From Bradyrhizobium japonicum USDA 6 (GTDB taxonomy: Bacteria > Pseudomonadota > Alphaproteobacteria > Rhizobiales > Xanthobacteraceae), in contig NC_017249.1 of assembly GCF_000284375.1 (NCBI RefSeq), positions 2,024,001 through 2,088,000 of the forward strand: a DNA stretch of 64,000 nt. Direction: 5' to 3'. The position numbers were made by a program, and so were the translations under genes. How positions within the stretch are numbered: position 1 is the stretch's first letter; the number at the start of each line of letters is the position of its first letter. Shown here in pieces: positions 1-64,000 of the stretch. The notes under the pieces were generated by a model that saw only the letters and a program-made list of their open reading frames with translations, made no database searches and had not been told where the DNA came from.

Positions 1-428
1 TCGCCGACGTCACCACCGAGACGCGGCCGATGATGATCTCGAGCTACACCGTGCCGGAGGCGGGCGGACAGTTCTGCCAGCGCGGCGGCCGCTTCGGCTC
101 GCACTCCTCGAACGAGAGCATGGCGCCGGTCTATTACAAGAAGATGGCCTTCATCGCCTTCTTCAATGCGGGCGTGCGCGCGCTCGACATCCGCGATCCC
201 TATCACCCGAAGGAGGTCGGCTATTTCATCCCGGCGATCACGCAGGCCACCGACAAACGCTGCATTCCCGTCGAGGGCGGCGAGCGCTGCAAGGTCGCGA
301 TCCAGACCAACAATGTCGAGACCGATGATCGCGGCTACATCTACATCGTCGACCGCGCCAACACCGGCCTGCATATCCTCGAGCTGACCGGACCGGCGCG
401 CGCGGCCGCCGGCCTGCCGAGGAACTGA
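1..428 (+). CDS. LVIVD-repeat protein, C-terminal fragment
   Basis: This is the 3' end of a gene that begins before the window; the open frame is already running at base 3. The visible ~142 residues resemble the last blades of LVIVD/YncE-type beta-propellers: a segment reading AGVRALDIRDPYHPKEVGYF followed by a second DDRGYIYIVDRANTGLHILEL strand pattern (a short gap of polar residues lies between). Such proteins are usually exported and bind or scaffold in the periplasm, but no specific role can be assigned. The next gene starts 2 bp after its stop, so the two are probably co-transcribed. Confidence 0.75.
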   Translation, partial: ADVTTETRPMMISSYTVPEAGGQFCQRGGRFGSHSSNESMAPVYYKKMAFIAFFNAGVRALDIRDPYHPKEVGYFIPAITQATDKRCIPVEGGERCKVAIQTNNVETDDRGYIYIVDRANTGLHILELTGPARAAAGLPRN

Positions 429-430
429 CG

Positions 431-973
431 ATGCGGCGCGGGGCGGCGATTGCGGCCGTGGCTATCGCGCTCGGTGTGTCCGGCGTCGGGGCCTATCGGC
501 TTGCGCCGGCGCTGGCGGCGGAATCGGCGGGCTGGCGCGAAATCGCATGGCCGTTCCCGCGCGACGGCTGGCCCGCCGGCCGCGCGTTCCGCTGCGACGG
601 CGCCTGCGCGGGCACCGAGCTCTACGTGCGCGCCAAGCGCGGCTTCTGCAATTGCGACCGCGGCGTCGCCGACGATGATGAGGTCGATCGCGTTGCCGAC
701 GTCGATCTGATCAGCCCGCGTTTTGCCGCCGTCGCACCGGGCGAGGAGGTGGGACTTGGCGAGATGCGCGGCCGTGCCAGGCGCTATGATCTCGATATGG
801 CCGACGGTGTCCGTCATGCCGCGATCGGCATCGCCGTCTCGCGCCGCTGCGATCTCTTCGTCGCTGCGGTCCAGGGGCATGGCGAAGCCGGCGTCGTGCA
901 GCGTGCGGCGCTGGCGTTCCTGGAGAGGCCGGAGATGAAGCTATGGGCGACCGCAGCGCTGGACGGACAGTGA
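431..973 (+). CDS. Putative exported protein of unknown function
   Basis: The product is 180 residues. It begins with a charged MRRG followed by a hydrophobic stretch rich in Ala, Val and Gly, ending near residues 28-31 in a plausible signal-peptidase site (ALAAES). The mature part contains several Cys residues (FRCDGACAGTE, GFCNCDRG, RRCDLF), consistent with disulfides in the periplasm. I do not recognise the family. It follows the LVIVD-repeat gene by 2 bp and probably shares its transcript and its envelope location. The start is the first ATG after the upstream stop. Confidence 0.6.
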   Translation: MRRGAAIAAVAIALGVSGVGAYRLAPALAAESAGWREIAWPFPRDGWPAGRAFRCDGACAGTELYVRAKRGFCNCDRGVADDDEVDRVADVDLISPRFAAVAPGEEVGLGEMRGRARRYDLDMADGVRHAAIGIAVSRRCDLFVAAVQGHGEAGVVQRAALAFLERPEMKLWATAALDGQ

Positions 974-1021
974 GTGTCATGCATTAATGCGCCAAACCGC
1001 TCTCAGCGAGTCCTCCCCATG

Positions 1022-1639
1022 ATGTCCATGCAAGCCTATTTCGCCTTCGTCGCCGCCTGCATTGCGCTGGCGTTGCTGCCGGGGCCCATCGTGACCCTCG
1101 TCATCGCCAACGGCCTGCGCCACGGCACACGCGCGGCGCTGACCAACATTCTCGGCGTGCAGATGGGGCTGTTGATCGTGATCGGCATCCTCGCAGTCGG
1201 TCTCACCTCGCTCATGGCGACAATGGGCTATTGGTTCGACTGGGTGCGCTTTGCAGGCGCGGCCTATCTGGTCTGGCTCGGCATCAAGCTGATCCGCGCT
1301 CCGGTTGAAGGCGTCGACACCGACGCGCCTCCGCCTCCCCCTCGCGGCGGCTTTCTCTTGCAGGGCTTCGTCGTGGCGTTGTCGAACCCGAAGCTGCTGG
1401 TGTTCTTCGGCGCGTTCATTCCGCAATTTATGGACATGAGCAAGGATCACCTGTCGCAGGTCCTGGTGCTCGGAATCACCTTCATGGTGCTTGCCGGCCT
1501 GACGGACGGAATCTACGCGCTGCTTGCCGGTCAGGTCCGCGGCTTTTTCTCGGCGCGCCGCACCCGCTTGGTGTCGCGCGTCTCCGGCGGCTTCATGATC
1601 GGCGGCGGCATCTGGCTGGCGCTTATCCGGGCCAAATAA
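1022..1639 (+). CDS. LysE/RhtB-family amino-acid exporter
   Basis: A 205-residue integral membrane protein of the LysE/RhtB translocator family, which exports amino acids or related small molecules across the inner membrane. The N-terminal helix carries the family's LLPGPIVTLVIANGLRHG pattern, followed by the conserved ALSNPKLLVFFGAFIPQF segment around residues 120-140. About six hydrophobic segments are apparent. ATG codons at 1019, 1022 and 1028 are all in frame; 1022 gives the usual family start (MSMQAYFAF). The substrate cannot be told from sequence. A second, distinct LysE-type gene lies at 16124. Confidence 0.88.
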   Translation: MSMQAYFAFVAACIALALLPGPIVTLVIANGLRHGTRAALTNILGVQMGLLIVIGILAVGLTSLMATMGYWFDWVRFAGAAYLVWLGIKLIRAPVEGVDTDAPPPPPRGGFLLQGFVVALSNPKLLVFFGAFIPQFMDMSKDHLSQVLVLGITFMVLAGLTDGIYALLAGQVRGFFSARRTRLVSRVSGGFMIGGGIWLALIRAK

Positions 1640-1723
1640 CCCTTTCTCAAGCCGGTTCGGCTTGAACCCTTCGCGGCGGCGATGCGTCCAATCGGCCATT
1701 GCCGCTGACGAAGGAATTTTGCC

Positions 1724-2707
1724 GTGCCCGATCTGCCCTGGTTCGTCTATGCGATGCTGCTCGCACCGCTCGGGCTGTTATTGGTCGCCGCCGTTGTGAA
1801 GACCTGGCAGGTGCGCGAGGCGCGAAGCTGGCCGCAGGCACCGGGCAAGGTCGTCCGTTCGGTCGCCGAGGTGCGCGAGGTCAGGGTGTCCGACAGCGAC
1901 CGCGAGGAAGGCTATCGGCTCGAGAGCCGTAATTTTGCGAACGTGACTTACGAATATTCGGTCGGCAGCCGCAGGCTGAGCTGTAACCGCATCTCGATCG
2001 GCGAGGACCTCGGCAATTTCGAGGTCGCCGAGAAGCTCGCAAGATATCCCGCCGGCAGCATCGTCACCGTCTACTACAATCCGCGCCATCCCGATCAGGC
2101 CGTGCTCGAGCGCGACCTGCCCAAGGGGCTGTGGGGCTGCCTCGGCATCGGCACGGCGATCGCGTTTGGCATCGTGTTCGGCTCGGCGTTCGGTCTTAAC
2201 CAGACTTATGCCTACCTTGCGCACCACATCGGGCGGCCCGATCTCGCGGGGCTCGTTGTCGGCTTCGGCGCGTTCGGCCTCGTCATCGCGCTGATGGGGT
2301 ATGGCGTGCGGCGGCAGGCGTTGAAGGCGGCGCGCTGGCCGGTGGTGCCGGGCACGATCAAGCTGTCGGGGATCGAGCACTATCACGAGGCCAGCGAGCC
2401 GGGCGAGCGCCGCGGCACCGAGATGTTCGGCAAGCGCGTGACCTACACCTATCGCTATCAGAACGTCAGCTACACCAATGAATGCGCGCGCGTCGCGGCC
2501 GGGACGCAGTCCGGGTCCGACGAGATGTTGAAGAAGCTGATGTCGCGCTACAAGCGGGGCGCGACCGTCGAGGTGCGCGTCAATCCCGACAATCCGGCCG
2601 AGGCAACGCTGGATACAAGCGGCCCCGTCCGCATCGCCTGGCTGTTGTGGGGCATCGCTGCGATTTTCGCTGCGCTCGCGGTGTTCGTCGCGACGCGGGC
2701 CAGCTAG
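1724..2707 (+). CDS. DUF3592-type membrane protein
   Basis: The 327-residue protein starts with GTG. It has an N-terminal transmembrane helix, two DUF3592-like extracytoplasmic segments that each end in a strand reading like VTVYYNPRHPDQAVLE (about residues 105-125) and VEVRVNPDNPAEATLD (about 285-300), two central membrane helices and a C-terminal helix. The duplicated strand-NP-P-A-L pattern is typical of DUF3592 proteins, whose function is unknown. Its TAG stop overlaps the stop of the convergent amidohydrolase gene in a shared CTAG. Confidence 0.75.
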   Translation: MPDLPWFVYAMLLAPLGLLLVAAVVKTWQVREARSWPQAPGKVVRSVAEVREVRVSDSDREEGYRLESRNFANVTYEYSVGSRRLSCNRISIGEDLGNFEVAEKLARYPAGSIVTVYYNPRHPDQAVLERDLPKGLWGCLGIGTAIAFGIVFGSAFGLNQTYAYLAHHIGRPDLAGLVVGFGAFGLVIALMGYGVRRQALKAARWPVVPGTIKLSGIEHYHEASEPGERRGTEMFGKRVTYTYRYQNVSYTNECARVAAGTQSGSDEMLKKLMSRYKRGATVEVRVNPDNPAEATLDTSGPVRIAWLLWGIAAIFAALAVFVATRAS

Positions 2708-3510
2708 TCGACCAGCCTCTCCCTGCGCAACTCCAGCTCGATCTCCGCAAAAATCCTTCCCAGCCGTTCCGCCCATTGCTGCTGGCCGGACTGATCCGCG
2801 ATCAGATCCTGGCGGATCTCGATGCCAGTGTTGACGAGGCCGCGGGCTTCGCCATGGACGGGGATGGTGTAGTCGCTGAGGTCGCTCACCGCGTAGGGCT
2901 CGTTGTCGCCGACGACGAGATCGCCTTCAGCGCGCAAATGCTTCAGCAGCAGCTGCGGCAGCACGGTGTCGCGGTTATACAGCGCGGCGATGTGCCAGGG
3001 CCGGGCAACGCCGGCATAAACCGGCGTGAAGCTGTGCAGCGACACCAGCACCGTCGGCCGCGTATCGTGCAGGCGGCGGTCGATCGCGGCATCGATGCGG
3101 CGGTGATAGGGCTCGAAGATCTCGCGCCGCCGCGCCGCGCGCTCGCCCTCGGTGATGCCCTCGTTGCGCGGGATCGCGGTCGCCTCGGATATCACGGGGA
3201 TCGAGCTTGCAACGCCGGGTGAGCGGTTGCAGTCGATCACGAGCCGCGAATAGCGCTGCGCGATCAGATGCGCATCGAGCATTTCTGCCAGCCGCTCGGC
3301 GACGCCGGCAATGCCGATGTCCCAGGCGATGTGCCGCGTCAGCTCGCTTTCCGCGACGCCGAGGTCGCCGAGCGCGCGCGGCAGAATCCGTCCGTAATGA
3401 TCCGAGGTGAGCAGGAAAGGCGATGCCCCATCCGCATTGACCTCATGCACCGGCGAAATGTCCCCCGCGCCGAGCAGTTGATCGGTCGCGTCGGCCGTGT
3501 TCAAGTCCAT
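2704..3510 (-). CDS. N-formylglutamate amidohydrolase family protein
   Basis: A 268-residue protein of the N-formylglutamate amidohydrolase (FGase) family, metal-dependent amidases that release formate from N-formyl-amino acids, as in the last step of one histidine degradation route. The family hallmarks seen are LVIDCNRSPG near residues 91-100, a conserved TVLVSLHSFTPVYAG segment near 155-170 and a C-terminal NTGIEIRQDLI. The neighbours are not histidine-utilisation genes, so the true substrate is open; several FGase relatives act on other N-acyl compounds. Convergent with the DUF3592 gene, with overlapping stop codons. Confidence 0.8.
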   Translation of the reverse strand: MDLNTADATDQLLGAGDISPVHEVNADGASPFLLTSDHYGRILPRALGDLGVAESELTRHIAWDIGIAGVAERLAEMLDAHLIAQRYSRLVIDCNRSPGVASSIPVISEATAIPRNEGITEGERAARRREIFEPYHRRIDAAIDRRLHDTRPTVLVSLHSFTPVYAGVARPWHIAALYNRDTVLPQLLLKHLRAEGDLVVGDNEPYAVSDLSDYTIPVHGEARGLVNTGIEIRQDLIADQSGQQQWAERLGRIFAEIELELRRERLVD

Positions 3511-3714
3511 CCTGATTGCCTATGGAAAAACAGCTGCCCTCTGAATTGGGCAGCAATCGCTTGCAGGTCGGTCCACCCAAAATCATCATGATCGCCAGAC
3601 GATGCCGTTGCAGGCGATTCATCACAAGACCAAATCTTGCTTGCCCCCGGGACTTCGCTGGGACGAGGAAACGTGCGGCTGTCGTTTCGCTCGATTGACG
3701 GCTATAGACACCCC

Positions 3715-4113
3715 ATGACCTCCGATCGTCTTTTCGTCTACGGCACCCTGATGCGCGGCTTCGACCATCCGATGGCGCGGCTGCTTGCAGGACATGCGGA
3801 CTTTTTGGGTGACGCGACGTGTCGCGGCCGGCTCGTTCTCGTAAAGCACTATCCCGGATTGCTGCTGTCGAACGAGGCCTCCCATGTCGTCCATGGTGAG
3901 CTTTTTCAATTGCGCGTGCCCGACGAGCTGCTGCGCGAGCTCGACATGTACGAAGCCTGTGGCGAGGGCTTTCCGGAGCCGACCGAATATCTGCGCGAGC
4001 TGATTGACGTGACGTTGCCTGACGGCGCAACGGAGAAGGCTTGGACCTACGTCTACAACTGGCCCGTCAGCGGTCTACCCGTCATCGGGACCGGACGCTT
4101 CCTGGATCATTAG
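3715..4113 (+). CDS. Gamma-glutamylcyclotransferase-like (AIG2/GGCT fold) protein
   Basis: A 132-residue protein with the diagnostic FVYGTLMRG motif at residues 7-15, where the YGTL loop forms the substrate pocket of GGCT-fold enzymes. An ELFQLRVPDELLRELDMYE segment follows and fits the family's second half. GGCT-fold proteins convert gamma-glutamyl amines or peptides to 5-oxoproline; the substrate here is not known. The ATG at 3715 is preferred over the longer open frame because it places YGTL at its usual distance from the N-terminus. The stop overlaps the convergent gene at 4110-4113. Confidence 0.82.
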   Translation: MTSDRLFVYGTLMRGFDHPMARLLAGHADFLGDATCRGRLVLVKHYPGLLLSNEASHVVHGELFQLRVPDELLRELDMYEACGEGFPEPTEYLRELIDVTLPDGATEKAWTYVYNWPVSGLPVIGTGRFLDH

Positions 4114-4673
4114 GCCGACAGCACTTCCTTCACCACGCGCACATCCACTTCGCGCTCGACGTAGGTCCACTCCTCGGTCTGCCTGAGCATCGCCACCAGC
4201 TCTTCGAACAGCGAGGCATCCGCGGGTGCGAACTCGAACCAGGTCAGGAAGTCGAAGGGGCCGCCGAGGTCGCGGCTGTGGTAGAGCTGCCGGGCGATCG
4301 CTGGCAGGAAGCGCAGGCTGCTTGCGATGTGGTGCGACTTGTCTTCGAAGATCTTGCGGCGCTCTTCCTGCGTCAGGTCCCACCAGGCTTGCGACTTGCG
4401 GATCGGGATCAGCGCCGCGGAGGTGGCCTCGAGCCGGCCGAGCCCGGCCTGCACCGCGGTGAGCTGCTCCTGCTCGGCGCGCTCGGTATAGCGCAAGCTG
4501 CTCGCAACGCCCGCCAGTCGCCACGCATTGCGCGAGGGCACCAGCGGCAACGCGACGGCATCGCTGTCGACGACCGACAGCGCCGGCACGAAGGGCAGGG
4601 GCTCGCCCGTCACGGGCGAAATCGAGGTGACGCGCCAACCCCCGCTATGGCCGCCTCGAAACGTCCTGAACAT
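4110..4673 (-). CDS. Chlorite dismutase-family (short, dimeric-type) hemoprotein
   Basis: A 187-residue protein matching the short clade of the chlorite dismutase superfamily known from Nitrobacter and relatives. The recognisable core is a helix ending IASSLRFLPAIARQLYHSRDL, with the His of LYHSRD the likely proximal haem ligand, then GPFDFLTWFEFAP and a final EWTYVEREVDVRVV strand. Functional enzymes place a distal Arg above the haem; at the expected strand I read DFLTWFEF with no Arg, so chlorite-degrading activity is uncertain. An alternative role is haem handling, as in the HemQ branch. Divergent from dnaG. Confidence 0.72.
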   Translation of the reverse strand: MFRTFRGGHSGGWRVTSISPVTGEPLPFVPALSVVDSDAVALPLVPSRNAWRLAGVASSLRYTERAEQEQLTAVQAGLGRLEATSAALIPIRKSQAWWDLTQEERRKIFEDKSHHIASSLRFLPAIARQLYHSRDLGGPFDFLTWFEFAPADASLFEELVAMLRQTEEWTYVEREVDVRVVKEVLSA

Positions 4674-4712
4674 GGCCTATCGAAGCGCGGAACCGGGCCG
4701 GATTCAAGCTTT

Positions 4713-4754
4713 CTGTCGTTCCGGGCTCGCGCTCCGCGCGCCCCGGAACGACGG
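4713..4754. repeat. Perfect-arm palindrome between divergent genes
   Basis: An inverted repeat with arms GTCGTTCCGGG and CCCGGAACGAC flanks a GC-rich loop. It lies in the divergent spacer between the chlorite-dismutase-like gene and dnaG. Similar palindromes are common dispersed repeats in this lineage. There is no T-tract, so a terminator role is unlikely. Confidence 0.55.
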
Positions 4755-4865
4755 AAGGGGCTGTGAACAGCGCGTATAATCCTGACAAACCTGACTTTTG
4801 GCCGGGCCGCACCTATATCCCTGATCCTTCGCCCGACTCACCCGGATTCGCGTTACACACACGCC

Positions 4866-6884
4866 ATGCGCTTCACGCCCCAGTTCCTCGACGAGCTTCG
4901 TGCCCGGCTTTCGGTCTCCGAAGTCGTGGGCAAGCGCGTGAAGCTGAAGAAGGCCGGGCGGGAATGGAAGGGGCTGTCGCCGTTCCAGCAGGAGAAGACG
5001 CCGTCCTTCTACGTCAACGACCAGAAGGGATTTTACCACGACTTCTCCTCCGGCAAGCACGGCGACATCATCACCTTCGTGATGGAGACCGACGGCCTGC
5101 CGTTCGCGGAGGCCGTCGAGCGGCTCGCCGGCATGGCGGGGCTGGCGCTGCCGGCGGTGACGCCGGACGCGGCGCGGCACGAGCAGCGGCGCCGCACGCT
5201 GCATGACGTGATGGAGCTCGCCGCAAAATTCTTCGCCGAGACGCTGGCCTCGCGCGTCGGCGCCAAGGCGCGCGGCTATCTCGCCGATCGCGCGATCTCG
5301 CCGGCGACGCAGGTGCAGTTCCGCCTCGGCTATGCGCCCCCGCCGCCCGAGCGCTTCGCGCTCAAGGAGCATCTCGGAAAGCTCGGCGTCTCGGTCGAGG
5401 ACATGATCGAGACCGGGCTCCTCGTTGCCGGCAACGACATTCCCGTGCCCTACGATCGCTTCCGCGATCGCGTGATGTTTCCGATCACGGATCTGCGTGG
5501 CCGCGTCATCGCCTTCGGCGGGCGCGCGCTGGAGAAGGACGTTCCGGCAAAATACCTGAACTCGCCGGAGACCCCGCTCTTCCACAAGGGCGACAATCTC
5601 TACAATCACCAGACCGCGCGCAAAGCCACGCATGATGGCAGCGCGCTGATCGTGGTCGAAGGCTATGTCGACGTCATCGCCATGGTGACGGCAGGCTTTG
5701 CAGGTGCCGTGGCGCCGCTCGGCACCGCGCTGACCGAAAACCAGCTCGCGCTGCTCTGGAGGATGGCGGACGAGCCGATCCTCTGCTTCGACGGCGACAG
5801 GGCCGGACAGAAGGCGGCTTACCGTGCCGCCGACCTCGCCTTGCCATTTCTTGCGCCGGGCAAGAGCCTGCGTTTTGCGCTGTTGCCGGAAGGGCAGGAC
5901 CCCGACGATCTCGTCCGCTCGGGCGGCCGCGGTGCGATCGAGGATGTCATCGCGGCGGCGAAGCCGCTCGCCGAGATGATCTGGTCGCGCGAGCTCGAAG
6001 GCGGCAACTTTGCCACGCCCGAGCGTCGCGCCGCGCTGGAAGCGCGCGTCAAGGAGCTGTCCAACGGCATCCGCGACGAGGTGGTGCGGCGCTACTATCG
6101 CGACGATTTCGCCGAACGGCTTCGACGCACCTTCGCGCCCGAGGGCGGGCGCGGCGGCTTTGCCGGCCGGGGCAATTTCCAGGGCAATTCCGGCCGCTCC
6201 TTCCAGCCCCGCAGCGGGGGGCAGGCGAATCGATTTGGGGGCCAGGGATTCGGTAGCCAAGGGCGGCGTGGAGCCCCGGGGCCTGCCATGATTCCCTCAG
6301 GCCCCTACCAGGCGGCGAGCCCCCAGCTGGCGGCCAGCCCGATCATGAAGGGCCAGCGCAGCGCCATATCCCGTCGCGAAGCCCTGATCCTGCAAATCCT
6401 GATCAACCACCCCTGGCTGCTGCACGACCATCTTGAGGAGGTCGCCGCCCTGGAGCTGGCCCACCCCGAGGCCCATAAGCTCCGGGCCGGCATCATCGCC
6501 GCCTTCGCCAACGACCACCACCACTCGCCGGACCCCGGCGAGCAGGCCGAGAAGATGCGAGCCGACATCGAGAAGGGTGGATTCTCACAGCTCCTTCAAA
6601 GGGTTGAGAGCGGCATCACCACCGCAGCGGTGTGGGGTGCCCGCGAGGGCGCCGCCCGGGACGATGTTCTCTCAACCTGGCACCAGCTCGTTGCCTTGCA
6701 TCGGCAATACCATTCACTACTTAGAGAGCTGAAGGACGCCGAGCTGGCCTTGGGGGAGGACCCCAGCGAGGCCAATTTGGCGTGGCTGCGTGACGTCAAG
6801 GCTCGGATAGGAGAAGTCGACGGTACCGAGGCCCTGATCGAGGGTTTTGGCGAGCTGTCGGGCCGGTTCCAGAAGAGCGTGTGA
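4866..6884 (+). CDS. dnaG: DNA primase
   Basis: A 672-residue DnaG that synthesises RNA primers at the replication fork together with the DnaB helicase. The TOPRIM core is clear: LIVVEGYVDVIAM near residue 260 and ILCFDGDRAGQKAA near 305, which hold the catalytic acidic residues. The N-terminal zinc-ribbon region keeps its shape (KGLSPFQQEKTPSF, then KGFYHDFSSGKHGD), but the Cys/His zinc ligands are replaced by S38, Q41, D59 and S62. A Gly/Arg-rich linker at roughly residues 420-470 joins the core to the C-terminal helicase-binding domain. rpoD follows downstream, the classical macromolecular-synthesis order without rpsU. Confidence 0.97.
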   Translation: MRFTPQFLDELRARLSVSEVVGKRVKLKKAGREWKGLSPFQQEKTPSFYVNDQKGFYHDFSSGKHGDIITFVMETDGLPFAEAVERLAGMAGLALPAVTPDAARHEQRRRTLHDVMELAAKFFAETLASRVGAKARGYLADRAISPATQVQFRLGYAPPPPERFALKEHLGKLGVSVEDMIETGLLVAGNDIPVPYDRFRDRVMFPITDLRGRVIAFGGRALEKDVPAKYLNSPETPLFHKGDNLYNHQTARKATHDGSALIVVEGYVDVIAMVTAGFAGAVAPLGTALTENQLALLWRMADEPILCFDGDRAGQKAAYRAADLALPFLAPGKSLRFALLPEGQDPDDLVRSGGRGAIEDVIAAAKPLAEMIWSRELEGGNFATPERRAALEARVKELSNGIRDEVVRRYYRDDFAERLRRTFAPEGGRGGFAGRGNFQGNSGRSFQPRSGGQANRFGGQGFGSQGRRGAPGPAMIPSGPYQAASPQLAASPIMKGQRSAISRREALILQILINHPWLLHDHLEEVAALELAHPEAHKLRAGIIAAFANDHHHSPDPGEQAEKMRADIEKGGFSQLLQRVESGITTAAVWGAREGAARDDVLSTWHQLVALHRQYHSLLRELKDAELALGEDPSEANLAWLRDVKARIGEVDGTEALIEGFGELSGRFQKSV

Positions 6885-7263
6885 TGAAAGAATCATGCGG
6901 ACGGCCGGGACCGGAACCGCTAAAAGACTCGCCAAATCCAAGGTTTGGCGGCAAAAACAGGGTTAATCGAGGCTTAACGGTCTTGTAGCACTTTGGCCAC
7001 CAGGCGGCCGCAGGCAGAACAGACGCGTCAGGAATGAATCCGCGCAATCGCTGTTGGCACTACACCTGCATCCGCTGCGACAAAGGGGCTCACGAAGCGT
7101 TAGGCAAATCCGGCGAGAGAAAAGGTCGGGGTGGCGAGAGATATCCGCGCCGCCCTTTCCGTGTCGCGATCTGACGAAGCGAGAGCGTCGAACAACAGGT
7201 TCAAGTGAATTCAGGCGGGCGGGCCGTTCGGCCTTCTGCATGAAGCGCGTTTAGGAGCAATGG
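6885..7263. other. Intergenic spacer between dnaG and rpoD
   Basis: No gene is seen in these 379 bases. A CGCCAAA/TTTGGCG hairpin at 6930-6950 follows the dnaG stop but lacks a T-tract. The spacer is long enough to carry an rpoD promoter, though I could not assign one. It ends with TAGGAG ahead of the rpoD ATG. Confidence 0.5.
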
Positions 7264-9423
<2,160 letters not shown>

Positions 9424-9470
9424 TTCGAATCGTCTTGCCCGGGCCTGACCCGGGCATTCATCCAAACGAA

Positions 9471-9501
9471 AACGGCGGGCCGAAAGCCCGCCGTTATTGT
9501 T
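9471..9501 (+). terminator. Intrinsic terminator of rpoD
   Basis: The stem AACGGCGGGC / GCCCGCCGTT encloses a CGAAA loop and is followed by ATTGTTT. It lies 48 bp after the rpoD stop. A second GC palindrome (TGCCCGGG/CCCGGGCA) sits just upstream at 9436-9456. Confidence 0.8.
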
Positions 9502-9533
9502 TGTGCTGACGCTTCGCGCCTCGCGCCCAGCGC

Positions 9534-9770
9534 CTATTTCTTCTTCACCCCGACCCGCTCGATCCGCTTGATCTCGAGCGCCGGGCGGCCGGACTTTTCG
9601 GCGATCTCGCGGTCCTGCTCCATGATGAAGCCGCGCGCGGGTTCGTCGCCGTCGAGGCCGCCGAGCAGTTCCGAGGGCACGCGGCGGTTGGAGCGTTGGG
9701 AATCGTCTTCATAGAAGACGTTGAAGAAGGCGAATTCGCCTTTGGGATTGGTTCCAGGTTTCTTGGCCAT
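9534..9770 (-). CDS. Small conserved hypothetical protein
   Basis: A 78-residue basic protein starting MAKKPGTNPKGEFAFFNVFY. It contains a RSNRRVPSELLGGLDGD segment and ends in a Lys run. It has no membrane segment and no recognised domain, and the composition suggests a small cytoplasmic protein. I believe close relatives are widespread in Bradyrhizobium but cannot name a function. It reads convergently towards rpoD, with the rpoD terminator lying between the two genes. Confidence 0.7.
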   Translation of the reverse strand: MAKKPGTNPKGEFAFFNVFYEDDSQRSNRRVPSELLGGLDGDEPARGFIMEQDREIAEKSGRPALEIKRIERVGVKKK

Positions 9771-10387
9771 GGCGGCTTGTCGTCGATCAGGGGCCCGCAG
9801 TCAAATGACTTCGGCGGTTTGTCGACACCAGCATTAAGCCAGGGCGCTAACCAGCAGTGGGGCTGTCTTGATTGCGATACTCGTCGAGGAGCGGCGCCAG
9901 GCGCCTGCTGTGACCCTTCGCTCAATAAACGGCGGGCCGCAAAGCCCGCCGTTTATTTTTGGTCTTCAGCGTCGCCCGGGGCTGGCGGGGCGACAACCTA
10001 GAATAGAAGACTATAACTTGCGCCATAGCGTGGCAAGGCAAATCGTTGACGCTGTGATGTCGCATCGAGCGCGTCAGATATGCGCCGGTCGCGATGTCTG
10101 GTTTCGATGCGCATCAAAGCAATTGTTTGGATGGCTAAATCACTTTGTTCATATTTCCCGCTGTCGCAACGCAACGAGAGGTGCGCGCTATGTAGGAAAG
10201 CGCATTCGCCTGCACGTCCTCCCGTTTGCCCGCGTAGGTTGTGTTCCGTTGTGCGAACAAGTTCCATGTTCCGGCGGCACACCTCACCGCGTGCGCGTGC
10301 CGAGTTCCGGTACGGCGAGCCGCTTCTCCGCCAACATCGCCATTCGATGGATGCCCAGAGCGCAAATGGGAAAGATGAGTGAGGCCG
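9771..10387. other. Gene-free spacer with an orphan terminator
   Basis: I see no convincing protein gene in these 617 bases. The notable element is an intrinsic terminator at 9926-9960, oriented to the plus strand, with no plus-strand gene upstream of it since rpoD. The remainder, 9960-10387, shows no repeat or RNA gene that I recognise. Confidence 0.5.
9926..9960 (+). terminator. Orphan intrinsic terminator
   Basis: The stem AAACGGCGGGC / GCCCGCCGTTT with a short loop is followed by ATTTTT. It resembles the rpoD terminator stem but ends no visible gene, which suggests a short untranslated transcript beginning between about 9775 and 9900. Confidence 0.7.
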
Positions 10388-11329
10388 TCACGGCGCCACC
10401 AGCTCCACGCGCCGGTTGAGCGCGCGGCCGGCGTCGGTGGCGTTGGATCCGACCGGTGCCAGCAAGCCGACGCCGGCGGTGCGCAGCCGCGTCTGCGCGA
10501 TCCGAAAGTTCTTCACGAGCTCGGCTGCGACCGCTTCGGCGCGGCGCTTCGAGAGATCGAGATTGTATTCGTATGCGCCCTGGCCGTCGGTGTGGCCGAC
10601 GATGAAGACGTTGAGCTGCGGCTGACTCGTCAGCAGCTTTGCTATCTGCTCCAGCGTCGGGCGGCTCTCCGGCTTCAGCACCGCCTTGTCGGTGTCGAAA
10701 TAGATGCCGTAGAGCGCGATGTGGCCGGTCTCGCCAAGGCCCTTCGCCATCGCGGTAGCATCGACCATCTTGTTCGCGATTGCGCCTAATTCGGCTACGG
10801 TGACTTGTGTGTAGATGTCCTGGTTGTTCTGGCTGACGAGGACGCTGGCAAAAGTCTCGCGCCCGCCTTCGGTCTTGCGGCCGGAAAAATAGCGATAGTT
10901 GAAGCCGTCGACCCACATCTGCGGCACCGGCAGCGTGTCGATCGCCTCGGTGAAGGGAATCGCACCGCAGGCGTCGGTGTCGCAGGTGAGCAAGGTCTCG
11001 AAGCCGGCTTTCGCAAGCTGCGTCTCGAAATTGCGCGACACTTCCAGGATCGAGGGGCCCGGATTGGTGCGATAGGCGATGCGGACAATGCGGCCCTCGA
11101 GCCGCCGCGCATCGGCCGGCTGGCCGTCCCTGAAGGCGGCGGCCTGCATCCGGGCGGCGTCAAAATCCTTCATCACGTAGCCGGTGATGACGCTGCCGGT
11201 GAAACGGCCAATGCCGGGATAGTCGCGGCTGCCTGCGACATCACGGGTCTGTGCGGAGACGGCGGTGGCGGTTGAAATCAGGATGGCGAGAACGGGGAGT
11301 CCGAAGACGGTTCGCGAGGGCATCGGCAT
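10388..11329 (-). CDS. OmpA-family outer-membrane/periplasmic protein
   Basis: A 313-residue exported protein. The signal peptide covers about residues 1-26 (FGLPVLAILISTATAVSAQ). The central part resembles DUF4892-type periplasmic domains. The C-terminal OmpA domain begins near residue 205 and has IYFDTDKAVLKPESRPTL, VGHTDGQGAYEYNLDLSKRRAEAV and a final GRALNRRVELV, which are the peptidoglycan-binding signature residues. It probably anchors the outer membrane to the cell wall. It is transcribed alone; about 190 bp separates it from the divergent small lipoprotein-like ORF. Confidence 0.88.
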   Translation of the reverse strand: MPMPSRTVFGLPVLAILISTATAVSAQTRDVAGSRDYPGIGRFTGSVITGYVMKDFDAARMQAAAFRDGQPADARRLEGRIVRIAYRTNPGPSILEVSRNFETQLAKAGFETLLTCDTDACGAIPFTEAIDTLPVPQMWVDGFNYRYFSGRKTEGGRETFASVLVSQNNQDIYTQVTVAELGAIANKMVDATAMAKGLGETGHIALYGIYFDTDKAVLKPESRPTLEQIAKLLTSQPQLNVFIVGHTDGQGAYEYNLDLSKRRAEAVAAELVKNFRIAQTRLRTAGVGLLAPVGSNATDAGRALNRRVELVAP

Positions 11330-11522
11330 CTCTGTTTGCTGGGGAAGGAGGGCGCCACTGTTAGTCGCGCGCCCGTTTAGCCAGGTTGCCGGCGCGCCGA
11401 GCGGAAAGGCTACTTCCGCATAAACGTATGATTATCCTGCATAATTTTGTTCAGCTTGCATTCACCTCGCTGTGCTATAAATGCTGAGTGTTATTCCAAG
11501 AGCCGGTTCCAAGGAGCCAGCG

Positions 11523-11612
11523 ATGTCGAAATATTTGAAGACCTTCTGCATAGCCCTAAGCTTCATCCTGCTCGGCTGCGCGATGGCGCAGGCCGGCATC
11601 AGCCCGCCCTAG
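11523..11612 (+). CDS. 29-residue lipoprotein-like peptide
   Basis: A very short frame encoding MSKYLKTFCIALSFILLG followed by Cys at residue 19 and ending in AGISPP. A lysine-containing N-terminus, a hydrophobic core and an ILLGC lipobox are the features of a minimal lipoprotein, which would leave an 11-residue acylated tail. A good AAGGAG ribosome site lies 6 bp before the ATG, and TATAAA occurs 40 bp upstream. The stop lies 8 bp from the convergent membrane-protein gene. Small entericidin-like lipopeptides of this size exist, but homology is not shown. Confidence 0.5.
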   Translation: MSKYLKTFCIALSFILLGCAMAQAGISPP

Positions 11613-11620
11613 GCTGACGA

Positions 11621-13555
11621 TCAATCCTCGTTCGATAGGGTTTCCAGCCGCGTGCGAGTTTGCTTGAGAGATTCCCAGGCAGAGACCCAGTCGCTCGGTG
11701 AAACGCGCCCCAGGAATGGACCTTTCCGCGTGCTTAGGTCATCTTGCGCCGGCTTTGCGGTGATCTCAATCCCGTAAGTCAGGGCTTTGGTTGCGGCCCT
11801 CATGCGCGTATCCTTTTCCTGGCTGCTGAGCGCGTCCTTCTTTGCTGTCACGTATTGCACGGCGTTCAACGCGTAGGCATCGAGGATTTGCGCATAGACC
11901 AGCGCGGGCTGCTGCGGCGCAGTTGGCAGACACGACAGGTCGAGATGTGTCAATCGCTCGATATCCGTATCCGTCGTTTCCAGATACGACCGGTACTCCG
12001 GGTGATGCAGCCGGTTCTGGATGTGCGTCAGTTCGGTTGTGACATAGCTACCCAGCAGCCGTCGCAGCAGCGACAGGTTTTTGTCCGAGGACTTGCAGGG
12101 ACCCGGCAGCTTTATCCCGCTACTGGTTTCGTTCAACACGGAAGGCGCCGTGCTGAGGATGTCGCGCAGAGATCCGCGCAGGATGTCCATGTTCCGTAGA
12201 TGCTCGTTTCGGTAGGCTGTCGGCGCGGCGCTGCCTAGTTTCAACAGCCATTCCTCGAAATACGCTGCGAGCATCGATCGCACGCGGATCTGAAACCACT
12301 GTTCGGCCTTGCTTGGGGTGGACGTCAGCTTCTTCAGGCGTTCGTCCTGCTTTGTCAGCCATTCGTCGAATACGGAGGCTGCCGCAGCGTATTGCCCGAG
12401 CTGCACCAGAAAACTCGCATGCGCGATTGCAAAGTAGGGCCGGGTTTCGAGTGCGTTGTCGGATATGAAATCTGACAGCTTGATCGAGAGGTTATCTATC
12501 GCCTCGATTTGCGCTTTGCTTGGCGGTCCATGCTCGCGTCTGGCGCGACGCAGGCATTCCATCAAATCGGCCTTTTTCAGGGAATTATCGGTGTTGATGG
12601 CCTCTGGGCAGATCATTTTCAGCAGCGGTACACAGTCCTTTTCCACATCTGTGGGAGGGCCAAACGATTCAATGTCTGAAGCGATGCGTGCGAAATGCCG
12701 AATGAACATGCGGCTAACATATTTGCGTTGGTCTTCGCTTTGCGTGATCGTGGAGATTTGACGGAAAGCGGTAACGAAGAGCTCCAGGCTGGCATTCACG
12801 TAGAGCGCGTCCCCGGTCGTCCCCAGCCAACTCGATAGGCATTGCATCGGGGGATCCACGCTGAAGTTGGCCAGGTCTTCCGCACGTTTGAGGTGCCCGA
12901 GAAGCTCCGAGTTGGTGTCGCCGAACAGGTCCGTAATGTATGACTTGTCGCGTCTAATGATTTCCCCGAGCTGGCTGGCATAGCCGATGCCCGCAGATCC
13001 GCTGTTGGATTCGAAGTTCGAGCTGCTCGTGCTGCCCGAAAGGGGAAGAGCGCCCTGACTGGAATCACGTTTGCGCGACGGCTCGGACAACGAGAGTTCG
13101 ACGCCAAATCCCTTGAAGCCGCTGATCTTGCGCGTGAGCTGATCGATCAGCCGGCTCGTCTGGTTGCCGGCCGAGCCGATCAGGCAGAACAGGATCAGCC
13201 CGATCCCTCCCAGCACCAGGCCGCGCGTGAGAGGCTTGCCCGGCGGATGGCTGAAGACGGCGTTGAGCCAGATCGCGAACAGGGGGCCGAAAAGGAAGCC
13301 GAGTACGATGTTCGTCTTGTCGCGCGTGATCTGGCCGAGCGGAGAGATCACCTCGTGCAGAAACAGGACGCCAAAGACGATCGCCAGCGAGAGCAGGACG
13401 CCGATCAGGCGCTGAGCCCATTTCGCCGCCCCCTCATCGAAATTCACATTGACGCTGCCGATGCGAAACCAGCCTCTCCGCGGCGGAATGTCGACGTAGA
13501 CCAGGACTTCATAGACGATGAAGGAAAGCACGGCCGAGAGTATGAACGGTTGCAT
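11621..13555 (-). CDS. Large membrane protein of unknown function
   Basis: A 644-residue protein. Hydrophobic segments lie near residues 5-22, 48-68, 82-100 and 110-130, followed by a soluble region of about 500 residues. That region begins with a Ser/Gly-rich linker and then looks mostly helical, with repeats suggestive of a TPR-like array around residues 380-480 (for example ASFLVQLGQYAAAASVFDEWL). I do not recognise a catalytic motif. It is a single gene, preceded by a palindrome at 13600-13624. Confidence 0.6.
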   Translation of the reverse strand: MQPFILSAVLSFIVYEVLVYVDIPPRRGWFRIGSVNVNFDEGAAKWAQRLIGVLLSLAIVFGVLFLHEVISPLGQITRDKTNIVLGFLFGPLFAIWLNAVFSHPPGKPLTRGLVLGGIGLILFCLIGSAGNQTSRLIDQLTRKISGFKGFGVELSLSEPSRKRDSSQGALPLSGSTSSSNFESNSGSAGIGYASQLGEIIRRDKSYITDLFGDTNSELLGHLKRAEDLANFSVDPPMQCLSSWLGTTGDALYVNASLELFVTAFRQISTITQSEDQRKYVSRMFIRHFARIASDIESFGPPTDVEKDCVPLLKMICPEAINTDNSLKKADLMECLRRARREHGPPSKAQIEAIDNLSIKLSDFISDNALETRPYFAIAHASFLVQLGQYAAAASVFDEWLTKQDERLKKLTSTPSKAEQWFQIRVRSMLAAYFEEWLLKLGSAAPTAYRNEHLRNMDILRGSLRDILSTAPSVLNETSSGIKLPGPCKSSDKNLSLLRRLLGSYVTTELTHIQNRLHHPEYRSYLETTDTDIERLTHLDLSCLPTAPQQPALVYAQILDAYALNAVQYVTAKKDALSSQEKDTRMRAATKALTYGIEITAKPAQDDLSTRKGPFLGRVSPSDWVSAWESLKQTRTRLETLSNED

Positions 13556-13599
13556 CGAACCTGCCTCTTGAAACCAGAGAACGTTGCATCATGCATAAA

Positions 13600-13624
13600 T
13601 AGAGATGACATTATCATGCATCTC
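13600..13624. promoter_or_regulatory. Inverted repeat upstream of the membrane-protein gene
   Basis: AGAGATG and CATCTCT are separated by 11 bases, with an overlapping direct repeat of TCATGCAT. The site is about 45-70 bp upstream of the minus-strand start at 13555, so it could be an operator. No regulator is assigned. Confidence 0.3.
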
Positions 13625-13750
13625 TTGCGTGAGTAAGCTCCATGTCGAGAATCAGGGCGCCGTCGGCAACCGCTGGGGCCGCCGCCGTTTTTGACGGCAA
13701 TATTTCCGTCGTGGCATAGTCGGTAAACACGAAGCGGGAGAGAATCGAGC

Positions 13751-14557
13751 ATGCTCAGGTGTCGGTTGGCGGCGTTGATCGGCGCCTTGCTGTTGGCCAC
13801 TCCGTCTTATGCCGCGCGCTGCGGCGGCGACTTCAACAGCTTCGTCGCCAGCATGAGCTCTGAGGCGCAAGGAGCCGGCGTCTCGGCGAGCGTGACCAGC
13901 GCGGCCTTCAGCGGCATCGCCCAGGACGGCGCCGTGCTAGCCTTCGACCGGCGCCAGCGCTACACCTTCAACAAGAGCTTCGAGCAGTATGTCTCGACCC
14001 GCGTCGGCCCCGGCCGCATCAATGGCGGCAGGGCACTGTTGCAGCGCCACGCGGCGCTGCTCTCGCGCATCGAGCAGCAGTTCGGCGTGCCCCGCTACAT
14101 CCTGGTCGCGATCTGGGGGCTGGAAAGCGATTTCGGCAAGGGCGACATCGGCAAGCTGCCGGTGATCCGGACGCTCGCCACGCTCGCGCATGATTGCCGC
14201 CGCACCGAGCTGTTCCAGGGCGAGCTGCTCGCCGCGCTCAAGATCGTGCAGCGCGGCGACCTGCCGCTGCGCGACCTGATCGGCGCCTATGCCGGCGAGA
14301 TCGGCCAGACCCAGTTCCTGCCGTCGTCCTACATCAAATACGGCGTCGATTTCGACGGCGACGGCCACGTCGATCTGCGCCACAGCGTGCCCGACGTGCT
14401 CGCTTCGACAGCGAACCTGCTTCACACCAGCGGCTTCAAGATGGGCCAGCCCTACGGCGAGGGCACTGCCAATTTCGAGGCGATGCGGGAGTGGAACAGG
14501 GCGGTGATCTACCGCAAGACGATCGGCTATTTTGCGGACCGGCTGGCGGGGCAGTGA
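13751..14557 (+). CDS. Lytic murein transglycosylase (MltB type)
   Basis: A 268-residue exported transglycosylase that cleaves the MurNAc-GlcNAc bond of peptidoglycan. The signal peptide is at residues 1-21 (ending PSYAARCG). The catalytic Glu sits in ILVAIWGLESDFGKG near residue 124, followed by IGAYAGEIGQTQFLPSSYIKYGVDFDGDGHVDL, which matches the conserved MltB substrate groove (quoted here from about residue 177 on). It lacks a C-terminal peptidoglycan-binding domain, making it a short member of the family. Confidence 0.9.
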   Translation: MLRCRLAALIGALLLATPSYAARCGGDFNSFVASMSSEAQGAGVSASVTSAAFSGIAQDGAVLAFDRRQRYTFNKSFEQYVSTRVGPGRINGGRALLQRHAALLSRIEQQFGVPRYILVAIWGLESDFGKGDIGKLPVIRTLATLAHDCRRTELFQGELLAALKIVQRGDLPLRDLIGAYAGEIGQTQFLPSSYIKYGVDFDGDGHVDLRHSVPDVLASTANLLHTSGFKMGQPYGEGTANFEAMREWNRAVIYRKTIGYFADRLAGQ

Positions 14558-14570
14558 CCGCATACTCGGT

Positions 14571-14694
14571 GTCATCGCCCGCCTTGTGCGCACTTGCGCA
14601 CTGGGGCGGGCGATCCAGTATTCCAGAGGCGGCGCGGCTAGAACCGAGAAGCCGCGGCGTACTGGATCCCCGGTCAAGCCGGGGGCATGACAGC
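14571..14694. repeat. Dispersed palindromic repeat, copy A
   Basis: Two hairpin-forming arms, GTCATCGCCCG...CGGGCGATCCAGTAT and GGCGTACTGGATC...CATGAC, face each other in inverted orientation and enclose a variable centre. A second copy lies at 19739-19853 with the same ends and a different centre. The structure resembles REP/BIME-type elements. It lies just after the transglycosylase gene. Confidence 0.75.
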
Positions 14695-14740
14695 GGTGTG
14701 GCGACAGCGGAGCACGCAGCGGCGATGCGTCGTGTCACGC

Positions 14741-15577
14741 CTACTTCGCCGTCCCTTTCGTCATCTTCTCCAGCTTGCGCTGCAACGGCGCCCAATAGGT
14801 GCCCGGGCGGAAGCGCTGCAAGATGTCCATGAAGCGGGCGTCGTTGCCGATCAGGATGCGGGGCTGGTTCTTCTCGATGCCCTTGATGATGCGCAGCGCG
14901 GCGTCGTTCGGCGTGGTCTTTGCCGCGTTCTCGAACCGCTCGATCGATTGCGCGCGGCGCGCATTGTCGGTGACGCCGACCCCGGTGCGCGAATTGCGCG
15001 CGATGGCGGTGGCGACGCCGCCGGGATGCACCACCGACAATCTTACGGGGCTGCCCGCCACCGCAAGCTCGTGCCGCACGCTCTCTGAAAAGCCGCGCAC
15101 CGCGAACTTGGCGGCGGCATAGGCCGACTGTCCGGGCGGCGCGATGATGCCGAAGATCGAGGAGACGTTGACGATGTGCGCCTCTGCCAGCGTGTTCAGA
15201 TACGGCAGGAAGGCGCGCGTACCGTGCACCACGCCCCAGAAATTGATGTCGAACAGCCACTCCATCTGCGCCTGGTCGATCTCCTCGAACGATCCCATCA
15301 ACGCGACGCCGGCATTGTTGATGACGATGCCGAGCGCGGGATGCGCCGCGATCGCGTCACGCGCAAACTCTGCGATGTCGCCTGGCTCGCTGACGTCGAC
15401 GCGATGCACGCTGACCTTGCGTGCGGTACCGATCTCGGCGGCGAGCGTCTTCAATCCGGCCTCGTCGCGATCGGCGAGCGCGAGATCGCAGCCGCGGTTG
15501 CCGAGCTCGATCGCCAGCGCGCGGCCGATGCCGCTGGCCGCTCCCGTGATGGCGGCCGCGCCGCGAATTGCAGTCAT
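14741..15577 (-). CDS. Short-chain dehydrogenase/reductase
   Basis: A 278-residue classical SDR oxidoreductase using NAD(P)H. The Rossmann nucleotide motif TGAASGIG is at residues 11-18, NNAG near 87-90, and the catalytic Ser-Tyr-Lys set is in VNVSSIFG and SAYAAAKFA near 138-160. A C-terminal extension of about 70 residues ends in a basic tail. The substrate is unknown; the frame resembles lipid- or steroid-type SDRs annotated in many soil bacteria. It is transcribed away from the divergent response-regulator gene. Confidence 0.9.
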   Translation of the reverse strand: MTAIRGAAAITGAASGIGRALAIELGNRGCDLALADRDEAGLKTLAAEIGTARKVSVHRVDVSEPGDIAEFARDAIAAHPALGIVINNAGVALMGSFEEIDQAQMEWLFDINFWGVVHGTRAFLPYLNTLAEAHIVNVSSIFGIIAPPGQSAYAAAKFAVRGFSESVRHELAVAGSPVRLSVVHPGGVATAIARNSRTGVGVTDNARRAQSIERFENAAKTTPNDAALRIIKGIEKNQPRILIGNDARFMDILQRFRPGTYWAPLQRKLEKMTKGTAK

Positions 15578-15697
15578 GATGTCCCCCTATCAAGCCCGTC
15601 ATGTGGAACCATGTTTTACATTTTTCCATGACGGAACTGAACCAGGGACGAATTGGCTCCTTAATATAGGTCACACAAGCAAGCATCGGAGCGGCCC

Positions 15698-16072
15698 ATG
15701 GGACAGGCAGAACCATTTCGCGCAACGGCGCTGATCGTCGAAGACGACGTCATGCAGCGGGAGATGCTCAGTCTTCTGCTGGAGGAGAGCGGCTACCAGG
15801 TCATCCAGTGCGACAGTGCCGAGGCTGCCCAGCGGGTGCTCGACCAGGGCGCCGGCACGCTCTGTCTGATGCTGACGGACGTCCAGCTTGCGGGGCGCAT
15901 GAACGGGGTCGAGCTTGCGCACGTCGCCAAGGACCGCAATCCAAAGCTCGATATCGTCGTCACCTCCGGCCGCCCCTTGGCGCAGCCGTTGCCCGACGGC
16001 GCGAAATTCTGGGCCAAGCCATGGGCGCCGCTCGACGTGCTCCGCGAGGCCGAGCTCGCGCAGCTGTCCTGA
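15698..16072 (+). CDS. Single-domain response regulator (CheY-like)
   Basis: A 124-residue protein consisting of one receiver domain. The acidic pair is in LIVEDDVMQRE near residues 13-20, the phospho-acceptor Asp is in LMLTDVQLAG near residue 55, and the conserved Lys is in FWAKPWAP near residue 108. There is no output domain, so it would act by protein-protein contact or as a phosphate sink. No kinase gene is adjacent. Confidence 0.88.
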   Translation: MGQAEPFRATALIVEDDVMQREMLSLLLEESGYQVIQCDSAEAAQRVLDQGAGTLCLMLTDVQLAGRMNGVELAHVAKDRNPKLDIVVTSGRPLAQPLPDGAKFWAKPWAPLDVLREAELAQLS

Positions 16073-16123
16073 CGATCCGGGAGCTCGCTTTCTTGCCGCG
16101 AGGCACGGTGATAGGGTCTGCCC

Positions 16124-16735
16124 ATGACCTTGTCCTTCCTGCTCACCTCGCTCATCGTCGTCGCCTCGCCCGGCACCGGCGTGCTTTACACCCTGGCTGC
16201 GGCGCTGACCCGCGGCTCGCGCGCGAGCATCGCTGCCGCCTTCGGCTGCACGCTCGGGATCGTGCCGCACATGATGGCTGCGATGCTCGGGCTTGCCGCG
16301 GTGCTGCACACCAGCGCGCTCGCCTTTGCCGCGCTGAAATGGGGCGGCGTGGCCTATCTGCTCTACATGTCCTGGCAGGCGCTGCGTGAGACCGGAGCGC
16401 TGGCGGTCGATGGCGAGATCAAGGAGCGGTCGAGCCGCCGCGTCATCGTCACCGGCTTCCTGATCAATATCCTCAATCCGAAACTGTCGATCTTCTTCCT
16501 GGCCTTCCTGCCGCAGTTCATCGCGGTGGACGAAGCCCATGTGCTGGCGCGGATGCTGGAATTGAGCGGCGCCTTCATGGCGATGACCTTTGCGGTGTTC
16601 GTGCTCTACGGCCTCTGTGCGGCGTCGGTGCGCGAGCGCGTCATCTCCCGCCCGCGCGTCATGGCCTGGCTGCGCCGCAGCTTCGCCGCCGGCTTTGCCG
16701 CGCTTGGCGCCAGGCTGGCGTTTGCGGAGCGGTAG
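16124..16735 (+). CDS. LysE-family transporter
   Basis: A 203-residue inner-membrane exporter of the LysE/RhtB superfamily. The N-terminal segment reads VVASPGTGVLYTLAAALTRG, a PG-containing variant of the family motif, and the middle contains FLINILNPKLSIFFLAFLPQF, the strongly conserved NPK segment. About five or six hydrophobic helices are visible. The amino acid or metabolite it exports is unknown. It lies 51 bp downstream of the response regulator on the same strand. Confidence 0.87.
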   Translation: MTLSFLLTSLIVVASPGTGVLYTLAAALTRGSRASIAAAFGCTLGIVPHMMAAMLGLAAVLHTSALAFAALKWGGVAYLLYMSWQALRETGALAVDGEIKERSSRRVIVTGFLINILNPKLSIFFLAFLPQFIAVDEAHVLARMLELSGAFMAMTFAVFVLYGLCAASVRERVISRPRVMAWLRRSFAAGFAALGARLAFAER

Positions 16736-16793
16736 GCTTCGCCTTCATCTCTCCCCGCTTGCGGGGAGGCGCTGCAGCTGAGCGTGGAGCAAT

Positions 16794-16816
16794 AAAAAAG
16801 CGGGCCTTGCGCCCGC
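16794..16816 (-). terminator. Intrinsic terminator, minus strand
   Basis: Read on the minus strand, the stem GCGGGC/GCCCGC with loop GCAAG is followed by six T residues. It lies just past the small Lys/Ala-rich ORF at 16827-16961 and supports that gene being transcribed. A separate hairpin, CCCCGC/GCGGGG, lies at 16751-16768. Confidence 0.7.
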
Positions 16817-16826
16817 CATCTTCAAA

Positions 16827-16961
16827 CTATTCAACCTTACCCGACGCCCGGGCGGAGCGAGGCTCCACCCGGGCAAAGAACATGCTGGCTACTTCTTCTT
16901 CGCGGCCTTCTTGGCCTTTTTCTTCGTCGCCTTCTTCGCCTTCTTCGCTTTCTTAGCCATA
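16827..16961 (-). CDS. Short Lys/Ala-rich peptide, possibly frame-shifted
   Basis: The frame starts MAKKAKKAKKATKKK and as printed runs to a 44-residue product. If one A were removed from the six-A run at 16917-16922, the peptide would instead continue in the KKA pattern (AKKAAKKK) and stop at 16889. This repeat is like the basic tails of histone-H1-like bacterial proteins, so the shorter form may be the real one. A terminator on the same strand lies directly downstream. DNA binding is only an inference from composition. Confidence 0.45.
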
Positions 16962-17365
16962 GTATCCTCTCAAGGGTTCATGGTTAAACGCGACACGAGG
17001 GATGCTCGGCGGAGGGCCAGCCTCGCAACATCCTCGATCACAAACTCAGCAGATTCGCGGGCGGCTGCCCCGTGCTGTCACATCTGTGTCATTACGTTAT
17101 CCACAGCTCAGATGCATTTTTGGGTGATTTTTGCCCACGAATCCGCATCGGCGTGGCCGCGCGGCGAGGCCGCGACATGCCTAACGATCCGATAATCGCG
17201 GCGCTCTGTTCATGAATCCAAAACCAAGGGCGAGCTTTCGCAGATCGCAGTGAGGTTCCGTTAAGTGCAATCCGCGCATTCTTTTCCGCAGGAACGCGGG
17301 GAAAGGGTCATGGACGAGCGGCTGCCAGAGACGGGGGGTGCGACGCTGCGCGTGCCGCACGCGCC
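16962..17365. other. Spacer upstream of the diguanylate cyclase
   Basis: These 404 bases carry no gene that I can support. One sequence, TTATCCACA at 17097-17105, matches the DnaA-box consensus, but it stands alone. The 5' end probably holds the promoter of the minus-strand Lys/Ala-rich ORF and the 3' end that of the cyclase gene. Confidence 0.4.
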
Positions 17366-18577
17366 ATGCTGAACGTACCGACACTCTGGACGGTCTTCAT
17401 CGTCAACTTCCTGGCGCTTGGCCTGATCTGGGCCTACGTGACGCGCTCCTATCCGAAATTTGCGGCCGCGCGGTTCTGGATGGCATCGTCGTTCATCGGC
17501 GCCACAGGCGCGATGACGGCCCTGATCCGCCTGTTCGTCGCCTCTCCCCTGCCGCTTCTTGTCGGCGCTGCCGGTGTCATCGCGGCGAGCTGCCTCGCCG
17601 CTATGGGCATTCAGCGTTTCTATGACCGGCCGGTCTCATGGCGCGTCATGACCGCAACGGGGATGCTAAGCCTCGCCGGCGTCGTGTTCTTCATGGTCGG
17701 CTTCGAGCACATGCAGCTGCGCATGCTCAGCTACACGCTCGGCCAGGCCTTGCCGCTGGTGCTGGCGCTGCGTCTGCTCCTGGCGCCGCCGGAAGGCCGC
17801 GTCAGCCCGGGTGCGCGGCTGTCCGGCATCGTCATCCTCATCATCATCGGGATCTTTGCGGTTCGCACGCTGGGCAATCTGCTCGGCCACGATTTCTCGG
17901 CACGCGCCGGCGGTCAGGCTCATGGCGTCATGGTGCTGGGCCTCCTGTTCCTGTCGATGACGCTCAATTTCGGCTTCCTGCTGATGGCGATGGATCGCCT
18001 GCGCAACGAGGTCGCCGACCTCGCGCTGCTCGACGATCTCACCGGCGTCGCCAACCGGCGGCATTTGTTGCAGCGCCTGTCCGAGGAATGCGCCCGGTCC
18101 GAGCGCAGCGGCGAGCCGTTCTCGCTGCTGGTGATCGATCTCGACGGCTTCAAGGCCATCAACGACACCCATGGTCATGCCGCGGGCGATGCCTGTCTCC
18201 AGCACTTCACCCTGATGGCGCAGACGCGGCTGCGGCCGGGCGACATGCTGGCCCGCACTGGCGGCGACGAGTTCTGCGTCGTGCTGCCGTCCTCGTCCCT
18301 GCGCGAGGCTGCCGCGATCGCCCGCCGCGTGCTCGACGTCTGCCGCCAGGACGCCGCGGGCTGCACAACCAGGGACATCCCGATCGCGATCTCGATCGGC
18401 GTTGCCGAATGGGACCGCGGCGTCGGCCGGTTTCCGGACCGACTCATCGCCCATGCCGACCACGCCCTCTATGACGCCAAGAAGAACGGCAAGAACGACT
18501 TTGCCGTCTACGATCCGGCCCCGCCGCTCTCGCCTGAGCAGCCTGGGCTCGGCGAGGCCACGCGCAAATTCGCCTAG
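17366..18577 (+). CDS. Membrane-bound diguanylate cyclase (GGDEF)
   Basis: A 403-residue protein with about six to seven transmembrane helices in residues 1-215, then a GGDEF domain that makes cyclic di-GMP from two GTP. The domain starts at LLDDLTGVANRRHL near 226, has the metal site LLVIDLDGFKAINDTHGHAAGD near 255, and the intact active motif ARTGGDEFCVVL near 295. No RxxD inhibitory site is evident before GGDEF. It probably links an unknown membrane signal to motility or biofilm control. Confidence 0.92.
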   Translation: MLNVPTLWTVFIVNFLALGLIWAYVTRSYPKFAAARFWMASSFIGATGAMTALIRLFVASPLPLLVGAAGVIAASCLAAMGIQRFYDRPVSWRVMTATGMLSLAGVVFFMVGFEHMQLRMLSYTLGQALPLVLALRLLLAPPEGRVSPGARLSGIVILIIIGIFAVRTLGNLLGHDFSARAGGQAHGVMVLGLLFLSMTLNFGFLLMAMDRLRNEVADLALLDDLTGVANRRHLLQRLSEECARSERSGEPFSLLVIDLDGFKAINDTHGHAAGDACLQHFTLMAQTRLRPGDMLARTGGDEFCVVLPSSSLREAAAIARRVLDVCRQDAAGCTTRDIPIAISIGVAEWDRGVGRFPDRLIAHADHALYDAKKNGKNDFAVYDPAPPLSPEQPGLGEATRKFA

Positions 18578-18614
18578 GGTTGTGCTAGGCTCGGGTCCGC
18601 ATTGGACCCGCACG

Positions 18615-19235
18615 ATGATGTTTCGCCTGCTCGCGGCTATTTTCGCCGCTCTCCTGATCGCTCCCGCCGCCGCAACTGATGCCGAACTCGTAAAGATCGC
18701 GCGCGGCTCCGGCACGCCCGACATTCCCGGCTTGAAAATGGTCTGGCTCGCGCCATGGGGCGACGTCCGCGACGCCCATCCCTGGCGCAACATCATCGTG
18801 CACCAGACCGAGGGGCCGACAGGCTCGGCGCGCGGCGGCGCGGCGGAGCAGTCGAAGAACCCGACGCGCCGCGGCGTCACGGTGTGGGTCGAGACCGACG
18901 GCACGGTCTATTGGGCGGTCGCCGAGAACCTGGTGCCGACCCATGGCGACGGCGCCAACCGCAACGACAACAAGTACATCGACAACAGATCGACCTATCG
19001 CCAGGTGGTGCGTGACAACTCGATCGGCGTCGAGTTCGCGGGCAACTATCCGGATGTCACCGCGGGCCCGACCGAGGCGCAGGTCGCGGCCTGGAAGGTC
19101 CTCGTGAAGGTGCTGCGCGCGCGCTACGGCATTCCGCTCGACCACGTCTATGCGCACAACTGGATCGACTACAAGGACGCCCGCTATTGCGAAGGCTGCT
19201 GGCTCGCGACGCTGGCGCGGACATGGGGGGAGTGA
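18615..19235 (+). CDS. Exported N-acetylmuramoyl-L-alanine amidase-like protein (Amidase_2)
   Basis: The signal peptide is at residues 1-20 (LLAAIFAALLIAPAAATD). The following domain resembles the Amidase_2/PGRP fold: IIVHQTEGPTGSARGGA supplies the first zinc-ligand His, TVYWAVAENLVPTHGDG the middle, and DHVYAHNWIDYKDARYCEG the C-terminal His region. This fold cleaves the amide between MurNAc and L-Ala in peptidoglycan. There are two in-frame ATGs at 18615 and 18618; the first is used. Lies 37 bp after the cyclase gene. Confidence 0.82.
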   Translation: MMFRLLAAIFAALLIAPAAATDAELVKIARGSGTPDIPGLKMVWLAPWGDVRDAHPWRNIIVHQTEGPTGSARGGAAEQSKNPTRRGVTVWVETDGTVYWAVAENLVPTHGDGANRNDNKYIDNRSTYRQVVRDNSIGVEFAGNYPDVTAGPTEAQVAAWKVLVKVLRARYGIPLDHVYAHNWIDYKDARYCEGCWLATLARTWGE

Positions 19236-19242
19236 CGAGCAG

Positions 19243-19584
19243 CTAAACCGGCTGCGCCATCCATCCGAACAGACGTCGCATCAATCCCGGCCGCCGTGGC
19301 AATTTCGGCGGGCCGTCCGACGCCAGCACGCGTTTGAAGAAGTAGTCCAGGAACACCATGTCGTTCGGCTCGGTGACGGTGAATTTCTCGTCGCCGAAGA
19401 ACACGCTGTAATTATAGAAGAACGGGCCCATGAGCGGGATCGTCGCGGTCGAGGCATAGTCCTTGGAGATGACGAACTCCGCGGGATCGAGCCCGTGCTC
19501 GCGCATCGCCTGCTCGACCAGCGGCAGCTTGCGCATGAACTGGGCGGAGAAGCCGCCGACGGTGGATTGCAGGATGATCGACAC
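19243..19584 (-). CDS. Conserved hypothetical protein
   Basis: A 113-residue protein if the GTG at 19584 is used, giving the start MSIILQSTVGGFSAQF; an ATG at 19623 gives a 13-residue longer form. It contains aromatic-rich segments (GPFFYNYSVFFGDEKF, NDMVFLDYFFKRV) but no membrane helix or catalytic motif. I recognise no family. The gene is convergent with the amidase, with 7 bp between stops. Confidence 0.6.
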   Translation of the reverse strand: MSIILQSTVGGFSAQFMRKLPLVEQAMREHGLDPAEFVISKDYASTATIPLMGPFFYNYSVFFGDEKFTVTEPNDMVFLDYFFKRVLASDGPPKLPRRPGLMRRLFGWMAQPV

Positions 19585-19738
19585 GGTTGGTGTCCGTTCG
19601 GTTGAGGCCGCCGGCCCGATCATTCTGGGTCGGTCGACCGGACGCGCGGGTTCAAGGCAAGCCCGCTTCTACGTCGGCCAGGGGGAGGAGACCGTGATGG
19701 CGGTCTCACAGGCTTCTCTGCCGACCCCAGCCACAGCT

Positions 19739-19853
19739 GTCATCGCCCGGTTTAACCGGGCGATCCAGTATTCCAGAGGCCTTCGTTGGAGATTCGCTCT
19801 CGCGATTGGCGCTGCGGCGTACTGGATGCCCCCGGTCAAGCCGGGGCATGACA
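19739..19853. repeat. Dispersed palindromic repeat, copy B
   Basis: It has the same ends as the element at 14571-14694: GTCATCGCCCGG...CCGGGCGATCCAGTAT at the left and GGCGTACTGGATG...CCGGGGCATGAC at the right. The two halves are inverted relative to each other, each with its own internal hairpin. The centre differs from copy A. Confidence 0.75.
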
Positions 19854-19934
19854 CCGAGTGTAGGGGCCGCACGTCGCATCACTTGGACGAAGCATGGCGC
19901 ATGGCGCCCCTCTCGAACAGCGCATTGCCATGAA

Positions 19935-19962
19935 CAAAAAAGCCGGCGTTGCCGCCGGCTTT
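19935..19962 (-). terminator. Intrinsic terminator of rpoH
   Basis: On the minus strand AAAGCCGGC/GCCGGCTTT forms a stem followed by a run of T residues. It lies about 45 bp after the rpoH stop. The flanking A and T runs would let it work in both directions. Confidence 0.78.
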
Positions 19963-20007
19963 CTGCTTCTTGTCGATCCGCCAATATCTATCGCGAAAAA
20001 AGCCCGC

Positions 20008-20907
20008 TTAATGCGCGGCTTCCAGCGCGGCCTGTTCCGCCCGTGCAATCGTGCCCTTGACCGCGGCCTGCACCTTTTCAAAGGCGCGGACTTCGATCTG
20101 GCGCACGCGCTCGCGCGACACGCCGAACTCGGCGGCAAGGTCTTCCAACGTCATCGGCTCATCGGCGAGGCGGCGAGCCTCGAAGATGCGGCGTTCGCGC
20201 GGGTTGAGCACGCCCATCGCGCCGTTCAGCGCGTCACGGCGTTCGTCATACTCCTCGTGCTCGGCCAGCATGGCTTCCTGGTTGGGCGTGTTGTCGACCA
20301 GCCAGTCCTGCCACTCGCCGGCTTCGCCGTCATCGCGGATCGGAGCGTTGAGCGACGCGTCGCCACCGAGGCGGCGGTTCATGTCGATCACGTCCTGATC
20401 GGTGACGCCGAGGCGCTTGGCAATGATCTTCACCTGGTCGGGGCGGAGATCGCCCTCGTCCAGCGCGTTGATCTTGCTCTTGGCCTTGCGCAGGTTGAAG
20501 AACAGCTTCTTCTGGTTCGCGGTGGTGCCCATCTTCACGAGCGACCAGGAACGCAGGATGTACTCTTGAATCGACGCCTTGATCCACCACATCGCGTAGG
20601 TGGCGAGACGGAACCCCTTTTCGGGTTCGAAACGCTTCACCGCCTGCATGAGGCCGACATTGCCTTCCGAGACGACCTCGGAGATCGGCAGGCCGTAGCC
20701 GCGATAGCCCATGGCGATCTTGGCCACGAGGCGGAGATGGCTGGTGACGAGTTGGTGTGCCGCGTCGCGATCGTCATGCTCACGCCAACGCTTGGCGAGC
20801 ATGTATTCCTGCTGGGGTTCCAGCATCGGGAACTTACGGATCTCGGCGAGGTAGCGAGAAAGGCCGGATTCTCCATTGAGGACCGGCAAAGCAGCGGTAC
20901 GGGCCAT
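20008..20907 (-). CDS. rpoH: Heat-shock sigma factor RpoH (sigma-32)
   Basis: A 299-residue sigma-32. Region 2 contains VSEGNVGLMQAVKRFEPEKGFRLATYAMWWIKASIQEYIL, of which the AMWWIKA helix reads the -10. The family-specific RpoH box QKKLFFNLR is intact near residue 130. Region 4 ends in FGVSRERVRQIEVRAFEKV. The ATG at 20907 is chosen because GGAGGG lies 7 bp upstream; a longer in-frame start at 20922 lacks this. A second RpoH lies at 55166. Such paralogues are common in rhizobia, where they divide heat and other stress responses. Confidence 0.96.
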   Translation of the reverse strand: MARTAALPVLNGESGLSRYLAEIRKFPMLEPQQEYMLAKRWREHDDRDAAHQLVTSHLRLVAKIAMGYRGYGLPISEVVSEGNVGLMQAVKRFEPEKGFRLATYAMWWIKASIQEYILRSWSLVKMGTTANQKKLFFNLRKAKSKINALDEGDLRPDQVKIIAKRLGVTDQDVIDMNRRLGGDASLNAPIRDDGEAGEWQDWLVDNTPNQEAMLAEHEEYDERRDALNGAMGVLNPRERRIFEARRLADEPMTLEDLAAEFGVSRERVRQIEVRAFEKVQAAVKGTIARAEQAALEAAH

Positions 20908-21123
20908 GATGAAGCCCTCCAAGGTTCAGGCCCCCGATAGCGGCGGGCCAGGCAGACGACCGCTGTGTTAAAGCCGGCCGTAGCTGCGATGTTCCGTTGG
21001 TCATTTCCAACGCAAGCGCAATATACCCCATGGGGTGTCAAAAAGGGAAGGATTGCTGACGTCACGTCCCCGTGTGGCAGCTATAACTTTTTGTAATGTA
21101 ACGATTTTCCAAGGCGGCCTGCG

Positions 21124-22131
21124 TCATAGCGCCGCTTTCAGGGCGCCCTGAAGGAGAAGCAAATCCTTCGGCAGGGGCGCTTCCCAGTGGAGTAATTCTC
21201 CGGTCCTCGGGTGTTCCAATACCAGCAAATAGGCATGCAGGGCCTGCCGCCCAAGCATGGCGAGAGTCGCCTGCGACTCGGGGCCGAGGTGGTTCGCCTT
21301 GGTCTTGAAATGCGGTCCGTAGACTGCGTCGCCCATCAGGGGATGGCCGATATGGGCGAGGTGGACGCGGATCTGGTGGGTGCGTCCGGTCTCGAGCTCG
21401 CAGGCGAGCAGGGAGGCGATCGGCTTGCCGTCACGCCCTGCAAAACTCTCCAGAAGCTCCCAATGCGTCACCGCATCGCGGCCGCCCTGGCGCACCGCCA
21501 TCTTCTCGCGCGCGTATGGGTGGCGGTCGATCGGCGCATCGACGGTGCCGCGATGGCGTCCCGGCAGTCCCCAGGCGAAGGCCATGTAGCCGCGGCGCAT
21601 CGCGCCCGTCCGGCCGTGGTCGGCGAATTGCGCGGTGAGCGAGGCATGGGCGAGGTCGTTCTTGGCGACCACCATCAGCCCGGTCGTGTCCTTATCGAGC
21701 CGGTGCACGATGCCGGGCCTGCGTACCCCGCCGATGCCGGAGAGCGAGCCGCCGCAATGGGCGATCAGCGCATTCACCAGCGTGCCGGTCTCGTGGCCGG
21801 CCGCGGGGTGGACGACGAGGCCCTTCGGCTTGTTGAGGACCACGATGTCGTCGTCCTCAAACACGATATCCAGCGCGATATCCTCGCCCTTGGGCTCCGG
21901 CGGGGCCGCCTCCGGCACGTCGATTGTGATCGTATCGCCGGATGTGACGTGATAAGCGGGGTCCCGGATCGGGGCGTCCCTGAGGCTCACCGCGCCCGCC
22001 AAAATCAGGGCTTTCAGCCTCGATCGCGACAGGTCGGTGAGGTGCGCCGCCAGCACGCGGTCGAGCCGGGCCGAGCCCTCGTCGCCGGCGACGACAACTT
22101 CCAACCTTTGCGCAGAGCCTGAGCTATCCAT
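21124..22131 (-). CDS. RluD-type 23S rRNA pseudouridine synthase
   Basis: A 335-residue RluA/RluD-family enzyme that isomerises uridine to pseudouridine in 23S rRNA. An S4 RNA-binding domain covers about residues 15-75 (ARLDRVLAAHL, LSRSRLKALILAGAV). The catalytic Asp is in GIVHRLDKDTTGLMVVAKN near residue 140. The C-terminal part has ELETGRTHQIRVHLAHIGHPLMGDAVYG. The ATG at 22131 overlaps the ATG of the divergent gene at 22130 within a CATG, so neither has a separate leader outside the other's coding region. Confidence 0.93.
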   Translation of the reverse strand: MDSSGSAQRLEVVVAGDEGSARLDRVLAAHLTDLSRSRLKALILAGAVSLRDAPIRDPAYHVTSGDTITIDVPEAAPPEPKGEDIALDIVFEDDDIVVLNKPKGLVVHPAAGHETGTLVNALIAHCGGSLSGIGGVRRPGIVHRLDKDTTGLMVVAKNDLAHASLTAQFADHGRTGAMRRGYMAFAWGLPGRHRGTVDAPIDRHPYAREKMAVRQGGRDAVTHWELLESFAGRDGKPIASLLACELETGRTHQIRVHLAHIGHPLMGDAVYGPHFKTKANHLGPESQATLAMLGRQALHAYLLVLEHPRTGELLHWEAPLPKDLLLLQGALKAAL

Positions 22132-22474
22132 GACGACGTCTGATACCGCTGTTCCCGAACCGAGCCCCGAGCAGGCCGCGCTGTTCGCGCGGGTGCGGCG
22201 GATGATGCTGATCGCGGGGTTGACCACGGCGCTGGCAATCTGCGCCGTCCTGATCGCGGTGGGCTACCGCCTTTTCAAGTCGGAGGGAAGGGCGTCCGAA
22301 ATGGTCGGCGACGTCACCGCCGCCCTGCCCAAGGGCGCCAGGATCGTCTCGACCGGGGTCGCCGGCGACCGCCTCGTGGTCACGCTGGACGTGGGCGGCG
22401 TCATCGAGATCCGCACCTTCGACGCCCACACCCTGAAGCCGGTCGGGAAGCTGAAATTTGCCAATGAGCCGTAA
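22130..22474 (+). CDS. Small single-pass membrane protein
   Basis: A 114-residue protein. Residues 1-25 are cytoplasmic and acidic/polar, about 28-50 form one transmembrane helix (IAGLTTALAICAVLIAVGY), and the rest is a short periplasmic domain with LPKGARIVSTGVAGDRLVVTLDVGG. No known domain is recognised. Its start codon overlaps that of the divergent rRNA modification gene. The tRNA-Glu gene begins 57 bp after its stop. Confidence 0.68.
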   Translation: MTTSDTAVPEPSPEQAALFARVRRMMLIAGLTTALAICAVLIAVGYRLFKSEGRASEMVGDVTAALPKGARIVSTGVAGDRLVVTLDVGGVIEIRTFDAHTLKPVGKLKFANEP

Positions 22475-22531
22475 AAGGCTCGCTCGGGTCCTTGCGGCGG
22501 ACAAATTTCGAGGTTATTGGCTAGCCCTCAC

Positions 22532-22606
22532 GCTCCCTTCGTCTAGCGGTTAGGACGCGGCCCTCTCAAGGCTGAAACAGGGGTTCGATTCCCCTAGGGA
22601 GCGCCA
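22532..22606 (+). tRNA. tRNA-Glu (anticodon CTC)
   Basis: The cloverleaf folds fully. The acceptor stem GCTCCCT pairs with AGGGAGC, the anticodon arm is CGGCC-CTCTCAA-GGCTG with anticodon CTC, and the T arm GGGG-TTCGATT-CCCC is standard. The CCA end is encoded. The gene borders the accessory region to its right, a typical integration target, but no repeat of its 3' end was found in this window. Confidence 0.96.
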
Positions 22607-22997
22607 GCAAACTCAGGCACTTAGGTCGCCATCGGCCACGTTCGTTGAATATTGGTTGAATAAGACGCTGGTGAACAGCGGCGAACGCTTGGGGAATTTG
22701 CCTGCCGACATTTGGCAGACTGGCCTCGGCGCAATGCCTCGCTGTGGCTGGCGCATTCGCGAAAAATTTCCTCGTCGCCCTTTTTGTGTCCGGGAATATT
22801 CAAACCGCCGCTGACGTGCGCTGTCGTACGCGAGCGCCCTCGGATGCTCGCATTGACGTTGCTCATCGCACAATCAACCCTTCCGTCGAGCTTTGCGCAA
22901 ATCGGAGGGACACGTGAGATACAATCGACGAGAGAAAATTGGCGGACAACAGTCACAAGTCACCCCATCTGATCCGAAAGCCGCAGAACCGAGCACG
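22607..22997. other. Spacer between tRNA-Glu and the island
   Basis: These 391 bases sit where a tRNA-targeting integrase would normally end. Open frames on the minus strand (to about 22956) show no tyrosine-recombinase signature (no R..HxxR..Y pattern). I regard the stretch as non-coding or as an unrecognisable relic. Confidence 0.35.
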
Positions 22998-23183
22998 ATG
23001 CCATTCGCCCAGCGGCTCACCTGCACGATCGACGATGCATGCGAAGTGACCGGCTTGGGACGGACGAAGCTTTACGAGTTGATAGGAGCTCGCCGTATCG
23101 CCACGACAACGATCGGACGTCGGCGACTCGTAGTGGTACGCTCACTTCTGGTGCTCCTTGACACCAACATGTCGAACAGATGA
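22998..23183 (+). CDS. AlpA/excisionase-type helix-turn-helix protein
   Basis: A 61-residue protein with the pattern of MerR-like excisionase/AlpA DNA-binding domains: TIDDACEVTGLGRTKLYELIGARRIATTTIGRRRLV, a short helix-turn-helix followed by a beta wing (residues about 11-46). Such proteins control excision or expression of integrated elements. It is the first gene right of tRNA-Glu, which supports the region being a mobile island. No partner integrase is visible nearby. Confidence 0.75.
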   Translation: MPFAQRLTCTIDDACEVTGLGRTKLYELIGARRIATTTIGRRRLVVVRSLLVLLDTNMSNR

Positions 23184-23326
23184 ACGTGCGTGATACCCTT
23201 GAAGGCGTGCGAGAACTATCTCGCGATTTGTGTGTATTGGTCTGGGCGTTTCTGATGCGAAACTGGTGATGTGACACATCACTCAGATCGAGGAATGTGC
23301 GCGCCGCCTGTCGCATGCCGAGTGAT

Positions 23327-26300
23327 TCAGGAACCGACCCGGTCAATGAGCGGACCATCTTCTCCGATGGCACGGAAGCGGTAAAAGCGAACGCTGTCTT
23401 GCAAATAGTTGAATTTCTGGCGCGCGAGCTGGAAGAACTTCTCGTCGCAGGTCGAGATGATGAATTGCCGGGTGCCGAAGTCTGACTTCAGCAGACCCAT
23501 GATGAGATCCAACAGCGCATAGATATTGAGATCGTCGAAATGCGTGACGGGATCATCAAGAAAGACCGGCGCCAGCGACGACCAGTTTTGTCCGCTGCAG
23601 GCCGTCAGGAAGAGACCGAGTTGCAGCGTTTGCTTCTGGGATTCGCTGAAATAGTCGACGGGCCGCAGCTCGACGCCATGCCGCTTGACTGTGACCGAGA
23701 TATCGGACCTGCGATTGACGATCTCGACGTCGTCGAAGCCGTAGACCGATCGAAGCCGGCGCTGAATGACCGATGTCCGCGGGCCGTATTGGCGCGTGAA
23801 GTTGGCGATGGCCGCAGCCTGTTCGTCAGACAGAATCTTCTCGATCGCAGCGAAGTAATCCCGCCAGGGCTTGCACGCGGCACGCGACGCCTTCTTCTCG
23901 GCGATGAGCTTTTCTTTCGTCGCGATGGTCGATTCAAGCCGGGCGAGCGCGGCGGCGGTTGTCGCGGCATCGAGGCCGATCTCGGCACTTGCAACACGCT
24001 GGTGCAGGGCGCGCAGGCGGGCAAGCGCCTGGGTTTCTTCCCCCAGTTTTCCGAGCAATTCCTGCTCGTCGGAATCTTCCGGTAAACCGGCGTCGGCAAG
24101 CCGCGCGATGATGGCCTTGCGTGCTTGTTCGTTCTCGTTTGCGCTCCTGCGGAGGATCGGGAGTTGGCCTGCGAGCTCCCCGAGAATACGTGACTCCGCA
24201 TCGAGCAGTCCCTGCAGCCTTGTCTGTTCCTGTGTTGCGGCATCGTGAGATTGGCGAAGCTCATCGAGTAGCCCCAAGCGATCGTGCTCCGCATTATTCA
24301 ACTCACCATCGTTCGAATCCAACGTCACGCCACTCAAGCGCGGGTCGCTACGTAATGTCGTGAGCCCCTTGCGAATTCGCTCCAGTTCCGTATTGACCGC
24401 GGTCCTCGCCGACTCTTGCTGGGCGATCGACTTGGTGAGCGCATCGAGGGCGGCCTTTGCCGCATCGGCAGCATCCGCAGCCGCCTTCACGGCAGCATTG
24501 CTGCCTTCTATCTCCTGGCGTGCTTCGGTGGAATTGATCGCAGTCTGCCGGCTCAATTCAGTCAAACCGGCAGATGCATTCAGACCGAGACCATTTGCCG
24601 TGTTCGTCCAGACATTAATCTCGCGATCACGGACGATGCGATCGTTTGCGAGTTGGCTCAATTGCGTTTGAATGGACTTTTGCGCCTCACGATTTCCGGA
24701 GAGCTGGCGGGTGATTTCCTGGATACGCTGCCGCAGCCCAGCGAGTTCGGTGCGTGCCGTCCCCGCGCTGTCGAGTGTCATCTGCCCCTGGATATGACGG
24801 ACGAGCTCGTCCTGATTTCCGTGATCGACGCCGCACAGCGGACAGTTGCCGTCCGTGATATGCTTTTGCAGCTGGGAAAGTAATTGTCGCAGCTCGGACT
24901 GGCTGCGATCGGCATCGGCGATCACCCGCTCGAGGGCTGTCTGCTGTGGGGTACTCGCATCCAGTTGCGCTTGCAGCGTTGGCTCTTCCGCCCGCAACTC
25001 CAGCAAGGTCTGGTTCAGGGTCGTTTCCTGCTGCCTGATTTCGGCGAGACGGTCGGTGCTTGCCTTCCACGGACCCAAGGCCGCACGAAGCGCTTCCAGA
25101 TCGGCGGAACGCTTCCTCGCCGCAGCCTGCCGTTCAACGGACATCGCGAGCTGATTGGATTTTTGCTGCAGGTCGGCCGAGGCGGTTGCGGACCGGTTGC
25201 GATCTGCGGCGATCGCCTCGGTCGCCCGATTGAGACGCTCGGTTTGGATATTGAGCGAGTTGAGCGCGGTCGCGTAGCCTGGGCGCTGATCGCGTACCCA
25301 TTTGAGATTGTCGAGCGCCGATTGAGCCTGCCGGATCTGGGCGGCGATCTCTGTAACGCGCTTGCGGACAACGTCCAGTTGCTGCTGAACGGACACTTTC
25401 GCTTGCTCGGCAGTCATCCTGCGAGCATCGCCCGCTTCGAGCTGCGCGCGCAGGTCCTTCCCTTCCTGGATGAGAGGGGGCAGCCGGACGACTTCTTTTC
25501 CAAGCTCGGAAAGAAGGGTGATCCTGCCCTCGCTTTCAGCGATGCGGGCTTCCAGCGCTGCTCGCCAGCCACGCGCTGTGGCGGCATCGATTGCGCCGGA
25601 ACCGGCGTCGACGCCGATTTCCTTCAACGCGGCGCGCAAATTGCGCAGCTCGGCATTGAGGGCACCGATGTTCGATTTATCCTTGATGGTACGACGAAGG
25701 CCATCGAGCTCGGACTTGTCCGTCTTCAAGGATGCCGTGGTGTCCGCTATCTCGGAAGAAAGCGCATCGAGGCTGTTCTCGAGTATCGTCACGATGTTGG
25801 CGGACTTTTTCAACGCGTTCTCATAATCCTCGAACGCCAGCATGCGCGAGACGATCTCGCGCGGCAGCGTGCAATGATCCTTGAAACTCTGCGTCAGCGC
25901 CTGATTGTCCTGACTGAACAGGTGGGAGGCACGGAACAAGCTGATAAGATTGTCGATCCGTTCGGCGACGGCGTCTCCGCTCTTCGTCAACTGCTTGAGG
26001 ATCGACTTACGGTCGGCCGCCGATCCGTCCAAGGTTGCGTGCGTCGCATCAGCGACAGTCCTGTCGATCGTGTGCGATGTTCCGTTGGATCGATATGTCA
26101 GGGAGACCCGGGCGTCTTCTGCTTCGCTGTCGAGATGCTTCGCGACCTCGCGGAAGTGATCGTTGCCGGTAACCTTTAAGCGTCCAATCGAACCGGTGAC
26201 ACCGAAGTCGATGGCATCGAAGAATGAAGTCTTGCCGAATCCGTTGGGTCCATAGAGCACCGTGATCTCGCTGCCGATCTCGAACGTCATCGGAGCGCGG

Positions 26301-26950
26301 TACGCCCGGAAGTTCTCGATCGTGACCGATTCCAGCAAGACAGGCGCGCCAGGCTGCTCGCCGGTGACCACAGATAGCGTGGCCACGCGTTTCGGTGCTT
26401 TCGGGCTTCCATACTCGTTAGCAAGACACGCTTCGACGATGCGTTCGGCACTTCGTTCGTGCTGAACCACGATATGCCGTGCCAGCGATGCCGGTACGTC
26501 CGATTGCTGAAGGAATGTTTGAGCCGAGGCCGGACGAAGGGCCGGCCCGTCAAGTTGCCTCAATGGCAGGAAGGGCAGCCGCGCGAGTGCGTTCCCGACG
26601 TGCTCGGTGAGCGGCACCACGAATTTGCGGCAAAAATAGACGTCGGTTTCGATGCGCGAAGCGAGCTGGTCAAGCTTGTCAGCGTCTGGCGATATGCAGA
26701 GCACGTAGGACAGATCGAATTGATCCCAGTCCTTCGATCGCTCGGCCTCGGCCTTGAATGCCTCGTAGGTTTCCTCGAATGTTGCGTGCGGATCGGAACC
26801 TGCAAAGGCAAAGGCGGCGACGACCCGATTGGTTAGCAGGATGGTGACGGGGAGACCATCTCCTGCCTCCAATACCGAGAGGGTGCCCCCCGGCACCTGA
26901 CCGAGGCACGCCTTCACCGCTTCCGCGTGACCTTCGCTAAGCGCCGACAT
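23327..26950 (-). CDS. SMC/Rad50-like coiled-coil ATPase with CxxC hook
   Basis: A 1207-residue protein. Residues 1 to about 205 form an unrecognised N-terminal domain. An ABC-type head follows: Walker A GPNGFGKTSFFDAI near 233, ABC signature-like YFSESQKQTLQLGLFL near 1105, Walker B APVFLDDPVTHFDDLN near 1130 and a final ISTCDEKFF switch. The middle is long coiled coil broken at about residue 700 by NCPLCGVDHG, a zinc-hook-type CxxC like that of Rad50 or RloC. The ATG at 26950 overlaps the upstream hydrolase gene by 14 bp, so the two are translationally coupled. A role in sensing DNA and driving the partner hydrolase is inferred. An in-frame ATG at 26992 is less likely. Confidence 0.85.
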   Translation of the reverse strand: MSALSEGHAEAVKACLGQVPGGTLSVLEAGDGLPVTILLTNRVVAAFAFAGSDPHATFEETYEAFKAEAERSKDWDQFDLSYVLCISPDADKLDQLASRIETDVYFCRKFVVPLTEHVGNALARLPFLPLRQLDGPALRPASAQTFLQQSDVPASLARHIVVQHERSAERIVEACLANEYGSPKAPKRVATLSVVTGEQPGAPVLLESVTIENFRAYRAPMTFEIGSEITVLYGPNGFGKTSFFDAIDFGVTGSIGRLKVTGNDHFREVAKHLDSEAEDARVSLTYRSNGTSHTIDRTVADATHATLDGSAADRKSILKQLTKSGDAVAERIDNLISLFRASHLFSQDNQALTQSFKDHCTLPREIVSRMLAFEDYENALKKSANIVTILENSLDALSSEIADTTASLKTDKSELDGLRRTIKDKSNIGALNAELRNLRAALKEIGVDAGSGAIDAATARGWRAALEARIAESEGRITLLSELGKEVVRLPPLIQEGKDLRAQLEAGDARRMTAEQAKVSVQQQLDVVRKRVTEIAAQIRQAQSALDNLKWVRDQRPGYATALNSLNIQTERLNRATEAIAADRNRSATASADLQQKSNQLAMSVERQAAARKRSADLEALRAALGPWKASTDRLAEIRQQETTLNQTLLELRAEEPTLQAQLDASTPQQTALERVIADADRSQSELRQLLSQLQKHITDGNCPLCGVDHGNQDELVRHIQGQMTLDSAGTARTELAGLRQRIQEITRQLSGNREAQKSIQTQLSQLANDRIVRDREINVWTNTANGLGLNASAGLTELSRQTAINSTEARQEIEGSNAAVKAAADAADAAKAALDALTKSIAQQESARTAVNTELERIRKGLTTLRSDPRLSGVTLDSNDGELNNAEHDRLGLLDELRQSHDAATQEQTRLQGLLDAESRILGELAGQLPILRRSANENEQARKAIIARLADAGLPEDSDEQELLGKLGEETQALARLRALHQRVASAEIGLDAATTAAALARLESTIATKEKLIAEKKASRAACKPWRDYFAAIEKILSDEQAAAIANFTRQYGPRTSVIQRRLRSVYGFDDVEIVNRRSDISVTVKRHGVELRPVDYFSESQKQTLQLGLFLTACSGQNWSSLAPVFLDDPVTHFDDLNIYALLDLIMGLLKSDFGTRQFIISTCDEKFFQLARQKFNYLQDSVRFYRFRAIGEDGPLIDRVGS

Positions 26951-28751
26951 GGGCAGCAACTTTTTGTGAGAGTTCCTCGACGGTAGTCGCATTGATGAAG
27001 GCGGCGATCAACCCTTGATAATCGACGTGGATGATCGCGCTCTCGGGATCGGTGATCTTGCGCTCGTCACCAAGCTTTGGCTCGCTGGTTTGAAGGATGC
27101 TGCCAGATCGGCGCCGGCGCGGCAGGTTCTCACGATCGCGTGTGACCAGGATTGCCTGACGGCGGGTATTCGGCGTGAATTGGATTTGCGCGTATTTGTG
27201 GCAATGGTCATGTGTCTTGCCCCGTACGGCGAGGAGATCAAGGGTCTTCCCGCCGAGCGACACCGTGGCATGTCCAGCATTTTGATCGTCTGCAGTGACC
27301 CCGCCGCACACGCCAAACAGATCGAGCGTATTCACCACGTGGCCGAGAGCGCTGCGTTCATCAGTGTCCCACGCATCGGCGTCGTCTTCGGACCCGGCGC
27401 GTCCGCTTGCCTGACCGTCGCGCGCGGTGGCCAACTTGATCACCCGGTCGCAGGAGGATGCAGGGAGCGCGCGCAACTCCTGAATCGACGTGGCATGAGC
27501 GGCGTCGGCACGGGCGCCGAGGTCGCCCGCAGGCTGCAAATCGCTGAGGCTCGTTACATCGTCGAGCTCATCGTTGACCCATTTGACGCAGGCCGGGACC
27601 AGGTTGGATGGCGTGCGTGGATCGGGGGGAGCTGCCAGCGGGAAGACGAACGGTCGATCGACCGCGAACGTGCGGTGTGCCGCACCAGCGATCACGGAGT
27701 CGGGATTGATCTGGACGAACGAATGAATGCACGCGCCTTTCTCACGGAAATACGCATCGCGGAAGGGATTCAGCAGCGGATTACCCCTGAACCGTTGACC
27801 GCCCTTCGCGACGGTCGGCCGTGAAGGCATTTCCTGAAACAGCGTTTGTTGTGAGAAGACAACGCTGGTGCCGCCGTAGACCGCGGATCGCCCAGGGACG
27901 GGCTTGCCTGCGCTGTTGGCGAACACGAGGCATGTGCGGTCCCGCCGGACGTTCGGCACAGTCGTTCCGTCAAAGAAGGACGCTACCTCGCCCATAAACG
28001 ATGGGTGCGACGGCCACGTGTTGCATTGGATGACGAACATCCATGAAAGCGCCAGCTCGCCTTCGCCAGCTTGCACGCCGAGATCATCGAGGGCCCATCG
28101 CCACGACCGCTTGGTGCCGATCGTGGCGATCCAGTCGAAACAGATCAGCGAGGAAAAACGGTACTTCTGGCCATTGGACAAAGTTCCCTTGAAGGAAAAG
28201 ATCGATTTGCCCCGGTACATGTTTTGATAGGAGATGGTCTGCTCTTGCCAGGCTGGCCAAAGCTTTGGCTGCAGCCAGCGTTCGACCGTTCCATTTTCGG
28301 CCTTCGTCCAGATGATCGCGCAATTGATCCATTCGCCGGCGCCGATGTTGTCCAGCCCGTTATGCTCGGTATCGAAGTGGCTACCCACGCGACCGGCCAG
28401 ACTTGCGAAGTCGGCCTTTGAGAGCGCATCCACCCCGCCGATGACGATCGTTCCTGCGGGCCATTGCGCATCCGCGAGCGCGGCGTCGATCAGCTCGACC
28501 CCCTCCAGACCGGGGATGCTGTATTCCGGGAAGATCGTGAAATGCGTTTTCTCGGCTTGATGAGGCGCGGCCCGCGAGACAGCCAGTGTCGCAGTCAGAT
28601 TGCCCAAGAGCTCGGGTCTGCCGGCAGGGGGAGTCCTGTACGGCTCCTGCTGCGTCAGTGTCAGATGCGGTTGGGCGATCACCATCCCCACACGATCGTG
28701 CGGCAGCAGGATGCCCCGCTCTGTTAGGTCTACGCGTGAGATGTGGATCAT
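26937..28751 (-). CDS. Carbon-nitrogen hydrolase (nitrilase superfamily) with C-terminal extension
   Basis: A 604-residue protein. The first ~380 residues carry the nitrilase Glu-Lys-Cys triad in the right order: E76 in FTIFPEYSIPG, K163 in RWLQPKLWPAW and C204 in SSLICFDWIA. Family members hydrolyse amides or nitriles through the Cys. The C-terminal ~200 residues do not resemble a known domain. It is about twice the usual family length. It is the first gene of a two-gene operon with the hook ATPase and sits in a defence island, so an immune effector role is possible. The substrate is unknown; it could instead be metabolic. Confidence 0.8.
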   Translation of the reverse strand: MIHISRVDLTERGILLPHDRVGMVIAQPHLTLTQQEPYRTPPAGRPELLGNLTATLAVSRAAPHQAEKTHFTIFPEYSIPGLEGVELIDAALADAQWPAGTIVIGGVDALSKADFASLAGRVGSHFDTEHNGLDNIGAGEWINCAIIWTKAENGTVERWLQPKLWPAWQEQTISYQNMYRGKSIFSFKGTLSNGQKYRFSSLICFDWIATIGTKRSWRWALDDLGVQAGEGELALSWMFVIQCNTWPSHPSFMGEVASFFDGTTVPNVRRDRTCLVFANSAGKPVPGRSAVYGGTSVVFSQQTLFQEMPSRPTVAKGGQRFRGNPLLNPFRDAYFREKGACIHSFVQINPDSVIAGAAHRTFAVDRPFVFPLAAPPDPRTPSNLVPACVKWVNDELDDVTSLSDLQPAGDLGARADAAHATSIQELRALPASSCDRVIKLATARDGQASGRAGSEDDADAWDTDERSALGHVVNTLDLFGVCGGVTADDQNAGHATVSLGGKTLDLLAVRGKTHDHCHKYAQIQFTPNTRRQAILVTRDRENLPRRRRSGSILQTSEPKLGDERKITDPESAIIHVDYQGLIAAFINATTVEELSQKVAAHVGA

Positions 28752-29274
28752 GCCGGAATGAACTTGCAGGAAGGCGTCGAAGTCATGGACTTCGACTTGG
28801 TTGGACCACGAGAATTGGCTCCGCCAGGAAAGTGTGGCCGCCGCTCCTACAACTTATAGGCTAGAGTACGAAACCCGCACAAGAGCGTTCCTTGCAGGCG
28901 CCGCGCCCCTCCGTCGCGATGGCCGGCGAACGTCGTGGCTCAATCGCTGTTTGCGTGAATTTCGGAAACGAAGCCTGCTTTAAACGATCAGACGGAAGAC
29001 GCAGGGAGCCATGTCTTGGCTGCGTCGGGTTGGAGCGATGCCCCTAACTAGCGGAAATGTAGCATATTTGGGATCGCGGCCCTTGTGCGCGCGATGGCTG
29101 AGCCTTTTAGCAAGCGCGGTGAAATGCCGCGTGGGGATCGAAGCCCTCGGAGGGCCGGGACGCGGCTTGGATCATGAGAGCCTCGGTCCGCGCCTGCGGA
29201 CGCGCCTTGAAGCGGATATCAGGGAACGTACTAATGTGTGATCCGGTTCGCGAGATTCGAAGGAGTTGTATTGC
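28752..29274. other. Divergent control region in the island
   Basis: This 523-base spacer separates the minus-strand hydrolase/ATPase operon from the plus-strand TIR-like operon and must hold promoters for both. I recognise no operator, repeat or RNA. AAGGAG at 29259 is the ribosome site for the next gene. Confidence 0.4.
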
Positions 29275-30495
29275 GTGATAATATTTTGGTCATGGCAGTC
29301 GGACGTCCCGAAGGAGATCGGCCGCTTCTTCGTGCGTGACGCGTTGCGCGAGGCTATCCAGACGTTGAAGACCGACCAGGAGTTGCTGGAGCCGGTCGAG
29401 CGCGAGGCCGCGTCACGGCTTGCGATGGACTCAGACCGGCAGGGTGTGCCGGGAAGCCCCGATCTTGCGGCAACGATTTTCGAGAAGATCGAGAAGGCCG
29501 ATGTGTTCCTCGCCGACGTGACGCTCGTCGGCGAAACGCCCGACGGGAAGAAGCTCATCAACTCCAACGTCGCGATCGAATACGGGCACGCGCACCGCGC
29601 GCTCGGCGCGCGGCGCGTACTGATGGTGCAGAACCTTCATTACGGTGATGGCGATGCGTTGCCGTTCGACCTGCGGCAAAAATCCTGGCCGCTGCACTAC
29701 AGTCTCGCGCCCGGCGCCTCCAAGGCGGAGATCAAGGCGGAACGCGACAAGCTTAAAGTTCAGTTCGTCGCGGCGCTCCGCCCCTACCTCACCATGGCGG
29801 CGGCAGCAGCGCCGGACCATGTCCCGACGTCCACGACGTTCACTGAGGCCGTGTTCTTCCAGCCGGGCGAGATCCTCGCGCAGAACCATATGCCGCCGCC
29901 GGATGCGATTGACTACAGTTTCAGTCGGCGGGACGCGCTCTATCTGCGCCTCGTGCCGGTAGGGGCACGCGCGACGCCGCTCAAACTCACCCGTCTCTAC
30001 GATGATGTGCTGAACCGGCGCGTCGATCTCCTCCTGCGCAATCTTTACATGGGCGTCGGCGATCGCAACGCCTATGGCGCCATCACCTACGAGTCGCACG
30101 GCACGGCGACCGAACCGCGTGCATTCACGCAAGTGTTTCCCAACGGCGAGTTCTGGGCCGTGACGACGGAGATGTTCGTTCATCATCAAGAAGACGATCT
30201 GATCCCGACCACGAATGTGCAGAGCATCTTCGGGCGCGTGCTCGAGAATTTCGTGGTATTGTCCAATAGTTACGGTAACGGCACGCCGCTGCGGGTGATC
30301 ATGGGCGGTGTCGGCTTGCGGGGAAAGCGCCTCGGCATCGGCCGCCACCAAATCAGCCAGCCGATCCATGTCGACGCGCGGCACATCGAGGCCGAGTTGG
30401 CGACGGGATCACAGGAGGAACGTGACGCCGCCATGGCGGCGTGGCTGGCCGAACTCTACGATATTGCCGGCGTTCGGCACACGGACATGGAATAA
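29275..30495 (+). CDS. TIR/nucleoside-deoxyribosyltransferase-like protein
   Basis: A 406-residue protein. Residues 1-170 match a TIR-like family that opens with an IIFWSWQSDVPKE strand and continues with DRQGVPGSPDLAATIFEKIEKADVFLADVTL and NSNVAIEYGHA. These positions resemble the nucleotide-binding edge of TIR and deoxyribosyltransferase folds, with E near residue 99 a candidate catalytic residue. Such domains in immune loci often degrade NAD+. Residues 170-406 are an unrecognised, possibly sensing, domain. The GTG at 29275 fits the AAGGAG ten bases upstream; a TTG at 29266 is also in frame. The next gene starts directly after its stop. Confidence 0.72.
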   Translation: MIIFWSWQSDVPKEIGRFFVRDALREAIQTLKTDQELLEPVEREAASRLAMDSDRQGVPGSPDLAATIFEKIEKADVFLADVTLVGETPDGKKLINSNVAIEYGHAHRALGARRVLMVQNLHYGDGDALPFDLRQKSWPLHYSLAPGASKAEIKAERDKLKVQFVAALRPYLTMAAAAAPDHVPTSTTFTEAVFFQPGEILAQNHMPPPDAIDYSFSRRDALYLRLVPVGARATPLKLTRLYDDVLNRRVDLLLRNLYMGVGDRNAYGAITYESHGTATEPRAFTQVFPNGEFWAVTTEMFVHHQEDDLIPTTNVQSIFGRVLENFVVLSNSYGNGTPLRVIMGGVGLRGKRLGIGRHQISQPIHVDARHIEAELATGSQEERDAAMAAWLAELYDIAGVRHTDME

Positions 30496-31056
30496 ATGGC
30501 GCGGCGCAAACCCACTCCCAAGGCCGCCAAGGCAACCGGTGAACGCCGGCCGGTCACGGTTTCGCAGAATTTCATGGACGGGATCACGCGCTTACTGGAA
30601 GACGCCCCGCGATGGATCGATGAAGCTCAGACGGCGACGGTGCTGAAGACGGTCGCCGTGTTCGAGGACGTAGTCCGGCAATGCCTCGAAAGCGTGATGC
30701 GCCCGATGACCAAGGCCATGGAGGCGCGGTTGTTCCAAGGTTACGGCCCCCTCAGTTCCTTCGCCGCCAAATGCGACCTTGCGTTCGCACTCGACCTCTT
30801 GTCGGAGAGCGATTACGCCGACTTGCAGGTCATCCGCAAGATACGCAACAGGTTCGCGCATGCGCAGGAGATCATGGGCTTCGAGAAGCCCGAGATCGCG
30901 AGCCTGGTCTCCAAGATGGCCCGGCCGAAACAGGAAGCCTCCTGGGCGTATGATTGGTACTTCAAACGCCTGCATGATATTGGCCTCAACCTGATCGCTG
31001 CGACGGCGAAGCAAGACGGCCCACGCGGGCGCACCGTGATATCCCGAAAGCGGTGA
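30496..31056 (+). CDS. MltR-family (HEPN-like) protein
   Basis: A 186-residue protein with a basic N-terminal tail. The core reads YGPLSSFAAKCDLAFALDLLSESDYADLQVIRKIRNRFAHAQEI, the pattern of the MltR/YggD helical family. RNRFAH fits the R-x4-H arrangement seen in HEPN RNases. MltR was first described as a mannitol-operon repressor, but here there are no sugar genes, and the ATG abuts the TAA of the TIR-like gene, implying a shared transcript. An accessory or RNase role in the same defence unit is inferred. Confidence 0.72.
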   Translation: MARRKPTPKAAKATGERRPVTVSQNFMDGITRLLEDAPRWIDEAQTATVLKTVAVFEDVVRQCLESVMRPMTKAMEARLFQGYGPLSSFAAKCDLAFALDLLSESDYADLQVIRKIRNRFAHAQEIMGFEKPEIASLVSKMARPKQEASWAYDWYFKRLHDIGLNLIAATAKQDGPRGRTVISRKR

Positions 31057-31146
31057 TGACGGCAGGTTTGGCCGCCATTCTGCGGCATCGCCGCGATGGC
31101 ATATCCATGCAATCATAGAACGATTCGTCTGCTCTTCCGAGATGCC

Positions 31147-32187
31147 ATGGATATTGCCGCCGCGCTCGAGCGCATCCACGACCATATCGAGAATGACCGC
31201 GTTGAAAACGCGGTCATGGCTTGCCTGCGCGTCGCGCGGGCAAGCAAGGACTTCCTGTTCGCTGCCATCTTCCTTCGCGAGCTTTACCCAAGCAAAGCTG
31301 AAATCGCGCGGGCGCTGTTCAACGAAACGCAGCACCTCAACGATGAGGCCAAGAAGTTCATCTATGAGCGATCGCTGGATCGTCACCTCGACTTGCATAC
31401 AATCGAAAGCATGGACCAGGACTCGGACAAGGCCGAAGGCGACCGCGCCAACGTCCTGCCCGTCGCGGCGGGTGAGATCGAGTCCGAGATCAAGCGTTGG
31501 CAGGACACGCTCGCCGACCTCGTGCCGCCACCGGGCCTGTCGCAGTTCGACGTGGCAGAGTTCACGCTGAGTGCCATGGAGCAGAAAGGGATCGTGCGAA
31601 CGCGCCTTGCCGGGCTGTACACGGTCAAGGCGCGTCTCAAGACCCGTTGCTTTAACTACGCGCTGGAGATCGAGCGCCAGTTCGATGCGGGCCGGCAGCA
31701 GGATAACTTCCTGCACAGTGTTCAGGCGGAGGTGCACAATTACTTCAGGGGCCGGTCCGACTACGTCGTGCAGAAGCTGATCAAGGCGAGCCAACTGGCC
31801 GCCTCCAAGGATGGCGAGGATTGTGCGCTCGTGCTGACGGAGGTGCGCCGTGCGATGAAGGCGGCCGCCGATCTGTTCTGGCCGGTCACCGGCGAGGAGC
31901 CGGTAAAGTGCAGTGACGGGCAGGAGCGCAAGCTCGGCGATCAGCAATACCTCAACCGGCTGCAGGAATTCGCACGGGTCAAGCTGCGCAATTCGAGCGC
32001 GCGGGACCTGCTCTTGGCCGAACTCGACCATCTGGATGTCTTCTTCCGGCGGCTCAACGACCTCGCCTCGAAGGGTGTCCATGCCGAGGTCACCGTCGCC
32101 GAAGCCCGCCAGGGCCTGGTCGGTCTCTATTTCTTCCTGTCGAACCTGATCCGGCACCTCGTCTCGGCCGAGCCACAGACAGCGTGA
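31147..32187 (+). CDS. Unknown protein of the TIR-like operon
   Basis: A 346-residue, mostly helical acidic/basic protein with no membrane segment. The C-terminal part ends in LNDLASKGVHAEVTVAEARQGLVGLYFFL, where SKGVHAEVT is reminiscent of HEPN-type or toxin-associated helical domains. I recognise no named family. It lies 90 bp after the MltR-like gene in the same direction and may be the third member of that operon. The ATG at 31147 is preferred over 31096 because the extra 17 residues are not family-like; this choice is uncertain. Confidence 0.62.
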   Translation: MDIAAALERIHDHIENDRVENAVMACLRVARASKDFLFAAIFLRELYPSKAEIARALFNETQHLNDEAKKFIYERSLDRHLDLHTIESMDQDSDKAEGDRANVLPVAAGEIESEIKRWQDTLADLVPPPGLSQFDVAEFTLSAMEQKGIVRTRLAGLYTVKARLKTRCFNYALEIERQFDAGRQQDNFLHSVQAEVHNYFRGRSDYVVQKLIKASQLAASKDGEDCALVLTEVRRAMKAAADLFWPVTGEEPVKCSDGQERKLGDQQYLNRLQEFARVKLRNSSARDLLLAELDHLDVFFRRLNDLASKGVHAEVTVAEARQGLVGLYFFLSNLIRHLVSAEPQTA

Positions 32188-32227
32188 GGGCTTCCCCGCG
32201 GGGCGCGGCTCGCCCTACTATGCCGGC

Positions 32228-33157
32228 ATGGGCATGTGGAACTGGTTGATGGGATCGAAGGGCGCGCCGCACGGCGATACGGCCGAAGACGATTTCGATT
32301 TCGGCAACACGATCCATATCGCCTCGCATGATTTCATCGGGCTGCGCGCGCGCTCGCCCAACGGGCGGTTCACGCTGGCCTGGGCCGATGGCGGGCCTGA
32401 TCAATCCCGTACCGGCCGGTATCTCGTGCTGGATGGCAAACGGGTGATCGTCGAAGGCCGGATGCCGCGGCCCAACGACGGCGCGGTGACGGACGTTGGC
32501 GTCTTCATTCTCAATGACTGGGGAGCGTCGGAGACGCTCAACGGGACGTTCCATGCGTTCGGCGCCGATGGGAAGATGTTGGTGTCACGCCATTTTATGG
32601 CCAACCTCTACAACAACGGCGTCTCGGCCGATGGTCGTTTCGCTGTGTGCCAGACCGCAAACGCGCCGGGCGCCGACGGCAACCGGCTCACCGTATTCGA
32701 TGTGGAGGCTGGCCGGGAGATCGCTGGTTTCCAGCCGGAATCGGGCTGGGCCAAGGATTACGCGTTCTTTCCCGAGACCCGGCGCATCCGCCTTCTCTAC
32801 CACGACGGCGGCGCGTTCGATTACGATTTCGAAGGCGTGTTCGTGGACCGGATGAAGTGGCTGGCATTCGGCCTCTCGCAAGGCAACATCTTCGTCATAG
32901 AGACCCTGATCGCGGAGATGGATGGCAAGCCGAGCCCCGGGCTCGCCGGCCAGGTCTTGCCCGCGACCGATGTCGCGCTCGGCAAACTTCGCCCCGACGA
33001 TAGCCGCACGCGGGCGCGGCTGCTGCGGTCGCGCGGCACCTGTCTCGAGGCGCTGGCCGAGCTCCGCCAAGCGCTCGCCTGCTACGACGAAGCGCTGTCA
33101 CTCGATCCCAAGGTCGGCGTAAAACGCAGGGCCGACACCTTGCGCAAGGTCGTCTAG
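32228..33157 (+). CDS. Hypothetical protein with beta-rich N-terminus and TPR-like C-terminus
   Basis: A 309-residue protein. Residues about 30-215 are strand-rich with repeats like GRFTLAWADGG, GRFAVCQTANA and RIRLLYHDGGAFDYDF, suggesting propeller-type blades. Residues 255-305 contain a TPR-like helix pair (RGTCLEALAELRQALACYDEALSL). It may belong to the island or be a core gene beside it; it starts 40 bp after the preceding gene. Function unknown. Confidence 0.6.
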   Translation: MGMWNWLMGSKGAPHGDTAEDDFDFGNTIHIASHDFIGLRARSPNGRFTLAWADGGPDQSRTGRYLVLDGKRVIVEGRMPRPNDGAVTDVGVFILNDWGASETLNGTFHAFGADGKMLVSRHFMANLYNNGVSADGRFAVCQTANAPGADGNRLTVFDVEAGREIAGFQPESGWAKDYAFFPETRRIRLLYHDGGAFDYDFEGVFVDRMKWLAFGLSQGNIFVIETLIAEMDGKPSPGLAGQVLPATDVALGKLRPDDSRTRARLLRSRGTCLEALAELRQALACYDEALSLDPKVGVKRRADTLRKVV

Positions 33158-33588
33158 CGAAGAGCCCGCCTTGAATCTCATTCAATGCGGGCAAGCGTGA
33201 TTAGGCTCGGCCGCGCGGCGTCGACAACCGAGGCGTCGGGTTTCACGCCCCCTCTTTCGGGGCGCGGCCGGTTGGTCGATGCGGCGCGATCAAAAGCTCG
33301 CGACGATGCGAATAGACGCTTCGATCTTGAGACCGGCATCGCTTATGCGCTGCGCGACTATGCCTTCATCAAGCGAGCGCCCCTCGGTAGGCGCAGGAGC
33401 CCGCCGCGGGTTGCGGAAATTGTGAGGGAAGGTACCGCCGCCGAAAAAACAGAGGCTCATGGCGCCCACAAGCCTGGAATGAAGGTTTGTGAATAACGAG
33501 AATACGCAGAAATGTTCCCATGAACGTACCGAGAACAGGTATATTTCCCGTTGCAGGTGCCGAGTCGGCCTAACGCAACGGGCGGGTA
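33158..33588. other. Promoter region of the CBASS operon
   Basis: No supported gene. An open frame at 33185-33496 has no recognisable protein features and I leave it out. The region becomes A/T-richer towards 33490-33560 and contains the GAAC-N7-GAAC site listed separately. Confidence 0.45.
33522..33536. promoter_or_regulatory. LexA-box-like GAAC-N7-GAAC site upstream of CBASS
   Basis: GAAC-GTACCGA-GAAC matches the alphaproteobacterial SOS box (GTTC-N7-GTTC on the other strand). It ends 52 bp before the patatin ATG, a normal operator position. One or two such matches are expected by chance in 64 kb, so position is the main support. Confidence 0.5.
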
Positions 33589-34521
33589 ATGGTGGAGACA
33601 GAAGAACCCAAGGTTTGCCGCATCCTCAGCCTCGATGGCGGGGGTGCAAAGGGATTCTATACCCTTGGGGTCCTGAAGGGCATAGAGGGAATGGTCGGCC
33701 CGCTGCATCAGCGATTCGACCTGATTTACGGCACCAGCACGGGCTCGATTATCGCGGCACTTCTCGCGCTCGGGCATTCGGTCGATGAGATTCTAGAACT
33801 CTACAAGACGCATGTCGTCGAGGTCATGAAGTGTTGGCTGCCGGGCAACAAGACGGCGGCGCTGCAGGCTCTCGCCGACCATGTGTTCAAGGACCAAGAC
33901 TTCGCAGCTATAAAGACCAACGTCGGCATCGTCGCGACGCGCTGGGCGTTCGAGACACCGATGATTTTCAAGACCTCTGTCGACCAGGCACACGGCGACA
34001 AGCCGAATTTCGTGCCGGGTTTCGGCTGCAAGATAACAGACGCGGTGCAAGCGTCTTGTTCGGCATATCCATTCTTCAGGAAGAAGACCGTGACGACGAG
34101 TGGCGGCGAGTCGATTGTGCTCATCGACGGCGGCTATTGCGCGAATAATCCGACATTGTACGCGATTGCGGACGCGACGAACGCGCTGAAATTTGACCGT
34201 AAGCAGATACGCGTGGTCAGCGTGGGTGTTGGCGAATATCCCGCGCCGAAAAAGGGCGTGTTCAGTGCGATGCGCTGGATAGGCTATTTCTTCACGGTTC
34301 GGCTGCTGCAACGGGTTCTCGAAATCAACACGCAGTCGATGAACCAGCTTCGTCACATTCTCTTTCAGGACATCGACACGGTACGAATAAGCACCCGGTA
34401 CACCGAACCTGAGATGGCGACGGATCTGTTCGAGCATGACCTGGCGAAGCTGGACCAGCTCTGGCAGCGGGGACGGCAATCGTTTCGCGACTATGAAAAT
34501 GCATTGAGGAAGATTCTATAG
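33589..34521 (+). CDS. capV: CBASS effector: patatin-like phospholipase (CapV type)
   Basis: A 310-residue patatin-family lipase. The oxyanion motif is SLDGGGAKGFYTLG at residues 14-27, the nucleophile Ser50 lies in YGTSTGSII, and the catalytic Asp is in LIDGGYCANN near residue 180. The next gene is a cGAS/DncV-like nucleotidyltransferase 9 bp downstream, the defining CBASS pair: on phage infection the cyclic nucleotide activates the phospholipase, which degrades the inner membrane. The assignment is from domain plus context; cyclic-nucleotide binding cannot be read from the sequence. Confidence 0.88.
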   Translation: MVETEEPKVCRILSLDGGGAKGFYTLGVLKGIEGMVGPLHQRFDLIYGTSTGSIIAALLALGHSVDEILELYKTHVVEVMKCWLPGNKTAALQALADHVFKDQDFAAIKTNVGIVATRWAFETPMIFKTSVDQAHGDKPNFVPGFGCKITDAVQASCSAYPFFRKKTVTTSGGESIVLIDGGYCANNPTLYAIADATNALKFDRKQIRVVSVGVGEYPAPKKGVFSAMRWIGYFFTVRLLQRVLEINTQSMNQLRHILFQDIDTVRISTRYTEPEMATDLFEHDLAKLDQLWQRGRQSFRDYENALRKIL

Positions 34522-34530
34522 GAGAGCGGC

Positions 34531-35435
34531 GTGGCAATTCCTGAGACTCAGCTTGAGACGTGGACGCACATAGGCGCCGCCGCGCAGTCCGCGGCAACGT
34601 ATCAGTCCATTAAGGGCGTCATCGAACACAAGGACGCGCCTTATTCGTCCCGACGCATCGACTCGTTCCTGCAAGGGTCATACGGCAACGATACGAACGT
34701 CTACGGCGCGGATAGCGACGTCGATATCGTCCTGCGCACCCGAGGTCTGTTTCACTACAACATCGATGCCCTGTCAGGGCCGGAAAAACGGCATTCAAAA
34801 CCGCGTATCCAACCCCTGCCGAATACACCCTGGAGTCATTTCGGACCGATGTAGTCGCGTGGCTCGACAAGCAGTACGGAAGCGACCTGGACACCTCGGG
34901 AAAGAAAGCCCTGCGGCTTAAGGCGAATGGGACTCGGCGAAGCTCCGACATTCTGCTGGTCGCGCCGCACAAGAAGTATTCCCGCTACTTCAGCGAACAG
35001 GACAAAGAGTGCATCGAGGGCGTACTATTCATCACGACCAACGGGACTGAAATCGTCAATTACCCGAAGCAGCATTCCGAGAACATGACTCGGAAACATC
35101 AGGCGACGGCCGAGTGGCTCAAACCGACCGTGCGCATCTTCAAGAACATGCGCAATCGGCTCATTCGGGACGGGAAGATAAAGAGCGGCGTCGCCCCCTC
35201 CTACTTCATTGAGGGCATGCTTTACAACGTGCCAGTAAGCGAGTTCGGCGTGAGCTACGCGAACACGGTCGATAAATGCTGGGGCTGGCTCAACAGTCCG
35301 CCAGATGCCGGCGCCCTCATGTGCGCTAACGGCATCCATCCGCTCGTTCGCGACAACAGCCATACGTCTTGGCCCATCCAGGGCTATCTCGACTTCTTGG
35401 CGGAAACTCAGAAGCTCTGGGTCCAGTGGAAGTAG
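34531..35435 (+). pseudogene. CD-NTase (cGAS/DncV-like) with a one-base frameshift
   Basis: The start is GTG at 34531. The first frame has the nucleotidyltransferase signature: Gly49-Ser50 in FLQGSYGNDTN and the DxD pair D63/D65 in SDVDIV. It stops at 34854. Reading on in the -1 frame from the five-A run at 34784-34788 gives an uninterrupted continuation (GPEKTAFKTAY...), with the third catalytic Asp in RRSSDILLVAP, to a stop at 35435. With one A restored the product is 301 residues, a normal CD-NTase length. It makes the second messenger for the phospholipase. Whether the break is real or a consensus error is open. Confidence 0.82.
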
Positions 35436-35442
35436 GCTTCTG

Positions 35443-36135
35443 ATGACTAGCCACACGGCGGACGAGGCGAAAGCCGCGAACATAGCGGCCATGGGTGGGC
35501 CGCTTGGCTCGCTGTACTCAGCCCTCTGGCAATCGGTAGCGGTCGTTCACGTTTATTGGAAAGAGTATGTCGAGCTGTTCGGCAGCAAGCCCGAGCGCAT
35601 CGACCTACTCAATAGAGCGGCGCCGGCCTTCTTTCACATGCTTCAAGACGAGCTATGGGAGCTAACGCTGCTTCGTATCTCGCGTCTCACCGACCCGGCG
35701 AAGACCGGTAGGGCTGGTAGACAGAACCTGAGCATCCAAGCGCTGCCGCCGTTGATAGGCGACGCGAGGCTGAAGGCTCGGGTAACGCAGCTCGTCGCGG
35801 ATGCGGTTTCGGAGACTGCATTTTGCCGCGACTGGCGAAACCGAAGGATTGCTCACAGCGACTTGCTGCTCGCGCTCGAACAACCGACCAAGCCGCTCGC
35901 GGACGCGAGTAGGCTGAAAGTGAAAACGGCGTTGTTGTCGCTAACAGCCGTCCTCAACGCCGTCGCCGGGCACTATATGGATTCCGAGAGCCGCTTCGAC
36001 CTGGGAGGGCGAATTAACGGTGCCGTCACCCTGCTCTATGTTTTGAACGAGGGGGTGAAGGTAGGAGAGGCCCGCGAAAAGCGACTAGAGGAAGGGAAGC
36101 CGATCCCGGAAGACTTCCGTCGCGAACACATATGA
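35443..36135 (+). CDS. HEPN/AbiU2-like third gene of the CBASS operon
   Basis: A 230-residue helical protein starting 8 bp after the CD-NTase stop. The segment FCRDWRNRRIAHSDLLL carries an R-N-x3-I-A-H pattern that fits HEPN RNases and AbiU2-like abortive-infection proteins. Other helices show no known motif. Type I CBASS usually has only a cyclase and an effector, so this could be a second effector, an accessory protein or an unrelated passenger. It has no Cap2/Cap3 (E1/E2/JAB) features. Confidence 0.65.
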   Translation: MTSHTADEAKAANIAAMGGPLGSLYSALWQSVAVVHVYWKEYVELFGSKPERIDLLNRAAPAFFHMLQDELWELTLLRISRLTDPAKTGRAGRQNLSIQALPPLIGDARLKARVTQLVADAVSETAFCRDWRNRRIAHSDLLLALEQPTKPLADASRLKVKTALLSLTAVLNAVAGHYMDSESRFDLGGRINGAVTLLYVLNEGVKVGEAREKRLEEGKPIPEDFRREHI

Positions 36136-36198
36136 GTAGGAGATTGGCATGACGGGAGACGAGCTGAAACAGCGAAACAAAGTGGTAATCCACACGGT

Positions 36199-37305
36199 TT
36201 AGATTGGCAGATCCAGCTGTGGCTCCGCGCCATCTTCGGGGTGTAGCGATGAGAGTGAGATACCTAAGAGCCGAACCGGTCTTGGAAGAGGCGTTTCGTT
36301 CTCGAGCAGGCTGATGACCAAGCGCTCCAGATCGCTTCTGCTCGACACGGCGGTGGGGACAGACCTGCTGCGTGTCATAATCTCGAAGTCTGCAAATTTG
36401 ACCTTCAGCGTTACTGTCCGGCCCCGCGAGCCCTTTTCTTCGCAATGCCGCCAGACCTTGTCGATCAAAGGCTGCACTTCCGACACCATTGCCTCGAACT
36501 CAATGAGATCAGTGGAGAACGTATTTTCTGCACCCACGGATTTACGCACGCGGTCGGCTCTGACCTCGCGGTTGTCGACACCCCTCGATATCGAATAGTA
36601 ATAGGTTCCGGCCTTGCCGAAATTGGTCTGCATAAATTCGAGGGACTGATTGCGCATGTCGAGGCCTGTGTAGAGACCAAGGGCGTTCATCTTGGCGCCG
36701 GTTGCCGGCCCAATTCCATGAAACTTGCCGACCGGCAGGTTTTCTACGAATGCCGGGCCCATCTCCGGCGTGATGACGTACTGGCCGTTAGGTTTGCGGT
36801 GGTCGGAAGCGAGCTTCGCCAGAAATTTGTTGTAGGAAATGCCGGCCGAAGCGTTGAGGCCGGTTACCTCCTTGATTTTCGCACGGATCGCGAGCGCGAC
36901 GTCCCGAGCCAACGGAATGCCCTGGAGATTTTCGGTCACGTCGAGGTAGGCCTCGTCCAGCGACAGCGGCTCGATGGTCGGGGTATGCTCGGCGAAGATT
37001 TCGCGGATTTGCTGTGAGACCGCCTTGTAGACCTCGAAGCGGGGTTTCACGAAGATCAGATCGGGGCACTGCCGCTTCGCGGTAACCGATGGCATGGCCG
37101 ACCTGACGCCGAACTTGCGCGCTTCGTAGCTGGCCGCCGCCACGACGCCGCGCTCCCGGGATCCTCCGACGGCGACCGGCTTACCGCGGAGATCAGGATT
37201 GTCCCGCTGCTCGACGGATGCATAGAAGGCATCCATGTCGATGTGGATGATCTTGCGTTGGCGGCCCGGGGAAGCTGCCTGATCGTCATCGTCCTCGGTG
37301 GTCAC
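36199..37305 (-). CDS. dinB: DNA polymerase IV (Y-family)
   Basis: A 368-residue translesion polymerase. IIHIDMDAFYASVEQRD near residue 20 and PLSLDEAYLDV near 115 supply the catalytic acidic residues. The little-finger domain follows, and the C-terminus ends AEPQLDLPI, a beta-clamp-binding motif. The GTG at 37305 overlaps the TGA of the SRAP gene as GTGA, so the two are translationally coupled. A longer in-frame start at 37569 lies inside the SRAP gene and is rejected. The operon carries a LexA-type site upstream, in line with SOS induction. Confidence 0.93.
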   Translation of the reverse strand: MTTEDDDDQAASPGRQRKIIHIDMDAFYASVEQRDNPDLRGKPVAVGGSRERGVVAAASYEARKFGVRSAMPSVTAKRQCPDLIFVKPRFEVYKAVSQQIREIFAEHTPTIEPLSLDEAYLDVTENLQGIPLARDVALAIRAKIKEVTGLNASAGISYNKFLAKLASDHRKPNGQYVITPEMGPAFVENLPVGKFHGIGPATGAKMNALGLYTGLDMRNQSLEFMQTNFGKAGTYYYSISRGVDNREVRADRVRKSVGAENTFSTDLIEFEAMVSEVQPLIDKVWRHCEEKGSRGRTVTLKVKFADFEIMTRSRSVPTAVSSRSDLERLVISLLENETPLPRPVRLLGISLSSLHPEDGAEPQLDLPI

Positions 37306-38027
37306 GTCGTTAGCCCGGCCGTGTCTTCCTTGACGCCGCGGGCGACGATCTGGAGCGTTCCGTCGGCAAGCGGTCGCTGCAACTTCAGGGCCTCGTCGAG
37401 AGGAGCCGTCATCCAGGTCTCGACTTCGTCCGGCGTCGTCAGGATCACCGGCATCGCCTTGGGGTGGATGGCGCCGACCTCGGCGTTCGGCTCCGTCGTA
37501 AGAAATGCATAGAGGTCGTTGGTGGTCTCGCCTTCCTTGACCTTCCGAACAGACATCCAGTTGGTCCATATGCCGGCGAAGCAGGCGAGGGGACGGGTCT
37601 CATCGAGTGCGAACCAGATATCACCGCCCTCGGCCTTGTTGAACTCGCTGAAGGAGTTGAACGGCACCACGCAGCGGCTTTCGGTGCCCAGCCATCTCGT
37701 CCAGTGCTTGCTCTTCACGTTGCGGATGTTGGTCGTGCCGCCGTCCGGCTCCATTCGCAGCAGTTCCTTGAAATCGACGGTCTTGCCCTTGGCCTGCAGC
37801 TTTTCGGCTCGTTTCTTGGTGGCGTCCATCAGGGCTTTTGACGACGATGGCATTCCCCACCGCGCTGTCGCGAGTTCGCGGCCCTCGGCCCCGTTACGCA
37901 CGATTGGTGCCGTGTAGTCCGGAAAAACCCCCGGCATTGGCGCCAGATTGCCGACGTACCGGTTCACGACGCGAAACAACGCGATGATAGCGGCTTGGTT
38001 GGTCGTGATCGAATAGAGATTACACAT
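37302..38027 (-). CDS. SOS response-associated peptidase (SRAP, YedK/HMCES family)
   Basis: A 241-residue SRAP protein that forms a covalent bond with abasic sites in single-stranded DNA and so shields them. Cys2 (MCNLYSI) is the nucleophile after Met removal. Asn in TNIRNVKSKHW, Glu in CVVPFNSFSEF and His in IHPKAMPVIL match the other active-site residues. It is the third of four minus-strand genes ending in dinB. Confidence 0.92.
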   Translation of the reverse strand: MCNLYSITTNQAAIIALFRVVNRYVGNLAPMPGVFPDYTAPIVRNGAEGRELATARWGMPSSSKALMDATKKRAEKLQAKGKTVDFKELLRMEPDGGTTNIRNVKSKHWTRWLGTESRCVVPFNSFSEFNKAEGGDIWFALDETRPLACFAGIWTNWMSVRKVKEGETTNDLYAFLTTEPNAEVGAIHPKAMPVILTTPDEVETWMTAPLDEALKLQRPLADGTLQIVARGVKEDTAGLTT

Positions 38028-38030
38028 CGG

Positions 38031-38480
38031 TCAGGCTTCGGTTCGAGAGTGGCGCGGCTGCCAAGCTAATTGTAGCAGAGTCGCGGATGGACGCCGGCCC
38101 GCCTTGGCGCATTTGCGGCAGCGCAGCCGGCTGGCGAGATCGTGCACGAAGGTGGTCGGCGGATGCTTCATCGCCGCGAGGTCGACGTCACTCGGCGTCT
38201 TGCAGCGCGCGCACCTGATCTCCAGCCAGGGAAAACCTCCATTCACGGCCTGGTCGATGGTGGGCGACGGATCGATCGGCTCGCCGTCTGACCACATTCG
38301 CTCGTTCCAACTTTCGCAAAGCAGCCTATCAGCTTGCTGGATCATCGCCTCGCCCTTGGCTCGCATCTCGGCCGATTGAGCGGCCAGGATGTTGGCCATC
38401 GCGCGTGCTTTGCCGAGCTCTTTCGCCAGAGCCTTGCGGTCGCCGCCCGACAGGGGCGTAGGGTGGTACTTCGGGGCCAT
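38031..38480 (-). CDS. Zinc-ribbon-type protein in the SOS operon
   Basis: A 149-residue protein. A helical N-terminal half (residues 12-60) is followed by two CxxC pairs, IRCARCKTPSD near 89-97 and LRCRKCAKAGRR near 120-129, which probably bind one zinc ion. The ATG at 38480 is preferred; longer starts lie in unrelated sequence. It ends 3 bp before the SRAP gene and would be co-transcribed with it. I do not recognise a named family; a DNA- or protein-binding role in damage response is inferred from context. Confidence 0.75.
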   Translation of the reverse strand: MAPKYHPTPLSGGDRKALAKELGKARAMANILAAQSAEMRAKGEAMIQQADRLLCESWNERMWSDGEPIDPSPTIDQAVNGGFPWLEIRCARCKTPSDVDLAAMKHPPTTFVHDLASRLRCRKCAKAGRRPSATLLQLAWQPRHSRTEA

Positions 38481-38526
38481 CCGCACATCCACGCGCAAAG
38501 AGATCGGATCGGCGATCCGCAGCGGG

Positions 38527-38922
38527 CTACGGCGTCTCGAACGCTGGCCAGCACCCATCTTCTTCATGTCTGCCGGTGCGCTGCTGACAGGTATTGTCGA
38601 GCAACCGCTGCGCGACGTCCTTCCAGACCGCGTTGGCGCCATACAATCGGACTGCATCGGCAGTCTGGATTTCCACCGTTCGCTCGCAGCGACGGCACGA
38701 GATGCGCAGCACGTGGCGCTGTATCTCGGAAAGACGTCGCTGCCGCAGCTGGGCCCCGGTCGCGTCGGCGCGCGGGTCTTTGAGGAGCGATTCCCAATAT
38801 TCCGCCGGGAGGGGAGCATCCGGCGCCGCAGCGGAGGGGGCCCGCCTGCGGACGGTTTCAGCGGCCAGCTTTTCCATCTGCTTTGGGGTCGGCATGCGCC
38901 AGCTCGCGGGTCGGTCGGACAT
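38527..38922 (-). CDS. Cys-rich small protein, first gene of the SOS operon
   Basis: A 131-residue basic protein. It starts MSDRPASWRMPTPKQMEKLA and contains one CRRCERTVEIQTADAVRLYG segment, a single CxxC with nearby Cys residues (ISCRRC, DNTCQQR, DGCW) that could bind zinc. It is 46 bp upstream of the second Cys-rich protein and begins 10 bp downstream of a GAAC-N7-GAAC site. Function unknown; probably damage-inducible by position. Confidence 0.7.
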   Translation of the reverse strand: MSDRPASWRMPTPKQMEKLAAETVRRRAPSAAAPDAPLPAEYWESLLKDPRADATGAQLRQRRLSEIQRHVLRISCRRCERTVEIQTADAVRLYGANAVWKDVAQRLLDNTCQQRTGRHEEDGCWPAFETP

Positions 38923-38931
38923 TCCGAATTA

Positions 38932-38946
38932 GAACATAAAGAGAAC
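38932..38946 (-). promoter_or_regulatory. LexA-box-like site upstream of the SRAP-dinB operon
   Basis: On the minus strand GTTC-TCTTTAT-GTTC is an exact match to the alphaproteobacterial SOS box. It ends 9 bp before the ATG of the first operon gene, so bound LexA would block transcription. DinB and SRAP are known SOS genes elsewhere, which supports the call. Ku lies on the other side, 120 bp away. Confidence 0.72.
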
Positions 38947-39066
38947 AAAAGTCGAGTCCGATCGAGCCCGCTCCGTGAAAAAATCCTCCTTTTGGAGGGG
39001 ACGCGATGTCGGAACCAAGCCGGGCCGTTCGTCTTGAATCCGGCATCAGTAATGGAGTTCCCCGCG

Positions 39067-39999
39067 ATGGCCCCCCGCGCTAACTGGAAAGGCTTCCTGC
39101 GTCTTTCCCTCGTCACCTGTCCGGTTGCGCTCTATCCGGCCACGTCCGAATCCGAAAAGGTCTCGTTCAACCAACTCAACCGGAAGACCGGCCACCGTAT
39201 CAAGTACGCCAAGGTCGACGCCGATACCGGCGAGGAGGTCGACAACGAGGACATCGTCAAGGGCTACAAGGTCGACACCGATACCTTCATCGAGGTGACG
39301 AAGGAGGAGCTTGAGAACGTGGCGCTGGAATCGACGCGAACTATCGAGATCGACGAGTTCGTCGACCGGAGCGAGATCGATCCTCGATATCTCATCCGCC
39401 CCTACTACCTGCGCCCCGATGGCAAGGTCGGGCACGACGCCTTCGCTGTCATCCGCGAGACCATCCGCGAGATGAACAAGGTTGCAATCGGTCGTGTGGT
39501 GTTGACCAATCGCGAGCACATCATCGCGCTGGAGCCGCTGGACAAGGGGCTGATGGGGACGCTGCTGCGTTATCCCTACGAAGTCCGCTCCGCGGATGAG
39601 TATTTCGACGATATCCAGGATGTCAAAGTCACCAAGGACATGCTCGACCTCGCCAAGCACATCGTCAATCAAAAGGCGGGTCACTTCGAGCCGGATAAGT
39701 TTGAAGACCAGTATGAAACCGCCCTCATCGATCTCATCAACCAGAAGCGTGCCGGCAAACCCATCACCGCAAAAGCGCGTCCGCGCGGTGAGAACGTGGT
39801 CGACCTGATGGACGCGCTGCGCAAGAGCATCGGCGGAAGCGCGGCGGCAGCGACAGAGGCGCCGAAGAAGCCAGCCAAGAAGGCCCGCAAGGCGGCGGCC
39901 GGGCAGAAGGAAATGCTAATGCCGATCGCCGGCAAAAAGCCGGCCAAGGAGGCCGCGGCGAAGAAGCCGGCGGCCAGACCGCAGCGGAAGTCAGCCTAG
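39067..39999 (+). CDS. ku: Non-homologous end-joining protein Ku
   Basis: A 310-residue bacterial Ku, which binds DNA ends as a homodimer and recruits LigD. The core (residues 1-255) contains WKGFLRLSLVTCPVALYPA, VLTNREHIIALEPLDKGLMG and LLRYPYEVRSADEYFDDI. A Lys/Ala-rich tail of about 45 residues follows, the usual flexible C-terminus in Ku from alphaproteobacteria. The ATG at 39067 has GGAG 8 bp upstream. Two ligase genes lie within 6 kb. Confidence 0.95.
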   Translation: MAPRANWKGFLRLSLVTCPVALYPATSESEKVSFNQLNRKTGHRIKYAKVDADTGEEVDNEDIVKGYKVDTDTFIEVTKEELENVALESTRTIEIDEFVDRSEIDPRYLIRPYYLRPDGKVGHDAFAVIRETIREMNKVAIGRVVLTNREHIIALEPLDKGLMGTLLRYPYEVRSADEYFDDIQDVKVTKDMLDLAKHIVNQKAGHFEPDKFEDQYETALIDLINQKRAGKPITAKARPRGENVVDLMDALRKSIGGSAAAATEAPKKPAKKARKAAAGQKEMLMPIAGKKPAKEAAAKKPAARPQRKSA

Positions 40000-40004
40000 T
40001 TGTC

Positions 40005-40340
40005 GTGAAACATCCAGTGACGCCGGACGGGCGTCGCTTCGTCGTCCGCGGCAGGCTCTGGCGGACGGCGAACCCCGGTCTCGACGAGGTCAAGCGAGCC
40101 GATCTCCTAGGTCAGCTGATGGGGCCCCGGTGGGCGGTACGCGACGCAGAGAACGCAGCTGACCTTGAGGCGAAGGCAATGGCGCATAGGGCCGTGGACA
40201 AGTTCAAGCAGGCGCTCGGCGAGCGTAGTCCGGTATGGTGGGACGACGGCTCGCCGGATCTCAACCGGCACATGGCGAAGAACACCCTCTATGCCGACTG
40301 GTACGCAAAACTAGCTCGCTCCAACCGTGGAGGACTGTGA
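40005..40340 (+). CDS. Small conserved protein after Ku
   Basis: A 111-residue protein with a GTG start 5 bp after the ku stop. It is basic at the front (HPVTPDGRRFVVRGRLWRTANPGL) and rich in Trp and Arg, with VWWDDGSPDLNRHMAKNTLYADWYAKL at the end. It has no named domain, but its position after ku and its overlap with the following HAD gene suggest an operon. Confidence 0.72.
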   Translation: MKHPVTPDGRRFVVRGRLWRTANPGLDEVKRADLLGQLMGPRWAVRDAENAADLEAKAMAHRAVDKFKQALGERSPVWWDDGSPDLNRHMAKNTLYADWYAKLARSNRGGL

Positions 40341-40341
40341 G

Positions 40342-41004
40342 TTGCCGAAAGCCGCTATTTTCGATCTGGACGGCACGCTTCTGGACTCGGTGGATCTCCA
40401 CGCGCTGGCATGGCAGGAAGCTCTGCTCAAGTTCGGCCACGAGGTAAGCTTCGAACAGGTGAGGGGCCAGATCGGCAAGGGAGGAGACAAACTGATTCCC
40501 GTGTTCCTGTCCGCCGATGACCAACGAGACCACGGCAAGGAACTGGAGGAGTGGCGCGGCAATCGTTTCAAGACCGAGTATCTGCCCCTTGTGCGTCCCT
40601 TCTCGGCCGTCCCGGACCTGTTGAGGCGCGTGCGTGAGGCGGGACTTCAGGTCGCTGTTGCTTCCTCGGCCAAGAAGGATGAAGTCGACAAGTATCTCGA
40701 TATCGCAGGCATCACCGATCTGGTCGATCTAAAAACTTCTTCCGACGACGTGGAAGAATCCAAACCCGCACCGGACATCTTCGAGATCGTTCTCAAGAAG
40801 CTCAAGCTCGAAGGCGCCGACGCCGTTGCTATCGGCGACACGCCGTACGATGCGGAAGCGGCGGGGAAGGCGGGAGTTCGCACGGTGGGCGTACTCTGCG
40901 GAGGCTTCACGGAGGACGAATTGCGGAAAGCCGGGTGCGCCGAGGTGTATCCGGGACCTGCTGCGCTTCTGGCCTGTTTCGAACGTTCTTTGTTGCGCAA
41001 GTAG
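40342..41004 (+). CDS. HAD-superfamily phosphatase (beta-phosphoglucomutase/phosphoglycolate type)
   Basis: A 220-residue HAD hydrolase. Motif I is IFDLDGTLLDS near residues 6-16, motif II is in VAVASSAKKDEV near 110, motif III Lys is in ESKPAPDIF near 140 and motif IV is AIGDTPYDAEAAG near 165. It removes phosphate from a small sugar or nucleotide, perhaps phosphoglycolate formed at damaged DNA ends. TTG at 40342 is preferred because GGAGG lies 7 bp upstream; a GTG at 40327 is also possible. Confidence 0.85.
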   Translation: MPKAAIFDLDGTLLDSVDLHALAWQEALLKFGHEVSFEQVRGQIGKGGDKLIPVFLSADDQRDHGKELEEWRGNRFKTEYLPLVRPFSAVPDLLRRVREAGLQVAVASSAKKDEVDKYLDIAGITDLVDLKTSSDDVEESKPAPDIFEIVLKKLKLEGADAVAIGDTPYDAEAAGKAGVRTVGVLCGGFTEDELRKAGCAEVYPGPAALLACFERSLLRK

Positions 41005-41072
41005 CCAGTCGCCGCTCCTCAGATCTTCCGCCGTTGCTTAATACCCGGTCTGCGCCGCAAAATAGGAGCGAT

Positions 41073-41576
41073 ATGGCAGCGTTGACAAAGACTACCAAGC
41101 GATCGACGTTGAGCGCGGGCATTCTGGCCTACCGGAAAGGCGCTCGCGGGCTCGAGGTCCTGCTCGTTCACCCCGGCGGTCCGTTCTGGCGCAACAAGGA
41201 CGATGGCGCCTGGTCGATTCCGAAGGGAGAAATAGATACCGCGGATGCTCCAGAGCAGGTCGCGCGGCGCGAGTTTGCCGAGGAGCTCGGCCACAGCGCT
41301 TGGATTGGTCCACTACAGCCTCTGGGGGAGATCCGACAGCGAGGTGGGAAGCGCGTCATCGCATTCGCCGGCGAGGGCCATTTTGACCCAGCGGCGCTGA
41401 CCAGCAATACCTTCGATATCGAATGGCCTCCCCGAAGCGGTCGACGGCAGAGCTTTCCCGAAGTAGACCGCGCGGAATGGTTTGATATCGAGTTTGCACG
41501 AACCAAGATTCTGTCCGCTCAGGTCGAACTTCTCGATCGTCTCTTGGCGATCGCGGCTGAGAGCGACGGAAAATGA
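41073..41576 (+). CDS. NUDIX hydrolase
   Basis: A 167-residue NUDIX protein that cleaves nucleoside diphosphates linked to another group. The box region is GEIDTADAPEQV then ARREFAEELGHS: the REF-x-EE-x-G core is intact, but the first Glu position holds Asp and the last hydrophobic position holds His. The domain starts AGILAYRKGARG and has LLVHPGGPFW, like members found near NHEJ genes. The next gene overlaps its stop by 4 bp. Confidence 0.88.
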   Translation: MAALTKTTKRSTLSAGILAYRKGARGLEVLLVHPGGPFWRNKDDGAWSIPKGEIDTADAPEQVARREFAEELGHSAWIGPLQPLGEIRQRGGKRVIAFAGEGHFDPAALTSNTFDIEWPPRSGRRQSFPEVDRAEWFDIEFARTKILSAQVELLDRLLAIAAESDGK

Positions 41577-42037
41577 TGTTCAGGATTGGAATCATTTCGG
41601 ACACGCACGGCCTGTTGAGGCCCGAGGCGGAACGAGGCCTGACGGGCGTCGATCACATCATTCATGCCGGCGACATCGGAAGCCCCGAGATCGTCGACGC
41701 GCTTCGCCGGATCGCACCTGTCACCGCGATCCGTGGAAATGTGGACAGTGGCGAGTGGGCCCGCGAATACCCGGACACAAAATTCGTGCGCCTGGCGGGA
41801 AAGTCGATCTACGTCCTGCACGACCTGAAGACGCTACAGGCCGATCCCGGCGCCGGCATCGACGTCATCGTCTCCGGGCATTCCCACGTGCCAAAGATCG
41901 ACACGGTCGGTGGCGTTCTCTACCTGAATCCCGGCAGCGCGGGACGACGACGCTTCAAGCTGCCGATCACGCTTGCGACGCTCGAAGTCACGCCTCAGGG
42001 CATGCGACCGGAAATCCACGACCTTGGAGGCGATTGA
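41573..42037 (+). CDS. Metallophosphoesterase, YfcE/MJ0936 type
   Basis: A 154-residue calcineurin-like phosphoesterase. The metal motifs are IISDTHG near residues 8-14, AGDIGSPE near 32, AIRGNVDS near 52 and VSGHSHVPKI near 100. It hydrolyses phosphodiesters, and the natural substrate is unknown. The ATGA overlap with the NUDIX gene implies coupled translation. Confidence 0.9.
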   Translation: MMFRIGIISDTHGLLRPEAERGLTGVDHIIHAGDIGSPEIVDALRRIAPVTAIRGNVDSGEWAREYPDTKFVRLAGKSIYVLHDLKTLQADPGAGIDVIVSGHSHVPKIDTVGGVLYLNPGSAGRRRFKLPITLATLEVTPQGMRPEIHDLGGD

Positions 42038-42098
42038 ACGCAACGCTGAGGAGGTGAAGGCGTTCGTTCCGTTTGCCGTTTACGGCCGAAGGAAAGCG

Positions 42099-43046
42099 CT
42101 ATTTGCGCAAACGTTCTCGTTCGCGCACGACATCCTTCGCTCGCTTGTCGGACCTGAGCCCGAGGTAGACGGGCTGGCGCAGTTCGCCGTTGCCGGTCCA
42201 CTCAGCGAATTTGACCTCGGCAACCAGCGAGGGCCTGACCCAGGTCGTGGCGGCCTCGTCCTTCACTTTGGCAGGAAAGGGTGACTTAGAGGCCCTCAGC
42301 TTCAAGAGCTTGGCATGAAGATCTTCCAGGGCCTTGTGGCTGAAGCCAGTGCCGACATGCCCGATGTAGCGCCATGCGTCGTCTTCCCGCACGGCGAGGA
42401 CCAGGGCGCCGAAGAACGGCCTGGTGCGCTTGGGCGCCGTGAAGCCGGCGATCACCACTTCCTGTCGCTTTGCCGTCTTGATCTTCAGCCAATCCGAGGT
42501 CCGGCTTCCGGATGCATACGAACTGTCGGCGCGCTTTGCCATGATGCCTTCGAGACCCTTCCGCTCGGCCTCGGTGAAGAATTTCGTACCGTTCCCTTTG
42601 CGATGAGCGCTGAAGGCGATCAGCTTGTTGCGCGGCAGAATTGCCTTCAGCCGCTTCTTGCGCTCGAGAAGAGGCTCCCCGCGCAAGTCCACTGCGTTTT
42701 CAAACATGAGATCGAAGGCGCAGTACAGGAGCTTCGCCTCATGGCGTAGCGCGTTTTGAAGCAACTGGAAATGCGAGATGCCGTCCTTTCCGATCGCGAC
42801 GAGCTCTCCGTCGATCACAGCGTCGCCCTTCACGCCCTCCAGCGCTTTGGCGACCTCAATATAGCTGCGGCTGATGATCTTGCCGTTGCGGCTGTAGAGT
42901 GCAACCTTGCCCCGCCGGATTTCTGCGATCATCCGGAAGCCGTCGTACTTGTCCTCGAAAACCCAGTCAGGGTCGTCGAACGGCGCGTCGGTAAGGGTAG
43001 CGAGCATCGGCTGCAGGCGCTTGGGCAGGGTCGACGTCCGGCTCAT
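42099..43046 (-). CDS. ligD: LigD-type ATP-dependent DNA ligase, ligase domain only (copy 1)
   Basis: A 315-residue ATP-dependent DNA ligase. The adenylation Lys is in FEDKYDGFRM near residue 33, and later motifs include GDAVIDGELVA, CAFDLMFENA, LEGIMAKRADSSY and WLKIKTAKRQE. An OB-fold follows. The primase-polymerase and phosphoesterase domains that accompany LigD in many species are absent. It is convergent with the phosphoesterase gene. Together with Ku it should seal joined ends. Confidence 0.9.
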   Translation of the reverse strand: MSRTSTLPKRLQPMLATLTDAPFDDPDWVFEDKYDGFRMIAEIRRGKVALYSRNGKIISRSYIEVAKALEGVKGDAVIDGELVAIGKDGISHFQLLQNALRHEAKLLYCAFDLMFENAVDLRGEPLLERKKRLKAILPRNKLIAFSAHRKGNGTKFFTEAERKGLEGIMAKRADSSYASGSRTSDWLKIKTAKRQEVVIAGFTAPKRTRPFFGALVLAVREDDAWRYIGHVGTGFSHKALEDLHAKLLKLRASKSPFPAKVKDEAATTWVRPSLVAEVKFAEWTGNGELRQPVYLGLRSDKRAKDVVRERERLRK

Positions 43047-43184
43047 TCGAGGCCATTCCTTAAGAGCGCGTTGCGAAATGCATGGACGTCCTTCAAGGAT
43101 GAGGGAACGCTTCGAGACCGCGTCGTGTTCCGCAGGCGCCGCGGCGCGCGAGGTGGACGATTTCGGTAAGGGCAGATCAGACCG

Positions 43185-43799
43185 ATGGCCAGAAAATTGA
43201 AGACCTTTCAGACCTCGCTGGGCTTTTTCGATCAGGCGATCGCAGCGCCATCCATGAAGGCGGCTCTGGAGGCGTGGGGCGCCGACAGCAATCTCTTTCA
43301 CCAGGGTGCGGCGAATGAGAGCCACGATCCGGACGTCGTCGCCGCGACCATGGCAAAGCCTGGCGTCGTTCTTAGGCGCCCGGTCGGAACCAACCAACCC
43401 TTCAGTGAACATGCCGAGCTGCCTACAGATCTTGGCGGTACCGGGCCAACGAAAGCCGCCCGCAAGTCTAAAGGTCCTAGGCCGAAAGGGCCTTCGACTC
43501 GCCCTGTCGACAAGGCGGCGGAACGAAAGGCCGCTCTCGCCTACGAACGAGAGCAGAAGCGTGTCGAGCGCGAACGGGCGAAGGAAGAGGCCGCCAGGCA
43601 GAAGGACCGTGAACGGCGTCAGGAGGCCATCGGCAAGGCGCAGGCTGCGTTGGATAAGGCCGAGCAGGAGCACGGCAAGCGGGCCGCCGTCATCGAGGCT
43701 GAGCTCGAGGCTCTCGAGAAGAGATTGCAAGCCGAAAAAGCCCGCTGGGATAAGGAGAAGGAGCGATTGGAAGCGGCGCTGCGGCGCGCGCGAGGTTAG
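43185..43799 (+). CDS. Coiled-coil protein of the NHEJ cluster (TolA-like annotation)
   Basis: A 204-residue protein. The N-terminal ~90 residues are globular (KTFQTSLGFFDQAIAAPSMKAALEAWG), and residues 110-200 form a charged helix rich in Glu, Arg, Lys and Ala (ERAKEEAARQKDRERRQEA), predicted as one long coiled coil. There is no signal peptide, so a true TolA role is unlikely. It sits divergently from ligase copy 1, and such proteins recur beside Ku/LigD in related genomes to my knowledge; the function is unknown. Confidence 0.7.
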   Translation: MARKLKTFQTSLGFFDQAIAAPSMKAALEAWGADSNLFHQGAANESHDPDVVAATMAKPGVVLRRPVGTNQPFSEHAELPTDLGGTGPTKAARKSKGPRPKGPSTRPVDKAAERKAALAYEREQKRVERERAKEEAARQKDRERRQEAIGKAQAALDKAEQEHGKRAAVIEAELEALEKRLQAEKARWDKEKERLEAALRRARG

Positions 43800-43845
43800 T
43801 CTTTGGCCGTACCCACGGGTGCGGCCAGCGGTCCCCTTCAAGCGT

Positions 43846-44013
43846 TCATCGTTCGGGATCCAGCACGCGTGCTGCAGCTTGGTTCAACGCGGCCCGGTCA
43901 CGTCGGTCCTCAGGAGTGAGCTCCATGACGGCCTGATGTAGCTCGGCCGGAATCGTCAGGTGACTTTCCAAGGGCTTGTTGGCCCACTGCCAGAAGCGAT
44001 CGAATGCATCCAT
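43846..44013 (-). CDS. 55-residue protein coupled to ligase copy 2
   Basis: The start ATG overlaps the TGA of the ligase gene as TGATG, a strong sign of coupled translation. The product begins MDAFDRFWQWANKPLESHL and continues TIPAELHQAVMELTPEDRRD, helical and acidic, with no known domain. It is likely an operon partner of the ligase. Confidence 0.72.
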   Translation of the reverse strand: MDAFDRFWQWANKPLESHLTIPAELHQAVMELTPEDRRDRAALNQAAARVLDPER

Positions 44014-44933
44014 CACAGGTCCTCCCGCAAGCCCCGGACGAACGGGTGCCGGACCTTTCCCTCGGCGGATTTCGCGCGATACTCGATCTCGGCCAGAAGC
44101 TTTGGTTCAACCCAGATGCCCTTGTGGCCGATGCGCTTGGCATAGGGCTGGGTCCTTCGGATGAGGGGTCTGAGCCGCTTCTGCAGATCGCCGGCCGAGA
44201 CCTTGTCGAAGCCGTGGTCGACCTTGCCGGCGTAGACCAGATCGTCGCCCTTGCGCCGGCCCACGTAGAGCCCGTCCCACTTCGTACCATCGAGTGCGAA
44301 ACCGGCAATGGTCAGCGTCTCCCGTTGCGCACAGGTCTTCTTGACCCAGTCGTTCGTGCGTCCCGTCGGATAGGCGCTGCCCCGAACCTTTGAGACGACG
44401 CCCTCGAGGCCGAGCTTGCAGGCGTGTGCGAACATCTCGCGGCCGTCTATCTCGAAACTTTCGCTGAACTGGATGTCGGCGCCGCTTAGGATCTTCTTAA
44501 GTTCGGCCTTGCGCTGAAACAGCGGCAGCTTCCGGATATCGCAGCCGTTCAGATAGAGCAGATCGAACGCTACAAGCACGATGCTCGCCGACTTGCCCTT
44601 GAGCTCGTTCTGCAGGACCGAGAAGTCGGTGGTCCCATCGGCGGCCGGTACCACGATCTCGCCGTCGACCACGGCCGAGTTCGCCCTGATCCGCCAGGCG
44701 TCATGGGCGACCTTCTTGAAGCGATGCGTCCAATCATGGCCGCGCCGGGTGAAGATCTTCGCAACCTCGTTGGCCAGATGGACCTGGACACGGTAGCCGT
44801 CGAACTTGATTTCGTGAATCCAGCGCTCTCCGGACGGCACCTTCTCGATCGAGGTGGCCAAGGCGGGTTCGATGAAGCCGGGGAAGGGCGCCTTGACGCC
44901 GATGGCCGCCGGTTTTCCACGCTGAAACGCCAC
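44013..44933 (-). CDS. ligD: LigD-type ATP-dependent DNA ligase, ligase domain only (copy 2)
   Basis: A 306-residue ligase. The nucleotidyl Lys is in IHEIKFDGYRVQV near residue 36, VVDGEIVVPAADG near 86, LLYLNGCDI near 122 and LEGVVSKVRGSAYPTG near 175 follow, with WVKKTCAQRETLTIAGF leading to an OB-fold. It is a second, diverged copy without polymerase or nuclease domains. The GTG at 44933 is preceded by TGGAG at 7 bp and is the only start that avoids a low-complexity leader. A promoter for it would overlap the EcfG-type site upstream of the next gene. Confidence 0.86.
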   Translation of the reverse strand: MAFQRGKPAAIGVKAPFPGFIEPALATSIEKVPSGERWIHEIKFDGYRVQVHLANEVAKIFTRRGHDWTHRFKKVAHDAWRIRANSAVVDGEIVVPAADGTTDFSVLQNELKGKSASIVLVAFDLLYLNGCDIRKLPLFQRKAELKKILSGADIQFSESFEIDGREMFAHACKLGLEGVVSKVRGSAYPTGRTNDWVKKTCAQRETLTIAGFALDGTKWDGLYVGRRKGDDLVYAGKVDHGFDKVSAGDLQKRLRPLIRRTQPYAKRIGHKGIWVEPKLLAEIEYRAKSAEGKVRHPFVRGLREDL

Positions 44934-44985
44934 TGAAGAACTCCACGCTACAGCCGACTCAAATTGGCACGGTTCGAATAGTTCC

Positions 44986-45010
44986 GGAACCTGCGAATCC
45001 TTGTCGCGTT
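44986..45010 (+). promoter_or_regulatory. EcfG-type general-stress promoter
   Basis: GGAAC-N16-CGTT is an exact match to the alphaproteobacterial general stress response consensus. The site ends 27 bp before the ATG of the DUF3606-like gene. About one such match per 64 kb is expected by chance, but the placement is ideal. Confidence 0.55.
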
Positions 45011-45037
45011 GCTTCGATGTCACAACAGGAGGCACCC

Positions 45038-45225
45038 ATGGCGGTGGCGAAGAAGCCGAAGACGGCGCGCGGTCGAAAACAGGACCGGGCGCGGGTAGCT
45101 GGCGGGCAGAGCTACGAAGTGCAGTACGAGGCGAAGAAGACCGGAAAGTCAGCACCAGCGGTGAAAAGGCCGTCAAAAAGGTCGGCAACGCGCGCAAGCG
45201 CGTGGAGAAACGGCTAGGTCGCTGA
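45038..45225 (+). pseudogene. DUF3606-like small protein, one-base frameshift
   Basis: The frame starts MAVAKKPKTARGRKQDRARV behind AGGAGG and contains GGQSYEVQYEAKKTGKSAPAV, then loses the family pattern after a four-A run at 45164-45167. In the neighbouring frame the expected KKVGNARKRVEKRLGR ending continues to a stop at 45225. One A restored would give a 62-residue protein of the DUF3606 type. The role of the family is unknown; expression in stress is suggested by the EcfG-type promoter. Confidence 0.72.
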
Positions 45226-45457
45226 GAGCGATACCCGTCGTTCCCTCGGTGCCGGCCTATTCCTGATGGCTATCTTCACCGCAGTCTGAAGGCAACCCAA
45301 CTTGTGCAGAATTCGGCTGTGGTGGGCGTCGTCCCAGAACGCAGCTTCGTTCCTCGCCGGGTGAACCTCTTCATCGCATCGAGTGTTTTGGTAGCGCGCC
45401 TATCTGTGACAAGGGTTTGGCGCTGGGGCAACCCAGAAGGTTTCGGACAGGATCTGA

Positions 45458-45688
45458 TCACGTCGCTGACGTGGTGACAACCGCGCACCCCTTTTCTAGC
45501 GCTGTTTTGTACACGACTTTAAGATTCGGATCGGCAAGAACAGCATCAGCCGCCTTGAAGGTTGGATCTTTGGTCCATTCAGAATTTTTTAATGCCTTTG
45601 GCAGGGCTTCCCTGTTGATCACATACGCCACGCGAGACGACCTTTGTCCCGAGGGCATTTGTTCAAAGAACCTGCGCAGCCTATTCAT
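45458..45688 (-). CDS. Small hypothetical protein
   Basis: A 76-residue basic protein starting MNRLRRFFEQMPSGQRSSRV and containing KNSEWTKDPTFKAADAVLADPNLKVVY. No membrane segment or known motif is seen. The codon pattern is consistent with a real gene, but there is no homology evidence available here. The flanking spacers (45226-45457 and 45689-45974) show nothing I can name. Confidence 0.55.
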   Translation of the reverse strand: MNRLRRFFEQMPSGQRSSRVAYVINREALPKALKNSEWTKDPTFKAADAVLADPNLKVVYKTALEKGCAVVTTSAT

Positions 45689-45974
45689 TTAGAAGTCCGA
45701 TCCAGTTCAACTAAATACGCAAGAAAGAGATTGTCAGAGAACTTCATCGGCAGCCTCACGTAGGCCGCTATTTCGATCTCGTTTGCTGTCCTCGCCTCCA
45801 CACCCAGCCCCCTCTGGCTTTCACATCCAGCATTCTAGCGACCACTTTCGATCATGTCCGTCATCGATATGGCCGACCAAATGAAATCGCTCAGAACAAA
45901 AAACACGGCTTCGGTGCGGCTGCACCAGTGCCGAGGACGGGCCGCTGCGCCGTCACTAGCCTACTTCTCTCTCG

Positions 45975-46181
45975 TCAGCGCGGCGGCCGAAGCTCGCCGG
46001 CGAGCCAACCCACCGCATCGCTCTTCATAGGATCTATCGCGACGGCGATCTTCTCGGTCCGTCCGCAGGTGGAGCACTCGAACGTATGCTCCTCGAACTC
46101 GCGCTCGCCGGGAGAGATCCGCGCCAAGGCCATCCGGTGTTTGCACACAGGACACATCGGACGATCGTACGGCGGACTCAT
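45975..46181 (-). CDS. Small zinc-ribbon protein
   Basis: A 68-residue protein with two CxxC pairs, PMCPVCKHRM and FECSTCGRTEKI, the layout of a four-Cys zinc ribbon. The middle reads ALARISPGEREFEEH. The start at 46181 (MSPPYDRP) is used; 46157 is an alternative and 46220 is an upstream in-frame ATG. A decayed relative lies at 48469-48670. No function is known; proteins of this kind are numerous in Bradyrhizobium. Confidence 0.75.
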   Translation of the reverse strand: MSPPYDRPMCPVCKHRMALARISPGEREFEEHTFECSTCGRTEKIAVAIDPMKSDAVGWLAGELRPPR

Positions 46182-46396
46182 ACACCTAGCCCCAGCCATG
46201 GAGATCCACAGTCTACCCATGATCGGCGGGCGGTTTCAATCGCGATCGGAACACAGGTGTCCCGGTTGAATTGGTCTGGCGGGCCGCGCGAAAATGCCGG
46301 CCTGCGCGGCCTCGCCTCCTAGCCCCATAGTCCCCAAAGGCGGGCCGCGTTCAGGAGCGTTAGGTGATGCCTGCGGGTCGGGGCGGATAGAAACGC

Positions 46397-47272
46397 ATGC
46401 GGCGGCTGTGGCAAATCCTGAAGGCTGCTTTCTCGGGCTACCTGGCCAACGATGCCTTGAGCCGCGGCGCGGCCATCGCGTTCTATGCCGCAACGTCGCT
46501 GGCGCCGGTGCTTCTGATCGTGGTGGCGATCGCGGGTCTGGTCTTTGGACAGGACGCCGCCCGCGGGGCCATCAGCGAGGAGCTCGGCCAGCTGCTGGGT
46601 CCGGCCGGCGGCGACTTCATCAAAACCATCCTGGAACGATCTAGCGATCCCGCCTCCGGGACCATCGCGACGGTTCTTGGCGTCGTCACCGTGGTGATCA
46701 CCGCCTCCGGCGTGTTCGGCGAGATGCACACGGCGCTGAATGCGACCTTCAGGGCCAAACCGATCGACGAGCCGATCTCCGCCCTGATCCGGACCCGCGC
46801 CGCCAGTCTGGGCCTCGTCGCGGCGCTCGGGTTCATGCTGGTGGTGTCGCTGGCCGCCAGCGCTGCCCTCTCGGCGCTAGGTCATGTCTTCCAGGGACTA
46901 TTCGCCGGAAAGATCCTCCTGGCCGTCCTCAACACCGTCGTCTCGCTCGCCATCTTCACGCTGCTGTTCACCGCGATCTACAAGGTGCTTCCGGACACGG
47001 CGATACCCTGGCGCGAGCTGGTTCTGGGCGCGTTCGTCACGGCCGTGCTGTTCGCAGTCGGAAAATCGCTGATCGGGGTCTATCTCGGGCGCGCGGCGCC
47101 GAGTTCACCCTATGGGGCGGCCGGCGCGCTGATCGTCCTCATGTTCTGGACGTACTATTCGGCCCAGATTTTTCTCTTCGGCGCCGAGCTTACCAAGGCC
47201 ATCGCTGACGAGCGTGCGCCCGCCGATCGCGCCGCGTGCGAAACGAACCGAATGGCGGATGAGCACGTCTGA
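46397..47272 (+). CDS. YihY/BrkB-family inner-membrane protein
   Basis: A 291-residue protein with about six transmembrane helices. Features of the YihY family are the early DALSRGAAIAFYAATSLAPVLL, the middle SGVFGEMHTALNATFR, the PWRELVLGAFVTAVLF and the final SSPYGAAGALIVLMFWTYYSAQIFLFGAEL. Despite an old ribonuclease BN label, these are membrane proteins of unknown transport or regulatory role. Single gene. Confidence 0.9.
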   Translation: MRRLWQILKAAFSGYLANDALSRGAAIAFYAATSLAPVLLIVVAIAGLVFGQDAARGAISEELGQLLGPAGGDFIKTILERSSDPASGTIATVLGVVTVVITASGVFGEMHTALNATFRAKPIDEPISALIRTRAASLGLVAALGFMLVVSLAASAALSALGHVFQGLFAGKILLAVLNTVVSLAIFTLLFTAIYKVLPDTAIPWRELVLGAFVTAVLFAVGKSLIGVYLGRAAPSSPYGAAGALIVLMFWTYYSAQIFLFGAELTKAIADERAPADRAACETNRMADEHV

Positions 47273-47371
47273 ACATCGGATGTTTTGGAAGCCGCCAAAT
47301 TGCCGCTTCTGTAACAAACTCGCGCGTTGCGCATTGGTCTGTGGGACGGAGCATTGAATCAAGATGAGGCC

Positions 47372-47641
47372 ATGCCTAGAAACAAGGAGTTCCTGCTGGA
47401 GCAGATCGCCCGCGCGAAGCGCTTCGCGCTGGCCATGAACACCGACGCCGACCGGGAGCGCTTCGAGAAGATGGCGGCCGAACTGCAAAGCGAAGGGGCG
47501 GAGGGTCAATCGTCTGTCGCCCCGAACGCCTCGGAAGACGCGGCCCAAACGAATGGAACTGCCGAAGTTCAGTCTGCAAACTCGGATGATACCGATCCAA
47601 CGGCGAACGCGGATGGCGATCAGGGGCGGGCGACAGACTAG
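47372..47641 (+). CDS. Small acidic protein, low-complexity tail
   Basis: An 89-residue protein. The first 40 residues, MPRNKEFLLEQIARAKRFALAMNTD, are a helical conserved-looking segment, and the rest is Asp/Ala/Ser/Thr-rich and likely disordered. An upstream in-frame start at 47327 would add 15 residues. No family is recognised. It could be a stress-related small protein by neighbourhood. Confidence 0.6.
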   Translation: MPRNKEFLLEQIARAKRFALAMNTDADRERFEKMAAELQSEGAEGQSSVAPNASEDAAQTNGTAEVQSANSDDTDPTANADGDQGRATD

Positions 47642-47706
47642 CTCGTTGGGCCGTGCAGTCGCCCTTGCTGAAGCTTATCGGGACGCTGGACGACGACCAG
47701 GGTAGA

Positions 47707-47887
47707 TCAGGCTGACCACTTATCTTCTTCGCGCCGAGCTTCGTCGTCGTTAAGGCGCTCGGCCACGTCGGCAGCGAGATCTGCATCCTCCGTGCTCGCG
47801 ATCGGCTTGCCATCCTGCTTTTTATTTTTGGCCTTCCGCAGTCACCGGGAAATCAGCGGGTTTCAGCGGTTTCTTGGAAGTGGACAT
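47707..47887 (-). pseudogene. Small conserved protein broken by A-run changes
   Basis: The first frame gives MSTSKKPLKPADFPVTAEGQK and then TAA. In another frame the sequence goes on as KKQDGKPIASTEDADLAADV and ends AERLNDDEARREEDKWSA, a C-terminus typical of a common rhizobial small-protein family. The break lies between two five-base T-runs (plus strand 47819-47823 and 47825-47829). Restoring one base to each run would join the halves. Function unknown. Confidence 0.7.
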
Positions 47888-48085
47888 CGCGTCTTCCTCC
47901 TGTGCCCAGCACGATAGCATACACCAAGGTCATCGGGGCGGGGTGCCGGCGAAATTGAAGCCGGCGCCTCTTATCGGAAACGCAACTTAGAAGGCTCCCA
48001 AACCTAGATTCCGGAACTTTCCCGTAGGTTCACTTTTGTACATACTGTGACAGCACCCAGGGGCTCCAACCAACGAGAGTTAAGC

Positions 48086-48472
48086 GTGAGCGAGGCGCCA
48101 CTGATCCTCGTCGTCGAGGACGATTATCCATTGCAAGGCGTGGTCGAGGATTTCCTGCGCGAGGGCGGTTTCGAAACCCACGCCTTGTCGTCCGGCGAGG
48201 AGGCGCTCACGCTATTCCGGGGCAGGGTTGCGGAATATAGGGCCCTTGTCACCGACGTGAGCCTGAAGGGCACAATAAATGGGTGGGAAGTCGCGAAGCA
48301 GATCAGGGAAAGCGCCGCTGACTTTCCGGTGGTCTACATGACCGGAGCGGCCGCCGACCAGTGGACCTCTCACGGCGTTCCCAACAGCATCCTCCTACAA
48401 AAACCCTTCGCGCCGGCGCAACTGGTGACCGCGGTTTCCCAGCTGCTGAACGCGGTGCGGCCGCCCACTTAG
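48086..48472 (+). CDS. Single-domain response regulator
   Basis: A 128-residue receiver protein from a GTG start. LILVVEDDYPLQG gives the acidic pair, ALVTDVSLKG the phospho-acceptor Asp near residue 55, and LLQKPFAPAQL the conserved Lys. A longer start at 48047 adds 13 residues. No output domain. It may pair with the hybrid kinase at 49558, which is the nearest kinase. Confidence 0.85.
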   Translation: MSEAPLILVVEDDYPLQGVVEDFLREGGFETHALSSGEEALTLFRGRVAEYRALVTDVSLKGTINGWEVAKQIRESAADFPVVYMTGAAADQWTSHGVPNSILLQKPFAPAQLVTAVSQLLNAVRPPT

Positions 48473-48670
48473 GCAACTCGGATCGTGCAGCCTGGCGGCT
48501 TGAGCTTGCCGTCGAGCCAGCCGACGGCGTCGGGTTATATGCGGTCGATGCTCACTGAGATCTTTTCGGTCCGCCAGCAGCTCGAGCATTCGAACGTTCG
48601 TTCTTCGAAGCCGCTCGCCCGGAGAGATGCGCGCCAGCGCCATGGTCCTGTCCGCATTTACACGGGTGGC
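48469..48670 (-). pseudogene. Decayed copy of the small zinc-ribbon gene
   Basis: The first part reads MALARISPGER, identical in pattern to the gene at 45975-46181. After a one-base slip the other frame gives FEERTFECSSCWRTEKISV, keeping the second CxxC, then meets an in-frame TAA and resumes as PDAVGWLDGKLKPP. Both a frameshift and a nonsense codon are present, so this is a genuine relic rather than a single read error. Confidence 0.65.
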
Positions 48671-48942
48671 GCTTGGTGGTGTCCTAAATTCAATCTGCGG
48701 TCCATAATAAAGGATGGAACAGACGAATCACAGAACCTGCAATTTGCGGGGCGGTCTATAGCCGCACCGAGCACATGGCGAAGTCGCGTGAGATCGCAAG
48801 CTTCGAGTGCGCGGTGGCCAGACCATGGAAAGCTGGTATACGACCTGGATCCCGTCGTACCGCTTTGTCGCCGGTCCCGTCAGCATGTCCGACCAAACCG
48901 ACTAGGAACGCTTTTGCTCATCGCACGTTCACCGCGGTTATG

Positions 48943-49176
48943 ATGCGGTATTTTTTCGACATCCGCGACGGCGATTAATTCGTACCCGATGATGAAGGGA
49001 TCGAGCTTCCACATGTCGAGGCCGCCCAAATAGAGGCTGCGCGGTCGCTGGCAAATCTTGTCGGCGATAAGGCCGACAGCCAACCCTTTTCCCTGATGGC
49101 TGTACAGGTCCGGGATAGCGACGGTCCGGTAGTCGAAGCCAAGTTCGTTTGGGAATTACTCCATCGAAGGCATTAA
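48943..49176 (+). pseudogene. DUF6894-like small protein with an in-frame stop
   Basis: The frame opens MRYFFDIRDGD, then hits TAA at 48976-48978, then continues FVPDDEGIELPHVEAAQIEA in the same frame and ends LLHRRH at 49176. The family normally has a Glu-type codon at the stop position, so a single base change explains it. The intact product would be 77 residues. Function unknown. Restart downstream of the stop would give no proper N-terminus. Confidence 0.7.
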
Positions 49177-49557
49177 CGCCGCCTCTGTTGCCGCCATGCT
49201 CCTCGGCTAAGGCAGGGGCGTGGACAGGTAGCCAGTATCCCTTTTGAAGGATTGGATTTAAGGGCGCAGCGCCACCACTCCAACGGGCCAGGCGATGCGC
49301 CGGTTGCCGACCCGCGCAGTTTTGTTCCCGGTTTTTTGCGGTCCAGACGCAATTTCGCCGCCAGCGGCGCCGTTTGGAAGGGGAACTCGGCGCTGGCGCC
49401 CTGCGTTGGCCAAGGGTAATTCCTACAGCCGTCGGGGGCCGTCAAATAATCGTCGAGCAACTGACGCCGGCCTGACTGGGTCGAGTTCGTCTGGAGCGTC
49501 GGCTCGGTCGGAGGCTTGCCGTCCGGGATGGTGCATCCGCAGATGTCAGGAGCATCG
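49177..49557. other. Spacer upstream of the hybrid kinase
   Basis: No supported gene in these 381 bases. The right part contains the EcfG-type promoter at 49382-49407 and the kinase ribosome site AGGAG at 49548. Confidence 0.45.
49382..49407 (+). promoter_or_regulatory. EcfG-type promoter upstream of the hybrid kinase
   Basis: GGAAC-N17-CGTT matches the general-stress sigma factor consensus. It is 150 bp before the kinase ATG, leaving a long leader. A chance match is possible. Confidence 0.45.
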
Positions 49558-51767
49558 ATGAGTGCAGTTGACGACCTTGCGAACGCGCCCGGTGAAATCA
49601 CCGCCGCCCAGTGGCGTCAGATCGTCAACGGCGCGACCGACACGGCCATCATCAGCACGGACGAAGGCGGCATAGTCACCAGCTGGAACAGTGGGGCATG
49701 CCGCATTCTGGGTTGGAGCGAACCCGAGATGCTCGGCAGGTCCCTGAGCCGCATCTTCGCCGATGGCGACGGGCAGGCGCGGTTGAGCCGGGAAATGGAA
49801 GATGCGATGGTCCATGGCAGGGGCGGCGGCGAGGAAGGCTGGCGCGTCCGCAAGGACGGAAGCCGCTTCTGGGCGGTTGGCGAACTGAGCCCCATCCGTG
49901 AGTGCGGAAAGGTCATCGGTTTCGTCAAGATCCTGCGCGACCGCACGGTTCAGCGGGAGGCCGAGGAACGATCCGCGAGGAGCGGCATGCGCTCGAAGTG
50001 CTCAATCGCGCCGGATCCTCGCTTGCCCTCGAGACCGATCTCCAGCGCTTGGTGCAAATCGTCACGGACGCGGGCGTCGAACTGAGCGGTGCCGAGTTTG
50101 GCGCGTTTTTCTATAATCTCACTAACGATGCCGGCGAGAGCTACATGCTCTACACGCTTTCGGGAGCTCCGCTGGAGGCGTTCTCGAAATTCCCGATGCC
50201 GCGAAACACCGAAGTGTTTGCGCCGACGTTCAACGGCGAGGGCATCGTGCGCTCCGACGACATCACCAGGGATCCCCGCTACGGCAAGAATCCGCCGCTT
50301 AAAGGTATGCCCGAAGGCCATCTGCCCGTGCGCAGCTATCTCGCCGTCCCCGTGCTTTCGCGGACGGGCGGAGTGATCGGAGGACTGTTCTTCGGCCACG
50401 GCAAGCCCGGTGTCTTTTCGGAGCGCTCGGAACGGGGCCTCTCGGGGCTTGCGGCCGAAGCCGCGGTTGCAATCGACAATGTCCGTCTTTCGCAGGCGTC
50501 GCAGCGCGAGATCGCAGAACGCAAGCGTGCCCAGGAGGCGCTGGTCCAATTGAACGCCACCCTGGAAAAGCAAGTCCTCGAGCGCACCGAACAACTCAGG
50601 CGCAACGAGGAGGCGCTGCGGCAATCCCAAAAGATGGAAGCCGTGGGACAGCTGACCGGCGGGGTCGCCCACGACTTCAACAATCTCCTCCAGGTGATAA
50701 TGGGGAATCTCGACACGCTGCAGCGGAATATTCCCTCCGATTCCGCTCATCTGCAGCGCGCCGTACGGCATGCAACCAATGGCGCACAACGGGCCGCCTC
50801 ACTTACCCAGCGCCTTCTGGCGTTCTCGCGTCGGCAGCCGCTCGATCCCAAGCCGATAGACGTCAACGTTCTGGTCAACGGCCTTTCCGAAATGGTCCAT
50901 CGCACCCTCGGCGAGACCATCGCCGTAGAGACCGTGCTCGGTGCCGGTTTGTGGCGCGCGGAAGCCGACCCGAACGAGCTCGAGGCAGCCATCCTCAATC
51001 TCGCCGTCAACGCTCGGGATGCCATGCCAAACGGAGGAAAGCTGACGCTCGAGACCGGCAACGCCCATATCGACGAAGCCTATGTCGCGGCCCACAGCGA
51101 AGTGGTGGCGGGCCAATACGTCGTCATATCGGTCAGCGATACCGGCATCGGCATGGAGCGGCAGACCGTGGCGCAAGCCTTTGAGCCCTTCTTCACCACG
51201 AAACCCGTCGGCAAAGGCACGGGACTCGGGCTGAGCCAGGTTTATGGCTTCGTCAAGCAGTCGGGTGGTCACGTGAAAATCTATTCGGAGGTTGGCCAGG
51301 GCACCACCGTCAAAATTTACCTTCCTCGCTTGGCAAGTGAGGCATCGAACGACTCCGCACCTGAAGAGACGCTCAATCCGGAAGCCGCGCAGGAAGAGAC
51401 CATTATCGTGGTCGAGGACGACGACGACGTTAGAGCCTACTCGGTGGACAGCCTCCGCGAGCTCGGCTATCGCGTGCTGGAGGCCCATGACGGTCCGGCG
51501 GCTCTGCGGCTCCTCGACCGTCAACCCCGAGTAGATCTCATGTTTACCGACGTGGTCCTTCCGGGCGGCATGACCGGCGCGCAGGTCGCCGCTCAGGCCA
51601 AAGCAATCCGCCCCTCCTTGAAGGTCCCGTTCACAACTGGATATGCCCGCAACTCGATCATCCATCACGGCCGCCTCGACAAAGGTGTGCAGTTGATCGT
51701 CAAACCTTTCAGCTTCAATGAGCTGGCCGCCAAGGTCCGCGACGTGCTGGATCAGGTCGAAAAGTAG
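49558..51767 (+). pseudogene. Hybrid sensor histidine kinase (PAS-GAF-HisKA-HATPase-REC), one-base frameshift
   Basis: The start is ATG 49558 behind AGGAG. A PAS domain runs in the first frame to about residue 137 (IISTDEGGIVTSWNSGA, GFVKILRDRT). At about 49968-49975 the frame shifts; the second frame continues with REERHALEVLNRAGS, a GAF domain, the phospho-acceptor His in GGVAHDFNNLL, the ATP-binding GTGLGLSQVYGFVKQSGG and a C-terminal receiver with FTDVVLPGG. The joined product would be about 736 residues. As written, the second part would need its own start (49902 in that frame). It is likely one gene broken by a missing base. Confidence 0.82.
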
Positions 51768-52054
51768 AGCGGTTTCGTCCCATAAGGGCGTGATTGCGCC
51801 CGGCCTAGGCCGCTCCCCGGCAGCCGGGATCCCGTTGGAACATTCTGCCGGCAAAGCCTTTGACTCGCTGGACCACCGCCCGCCGTTTGAGTACGGCGCC
51901 TGTAGCGGATAGCCAAAGGCGTAAAGCCCGCTGTTCAAAGACATGCGCTCGCGCGGATAGCCAAAGGCGGTGGCCCCGTTCCGCGCGGTGAAAGAATCAG
52001 CTGAAGAAGCCGTCGAAAACCCGCGAAGAACTGGAGTCCGCCATCAGGCTGGAG

Positions 52055-52225
52055 ATGGAAGACATCAGCGACTGGCCGACGGACCTGGCTATCTCGGTCG
52101 TGCCGCACGAAGACTCCTGGAAAGTCGAGATCATGAGGGATGGACCGCAGCGCGACGCGGATCGTTGCGACATGATCGAAGCCATTGCCGATCGGCTGCG
52201 CGGACAGTTCGACTTGAAAGCTTGA
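52055..52225 (+). CDS. Small conserved protein
   Basis: A 56-residue product starting MEDISDWPTDLAISVVPHED and ending CDMIEAIADRLRGQFDLKA. The reading frame stays open upstream to about 51991 without a standard start codon, and that part (KKPSKTREELESAIRLE) looks coding, so the real start could be a non-standard codon or lost to a sequence change. No domain name. Confidence 0.55.
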   Translation: MEDISDWPTDLAISVVPHEDSWKVEIMRDGPQRDADRCDMIEAIADRLRGQFDLKA

Positions 52226-52358
52226 CTGCCGAATCGAGCCGTACCGCTCGGCAAATCGCGACTTTCGCACCAGCAGGCCTTGCGCTCCCTCGGGAAAATT
52301 CGGCAAGCTTGGGCGGGAAGGGGCCGGTTCGGCCCCGCGTAGTTGCGTGGGCTGGGCA

Positions 52359-52769
52359 GTGAATTTCCAGGTGACCATCCTCAAGGTGCTGGCGAGCTAC
52401 CCCGGCGGATTTGCGAGTCTGGCGGACGTCAAGCGCGACGTGGCCATTTTGGTAACCAGCGGACGGGAGTGGTCGGAACGCACCACGAAGCTGGCGGCGC
52501 GCTTGCCCGGTTTGGAAATCTTCGCGCAAGGTTTGGTCGAGCGGCGAGACGGCGGCTGGCGCATCACCGATGCGGGCCGAGCCGCCCTCGATCTGATGGA
52601 GAAGCCCGCCGCTCCCGAGGTGTCGCCGGCGCAGGTCGCCGCGCCCGAACCGTCGCCGGCGAACCCTCATCCGGCAAGCCTTGTCGTTGCCGGACCGGAT
52701 CGGCGCCGCATGGAGCGACGACGGCGTCGCCGACCGAACAGACAACGCCAGGCGGCGAAGGCTTCTTAG
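52359..52769 (+). CDS. Winged-helix-like protein with basic tail
   Basis: A 136-residue protein from GTG 52359 (MNFQVTILKVLASYPGGFAS). Residues 1-85 fit a winged-helix fold: VLASYPGGFASLADVKRDV, LAARLPGLEIFAQGLVER, then GGWRITDAGRAALDL. Residues 90-136 are Pro/Ala-rich, ending in an Arg run. A DNA-binding role is inferred. Confidence 0.7.
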   Translation: MNFQVTILKVLASYPGGFASLADVKRDVAILVTSGREWSERTTKLAARLPGLEIFAQGLVERRDGGWRITDAGRAALDLMEKPAAPEVSPAQVAAPEPSPANPHPASLVVAGPDRRRMERRRRRRPNRQRQAAKAS

Positions 52770-52792
52770 GCGGACCTTGGTCGTGAGGCGTT

Positions 52793-52972
52793 TTATTCTT
52801 TGGGCTGAAAGGTCGCTATCCGACGCGCCTCTTGCCCTAACTCGATGGCGTATCCGTCCACCAACCGCTCCGCGCAGCGTTTGGCCTCGTCATCGTTGTC
52901 GCAAAGAACTTCGATGCGATTTCGGACATGGCCGCCATCGCCAATGACGTAGGCGTAATAACCCCAGGCCAT
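52793..52972 (-). CDS. Small conserved protein
   Basis: A 59-residue product starting MAWGYYAYVIGDGGHVRNRI and ending EARRIATFQPKE. The pattern, a strand-turn-strand then a helix (DDEAKRCAERLVDGYAIEL), is common in a large rhizobial small-protein family of unknown function. The start region overlaps the C-terminal coding end of the gene at 52890. Confidence 0.7.
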   Translation of the reverse strand: MAWGYYAYVIGDGGHVRNRIEVLCDNDDEAKRCAERLVDGYAIELGQEARRIATFQPKE

Positions 52973-53144
52973 GACGGCACACCTGTTTTGGCAACATCAA
53001 GCCCGGCGACGACAACCATTCGCTGATGTGCGCGGCGGTCATGGCCTGTCTTGCCTTGCGCAATAGCATTTCTCGATGCTTGCCGGGGGTCATCGTCCTG
53101 GCCTGCTCCTCGAGACGCTGCGCTTCGCTCGCCATGCCGTTCAT
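52890..53144 (-). CDS. Small helical protein, possible stop-codon loss
   Basis: An 84-residue product. Residues 1-55 look like a well-formed family member (ASEAQRLEEQARTMTPGKHR, AMTAAHISEWLSSPGL). The last ~28 residues run over the start of the next minus-strand gene and look non-native, as if an earlier stop near 52980 had been lost. Function unknown. Confidence 0.6.
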   Translation of the reverse strand: MNGMASEAQRLEEQARTMTPGKHREMLLRKARQAMTAAHISEWLSSPGLMLPKQVCRHGLGLLRLRHWRWRPCPKSHRSSLRQR

Positions 53145-53548
53145 CGAAGGTTGTGCACGGTCCGGCGGCGCGTCTTGAGCCGCGTCTTGGCTTCGGACGC
53201 CGGTGCTTCACCAGTGGCACTAGCGATGGCAGACGCTCGAAGTCTGATTGGATCTCGCACGCCGTCCGCTGCCTGCTTCAGGATGTGCTGAGCCATCCCA
53301 GATTTGAGGGCTTCAGATTTGAATCCATCCGGCAGAGCGGCCCAAGCTTAATCAAGGATCGCCCGGAGGATGGTCGGGAGCAAACGCGCTCTCAGTCGTC
53401 GGACATTGCCCAGGGAGCACCCGATGATGGCTCGATCATGCATAGTCGGGTGCCTGACATTAAATTCACGCCGGCCCAGTTTGCGCTGGGTTTTCCTAAC
53501 CTTTTTCATGAACACTTGAACCCGCGCTGCGAGGCGAAGACACGATAG
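53145..53548. other. Spacer without a supported gene
   Basis: Both strands hold open frames, but none shows a conserved-looking protein pattern. I see no repeat, RNA gene or terminator in these 404 bases. Confidence 0.4.
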
Positions 53549-53791
53549 ATGCCCGATCAACTCCCGCTGTTCAAAATCCACCTGAGAAAACGCGGTCGCG
53601 CCTGCAGGTGGTACCTGTGCACGACCGAGGGCCGCGCCGTCATGCTGGGATCGGAAGGTAGCCGGACCGCCGCCAGGTACCAAGCCAATCGCGCGTTGTT
53701 TCTGATGCTGCTGGCTTCGGCCTGTCAACCGCCCCGGCTCGGCCGTCCCGGCGGGAGCCGCTCGCGCCGAAGTCGTTCATCAGCCGGTTGA
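53549..53791 (+). CDS. Small hypothetical protein
   Basis: An 80-residue product. Residues 1-55, with RACRWYLCTTEGRAVMLGSEG and AARYQANRALFLMLL, resemble a frequent Bradyrhizobium small-protein family; the last 20 residues are a low-complexity Ser/Arg tail. A minus-strand frame at 53640-53825 overlaps it and is judged weaker. A terminator follows at 53919. Confidence 0.6.
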   Translation: MPDQLPLFKIHLRKRGRACRWYLCTTEGRAVMLGSEGSRTAARYQANRALFLMLLASACQPPRLGRPGGSRSRRSRSSAG

Positions 53792-53918
53792 CGTGGGCGC
53801 GCGTCTTAGAAAGCTCTGGTTCCAATCCGTAAATTTACGGAATCCAAATCTCGCGGCCATTGTGCTGTAATGTCACGACCGGATAGGCGTATTTCATCAG
53901 CTATCGATATTTCCGGTG

Positions 53919-53953
53919 GGCCGCAGGCCTCTTGGCTGCGGCCATTTATTTTT
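53919..53953 (+). terminator. Intrinsic terminator
   Basis: The stem GGCCGCAG/CTGCGGCC is followed by ATTTATTTTT on the plus strand. It probably ends the transcript of the small gene at 53549-53791. Confidence 0.72.
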
Positions 53954-54030
53954 GGTTGTTCCGCATTGCGTGACGCGTGATCTGGCCATCCGCTTATCGA
54001 TCGACCGGATCGGCTTTTCTCCGAGTTGCC

Positions 54031-55152
54031 CTACGCGCTGCCTCGGGAACGGGCTTCCACGCCGTGTCCGTTGGTTGCCGCCGAGCGTGCAGCGAGTGTC
54101 GAAAGCTGGCGGTCCGGCGCCGGGTGTCTGCGAAGAATCTTCTGGTAGACCCGCATATAACTGGCTGCCATGCGGGCCGAGGAAAAGTGCTCCTCGAATC
54201 TGGAACGGATGGTCCTGCGGTCGAGCGCCATCAAATTGGGAATGGCCCGCACGGCCCGGTCGACGTCGGATACGATGCACCCCGTCACTCCCTCCTCGAC
54301 GATCTCCGGGACCGACCCGCAGCGAAATGCGAGCACCGGCGTGCCGCATGCCATCGCTTCGATCATGACCAGCCCGAACGGCTCGGGCCAGTCGATCGGA
54401 AACAGCAACCCGGCCGCCTGGCCGAGAAACTCGCTCTTGGCATTCTCGCAGATCTCGCCGACGAACTCGATTCCCGGCCCCTTCAGCATCGGGGCGACCA
54501 CGTCCCGGAAGTAGGCCTCGTCCGCCTTGTCGACCTTTGCCGCGATCTTGAGCGGAAGACCGGCCTGCCGCGCAATCGCGATCGCGCGGTCGGGCCGTTT
54601 CTCAGGCGAGATGCGCCCCAAGAAAGCAAGATAACCGCCTCTCGGCTGGAAGTTCGGCGTCAGCAGATCGAGCGGCAGTCCATGATGGACGGTTGCGACG
54701 AAGTTCGCGCCCGACAGCGGCGTCCGCTGCGCGTTCGAAATCGAAACCAGCGGCATGTCGGAGAACCGGCGGTAGAACGGCATGTGGTCGGCGAGGTCCT
54801 GCCTGCCGTGCAGGGTGGTCAACGCCCTGCCGCGCTCGAAACGGAAAAGCGGGAAATGGAGGTAATCGATGTGGAAATGGAGGACATCAAACTCGCTGGC
54901 GCGCTCGGCTACCTTGTCGAGCATAACCATATGGTGGGGCAGGGGATCGCGGACGCCCGGATCGAGGCGCAACGCGCGCGGGATGCAAGGCACCAGTTCG
55001 GCGGAGGTGATGGAATCTCCGCTCGCGAACAGAGTCACCCGATGTCCTTGCCGGACGAGTTCCTCGGTCAGGTATGAAACGACCCGCTCCGTTCCGCCGT
55101 AGAGCCGAGGCGGAACGCTCTCGAATAGCGGAGCGATCTGCGCAATTCTCAT
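54031..55152 (-). CDS. GT4-family glycosyltransferase
   Basis: A 373-residue glycosyltransferase of the GT4 (GT-B, retaining) class. The N-terminus, IAQIAPLFESVPPRLYGGTERVV, gives the GGTER donor/acceptor loop. The C-terminal half has LGRISPEKRPDRAI and EPFGLVMIEAMACGTPVLAF, the E-x7-E motif with both Glu. It would move a sugar from a nucleotide donor to a glycan or lipid. The ATG at 55152 starts 13 bp after the rpoH2 stop, so it is likely in one operon with this sigma factor. Confidence 0.88.
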   Translation of the reverse strand: MRIAQIAPLFESVPPRLYGGTERVVSYLTEELVRQGHRVTLFASGDSITSAELVPCIPRALRLDPGVRDPLPHHMVMLDKVAERASEFDVLHFHIDYLHFPLFRFERGRALTTLHGRQDLADHMPFYRRFSDMPLVSISNAQRTPLSGANFVATVHHGLPLDLLTPNFQPRGGYLAFLGRISPEKRPDRAIAIARQAGLPLKIAAKVDKADEAYFRDVVAPMLKGPGIEFVGEICENAKSEFLGQAAGLLFPIDWPEPFGLVMIEAMACGTPVLAFRCGSVPEIVEEGVTGCIVSDVDRAVRAIPNLMALDRRTIRSRFEEHFSSARMAASYMRVYQKILRRHPAPDRQLSTLAARSAATNGHGVEARSRGSA

Positions 55153-55165
55153 TTGCGTCTCTCCG

Positions 55166-56077
55166 TCATCGCCCCGGCCGTTCACCGATCGGCAGGAGCG
55201 TTCCATCGAGCCGGGCGCTCAGTGCGCTCCTAATCTTTTGCAGCGCACGAACTTCGATCTGGCGAATCCGTTCGCGCGACACGCCGAAGGTCGGGCCAAG
55301 TTCGTCCAATGTCTTCGGCCGTTCCGCCAAGAAGCGCGCTTCGATGATGTGACGCTCCCGGGAAGTCAGGGAAGCCAGTGCGTCTTCGAGTGCGGAACGG
55401 ACCCGTTCGCGATCGACCCTTTCGGACAACAGGGTTTCGGGGTCTGGCGACGGATCAACCAGGCAATCTTGCATTTGCTCCGAGCCGTCCTGCTGGGTCA
55501 GCGGCAAGTTGAGCGAAATGTCGCCGCGGATCCTGCCATTCATCTCGACGACCTCCCGGGGAAGGACCTGCAGCTGTTCGGCGATGTAACCAACCTGGTC
55601 CGGCGACAGGTCGGCTTCCTCGCCTGCCGAAATCTGGCTCTTGAGTTTCCGGAGCTTGAAAAACAACTTCTTCTGGGCCGCCGTGGTGCCGATTTTCACT
55701 AAGGACCAGGACTTCAGAACGTACTCATGAAGGGTCGCCTTGATCCACCACATCGCATAGGTGGCAAGCCGGACGCCTTTTTCGGGCTTGAACCGCTTGA
55801 CCGCCAGCATCAGGCCGACATTCGCTTCCGAGATCAGGTCGGCGACGGGAAGGCCGTAGCCGCGATATCGAAGGGCGAGCTTTGCGGCCAACCGAAGGTG
55901 ACTGGTCACCAGGCGATAGGCCGCTTCGCGATCGCCGTCCTCTCGCCAACGGCGTGCGTACATCGCCTCGTCGGCCGGATCCAGCAGCGGAAACTTGCGA
56001 ATGGCGGCGAGGTAGCGGGGGAGCCCGCCGTCCGAGTGAAGCGGAGGCAGATTCGACACGATTGAAAGGGTGCTCAT
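55166..56077 (-). CDS. Second RpoH-type sigma factor
   Basis: A 303-residue sigma-32 paralogue. Region 2 reads ISEANVGLMLAVKRFKPEKG and RLATYAMWWIKATLHEYVL, and region 4 ends in [19 protein letters not shown]. The RpoH box reads QKKLFFKLR, with Lys in place of the usual Asn. The start at 56077 has an excellent TAAGGAGGA 8 bp upstream. It lies in front of a glycosyltransferase and 1.5 kb from small heat-shock genes, suggesting a sub-specialised stress regulon. Confidence 0.93.
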   Translation of the reverse strand: MSTLSIVSNLPPLHSDGGLPRYLAAIRKFPLLDPADEAMYARRWREDGDREAAYRLVTSHLRLAAKLALRYRGYGLPVADLISEANVGLMLAVKRFKPEKGVRLATYAMWWIKATLHEYVLKSWSLVKIGTTAAQKKLFFKLRKLKSQISAGEEADLSPDQVGYIAEQLQVLPREVVEMNGRIRGDISLNLPLTQQDGSEQMQDCLVDPSPDPETLLSERVDRERVRSALEDALASLTSRERHIIEARFLAERPKTLDELGPTFGVSRERIRQIEVRALQKIRSALSARLDGTLLPIGERPGR

Positions 56078-56372
56078 TTCCAATTCCTCCTTAGAGCAAA
56101 GTGGGGTTCGAGCTACGGGCATGGGCTTGGGCCCTGACGGCGCCCTAAGTGCCTCATGCAGCCGGCGACCACAAAATGTCGTGGCGCCCGAAATGTTCCT
56201 TCGAGATTTGAATGACGTAGCGAATTGCGGCGGGACCGGTTATGCGGCGTGTGCTGGCGCTGCCATGGCATTATCCGCCGGAACGTTCGCGCCCTGAGCG
56301 CCAGCAGCTCAGGCTGGACCTCGTGCTGGAGCGAAGGCCTGCCAGGCATGCCTTCGGTGATTGCCTGGTCGA

Positions 56373-56921
56373 TCAATATTCGATCCACGCCAGGCCATCA
56401 GGTTTCGCCATCCATGCTCCCATCCGCACCGCCGCCATGGGCGAAGTCCAGCCTTTCTCGCCGTGGCGATCGGTCCGGACGAACCGCACCGGAACGGCCT
56501 TGCCGTAGCTGTCCTGAAGGGCACCTAGTCCGAGCCACCCGAAGGTTTCGTCCCAGAAGGCCTGCTTCATTTTTGCGGTGCCCGCTCTGGGGTGGTCTGC
56601 ACGACGGACGGAAAGCCGCTGACGGTTGGCGCAAAGGATCGCGGCCGCGAGGGTCGGAAAACTGAGCTCAACTGTCACGAGTGGGTCGTCGTCACCGATC
56701 CATTCCATCAGCGGCTCGAAAGACGGGAAGCCGCGCCGCTCGACGATAAAGACGTAAACCCCTTGCTGCGGGCTGTTCTCGTGATCATGGCGCCGCCGCG
56801 CCGGCCGCGAGCTACCGCATCCCGTGCGAATGCCGGCGGGTTCAGCGATGGTCTTTCGATCATTGTCGTTCGCGGCAGTGCGCCTCTTGGGAGCTAAGGC
56901 CGAGCAGCATGGTTCATCCAT
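56373..56921 (-). CDS. Hypothetical protein
   Basis: A 182-residue protein. The N-terminal ~45 residues are basic and low-complexity. Residues 55-180 look folded: GVYVFIVERRGFPSFEPLM, LAAAILCANRQRLSV, KQAFWDETFGWLGLGALQD. No motif is recognised. Its 5' end overlaps the neighbouring secreted protein's stop by 8 bp. The gap of 295 bp to the rpoH2 start holds no gene and may contain the rpoH2 promoter. Confidence 0.58.
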   Translation of the reverse strand: MDEPCCSALAPKRRTAANDNDRKTIAEPAGIRTGCGSSRPARRRHDHENSPQQGVYVFIVERRGFPSFEPLMEWIGDDDPLVTVELSFPTLAAAILCANRQRLSVRRADHPRAGTAKMKQAFWDETFGWLGLGALQDSYGKAVPVRFVRTDRHGEKGWTSPMAAVRMGAWMAKPDGLAWIEY

Positions 56922-57183
56922 GCTCTTGCGACCAGTCCGTCAGGTCAGGAAGAGCACCCCTTGCAGATGTCCGGGACAATGTCTTCGGCGCGGAAAACCG
57001 GGTTCCTGTCGCCGGCACGGTTGGACCTTGTGCTTCGACCGGACGGTATCTGCTGCGGTGCCTCCGTCTGAACGACGCGTTCGAGCCGCTATGCTGCTTC
57101 AGCTTCGTTCGCTGCGCAGCGGCCGCTTCGCTTGCGCTGAAGAGCGTGGCGAACGCGATAAAAGCTGCGAGTACACCGTGCAT
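56914..57183 (-). CDS. Small exported basic protein
   Basis: An 89-residue product with a clear signal peptide (MHGVLAAFIAFATLFSASEAAAA) and a strong GGAGGAGGAA ribosome site before the ATG at 57183. The mature part is rich in Arg and His and shows no known domain; it ends TDWSQEHG. Residues after about 50 look less conserved and may be affected by a frame change. A longer start at 57234 is unlikely. Confidence 0.62.
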   Translation of the reverse strand: MHGVLAAFIAFATLFSASEAAAAQRTKLKQHSGSNASFRRRHRSRYRPVEAQGPTVPATGTRFSAPKTLSRTSARGALPDLTDWSQEHG

Positions 57184-57484
57184 CGTTCCTCCTCCACATC
57201 CTCCTGAAAGCAACGTGGACCGCCTAACAGCCATCTCCCTGCGGGATCTGGCGCCAGTCCTACAAAGGCTTTGGCGGCGGTGGATTTAGGAAAGCGGCGC
57301 GGGCGGTCAAGAGGTGCGAATGCCCGGGACTAGAGGGCCGCGCTTGCTCGAGGCATGGGTTTCGACTGCGTCAAATATCGGTCACTCGATAAGTCCGGGT
57401 GCGAAACGGGTCAGGCCGCACGCTTGATGGCTTTACCGAAGCCACTCCCGTGTTGAAAATTGTAAGACGCGCGCCGGCCGGGAT

Positions 57485-57512
57485 CTTGAAACCAAGCCGA
57501 ACGCTTCTAGTT
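57485..57512 (+). promoter_or_regulatory. Sigma-32-type heat-shock promoter
   Basis: CTTGAA at 57485-57490 and CTAGTT at 57507-57512 are 16 bp apart, close to alphaproteobacterial RpoH promoter patterns (CTTG and C-T-A-T-x-T). The site is about 108 bp before the hsp20 ATG, leaving room for the thermosensor leader. Confidence 0.5.
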
Positions 57513-57540
57513 CTTTTAGTGTCACTAGCGTGACGCCGGA

Positions 57541-57619
57541 TGCCGTCAGGGTCTGGCCAAGGCCGCCGGAGAATGCGCCGGCGTTGCTCTTTCCATGTTG
57601 CTCAAAGGAGGATGTGGTT
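57541..57619 (+). promoter_or_regulatory. ROSE-type RNA thermometer
   Basis: The leader of the first hsp20 gene ends in TTGCT (57598-57602) three bases before AAGGAGGAT, the ROSE 3' hairpin in which UYGCU masks the Shine-Dalgarno. A second TTGCT precedes at 57584. ROSE elements control small heat-shock genes in Bradyrhizobium. The full multi-hairpin fold was not computed. Confidence 0.65.
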
Positions 57620-58072
57620 ATGAGAACCTACGATCTGTCTCCGTTTTGGCGTTCGAGCGTCGGGTTCGATCGCCTGTTTGATCTCGTCAACGACACGATG
57701 AACGACAGCGATGATTATCCGCTGTATGACATCGAGCGTATCGACGAGGACCAGTACCAGATTTCACTGGCGCTGGCCGGCTTCGGCCCGGAAGAGATCA
57801 CCATCACCGCGAAGCAATCGACGCTCACCGTCGAGGGCCACAAGGCGAACAAGGGTGATCACGACTATCTCTATCAGGGAATCTCAATGCGGCCGTTCCG
57901 CCGCGTCTTCAACCTGGCGGACTTTGTCCAGGTGAAAGACGCCGCCTTCGAAAGCGGTATGCTGAAGATTGCACTGGTTCGGGAAGTGCCGGAGGCGATG
58001 AAGCCGCGTCGCATAATGATCGAAGCCGCCGGCAACGAAAACCAGCAAATCGAGCAGAAGCAGGCGGCCTGA
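57620..58072 (+). CDS. Small heat-shock protein, Hsp20 class A
   Basis: A 150-residue sHSP that binds unfolding proteins as large oligomers. The N-terminus MRTYDLSPFWRSSVGFDRLF is typical of the IbpA/HspA class. The alpha-crystallin domain spans about residues 36-125 with ISLALAGFGPEEITITAKQ and the conserved end ESGMLKIALVREVPE (A-x-x-x-G-x-L motif). The ATG at 57620 is chosen for its AAGGAGGAT site; a longer frame starts at 57530. It precedes a second Hsp20 gene by 96 bp. Confidence 0.94.
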   Translation: MRTYDLSPFWRSSVGFDRLFDLVNDTMNDSDDYPLYDIERIDEDQYQISLALAGFGPEEITITAKQSTLTVEGHKANKGDHDYLYQGISMRPFRRVFNLADFVQVKDAAFESGMLKIALVREVPEAMKPRRIMIEAAGNENQQIEQKQAA

Positions 58073-58168
58073 CGGAGTTCCGTTCAAAGTGTCGAACTGC
58101 CTGTGCGTGGCGCCGCCGCGTGCAGGTGAGTTCTGACCAGCAAAACTGTGGAACAAAGGAGGACAATT

Positions 58169-58654
58169 ATGGCACTACGCGATCTGATACCGTGGAACAA
58201 CGGCTCTCGTGATCTGAGCCTGAATCGCAATGAGCCCAATCCGTTTCTCGTGCTTCACCGCGAGATGAATCGGCTGTTCGACGATACGTTTCGCTCGTTC
58301 GATATCGCCCCGTTCAGCTCTCAGGCAATGGGATGGCCGAGCGTCGAGGTCAACGAGACTGACACGGAGGTTAAGGTCGTCGCCGAACTTCCTGGCCTCC
58401 AGGAGAAGGACGTCAATGTCGAACTCTGGGACGGCCTGTTGACCATTAGCGGCGAGAAGAAGAACGAGACCGAGGACAAGGAGCGACGCTTTACCGAGCG
58501 CTACTACGGGCGCTTCGAGCGTTCCATCCCGATCGATGACGTCGACCAGGACAAGGTCGTGGCGTCGTTCAAGGATGGCGTTCTCACCGTGACGCTGGCG
58601 AAGTTACCGAGCGAACGGCAGAAGGTGAAACGGATTGCCATCAACGGCAAGTAA
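58169..58654 (+). CDS. Small heat-shock protein, Hsp20 class C-like
   Basis: A 161-residue sHSP. The N-terminus is longer and charged (NPFLVLHREMNRLFDDTFRS), the alpha-crystallin domain covers about 55-150, with VVAELPGLQEKDVNVELWDG and FKDGVLTVTLAKLPS. It differs enough from the first copy to belong to another sHSP class. The ATG at 58169 has AAAGGAGGA upstream. It has no TTGCT next to the ribosome site, so it may not be ROSE-controlled itself. Confidence 0.94.
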   Translation: MALRDLIPWNNGSRDLSLNRNEPNPFLVLHREMNRLFDDTFRSFDIAPFSSQAMGWPSVEVNETDTEVKVVAELPGLQEKDVNVELWDGLLTISGEKKNETEDKERRFTERYYGRFERSIPIDDVDQDKVVASFKDGVLTVTLAKLPSERQKVKRIAINGK

Positions 58655-58775
58655 CCGCGGCGCGGGCGAGCGCTTGCGGCCTCGTCCGCACCGGCGGTTT
58701 GTCATCCACCAGTTCAGTCGTACCGCGGCTGATCTCAGAATGAGAGTGAAAGGAGCTATGTAAGGAGTTACAGCC

Positions 58776-59138
58776 ATGAACACCGTCTGGAAAAAAGATA
58801 TGATCGCTGATGTGGTAGGTCTTGTGATCGGCCTGGGCCTGTTCTTTTCGCCTTGGGCCGTGGGATTCTCCACTGAAAGCCCGATGAACTGGAATGCCTG
58901 GCTAAGTGGCATCATGATCGCCGCGCTTGCTGTAGCAGCGCTAGCGCTGTTTGCCGAGTGGCCGGAGTGGCTGACTCTCGCGGCCGGCGTTTGGGTCGCG
59001 GTGTCGCCGTGGGTGCTGCATTTCTCGTCTAACGCAACCATCACACCGCTCCACGTCATCGCCGGAATTCTGGTGGCGGCTGTTGCGGCTTTGCGACTCT
59101 GGTATATGCACCAGAGCTATCCCCGTGTGACAGCCTGA
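58776..59138 (+). CDS. SPW-repeat membrane protein
   Basis: A 120-residue integral membrane protein with four helices. Two SPW repeats are visible: LGLFFSPWAVGFST near residue 25 and VWVAVSPWVLHFSS near 75. The family is of unknown function and common near stress genes. It is the third plus-strand gene after the sHSP pair and ends in a terminator. Confidence 0.9.
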   Translation: MNTVWKKDMIADVVGLVIGLGLFFSPWAVGFSTESPMNWNAWLSGIMIAALAVAALALFAEWPEWLTLAAGVWVAVSPWVLHFSSNATITPLHVIAGILVAAVAALRLWYMHQSYPRVTA

Positions 59139-59146
59139 TACTTGGC

Positions 59147-59171
59147 AAGGGAGGCCTGCACGGCCTCCCTT
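59147..59171 (+). terminator. Intrinsic terminator after the SPW gene
   Basis: The stem AAGGGAGGCC/GGCCTCCCTT is followed by a weak T tract (GTCCTTT). It starts 8 bp after the SPW stop. Confidence 0.65.
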
Positions 59172-59231
59172 GTCCTTTGCCGCACGAAGGCTGCGCTCTC
59201 TTCTTCGCAAAGATCGCGAGATACGCCCGTC

Positions 59232-59867
59232 ATGCTTTCTGATTTTACGATCACCGCCTTTGCAACTCTATTCGTAGCGATCGGACCGATCGATACGGCA
59301 ATCGTGTTCGGTGGCCTGACAGCGGGTGTTCACCGGCCTGAGCGGTTTCGGTTGGCGTGGCAGGCCGTGCTGATTGCCGGAATTGTTCTGTTGGGTTTTG
59401 CACTCTTCGGCAACCGACTGCTAGGCGCACTACGGGTTTCGCTGGACGCCTTTCGAGTTGCGGGTGGCATCTTGCTCTTGTTGCAGGCCATCCAGATGAT
59501 CTTCGCTCATCCCTCGGGACTATCCTCGCTCACCGCACTTGAACGGCGCGAGGCATTGGAGCCAGGCGACATCGCGATTTTTCCCTTGGCGTTTCCGGTC
59601 ATCGCCGGACCTGCCGGCCTCACGGCGGTCGTTCTACTGATGGGGCAAGCCGGTGATCCGGTCGGCTCAATGATAGTATTGGCAGCTATGCTACTTTGCC
59701 TTTTGCTAACGTACTTCGGGATGATCTTCACCGACGTCTTGCACCGGGTGCTGAAGGCTACCGGATCCAATGTGTTGGCGAGGCTTGCCGGCGTTATTCT
59801 GGCCACCCTTGCTGTCCAATTCATATTTGACGGTATCAGAGGTGCTCGGCTTGTAGCAGGCGCTTGA
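59232..59867 (+). CDS. MarC-family membrane protein
   Basis: A 211-residue integral membrane protein with about six helices, of the MarC family (UPF0056), which is of unknown transport function. Recognised parts are FVAIGPIDTAIVFGGLTAG near residue 15 and IFPLAFPVIAGPAGLTAVVLLMG near 115, the conserved family core. The ATG at 59232 is preferred over the longer frame at 59142, which overlaps the terminator. Confidence 0.86.
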   Translation: MLSDFTITAFATLFVAIGPIDTAIVFGGLTAGVHRPERFRLAWQAVLIAGIVLLGFALFGNRLLGALRVSLDAFRVAGGILLLLQAIQMIFAHPSGLSSLTALERREALEPGDIAIFPLAFPVIAGPAGLTAVVLLMGQAGDPVGSMIVLAAMLLCLLLTYFGMIFTDVLHRVLKATGSNVLARLAGVILATLAVQFIFDGIRGARLVAGA

Positions 59868-60024
59868 GAAGACCCCGCCTATCCCCGTTGCGGGCGTGGG
59901 GCGCCTCGGATCAGCGACCAAGAGGACAGGTATTGTCGATGCCTTTGATCGCGGAGACTGGCCGCCGGCCGTCTCGTCGCCACAGAGCAGGCGACCCTCG
60001 TCGTCCGGATGAATGCGGCCCTGC

Positions 60025-61221
60025 TCATTTATCATTCTGGTCCAACAAAAATGAGACGGTGCATTCTATTCCATCGGAGCCAAACGTTCGCTCGAATCGC
60101 CCGTGCAACATATGTGGTATCGATTTCTCGAGAAACTCTGAACCGAAGCCCCGCCGGGCCGGCTGGGGCGCGATGGGGCTCGTCCGCTCGCGCCAGCGGA
60201 GTTGGAACTCATTTTCATTGCCTCGATCATGAGCGTCCCACGATATGTCAATATGACCATTCTCCATGGAGAGGGCGCCGTGTTTAACGGCGTTTGTGGC
60301 GAGCTCGTGTATCGCCATCGACAACACCTCGGCCTGTTTTGCCGGAATCGAGATCGCGGGGCCGCGCTGCTTGAGGTTCTCGCCCTCGACAGCGCCGTGC
60401 ACTGAGAGCTCCTGAGAGAGTACCTCGCGGATATCGATCGTGCTCGTATGGCTCCGGCTTAACAAAGCATGAGTGCGCGCAATCGCAGCCAATCGGTCCT
60501 CAAAAGCTTTTGCAAACTCGTCAAGGTTCTGGCTCTTGGCGCGCGTCCTCCGCGCGATGGCTTGGATAGTCGCCAGTATGTTATTGATGCGATGCTGAAG
60601 CTCGTGACCGAGCATTTCCTGTCTGAGCGCCCGCTCCGCCAATTCTCGCTGGATTCTCACTCGGTCGATAGCAGATGCCAACAGGTTGGCGTAGTTCTGA
60701 AGAAAATCGATATCGTCCTGCTCGAATTTCCGCAGCTGCCGCGAGTCCACCTCCAGCACACCGAATGGGCCGTCCTCACCGCGAATAACAACATTGACGG
60801 TGCTCCTGACGCTATGCTCGATCAAGAGCTTGGGAATTTCGAACCGAACCTCCCTCTGGGTATCTTCGGTAATCACCGGCTGGTTCGTGTGCAAGGCATA
60901 GCCAGCCGGCGAGCCCTCATGCGCGGGTATTTCAGCATGCCCTACCACGCCGGGGTTCCAGTTCACCCCGGCGCGGACGAGCAAATTCTCCCCGCCTGGG
61001 ACGAGCTCCAGCACTTTCACTAGCTCAACATCGATGGCATCAGAAACAAGCTTAGTTGCCTCTTGTAGAAGACCATCTATGTCGTCGCTCCGCAAAGCTC
61101 GCTTGCCGAATTCGGACAATGTGGAGACTTGTCTCCGGAGCTTGTGCGCTTCCGAATGGGGCACTTTCGCAGTCTCCCATCGTAAATCGGATAAATGCTT
61201 ACCGCCGGCTGCGGGTTCCAA
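60025..61221 (-). CDS. GAF-domain sensor histidine kinase (HWE/HisKA_2 type)
   Basis: A 398-residue soluble kinase. A GAF domain covers about 30-185 (LVSDAIDVELVKVLELVPG, GVLEVDSRQLRKFEQDDI). The phospho-acceptor His is in LGHELQHRINNILATIQAI near 212, the pattern of HWE/HisKA_2 kinases, and the ATP-binding N-box is IHELATNAVKHGALSM near 310. Such kinases often feed the PhyR/EcfG general stress pathway in alphaproteobacteria. No response regulator is adjacent. Confidence 0.9.
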   Translation of the reverse strand: MEPAAGGKHLSDLRWETAKVPHSEAHKLRRQVSTLSEFGKRALRSDDIDGLLQEATKLVSDAIDVELVKVLELVPGGENLLVRAGVNWNPGVVGHAEIPAHEGSPAGYALHTNQPVITEDTQREVRFEIPKLLIEHSVRSTVNVVIRGEDGPFGVLEVDSRQLRKFEQDDIDFLQNYANLLASAIDRVRIQRELAERALRQEMLGHELQHRINNILATIQAIARRTRAKSQNLDEFAKAFEDRLAAIARTHALLSRSHTSTIDIREVLSQELSVHGAVEGENLKQRGPAISIPAKQAEVLSMAIHELATNAVKHGALSMENGHIDISWDAHDRGNENEFQLRWRERTSPIAPQPARRGFGSEFLEKSIPHMLHGRFERTFGSDGIECTVSFLLDQNDK

Positions 61222-61508
61222 TGACGACTCTTAGCAGTTTAGCCACAGGGGTGAACCAATCTGCGCCAGACGAGAGGTTAGAGCGTTGCCGCGCCAACAA
61301 GCGGCACCTTGCTGGCCGCGCTTACCTTGCCCGACAGAGGCAGCGGAAAGACGCTGGGGCGCGCGCGGACATCAATGGATTTTTGGCCCGCTGCCAAAGT
61401 CATTTCTGGTTGGCGCCGGCCTCAGAAAATCTGATCGATCCACAAAGAGCTATCGCGCCCGGCGGCGCTGAAAGCATCGACGCTTAGCTTCGTCACCCGC
61501 GGCTGAAT

Positions 61509-61724
61509 TCAGCCGCGAAACGTTTTCCGACAGGCAACTGCTATAGCCATCCAATCTCGCAGCAGTCCTCTGTCCTCCTTTGAGAACGCGGCCCGCCGCT
61601 TGAGATCATCCAGAGTGTCGCCGGGATGGCATCGCTCGTAATCCTGACGGATCAGCGATTCCAATTCTTCGTCGCTAGATGATTGGAGATCGTGGTTGGA
61701 GGTGATCGGCCGCACTACGAGCAT
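61509..61724 (-). CDS. Small acidic hypothetical protein
   Basis: A 71-residue protein, HDLQSSSDEELESLIRQDYE then DTLDDLKRRAAFSKEDRGLL, helical, ending VACRKTFRG. No known domain. Neighbouring spacers (61222-61508 and 61725-62021) hold nothing I can support. Confidence 0.58.
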   Translation of the reverse strand: MLVVRPITSNHDLQSSSDEELESLIRQDYERCHPGDTLDDLKRRAAFSKEDRGLLRDWMAIAVACRKTFRG

Positions 61725-62021
61725 CCCAAAAGGCGTTCTGCGTATACGGTTAAATTAGGAAGAGCGAGCGACTCTTCAATCCTCAGAGGAGACCGCACGC
61801 AAGCTCTTGGGATCAGTGCGGAGCAACTTCCACTTTTGGCTATCGCACAGTTCCGGAGCCTCGCGAGCGTGCTTTTCGTGCGCTCAATGGAGCGCATGTC
61901 CCAGAGATGAGCAGAGCTGCCGGTGGACTCCCGCAGAGCTGCGTCCGCGCAAATTGTGCAGACCTGATGTATTAGTATGCAATCCTCGTGTCGGTAGAAC
62001 GAGCCCTTTGGGGTAGCCCCA

Positions 62022-63197
62022 GTGCGCATCAGTAGACCGATCGCCTACATTGTTCTTTACGTCGCGCTGTACGCTGCGTTTGGCGTGTCGTCGCCCTTTT
62101 GGCCAAAATTTTTCGAAACGAGAGCTCTGACTCCCCAGCAAATCGGTCTGATACTAGCAGCTGCAATGCTAGTGCGCCTTGCCGTCGGCCCAGTGGTAGG
62201 AATGCTGGCCGATCTTTTGGGGTCATTACGCCTTCTGCTCGCGACCTGTGCTGCCCTGGCAGCCGCTACGGCCGCCGCATTCTTGTTGGCAAATACGTTT
62301 TCGCTATTGTTCCTTATAGCTTTAGTTCAAGCTGCAGCACTTGCCCCCACGACGTCGATTGCCGACGCGTTGTCAGTTAACGCAGCAAAGCCTGAGATCG
62401 CAGGAAAGCCTTTTGAATATGGCTGGATACGCGGCTCTGGATCGGCGGCATTCGTATTGGGAACGTTGACTGTCGGGCAAATAATCGGTCAAGACGATCT
62501 CACCCCGATCATCTGGATGAATGTGGCCCTACTGGCGGTCGCAGCTGGGGTAACAGCCCTGCTGCCCCGTGTTAATATTCAGCCCAAACCTTATGAAGGC
62601 GGCCTGACCGCTCTCGCTGCCCTGCATGGGCTTCTTAAGATATCGCAGTTTCGCATCCTGATTTTAGTTTCAGCTCTGGTCTACGGGAGTCACGCGATGC
62701 ACGACGCATTTGCTGTGATCAGGTGGAGCGCTGCAGGCATCGATACGCCGATCATAAGCGTCCTATGGTCCGAAGCCGTAGCGGCAGAAGTCATCGTGTT
62801 TTTCCTAATTGGTCCATCGTTACTCGACCGCCTCGGCGCGCGTGGAGCGGCTGCTCTGGCAGCCGCAGCTGGGATCATACGGTGGTCCATCGAGGGCGTG
62901 AGCACCTCCGTTTTAGTGCTCTCAATTCTACAACCGGTACATGGGTTGACTTTCGCCCTGCTTCATCTTGCGTGCATGCGTATGATGGCGACACTCGTTC
63001 CAGCTAGGACAGCCGGAACGGCTCAAGCCCTTTATGCCTTTGGCTCAGGGTTGGCGACTGCCGTACTAACTTTGTTGTCAGGAATTCTCTTTGCCAGGTT
63101 TGGAGGCGTGGCCTTCTTTCCAATGGCCCTTCTCTGCGGCGTCGCTCTCCCGTGCGCGTGGTTTGGCTTCCGGGACCGGTCTGACGAGGCTGTTTGA
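62022..63197 (+). CDS. Major-facilitator-superfamily transporter
   Basis: A 391-residue transporter with twelve predicted helices. Motif A-like LVRLAVGPVVGMLADLLGSLR follows helix 2, and the protein resembles the short MFS_1-like group that includes HcaT and LacY-type permeases (FGVSSPFWPKFFETRALTPQQIG at the start). The substrate is unknown. The start is GTG at 62022. The codon usage is less GC-rich than in its neighbours, which may indicate later acquisition. Confidence 0.85.
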   Translation: MRISRPIAYIVLYVALYAAFGVSSPFWPKFFETRALTPQQIGLILAAAMLVRLAVGPVVGMLADLLGSLRLLLATCAALAAATAAAFLLANTFSLLFLIALVQAAALAPTTSIADALSVNAAKPEIAGKPFEYGWIRGSGSAAFVLGTLTVGQIIGQDDLTPIIWMNVALLAVAAGVTALLPRVNIQPKPYEGGLTALAALHGLLKISQFRILILVSALVYGSHAMHDAFAVIRWSAAGIDTPIISVLWSEAVAAEVIVFFLIGPSLLDRLGARGAAALAAAAGIIRWSIEGVSTSVLVLSILQPVHGLTFALLHLACMRMMATLVPARTAGTAQALYAFGSGLATAVLTLLSGILFARFGGVAFFPMALLCGVALPCAWFGFRDRSDEAV

Positions 63198-63356
63198 TCC
63201 AGCGGGACGCTGGGCGAATGGCAACCGCAAGTCGGGGCACGCTGAGCTGCGGTCGAATGTCACTTGTTTGCGAAGTCACCGACCCGCATTAGTCTCGCGC
63301 CTTCGGATAGAAACATCAAGATGTCGCCCGCAGCCGCATTGCGGCACGCGCACCGC

Positions 63357-64000
63357 CTAGACAGCCCTTAGCCCCTCCTTGGGCGTTTCCTGCACCAGCG
63401 CATCGAGGTCGCTTTGCTCGAGCGTTTCCTTTTCCAACAGGGTCCGTGCCGCCCGGTCCAATATCGCGCGGCGGGCCTTCAAGAGGCTCTGCGCACGCTG
63501 AAATACCCGATCAACGATGGCGCGAACCTCATGATCTACTGCGGCGGCGGTCTCTTCGGCATATTCGCGCTCGCGCGCAGGATATGGCCGGTCAGGCCCG
63601 GCGAGGAAATTGCCTGGCTCGCGGTCGTAGGCGATGCTGCCGAGCTTTTCGGACATGCCGTAGCGCGTGACCATACTGCGGGCGATGTCGGTGACGCGGC
63701 GAAGGTCGTCGGCCGCGCCCGTCGACAGATGCTCGAAGACGATCAATTCCGCTGCGCGGCCACCCAGCAGCACGGCCATCTTGTTCTCCAACTCTTCCTT
63801 GGTCATCAGGAAGCGATCCTCGATCGGTCGCTGGATGGTATAGCCGAGCGCCCCGACCCCCTTGGAATGATCGATACCTTGTGAACCGGGTCGACGCCCG
63901 GCAATGAAAGCGCGATCAAGGCGTGGCCCATTTCGTGATAGGCGACGATCTCCCGTTCCTTGGGATTGAGCAACCGGTTGCGTTTTTCCAGCCCCGCGAC
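63357..64000 (-). CDS. ftsH: FtsH-type AAA metalloprotease, 3' end, with a one-base frameshift
   Basis: The C-terminal protease part of FtsH. From the right edge, [28 protein letters not shown] contains the zinc motif HEMGH. The predicted continuation [16 protein letters not shown] is reached only if a sixth G is added to the five-base C-run (plus strand) at 63857-63861; without it the frame changes. Downstream the frame goes on with [20 protein letters not shown], including the second zinc region, and ends [10 protein letters not shown]. The rest of the gene lies outside the window. It degrades membrane and regulatory proteins such as sigma-32 in E. coli. Confidence 0.85.

Follow-up and report, generated by a model that had tools for sequence, protein, structure and literature searches.

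SMC- or Rad50-like ATPases occur in several bacterial defence systems, among them Wadjet and RloC, the latter of which has a zinc hook. In the Lamassu family, an effector (LmuA), in which an N-terminal enzyme domain is followed by a C-terminal domain, is encoded beside LmuB, an SMC/Rad50-like ATPase with a coiled coil and, in many members, a zinc hook; a middle component, LmuC, is missing from some systems. A 2023 review of the family lists 'C-N hydrolase' among the LmuA effector domains, gives LmuB a length of about 650 aa and states that the glutamate of the LmuB Walker B motif is generally replaced by glutamine. The Lamassu type II system DdmABC of Vibrio cholerae, in which three genes encode a Cap4 nuclease effector, an SMC-like ATPase and a middle component, is described in an excerpt of PMC12409362 as acting on both plasmids and phages. 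ABC-3C systems also comprise three genes, with an ABC ATPase and a separately encoded middle component (MComp1, PF20289). Nitrilases serve as anti-phage effectors in the UG/Abi reverse transcriptase system DRT1, where, according to an excerpt of PMC13275509, the nitrilase is activated by inducing its tetrameric state and contacts within the tetramer are made by the nitrilase domain only; an RT-nitrilase plus one-transmembrane system appears in P4-like satellites in an excerpt of PMC9122126.

Assignment of the gene pair to the Lamassu family

We analysed a 64,000-nucleotide stretch of the Bradyrhizobium japonicum USDA 6 genome (here termed the window), in which the first-pass annotation had singled out two adjacent genes, both on the minus strand in the window's ORF list, as a nitrilase-fold hydrolase and a zinc-hook ATPase forming a candidate new defence system (Table 1). 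The claim to novelty falls because PADLOC-DB 2023 already holds both proteins, end to end, as Lamassu LmuA and LmuB, and the discovery of a new system can no longer be maintained; by its profile matches the pair is a two-gene system of a family already named and catalogued. The hydrolase matches PDLC03850 with residues 1-602 on model positions 1-603, and the ATPase matches PDLC03861 at 1746.9-1748 bits over residues 1-1207; the lengths are also close to those of the models (604 aa for LmuA versus 604, and 1207 aa for LmuB versus 1213). We found no feature separating these models from the window pair, and their entries describe neither the type of effector nor a fused middle component. The proposed division of labour, with the ATPase as sensor and the hydrolase as effector in defence, fits. 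We consider it quite probable that the locus is, as a whole, a Lamassu pair with a fused middle component, in which a nitrilase-like LmuA gated by LmuB kills the infected cell.

Table 1. Coordinates of the gene pair, its functional positions and adjoining features in the window
Feature	Position	Strand	Remarks
lmuA	26937..28751	-	effector, 604 aa; PADLOC PDLC03850, 955 bits; hhalign to CN_hydrolases
lmuB	23327..26950	-	SMC/Rad50-like ATPase, long coiled coil, 1207 aa; PADLOC PDLC03861; Pfam AAA_23, SMC_N
ATPase ORF at its longest	23327-26992	-	1221 aa
lmuA/lmuB overlap	26937-26950	-	14 bp, with the ATPase start at 26950
E76 codon	28524..28526	-	general base of nitrilase-type active site; E in 46/46
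K163 codon	28263..28265	-	K in 46/46; under RKxxP lysine
E170 codon	28242..28244	-	likely second Glu of nitrilase tetrad; E in 46/46
C204 codon	28140..28142	-	nucleophile; C in 46/46; under Cys of CN_hydrolase nucleophile motif
LmuA C-terminal tail, codons 400-604	26940..27554	-	proposed LmuB interface; outside known families
MComp1 (PF20289) match	26597..26776	-	within N-terminal ~205-aa extension of LmuB; putative fused LmuC-like subunit
Walker A GPNGFGKTS	26225..26251	-	lysine in 40/40
Zinc hook CPLCG	24830..24844	-	both Cys in 39/39 aligned relatives
Signature-motif position FSESQ	23636..23650	-	SxSQ in 39/39
Walker B FLDDP	23549..23563	-	D-D-P in 39/39; Asp where catalytic Glu is usual
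Upstream stretch	28752..28982	-	presumed promoter region; travels with the pair in 2/3 intact relatives (blastn)
tRNA-Glu	22532-22606		adjoins the region of the pair
'TIR-like' gene	29266-30495

The annotated overlap of 14 bp was confirmed for the ATPase start at the ATG at 26950, which gives the protein the same length as eight of its 11 best matches. DdmABC has three genes and a Cap4 nuclease, whereas here two genes encode a nitrilase-like enzyme and an ATPase that itself contains the middle-component match, and in ABC-3C the middle component is a separate gene whereas here the domain lies within the LmuB frame. At 1207 aa, this LmuB also differs from the length given in the 2023 review. The JetA-JetD gene set of Wadjet was not seen at the locus: no Jet model appears among the 25 listed of the 55 PADLOC matches for the ATPase, and none matches LmuA; one weak JetC match (E 3.1e-6) was seen in a relative, P0205. 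The anticodon-nuclease model PrrC matches LmuB (E 1.4e-7) over residues 1133-1194 only, which is the Walker B region. A literature search returned no paper joining Lamassu or LmuA with an amidase or nitrilase effector, or ABC-3C with a nitrilase. One paper on Lamassu and an amidase was rejected as a precedent, the amidase there being an unrelated wall enzyme. DefenseFinder names a 'Lamassu-Amidase' subtype.

A nitrilase-like effector and an ATPase with a middle-component match

The residues E76, K163 and C204, named as a nitrilase triad in the first-pass annotation, were found at those positions and are invariant, as is E170, in all 46 aligned LmuA proteins. E170 had gone unmentioned there. 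Proteins of the nitrilase superfamily fold as an alpha-beta-beta-alpha sandwich. When the LmuA profile was aligned with eight CN_hydrolases of the same genome (hhalign score 37.7 in the first direction and 33.3 in the second), the alignment was collinear across the catalytic residues, with E76 under the FPE motif of these enzymes and E170 under the glutamate of the L020 sequence PTFHE, as expected of a Glu-Lys-Cys triad with a second Glu. None of 150 column-shuffled decoys, made for the second direction only, reached its score of 33.3 (best decoy, 25.4). The hhalign probability was only 34%, so that a nitrilase fold in the N-terminal part of LmuA is at most probable. Pfam CN_hydrolase (PF00795) matches none of the 46 members even at E <= 1, and LmuA appears to be at best a distant relative of that family, lying outside it; the best Pfam match among the members is the unrelated-looking DUF2848 (two of the 46, E 5.8e-4). 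One-to-one comparison with the eight nitrilases gave short or misplaced weak matches in seven, and L024, which alone scored well (38.7), covered just residues 44-92 around E76. A search of the PDB with the LmuA sequence alone returned nothing at E <= 1, and the PDB searches, the one comparison made with the DRT1 nitrilase, show no sequence relation between the two. The sole PDB match of the LmuA profile, an RNA polymerase omega chain (E 0.62), was taken as chance.

These data also bear on the chemistry of the effector. Reactions of the transferase, glutaminase and deamidase types are included in the nitrilase superfamily, and LmuA is close over its length to none of the eight CN_hydrolases; LmuA might thus be nitrilase-like and yet act as an acyl/amide transferase, a glutaminase or a protein deamidase on a macromolecule, and not as a small-amide hydrolase. 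Retention of the E-K-E-C set in all 46 proteins speaks against this, but the set fits hydrolysis and transfer alike and so carries little weight either way. We rate this alternative as rather unlikely. The LmuA tail of some 200 residues, noted previously as unknown, matches no Pfam family at E <= 1 (residues about 400-604), and across the 46 members there are scattered weak Pfam matches, the commonest in two of them. This C-terminal part is probably the portion that docks onto LmuB.

The ABC/SMC head, long coiled coil and central CxxC described for the ATPase were all recovered, with Walker A at residue 234, a single CxxC (CPLCG) at 703 and FLDDP at 1130, numbered from the start at 26950. The usual ABC signature is SGGQ/E, whereas FSESQ occupies that position here. 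Walker B of the window LmuB and its relatives has no Glu but an Asp, which departs from the Gln that the Lamassu review gives for LmuB in general. Searched alone against the PDB, LmuB retrieved 23 sequences, including Rad50/SMC-type heads and a retron ATPase, and its profile retrieved only SMC1A at E <= 1e-6.

The N-terminal region of LmuB matches MComp1 with 28.0 bits in the genome frame and with 24.9 and 26.2 bits in other runs, one score above and two below the PF20289 cut-off of 27.3 bits, and the domain is matched at E <= 0.01 in 32 of 40 aligned proteins. From this match, the usual third subunit seems to be fused to the ATPase, as an LmuC-like middle component. The PADLOC LmuC models matched none of nine N-terminal domains at E <= 1, and a PDB search with the profile of the domain gave nothing at E <= 5. 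Among 240 genomes sampled evenly across the class, MComp1 was found once, in the window's own genome. We also collected 97 short proteins related to this domain. Thirty of them have a Walker A motif by a simple pattern and are therefore longer pieces of the fused gene; the other 67 were judged on their last 35 residues, 19 of them on the full sequence, and many look truncated or frameshifted, or have unrelated ends joined on. Thirty of these 67 carry an RPxSAQ motif and have neither an ATPase-head start nor Walker A. Some of the thirty (P0246, P0247, P0259, P0296 and P0298) stop close to the border of the domain and may be either split genes or true separate subunits; the NCBI name of two of the 97 (P0311 and P0322) is 'ABC-three component system middle component 1'.

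Distribution and alternative roles

LmuA was found in six of 265 genomes of the genus and LmuB (E <= 1e-40) in five, all five with LmuA, and in the phylum both occur in the same two of 398 genomes. The annotated hydrolase was also sought without its ATPase: intact hydrolase genes are present in four of the 265 genomes, the window's included, and each has an intact ATPase gene beside it. In the other three (L031, L032 and L033) the pair is shared with the window as one block that lacks the adjoining window flanks, ending by blastn at 28982, 28763 and 28964, respectively. The 14-bp overlap recurs in the ORF lists of L031 and L033; the longest ORF of L032 starts three codons earlier, and the overlap there hinges on the choice of start. 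Among larger sets of clusters, with equal size of the longest contig as a proxy for location on the same contig, 27 of 67 LmuA clusters whose longest contig is >= 8 kb have an identical size in a listed LmuB cluster, and at least 35 sizes are common to both among the best 120 LmuA clusters, a lower bound as the best 120 clusters per search were compared and 119 of 120 LmuB sizes entered; when sizes were shifted by 14 small offsets, 0 or 1 were shared. In the genomes searched, lmuA and lmuB are inherited jointly. Of the 17 pattern matches in genome contigs, two were relatives, both from Bradyrhizobium, which we took to be G465 and G462 and did not count twice; 94 pattern matches in viral contigs included no relative.

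The surroundings of the pair are in part defence-like. The first-pass annotation placed it among CBASS and TIR-like genes; a CBASS-type patatin gene is present, with its cyclase split into two ORFs, but the 'TIR-like' gene had no match at E 0.01 in any of Pfam, PADLOC and NCBIfam. Defence-like neighbours occur in two of the three relatives, namely TIR_2 and UvrD in L031 and EcoRII-C and AIPR in L033; in L032 no clear defence gene was seen among the two ORFs scanned around the pair.

It is conceivable, though decidedly unlikely in our view, that the same Lamassu system acts chiefly against plasmids or other incoming DNA and not against phages, in keeping with the dual action described for DdmABC; the sequence holds nothing to tell the one function from the other. 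Searched by tblastn, a plasmid collection contained no LmuA at E 1e-5, no LmuB N-terminal domain at E 0.01 and no LmuB at E 1e-30. Proximity to the tRNA-Glu gene, together with a 46-bp exact copy of the 3' part of this tRNA in a related island of G405 (L034:18389-18434), could suggest a toxin-antitoxin-like module that stabilizes a genomic island, but in L031-L033 the pair stands apart from the window's other island genes, and an SMC-like ATPase of 1207 aa would be an unlikely antitoxin, so that we hold this role to be highly improbable. Finally, a Rad50-like DNA repair ATPase beside an unrelated metabolic nitrilase, an idea encouraged by Rad50 and SMC profile matches of the ATPase that fall far short of the cut-offs and by the name exonuclease SbcC that one source gives several relatives, is hardly credible against the full-length PADLOC LmuA and LmuB matches, the overlap kept in two relatives, the joint transfer and joint decay of the pair, and a patchy presence (6/265) unlike that of a housekeeping pair.

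A possible mechanism

Our working hypothesis for the Lamassu pair is that, in the resting state, LmuB with its fused middle-component domain would keep LmuA inactive through the LmuA C-terminal tail. On meeting abnormal DNA of an invader, such as ends, hairpins or stalled forks, LmuB would close on ATP, probably hydrolysing it poorly, and LmuA would be released. The freed LmuA might then form a tetramer through its nitrilase domain, completing the E76-K163-E170-C204 site, and break an essential amide or nitrile C-N bond, the target being a small molecule or a protein, so that the infected cell would stop growing or die before phage or plasmid could spread. The DNA trigger, LmuA release, tetramerization, amidase activity and cell death are likely by analogy with the papers on Lamassu and DRT1. 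More tentatively, and as a possibility rather than a probability, we propose a nitrilase-effector branch of Lamassu in which a single protein serves as both sensor and middle component and LmuA tetramerizes once released, an SMC-like route to the switch that DRT1 reaches with a reverse transcriptase via DNA adducts.

To the catalogued family our analysis adds a nitrilase reading of LmuA that is invisible to Pfam, the MComp1 match in LmuB, and the DDP Walker B and SxSQ signature. An effector illegible to Pfam is now placed in a named immune family, with details open to experiment: an ATPase gene that also encodes a middle component, a Walker B Asp and a putative nitrilase-like effector dependent on oligomerization. 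If the proposed branch is real, two unrelated sensors, one SMC-like and the other acting through the DNA adducts of DRT1, would drive the same kind of enzyme, and the target would be an essential amide or nitrile. If nitrilases are effectors in both Lamassu and DRT1, their substrate becomes a direct question.

Assignment of the gene pair to Lamassu

The hydrolase and ATPase genes lie in a window at positions 2,024,001-2,088,000 of a 9.2 Mb genome assembled as a single contig and, as the first-pass annotation had it, overlap by 14 bp (ORF calls, with the ATPase start placed at the ATG at 26950). That annotation had proposed them as a candidate new defence system. Among the profiles of PADLOC-DB 2.0.0 (2023), however, the LmuA model PDLC03850 covers the hydrolase end to end (955 bits, 3e-288) and the LmuB model PDLC03861 covers the ATPase end to end (1748 bits), and by these matches the pair is a Lamassu system, already catalogued; the two-gene observation itself was real and well read. 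The same two models recover all seven relatives scanned, three LmuB and four LmuA, the latter 52–62% identical to the window LmuA. A review of SMC-based immunity names 'C-N hydrolase' among LmuA effector domains, records a zinc hook in many LmuB proteins and describes some Lamassu systems that lack LmuC (PMC10586767), and two-gene and three-gene systems are distinguished as type I and type II, respectively (PMC12409362). The window pair is a Lamassu member, ordinary in kind, with a probably nitrilase-like effector.

Features of the lmuAB region (window coordinates unless a locus is named)
Feature	Position	Strand	Size or basis
tRNA-Glu	22532-22606		about 0.7 kb past the end of lmuB
lmuB (ATPase), 3' of lmuA	ORF 23327-26992	minus	1207 aa from ATG at 26950
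lmuA (hydrolase)	26937-28751	minus	604 aa
Nearest upstream gene, as taken	29266-30495	+ (opposite to lmuA)	409 aa
CBASS-type pair, patatin phospholipase then cyclase	33589-35435	+	PADLOC and NCBIfam
HEPN AbiU2 family protein	35305-36135	+	PF18734, 72.6 bits
SRAP gene or similar DNA	37302-38027; L033:43-783; L034; L032 (weak)		PF02586 in L033

The effector LmuA

The Glu-Lys-Cys triad reported earlier (E76, K163, C204) is borne out, being kept together with E170 in all 46 aligned LmuA proteins, namely that of the window and 45 relatives of 49–91% identity picked by hand among the 120 listed of 443 found. None of the 46 matches Pfam CN_hydrolase, even at E <= 1, and two match DUF2848 (best E 5.8e-4); the Pfam search of the same proteins gave nothing convincing for the C-terminal ~200 residues. 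Because the CN_hydrolase match was absent, the nitrilase claim was put to profile–profile alignment (hhalign) against CN_hydrolases of the window's own genome (11 matches, of which nine were used at first and then eight, one with a stop being removed). The best path is collinear and aligns E76 with FPE, K163 with the lysine of RKxxP, E170 with the glutamate of PTFHE and C204 with the nucleophilic cysteine. The score was 37.7 in the first direction and 33.3 in the second; column-shuffled decoys, 150 in all, were run for the second alone and reached a maximum of 25.4. The hhalign probability was low (34%). Against single nitrilases, seven of eight gave weak, short or misplaced matches, and the sole good score (38.7, with the comparison sequence L024) was confined to the stretch around E76. 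Taken from these alignments, LmuA is probably nitrilase-like.

LmuB and its N-terminal extension

We aligned LmuB with 39 relatives picked by hand among the 120 listed of 323 found. The zinc hook, a signature altered to SxSQ and a Walker B with Asp (FLDDP) are present in all 39, and the Walker A lysine in all 40 aligned proteins. In the C-terminal Walker B of LmuB the glutamate is generally replaced by Gln (PMC10586767), whereas the window protein has Asp. The ATPase head is preceded by an extension of ~205 residues, which matches Pfam MComp1 (ABC-3C middle component 1) at E <= 0.01 in 32 of the 40 aligned proteins, including that of the window, where the score is 24.9, 26.2 or 28.0 bits according to the stretch scanned, against a cut-off of 27.3. 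The precomputed Pfam annotation carries MComp1 in 7 of the 120 LmuB proteins listed, and the PADLOC LmuC models did not match the extension. From the MComp1 match we infer that the third Lamassu subunit may be built into the window LmuB. A length-restricted search for short relatives of the extension returned 97 proteins, many of them pieces of the fused gene; five (P0246, P0247, P0259, P0296 and P0298; 200–217 aa) comprise the LmuB N-terminal domain and end near the domain border, and such proteins may be separate middle components or split genes.

Distribution, genomic setting and proposed mechanism

Searches of 265 genomes of the genus recovered LmuA in six and LmuB (E <= 1e-40) in five, each of these five also having LmuA; in an even sample of 398 genomes across the phylum, LmuA and LmuB (the latter at E <= 1e-25) turned up in the same two, one being the window's genome. 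Three other genomes of the genus (G490, G462 and G465) hold an intact pair, at loci L031, L032 and L033, which aligns to the window as one block (5663, 5441 and 5645 bp; 84–87% identity). The adjoining flanks at these loci do not match the window, the only further matches being to the SRAP gene region, in L033 and weakly in L032. Seven genomes have any LmuA at all, and in three of them the copies are damaged: in G405 (L034) an internal deletion has removed the last part of lmuA and the first part of lmuB, in G409 (L035) a remnant of about the first 123 LmuA residues is left, and in G294 (L036) lmuA is split over two frames and lmuB broken into three pieces. Shared movement and shared decay of the pair would fit a costly immune module. 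Among LmuA clusters on contigs of at least 8 kb, 27 of 67 match a listed LmuB cluster in exact contig size, the pattern expected of a pair that is common in metagenomes.

The CBASS genes noted earlier nearby are there in part. The patatin phospholipase is clear (PDLC00755, 520 bits; NCBIfam DS2_1_antiphage, 490 bits, cut-off 400), but the cyclase lies in two ORFs covering profile positions 1–94 and 184–297, so that its frame is interrupted in this assembly. An AbiU2-type HEPN gene follows, its longest ORF overlapping the cyclase ORF end. The supposedly TIR-like protein of the gene upstream of lmuA matched no Pfam, PADLOC or NCBIfam family at E 0.01; the DNA of this gene is conserved beside the broken lmuAB of G405. 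Ten flanking ORFs were selected at the intact relatives: TIR_2, UvrD, polysaccharide deacetylase and one without a family in L031; EcoRII-C, AIPR, SRAP and DUF2130 in L033; and a patatin/NTE-like ORF and one without a family in L032. The window and two of the three intact relatives thus show defence company. Three relatives have an SRAP gene, or DNA resembling one, close to their intact or broken lmuAB; in the window it is ~8.5 kb off. The tRNA-Glu beside lmuAB is likely an integration site: the related G405 island carries a 46-bp exact copy of its 3' part (L034:18389-18434). The window itself holds no second copy of that part.

Lamassu SMC-like proteins are described as sensing DNA ends or secondary structure (PMC12904381; PMC10586767), and released LmuA as forming a homo-tetramer that activates its Cap4 nuclease (PMC12409362); the nitrilase effector of DRT1 is active as a tetramer, with contacts within the nitrilase domain (PMC13275509). 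By analogy, LmuB would sense DNA ends or secondary structure and then release LmuA, which we suggest would form a nitrilase tetramer; each of these steps goes beyond gene content. Of interest in this Lamassu member are the MComp1 match within LmuB, a Walker B that carries Asp, and the parallel to DRT1.
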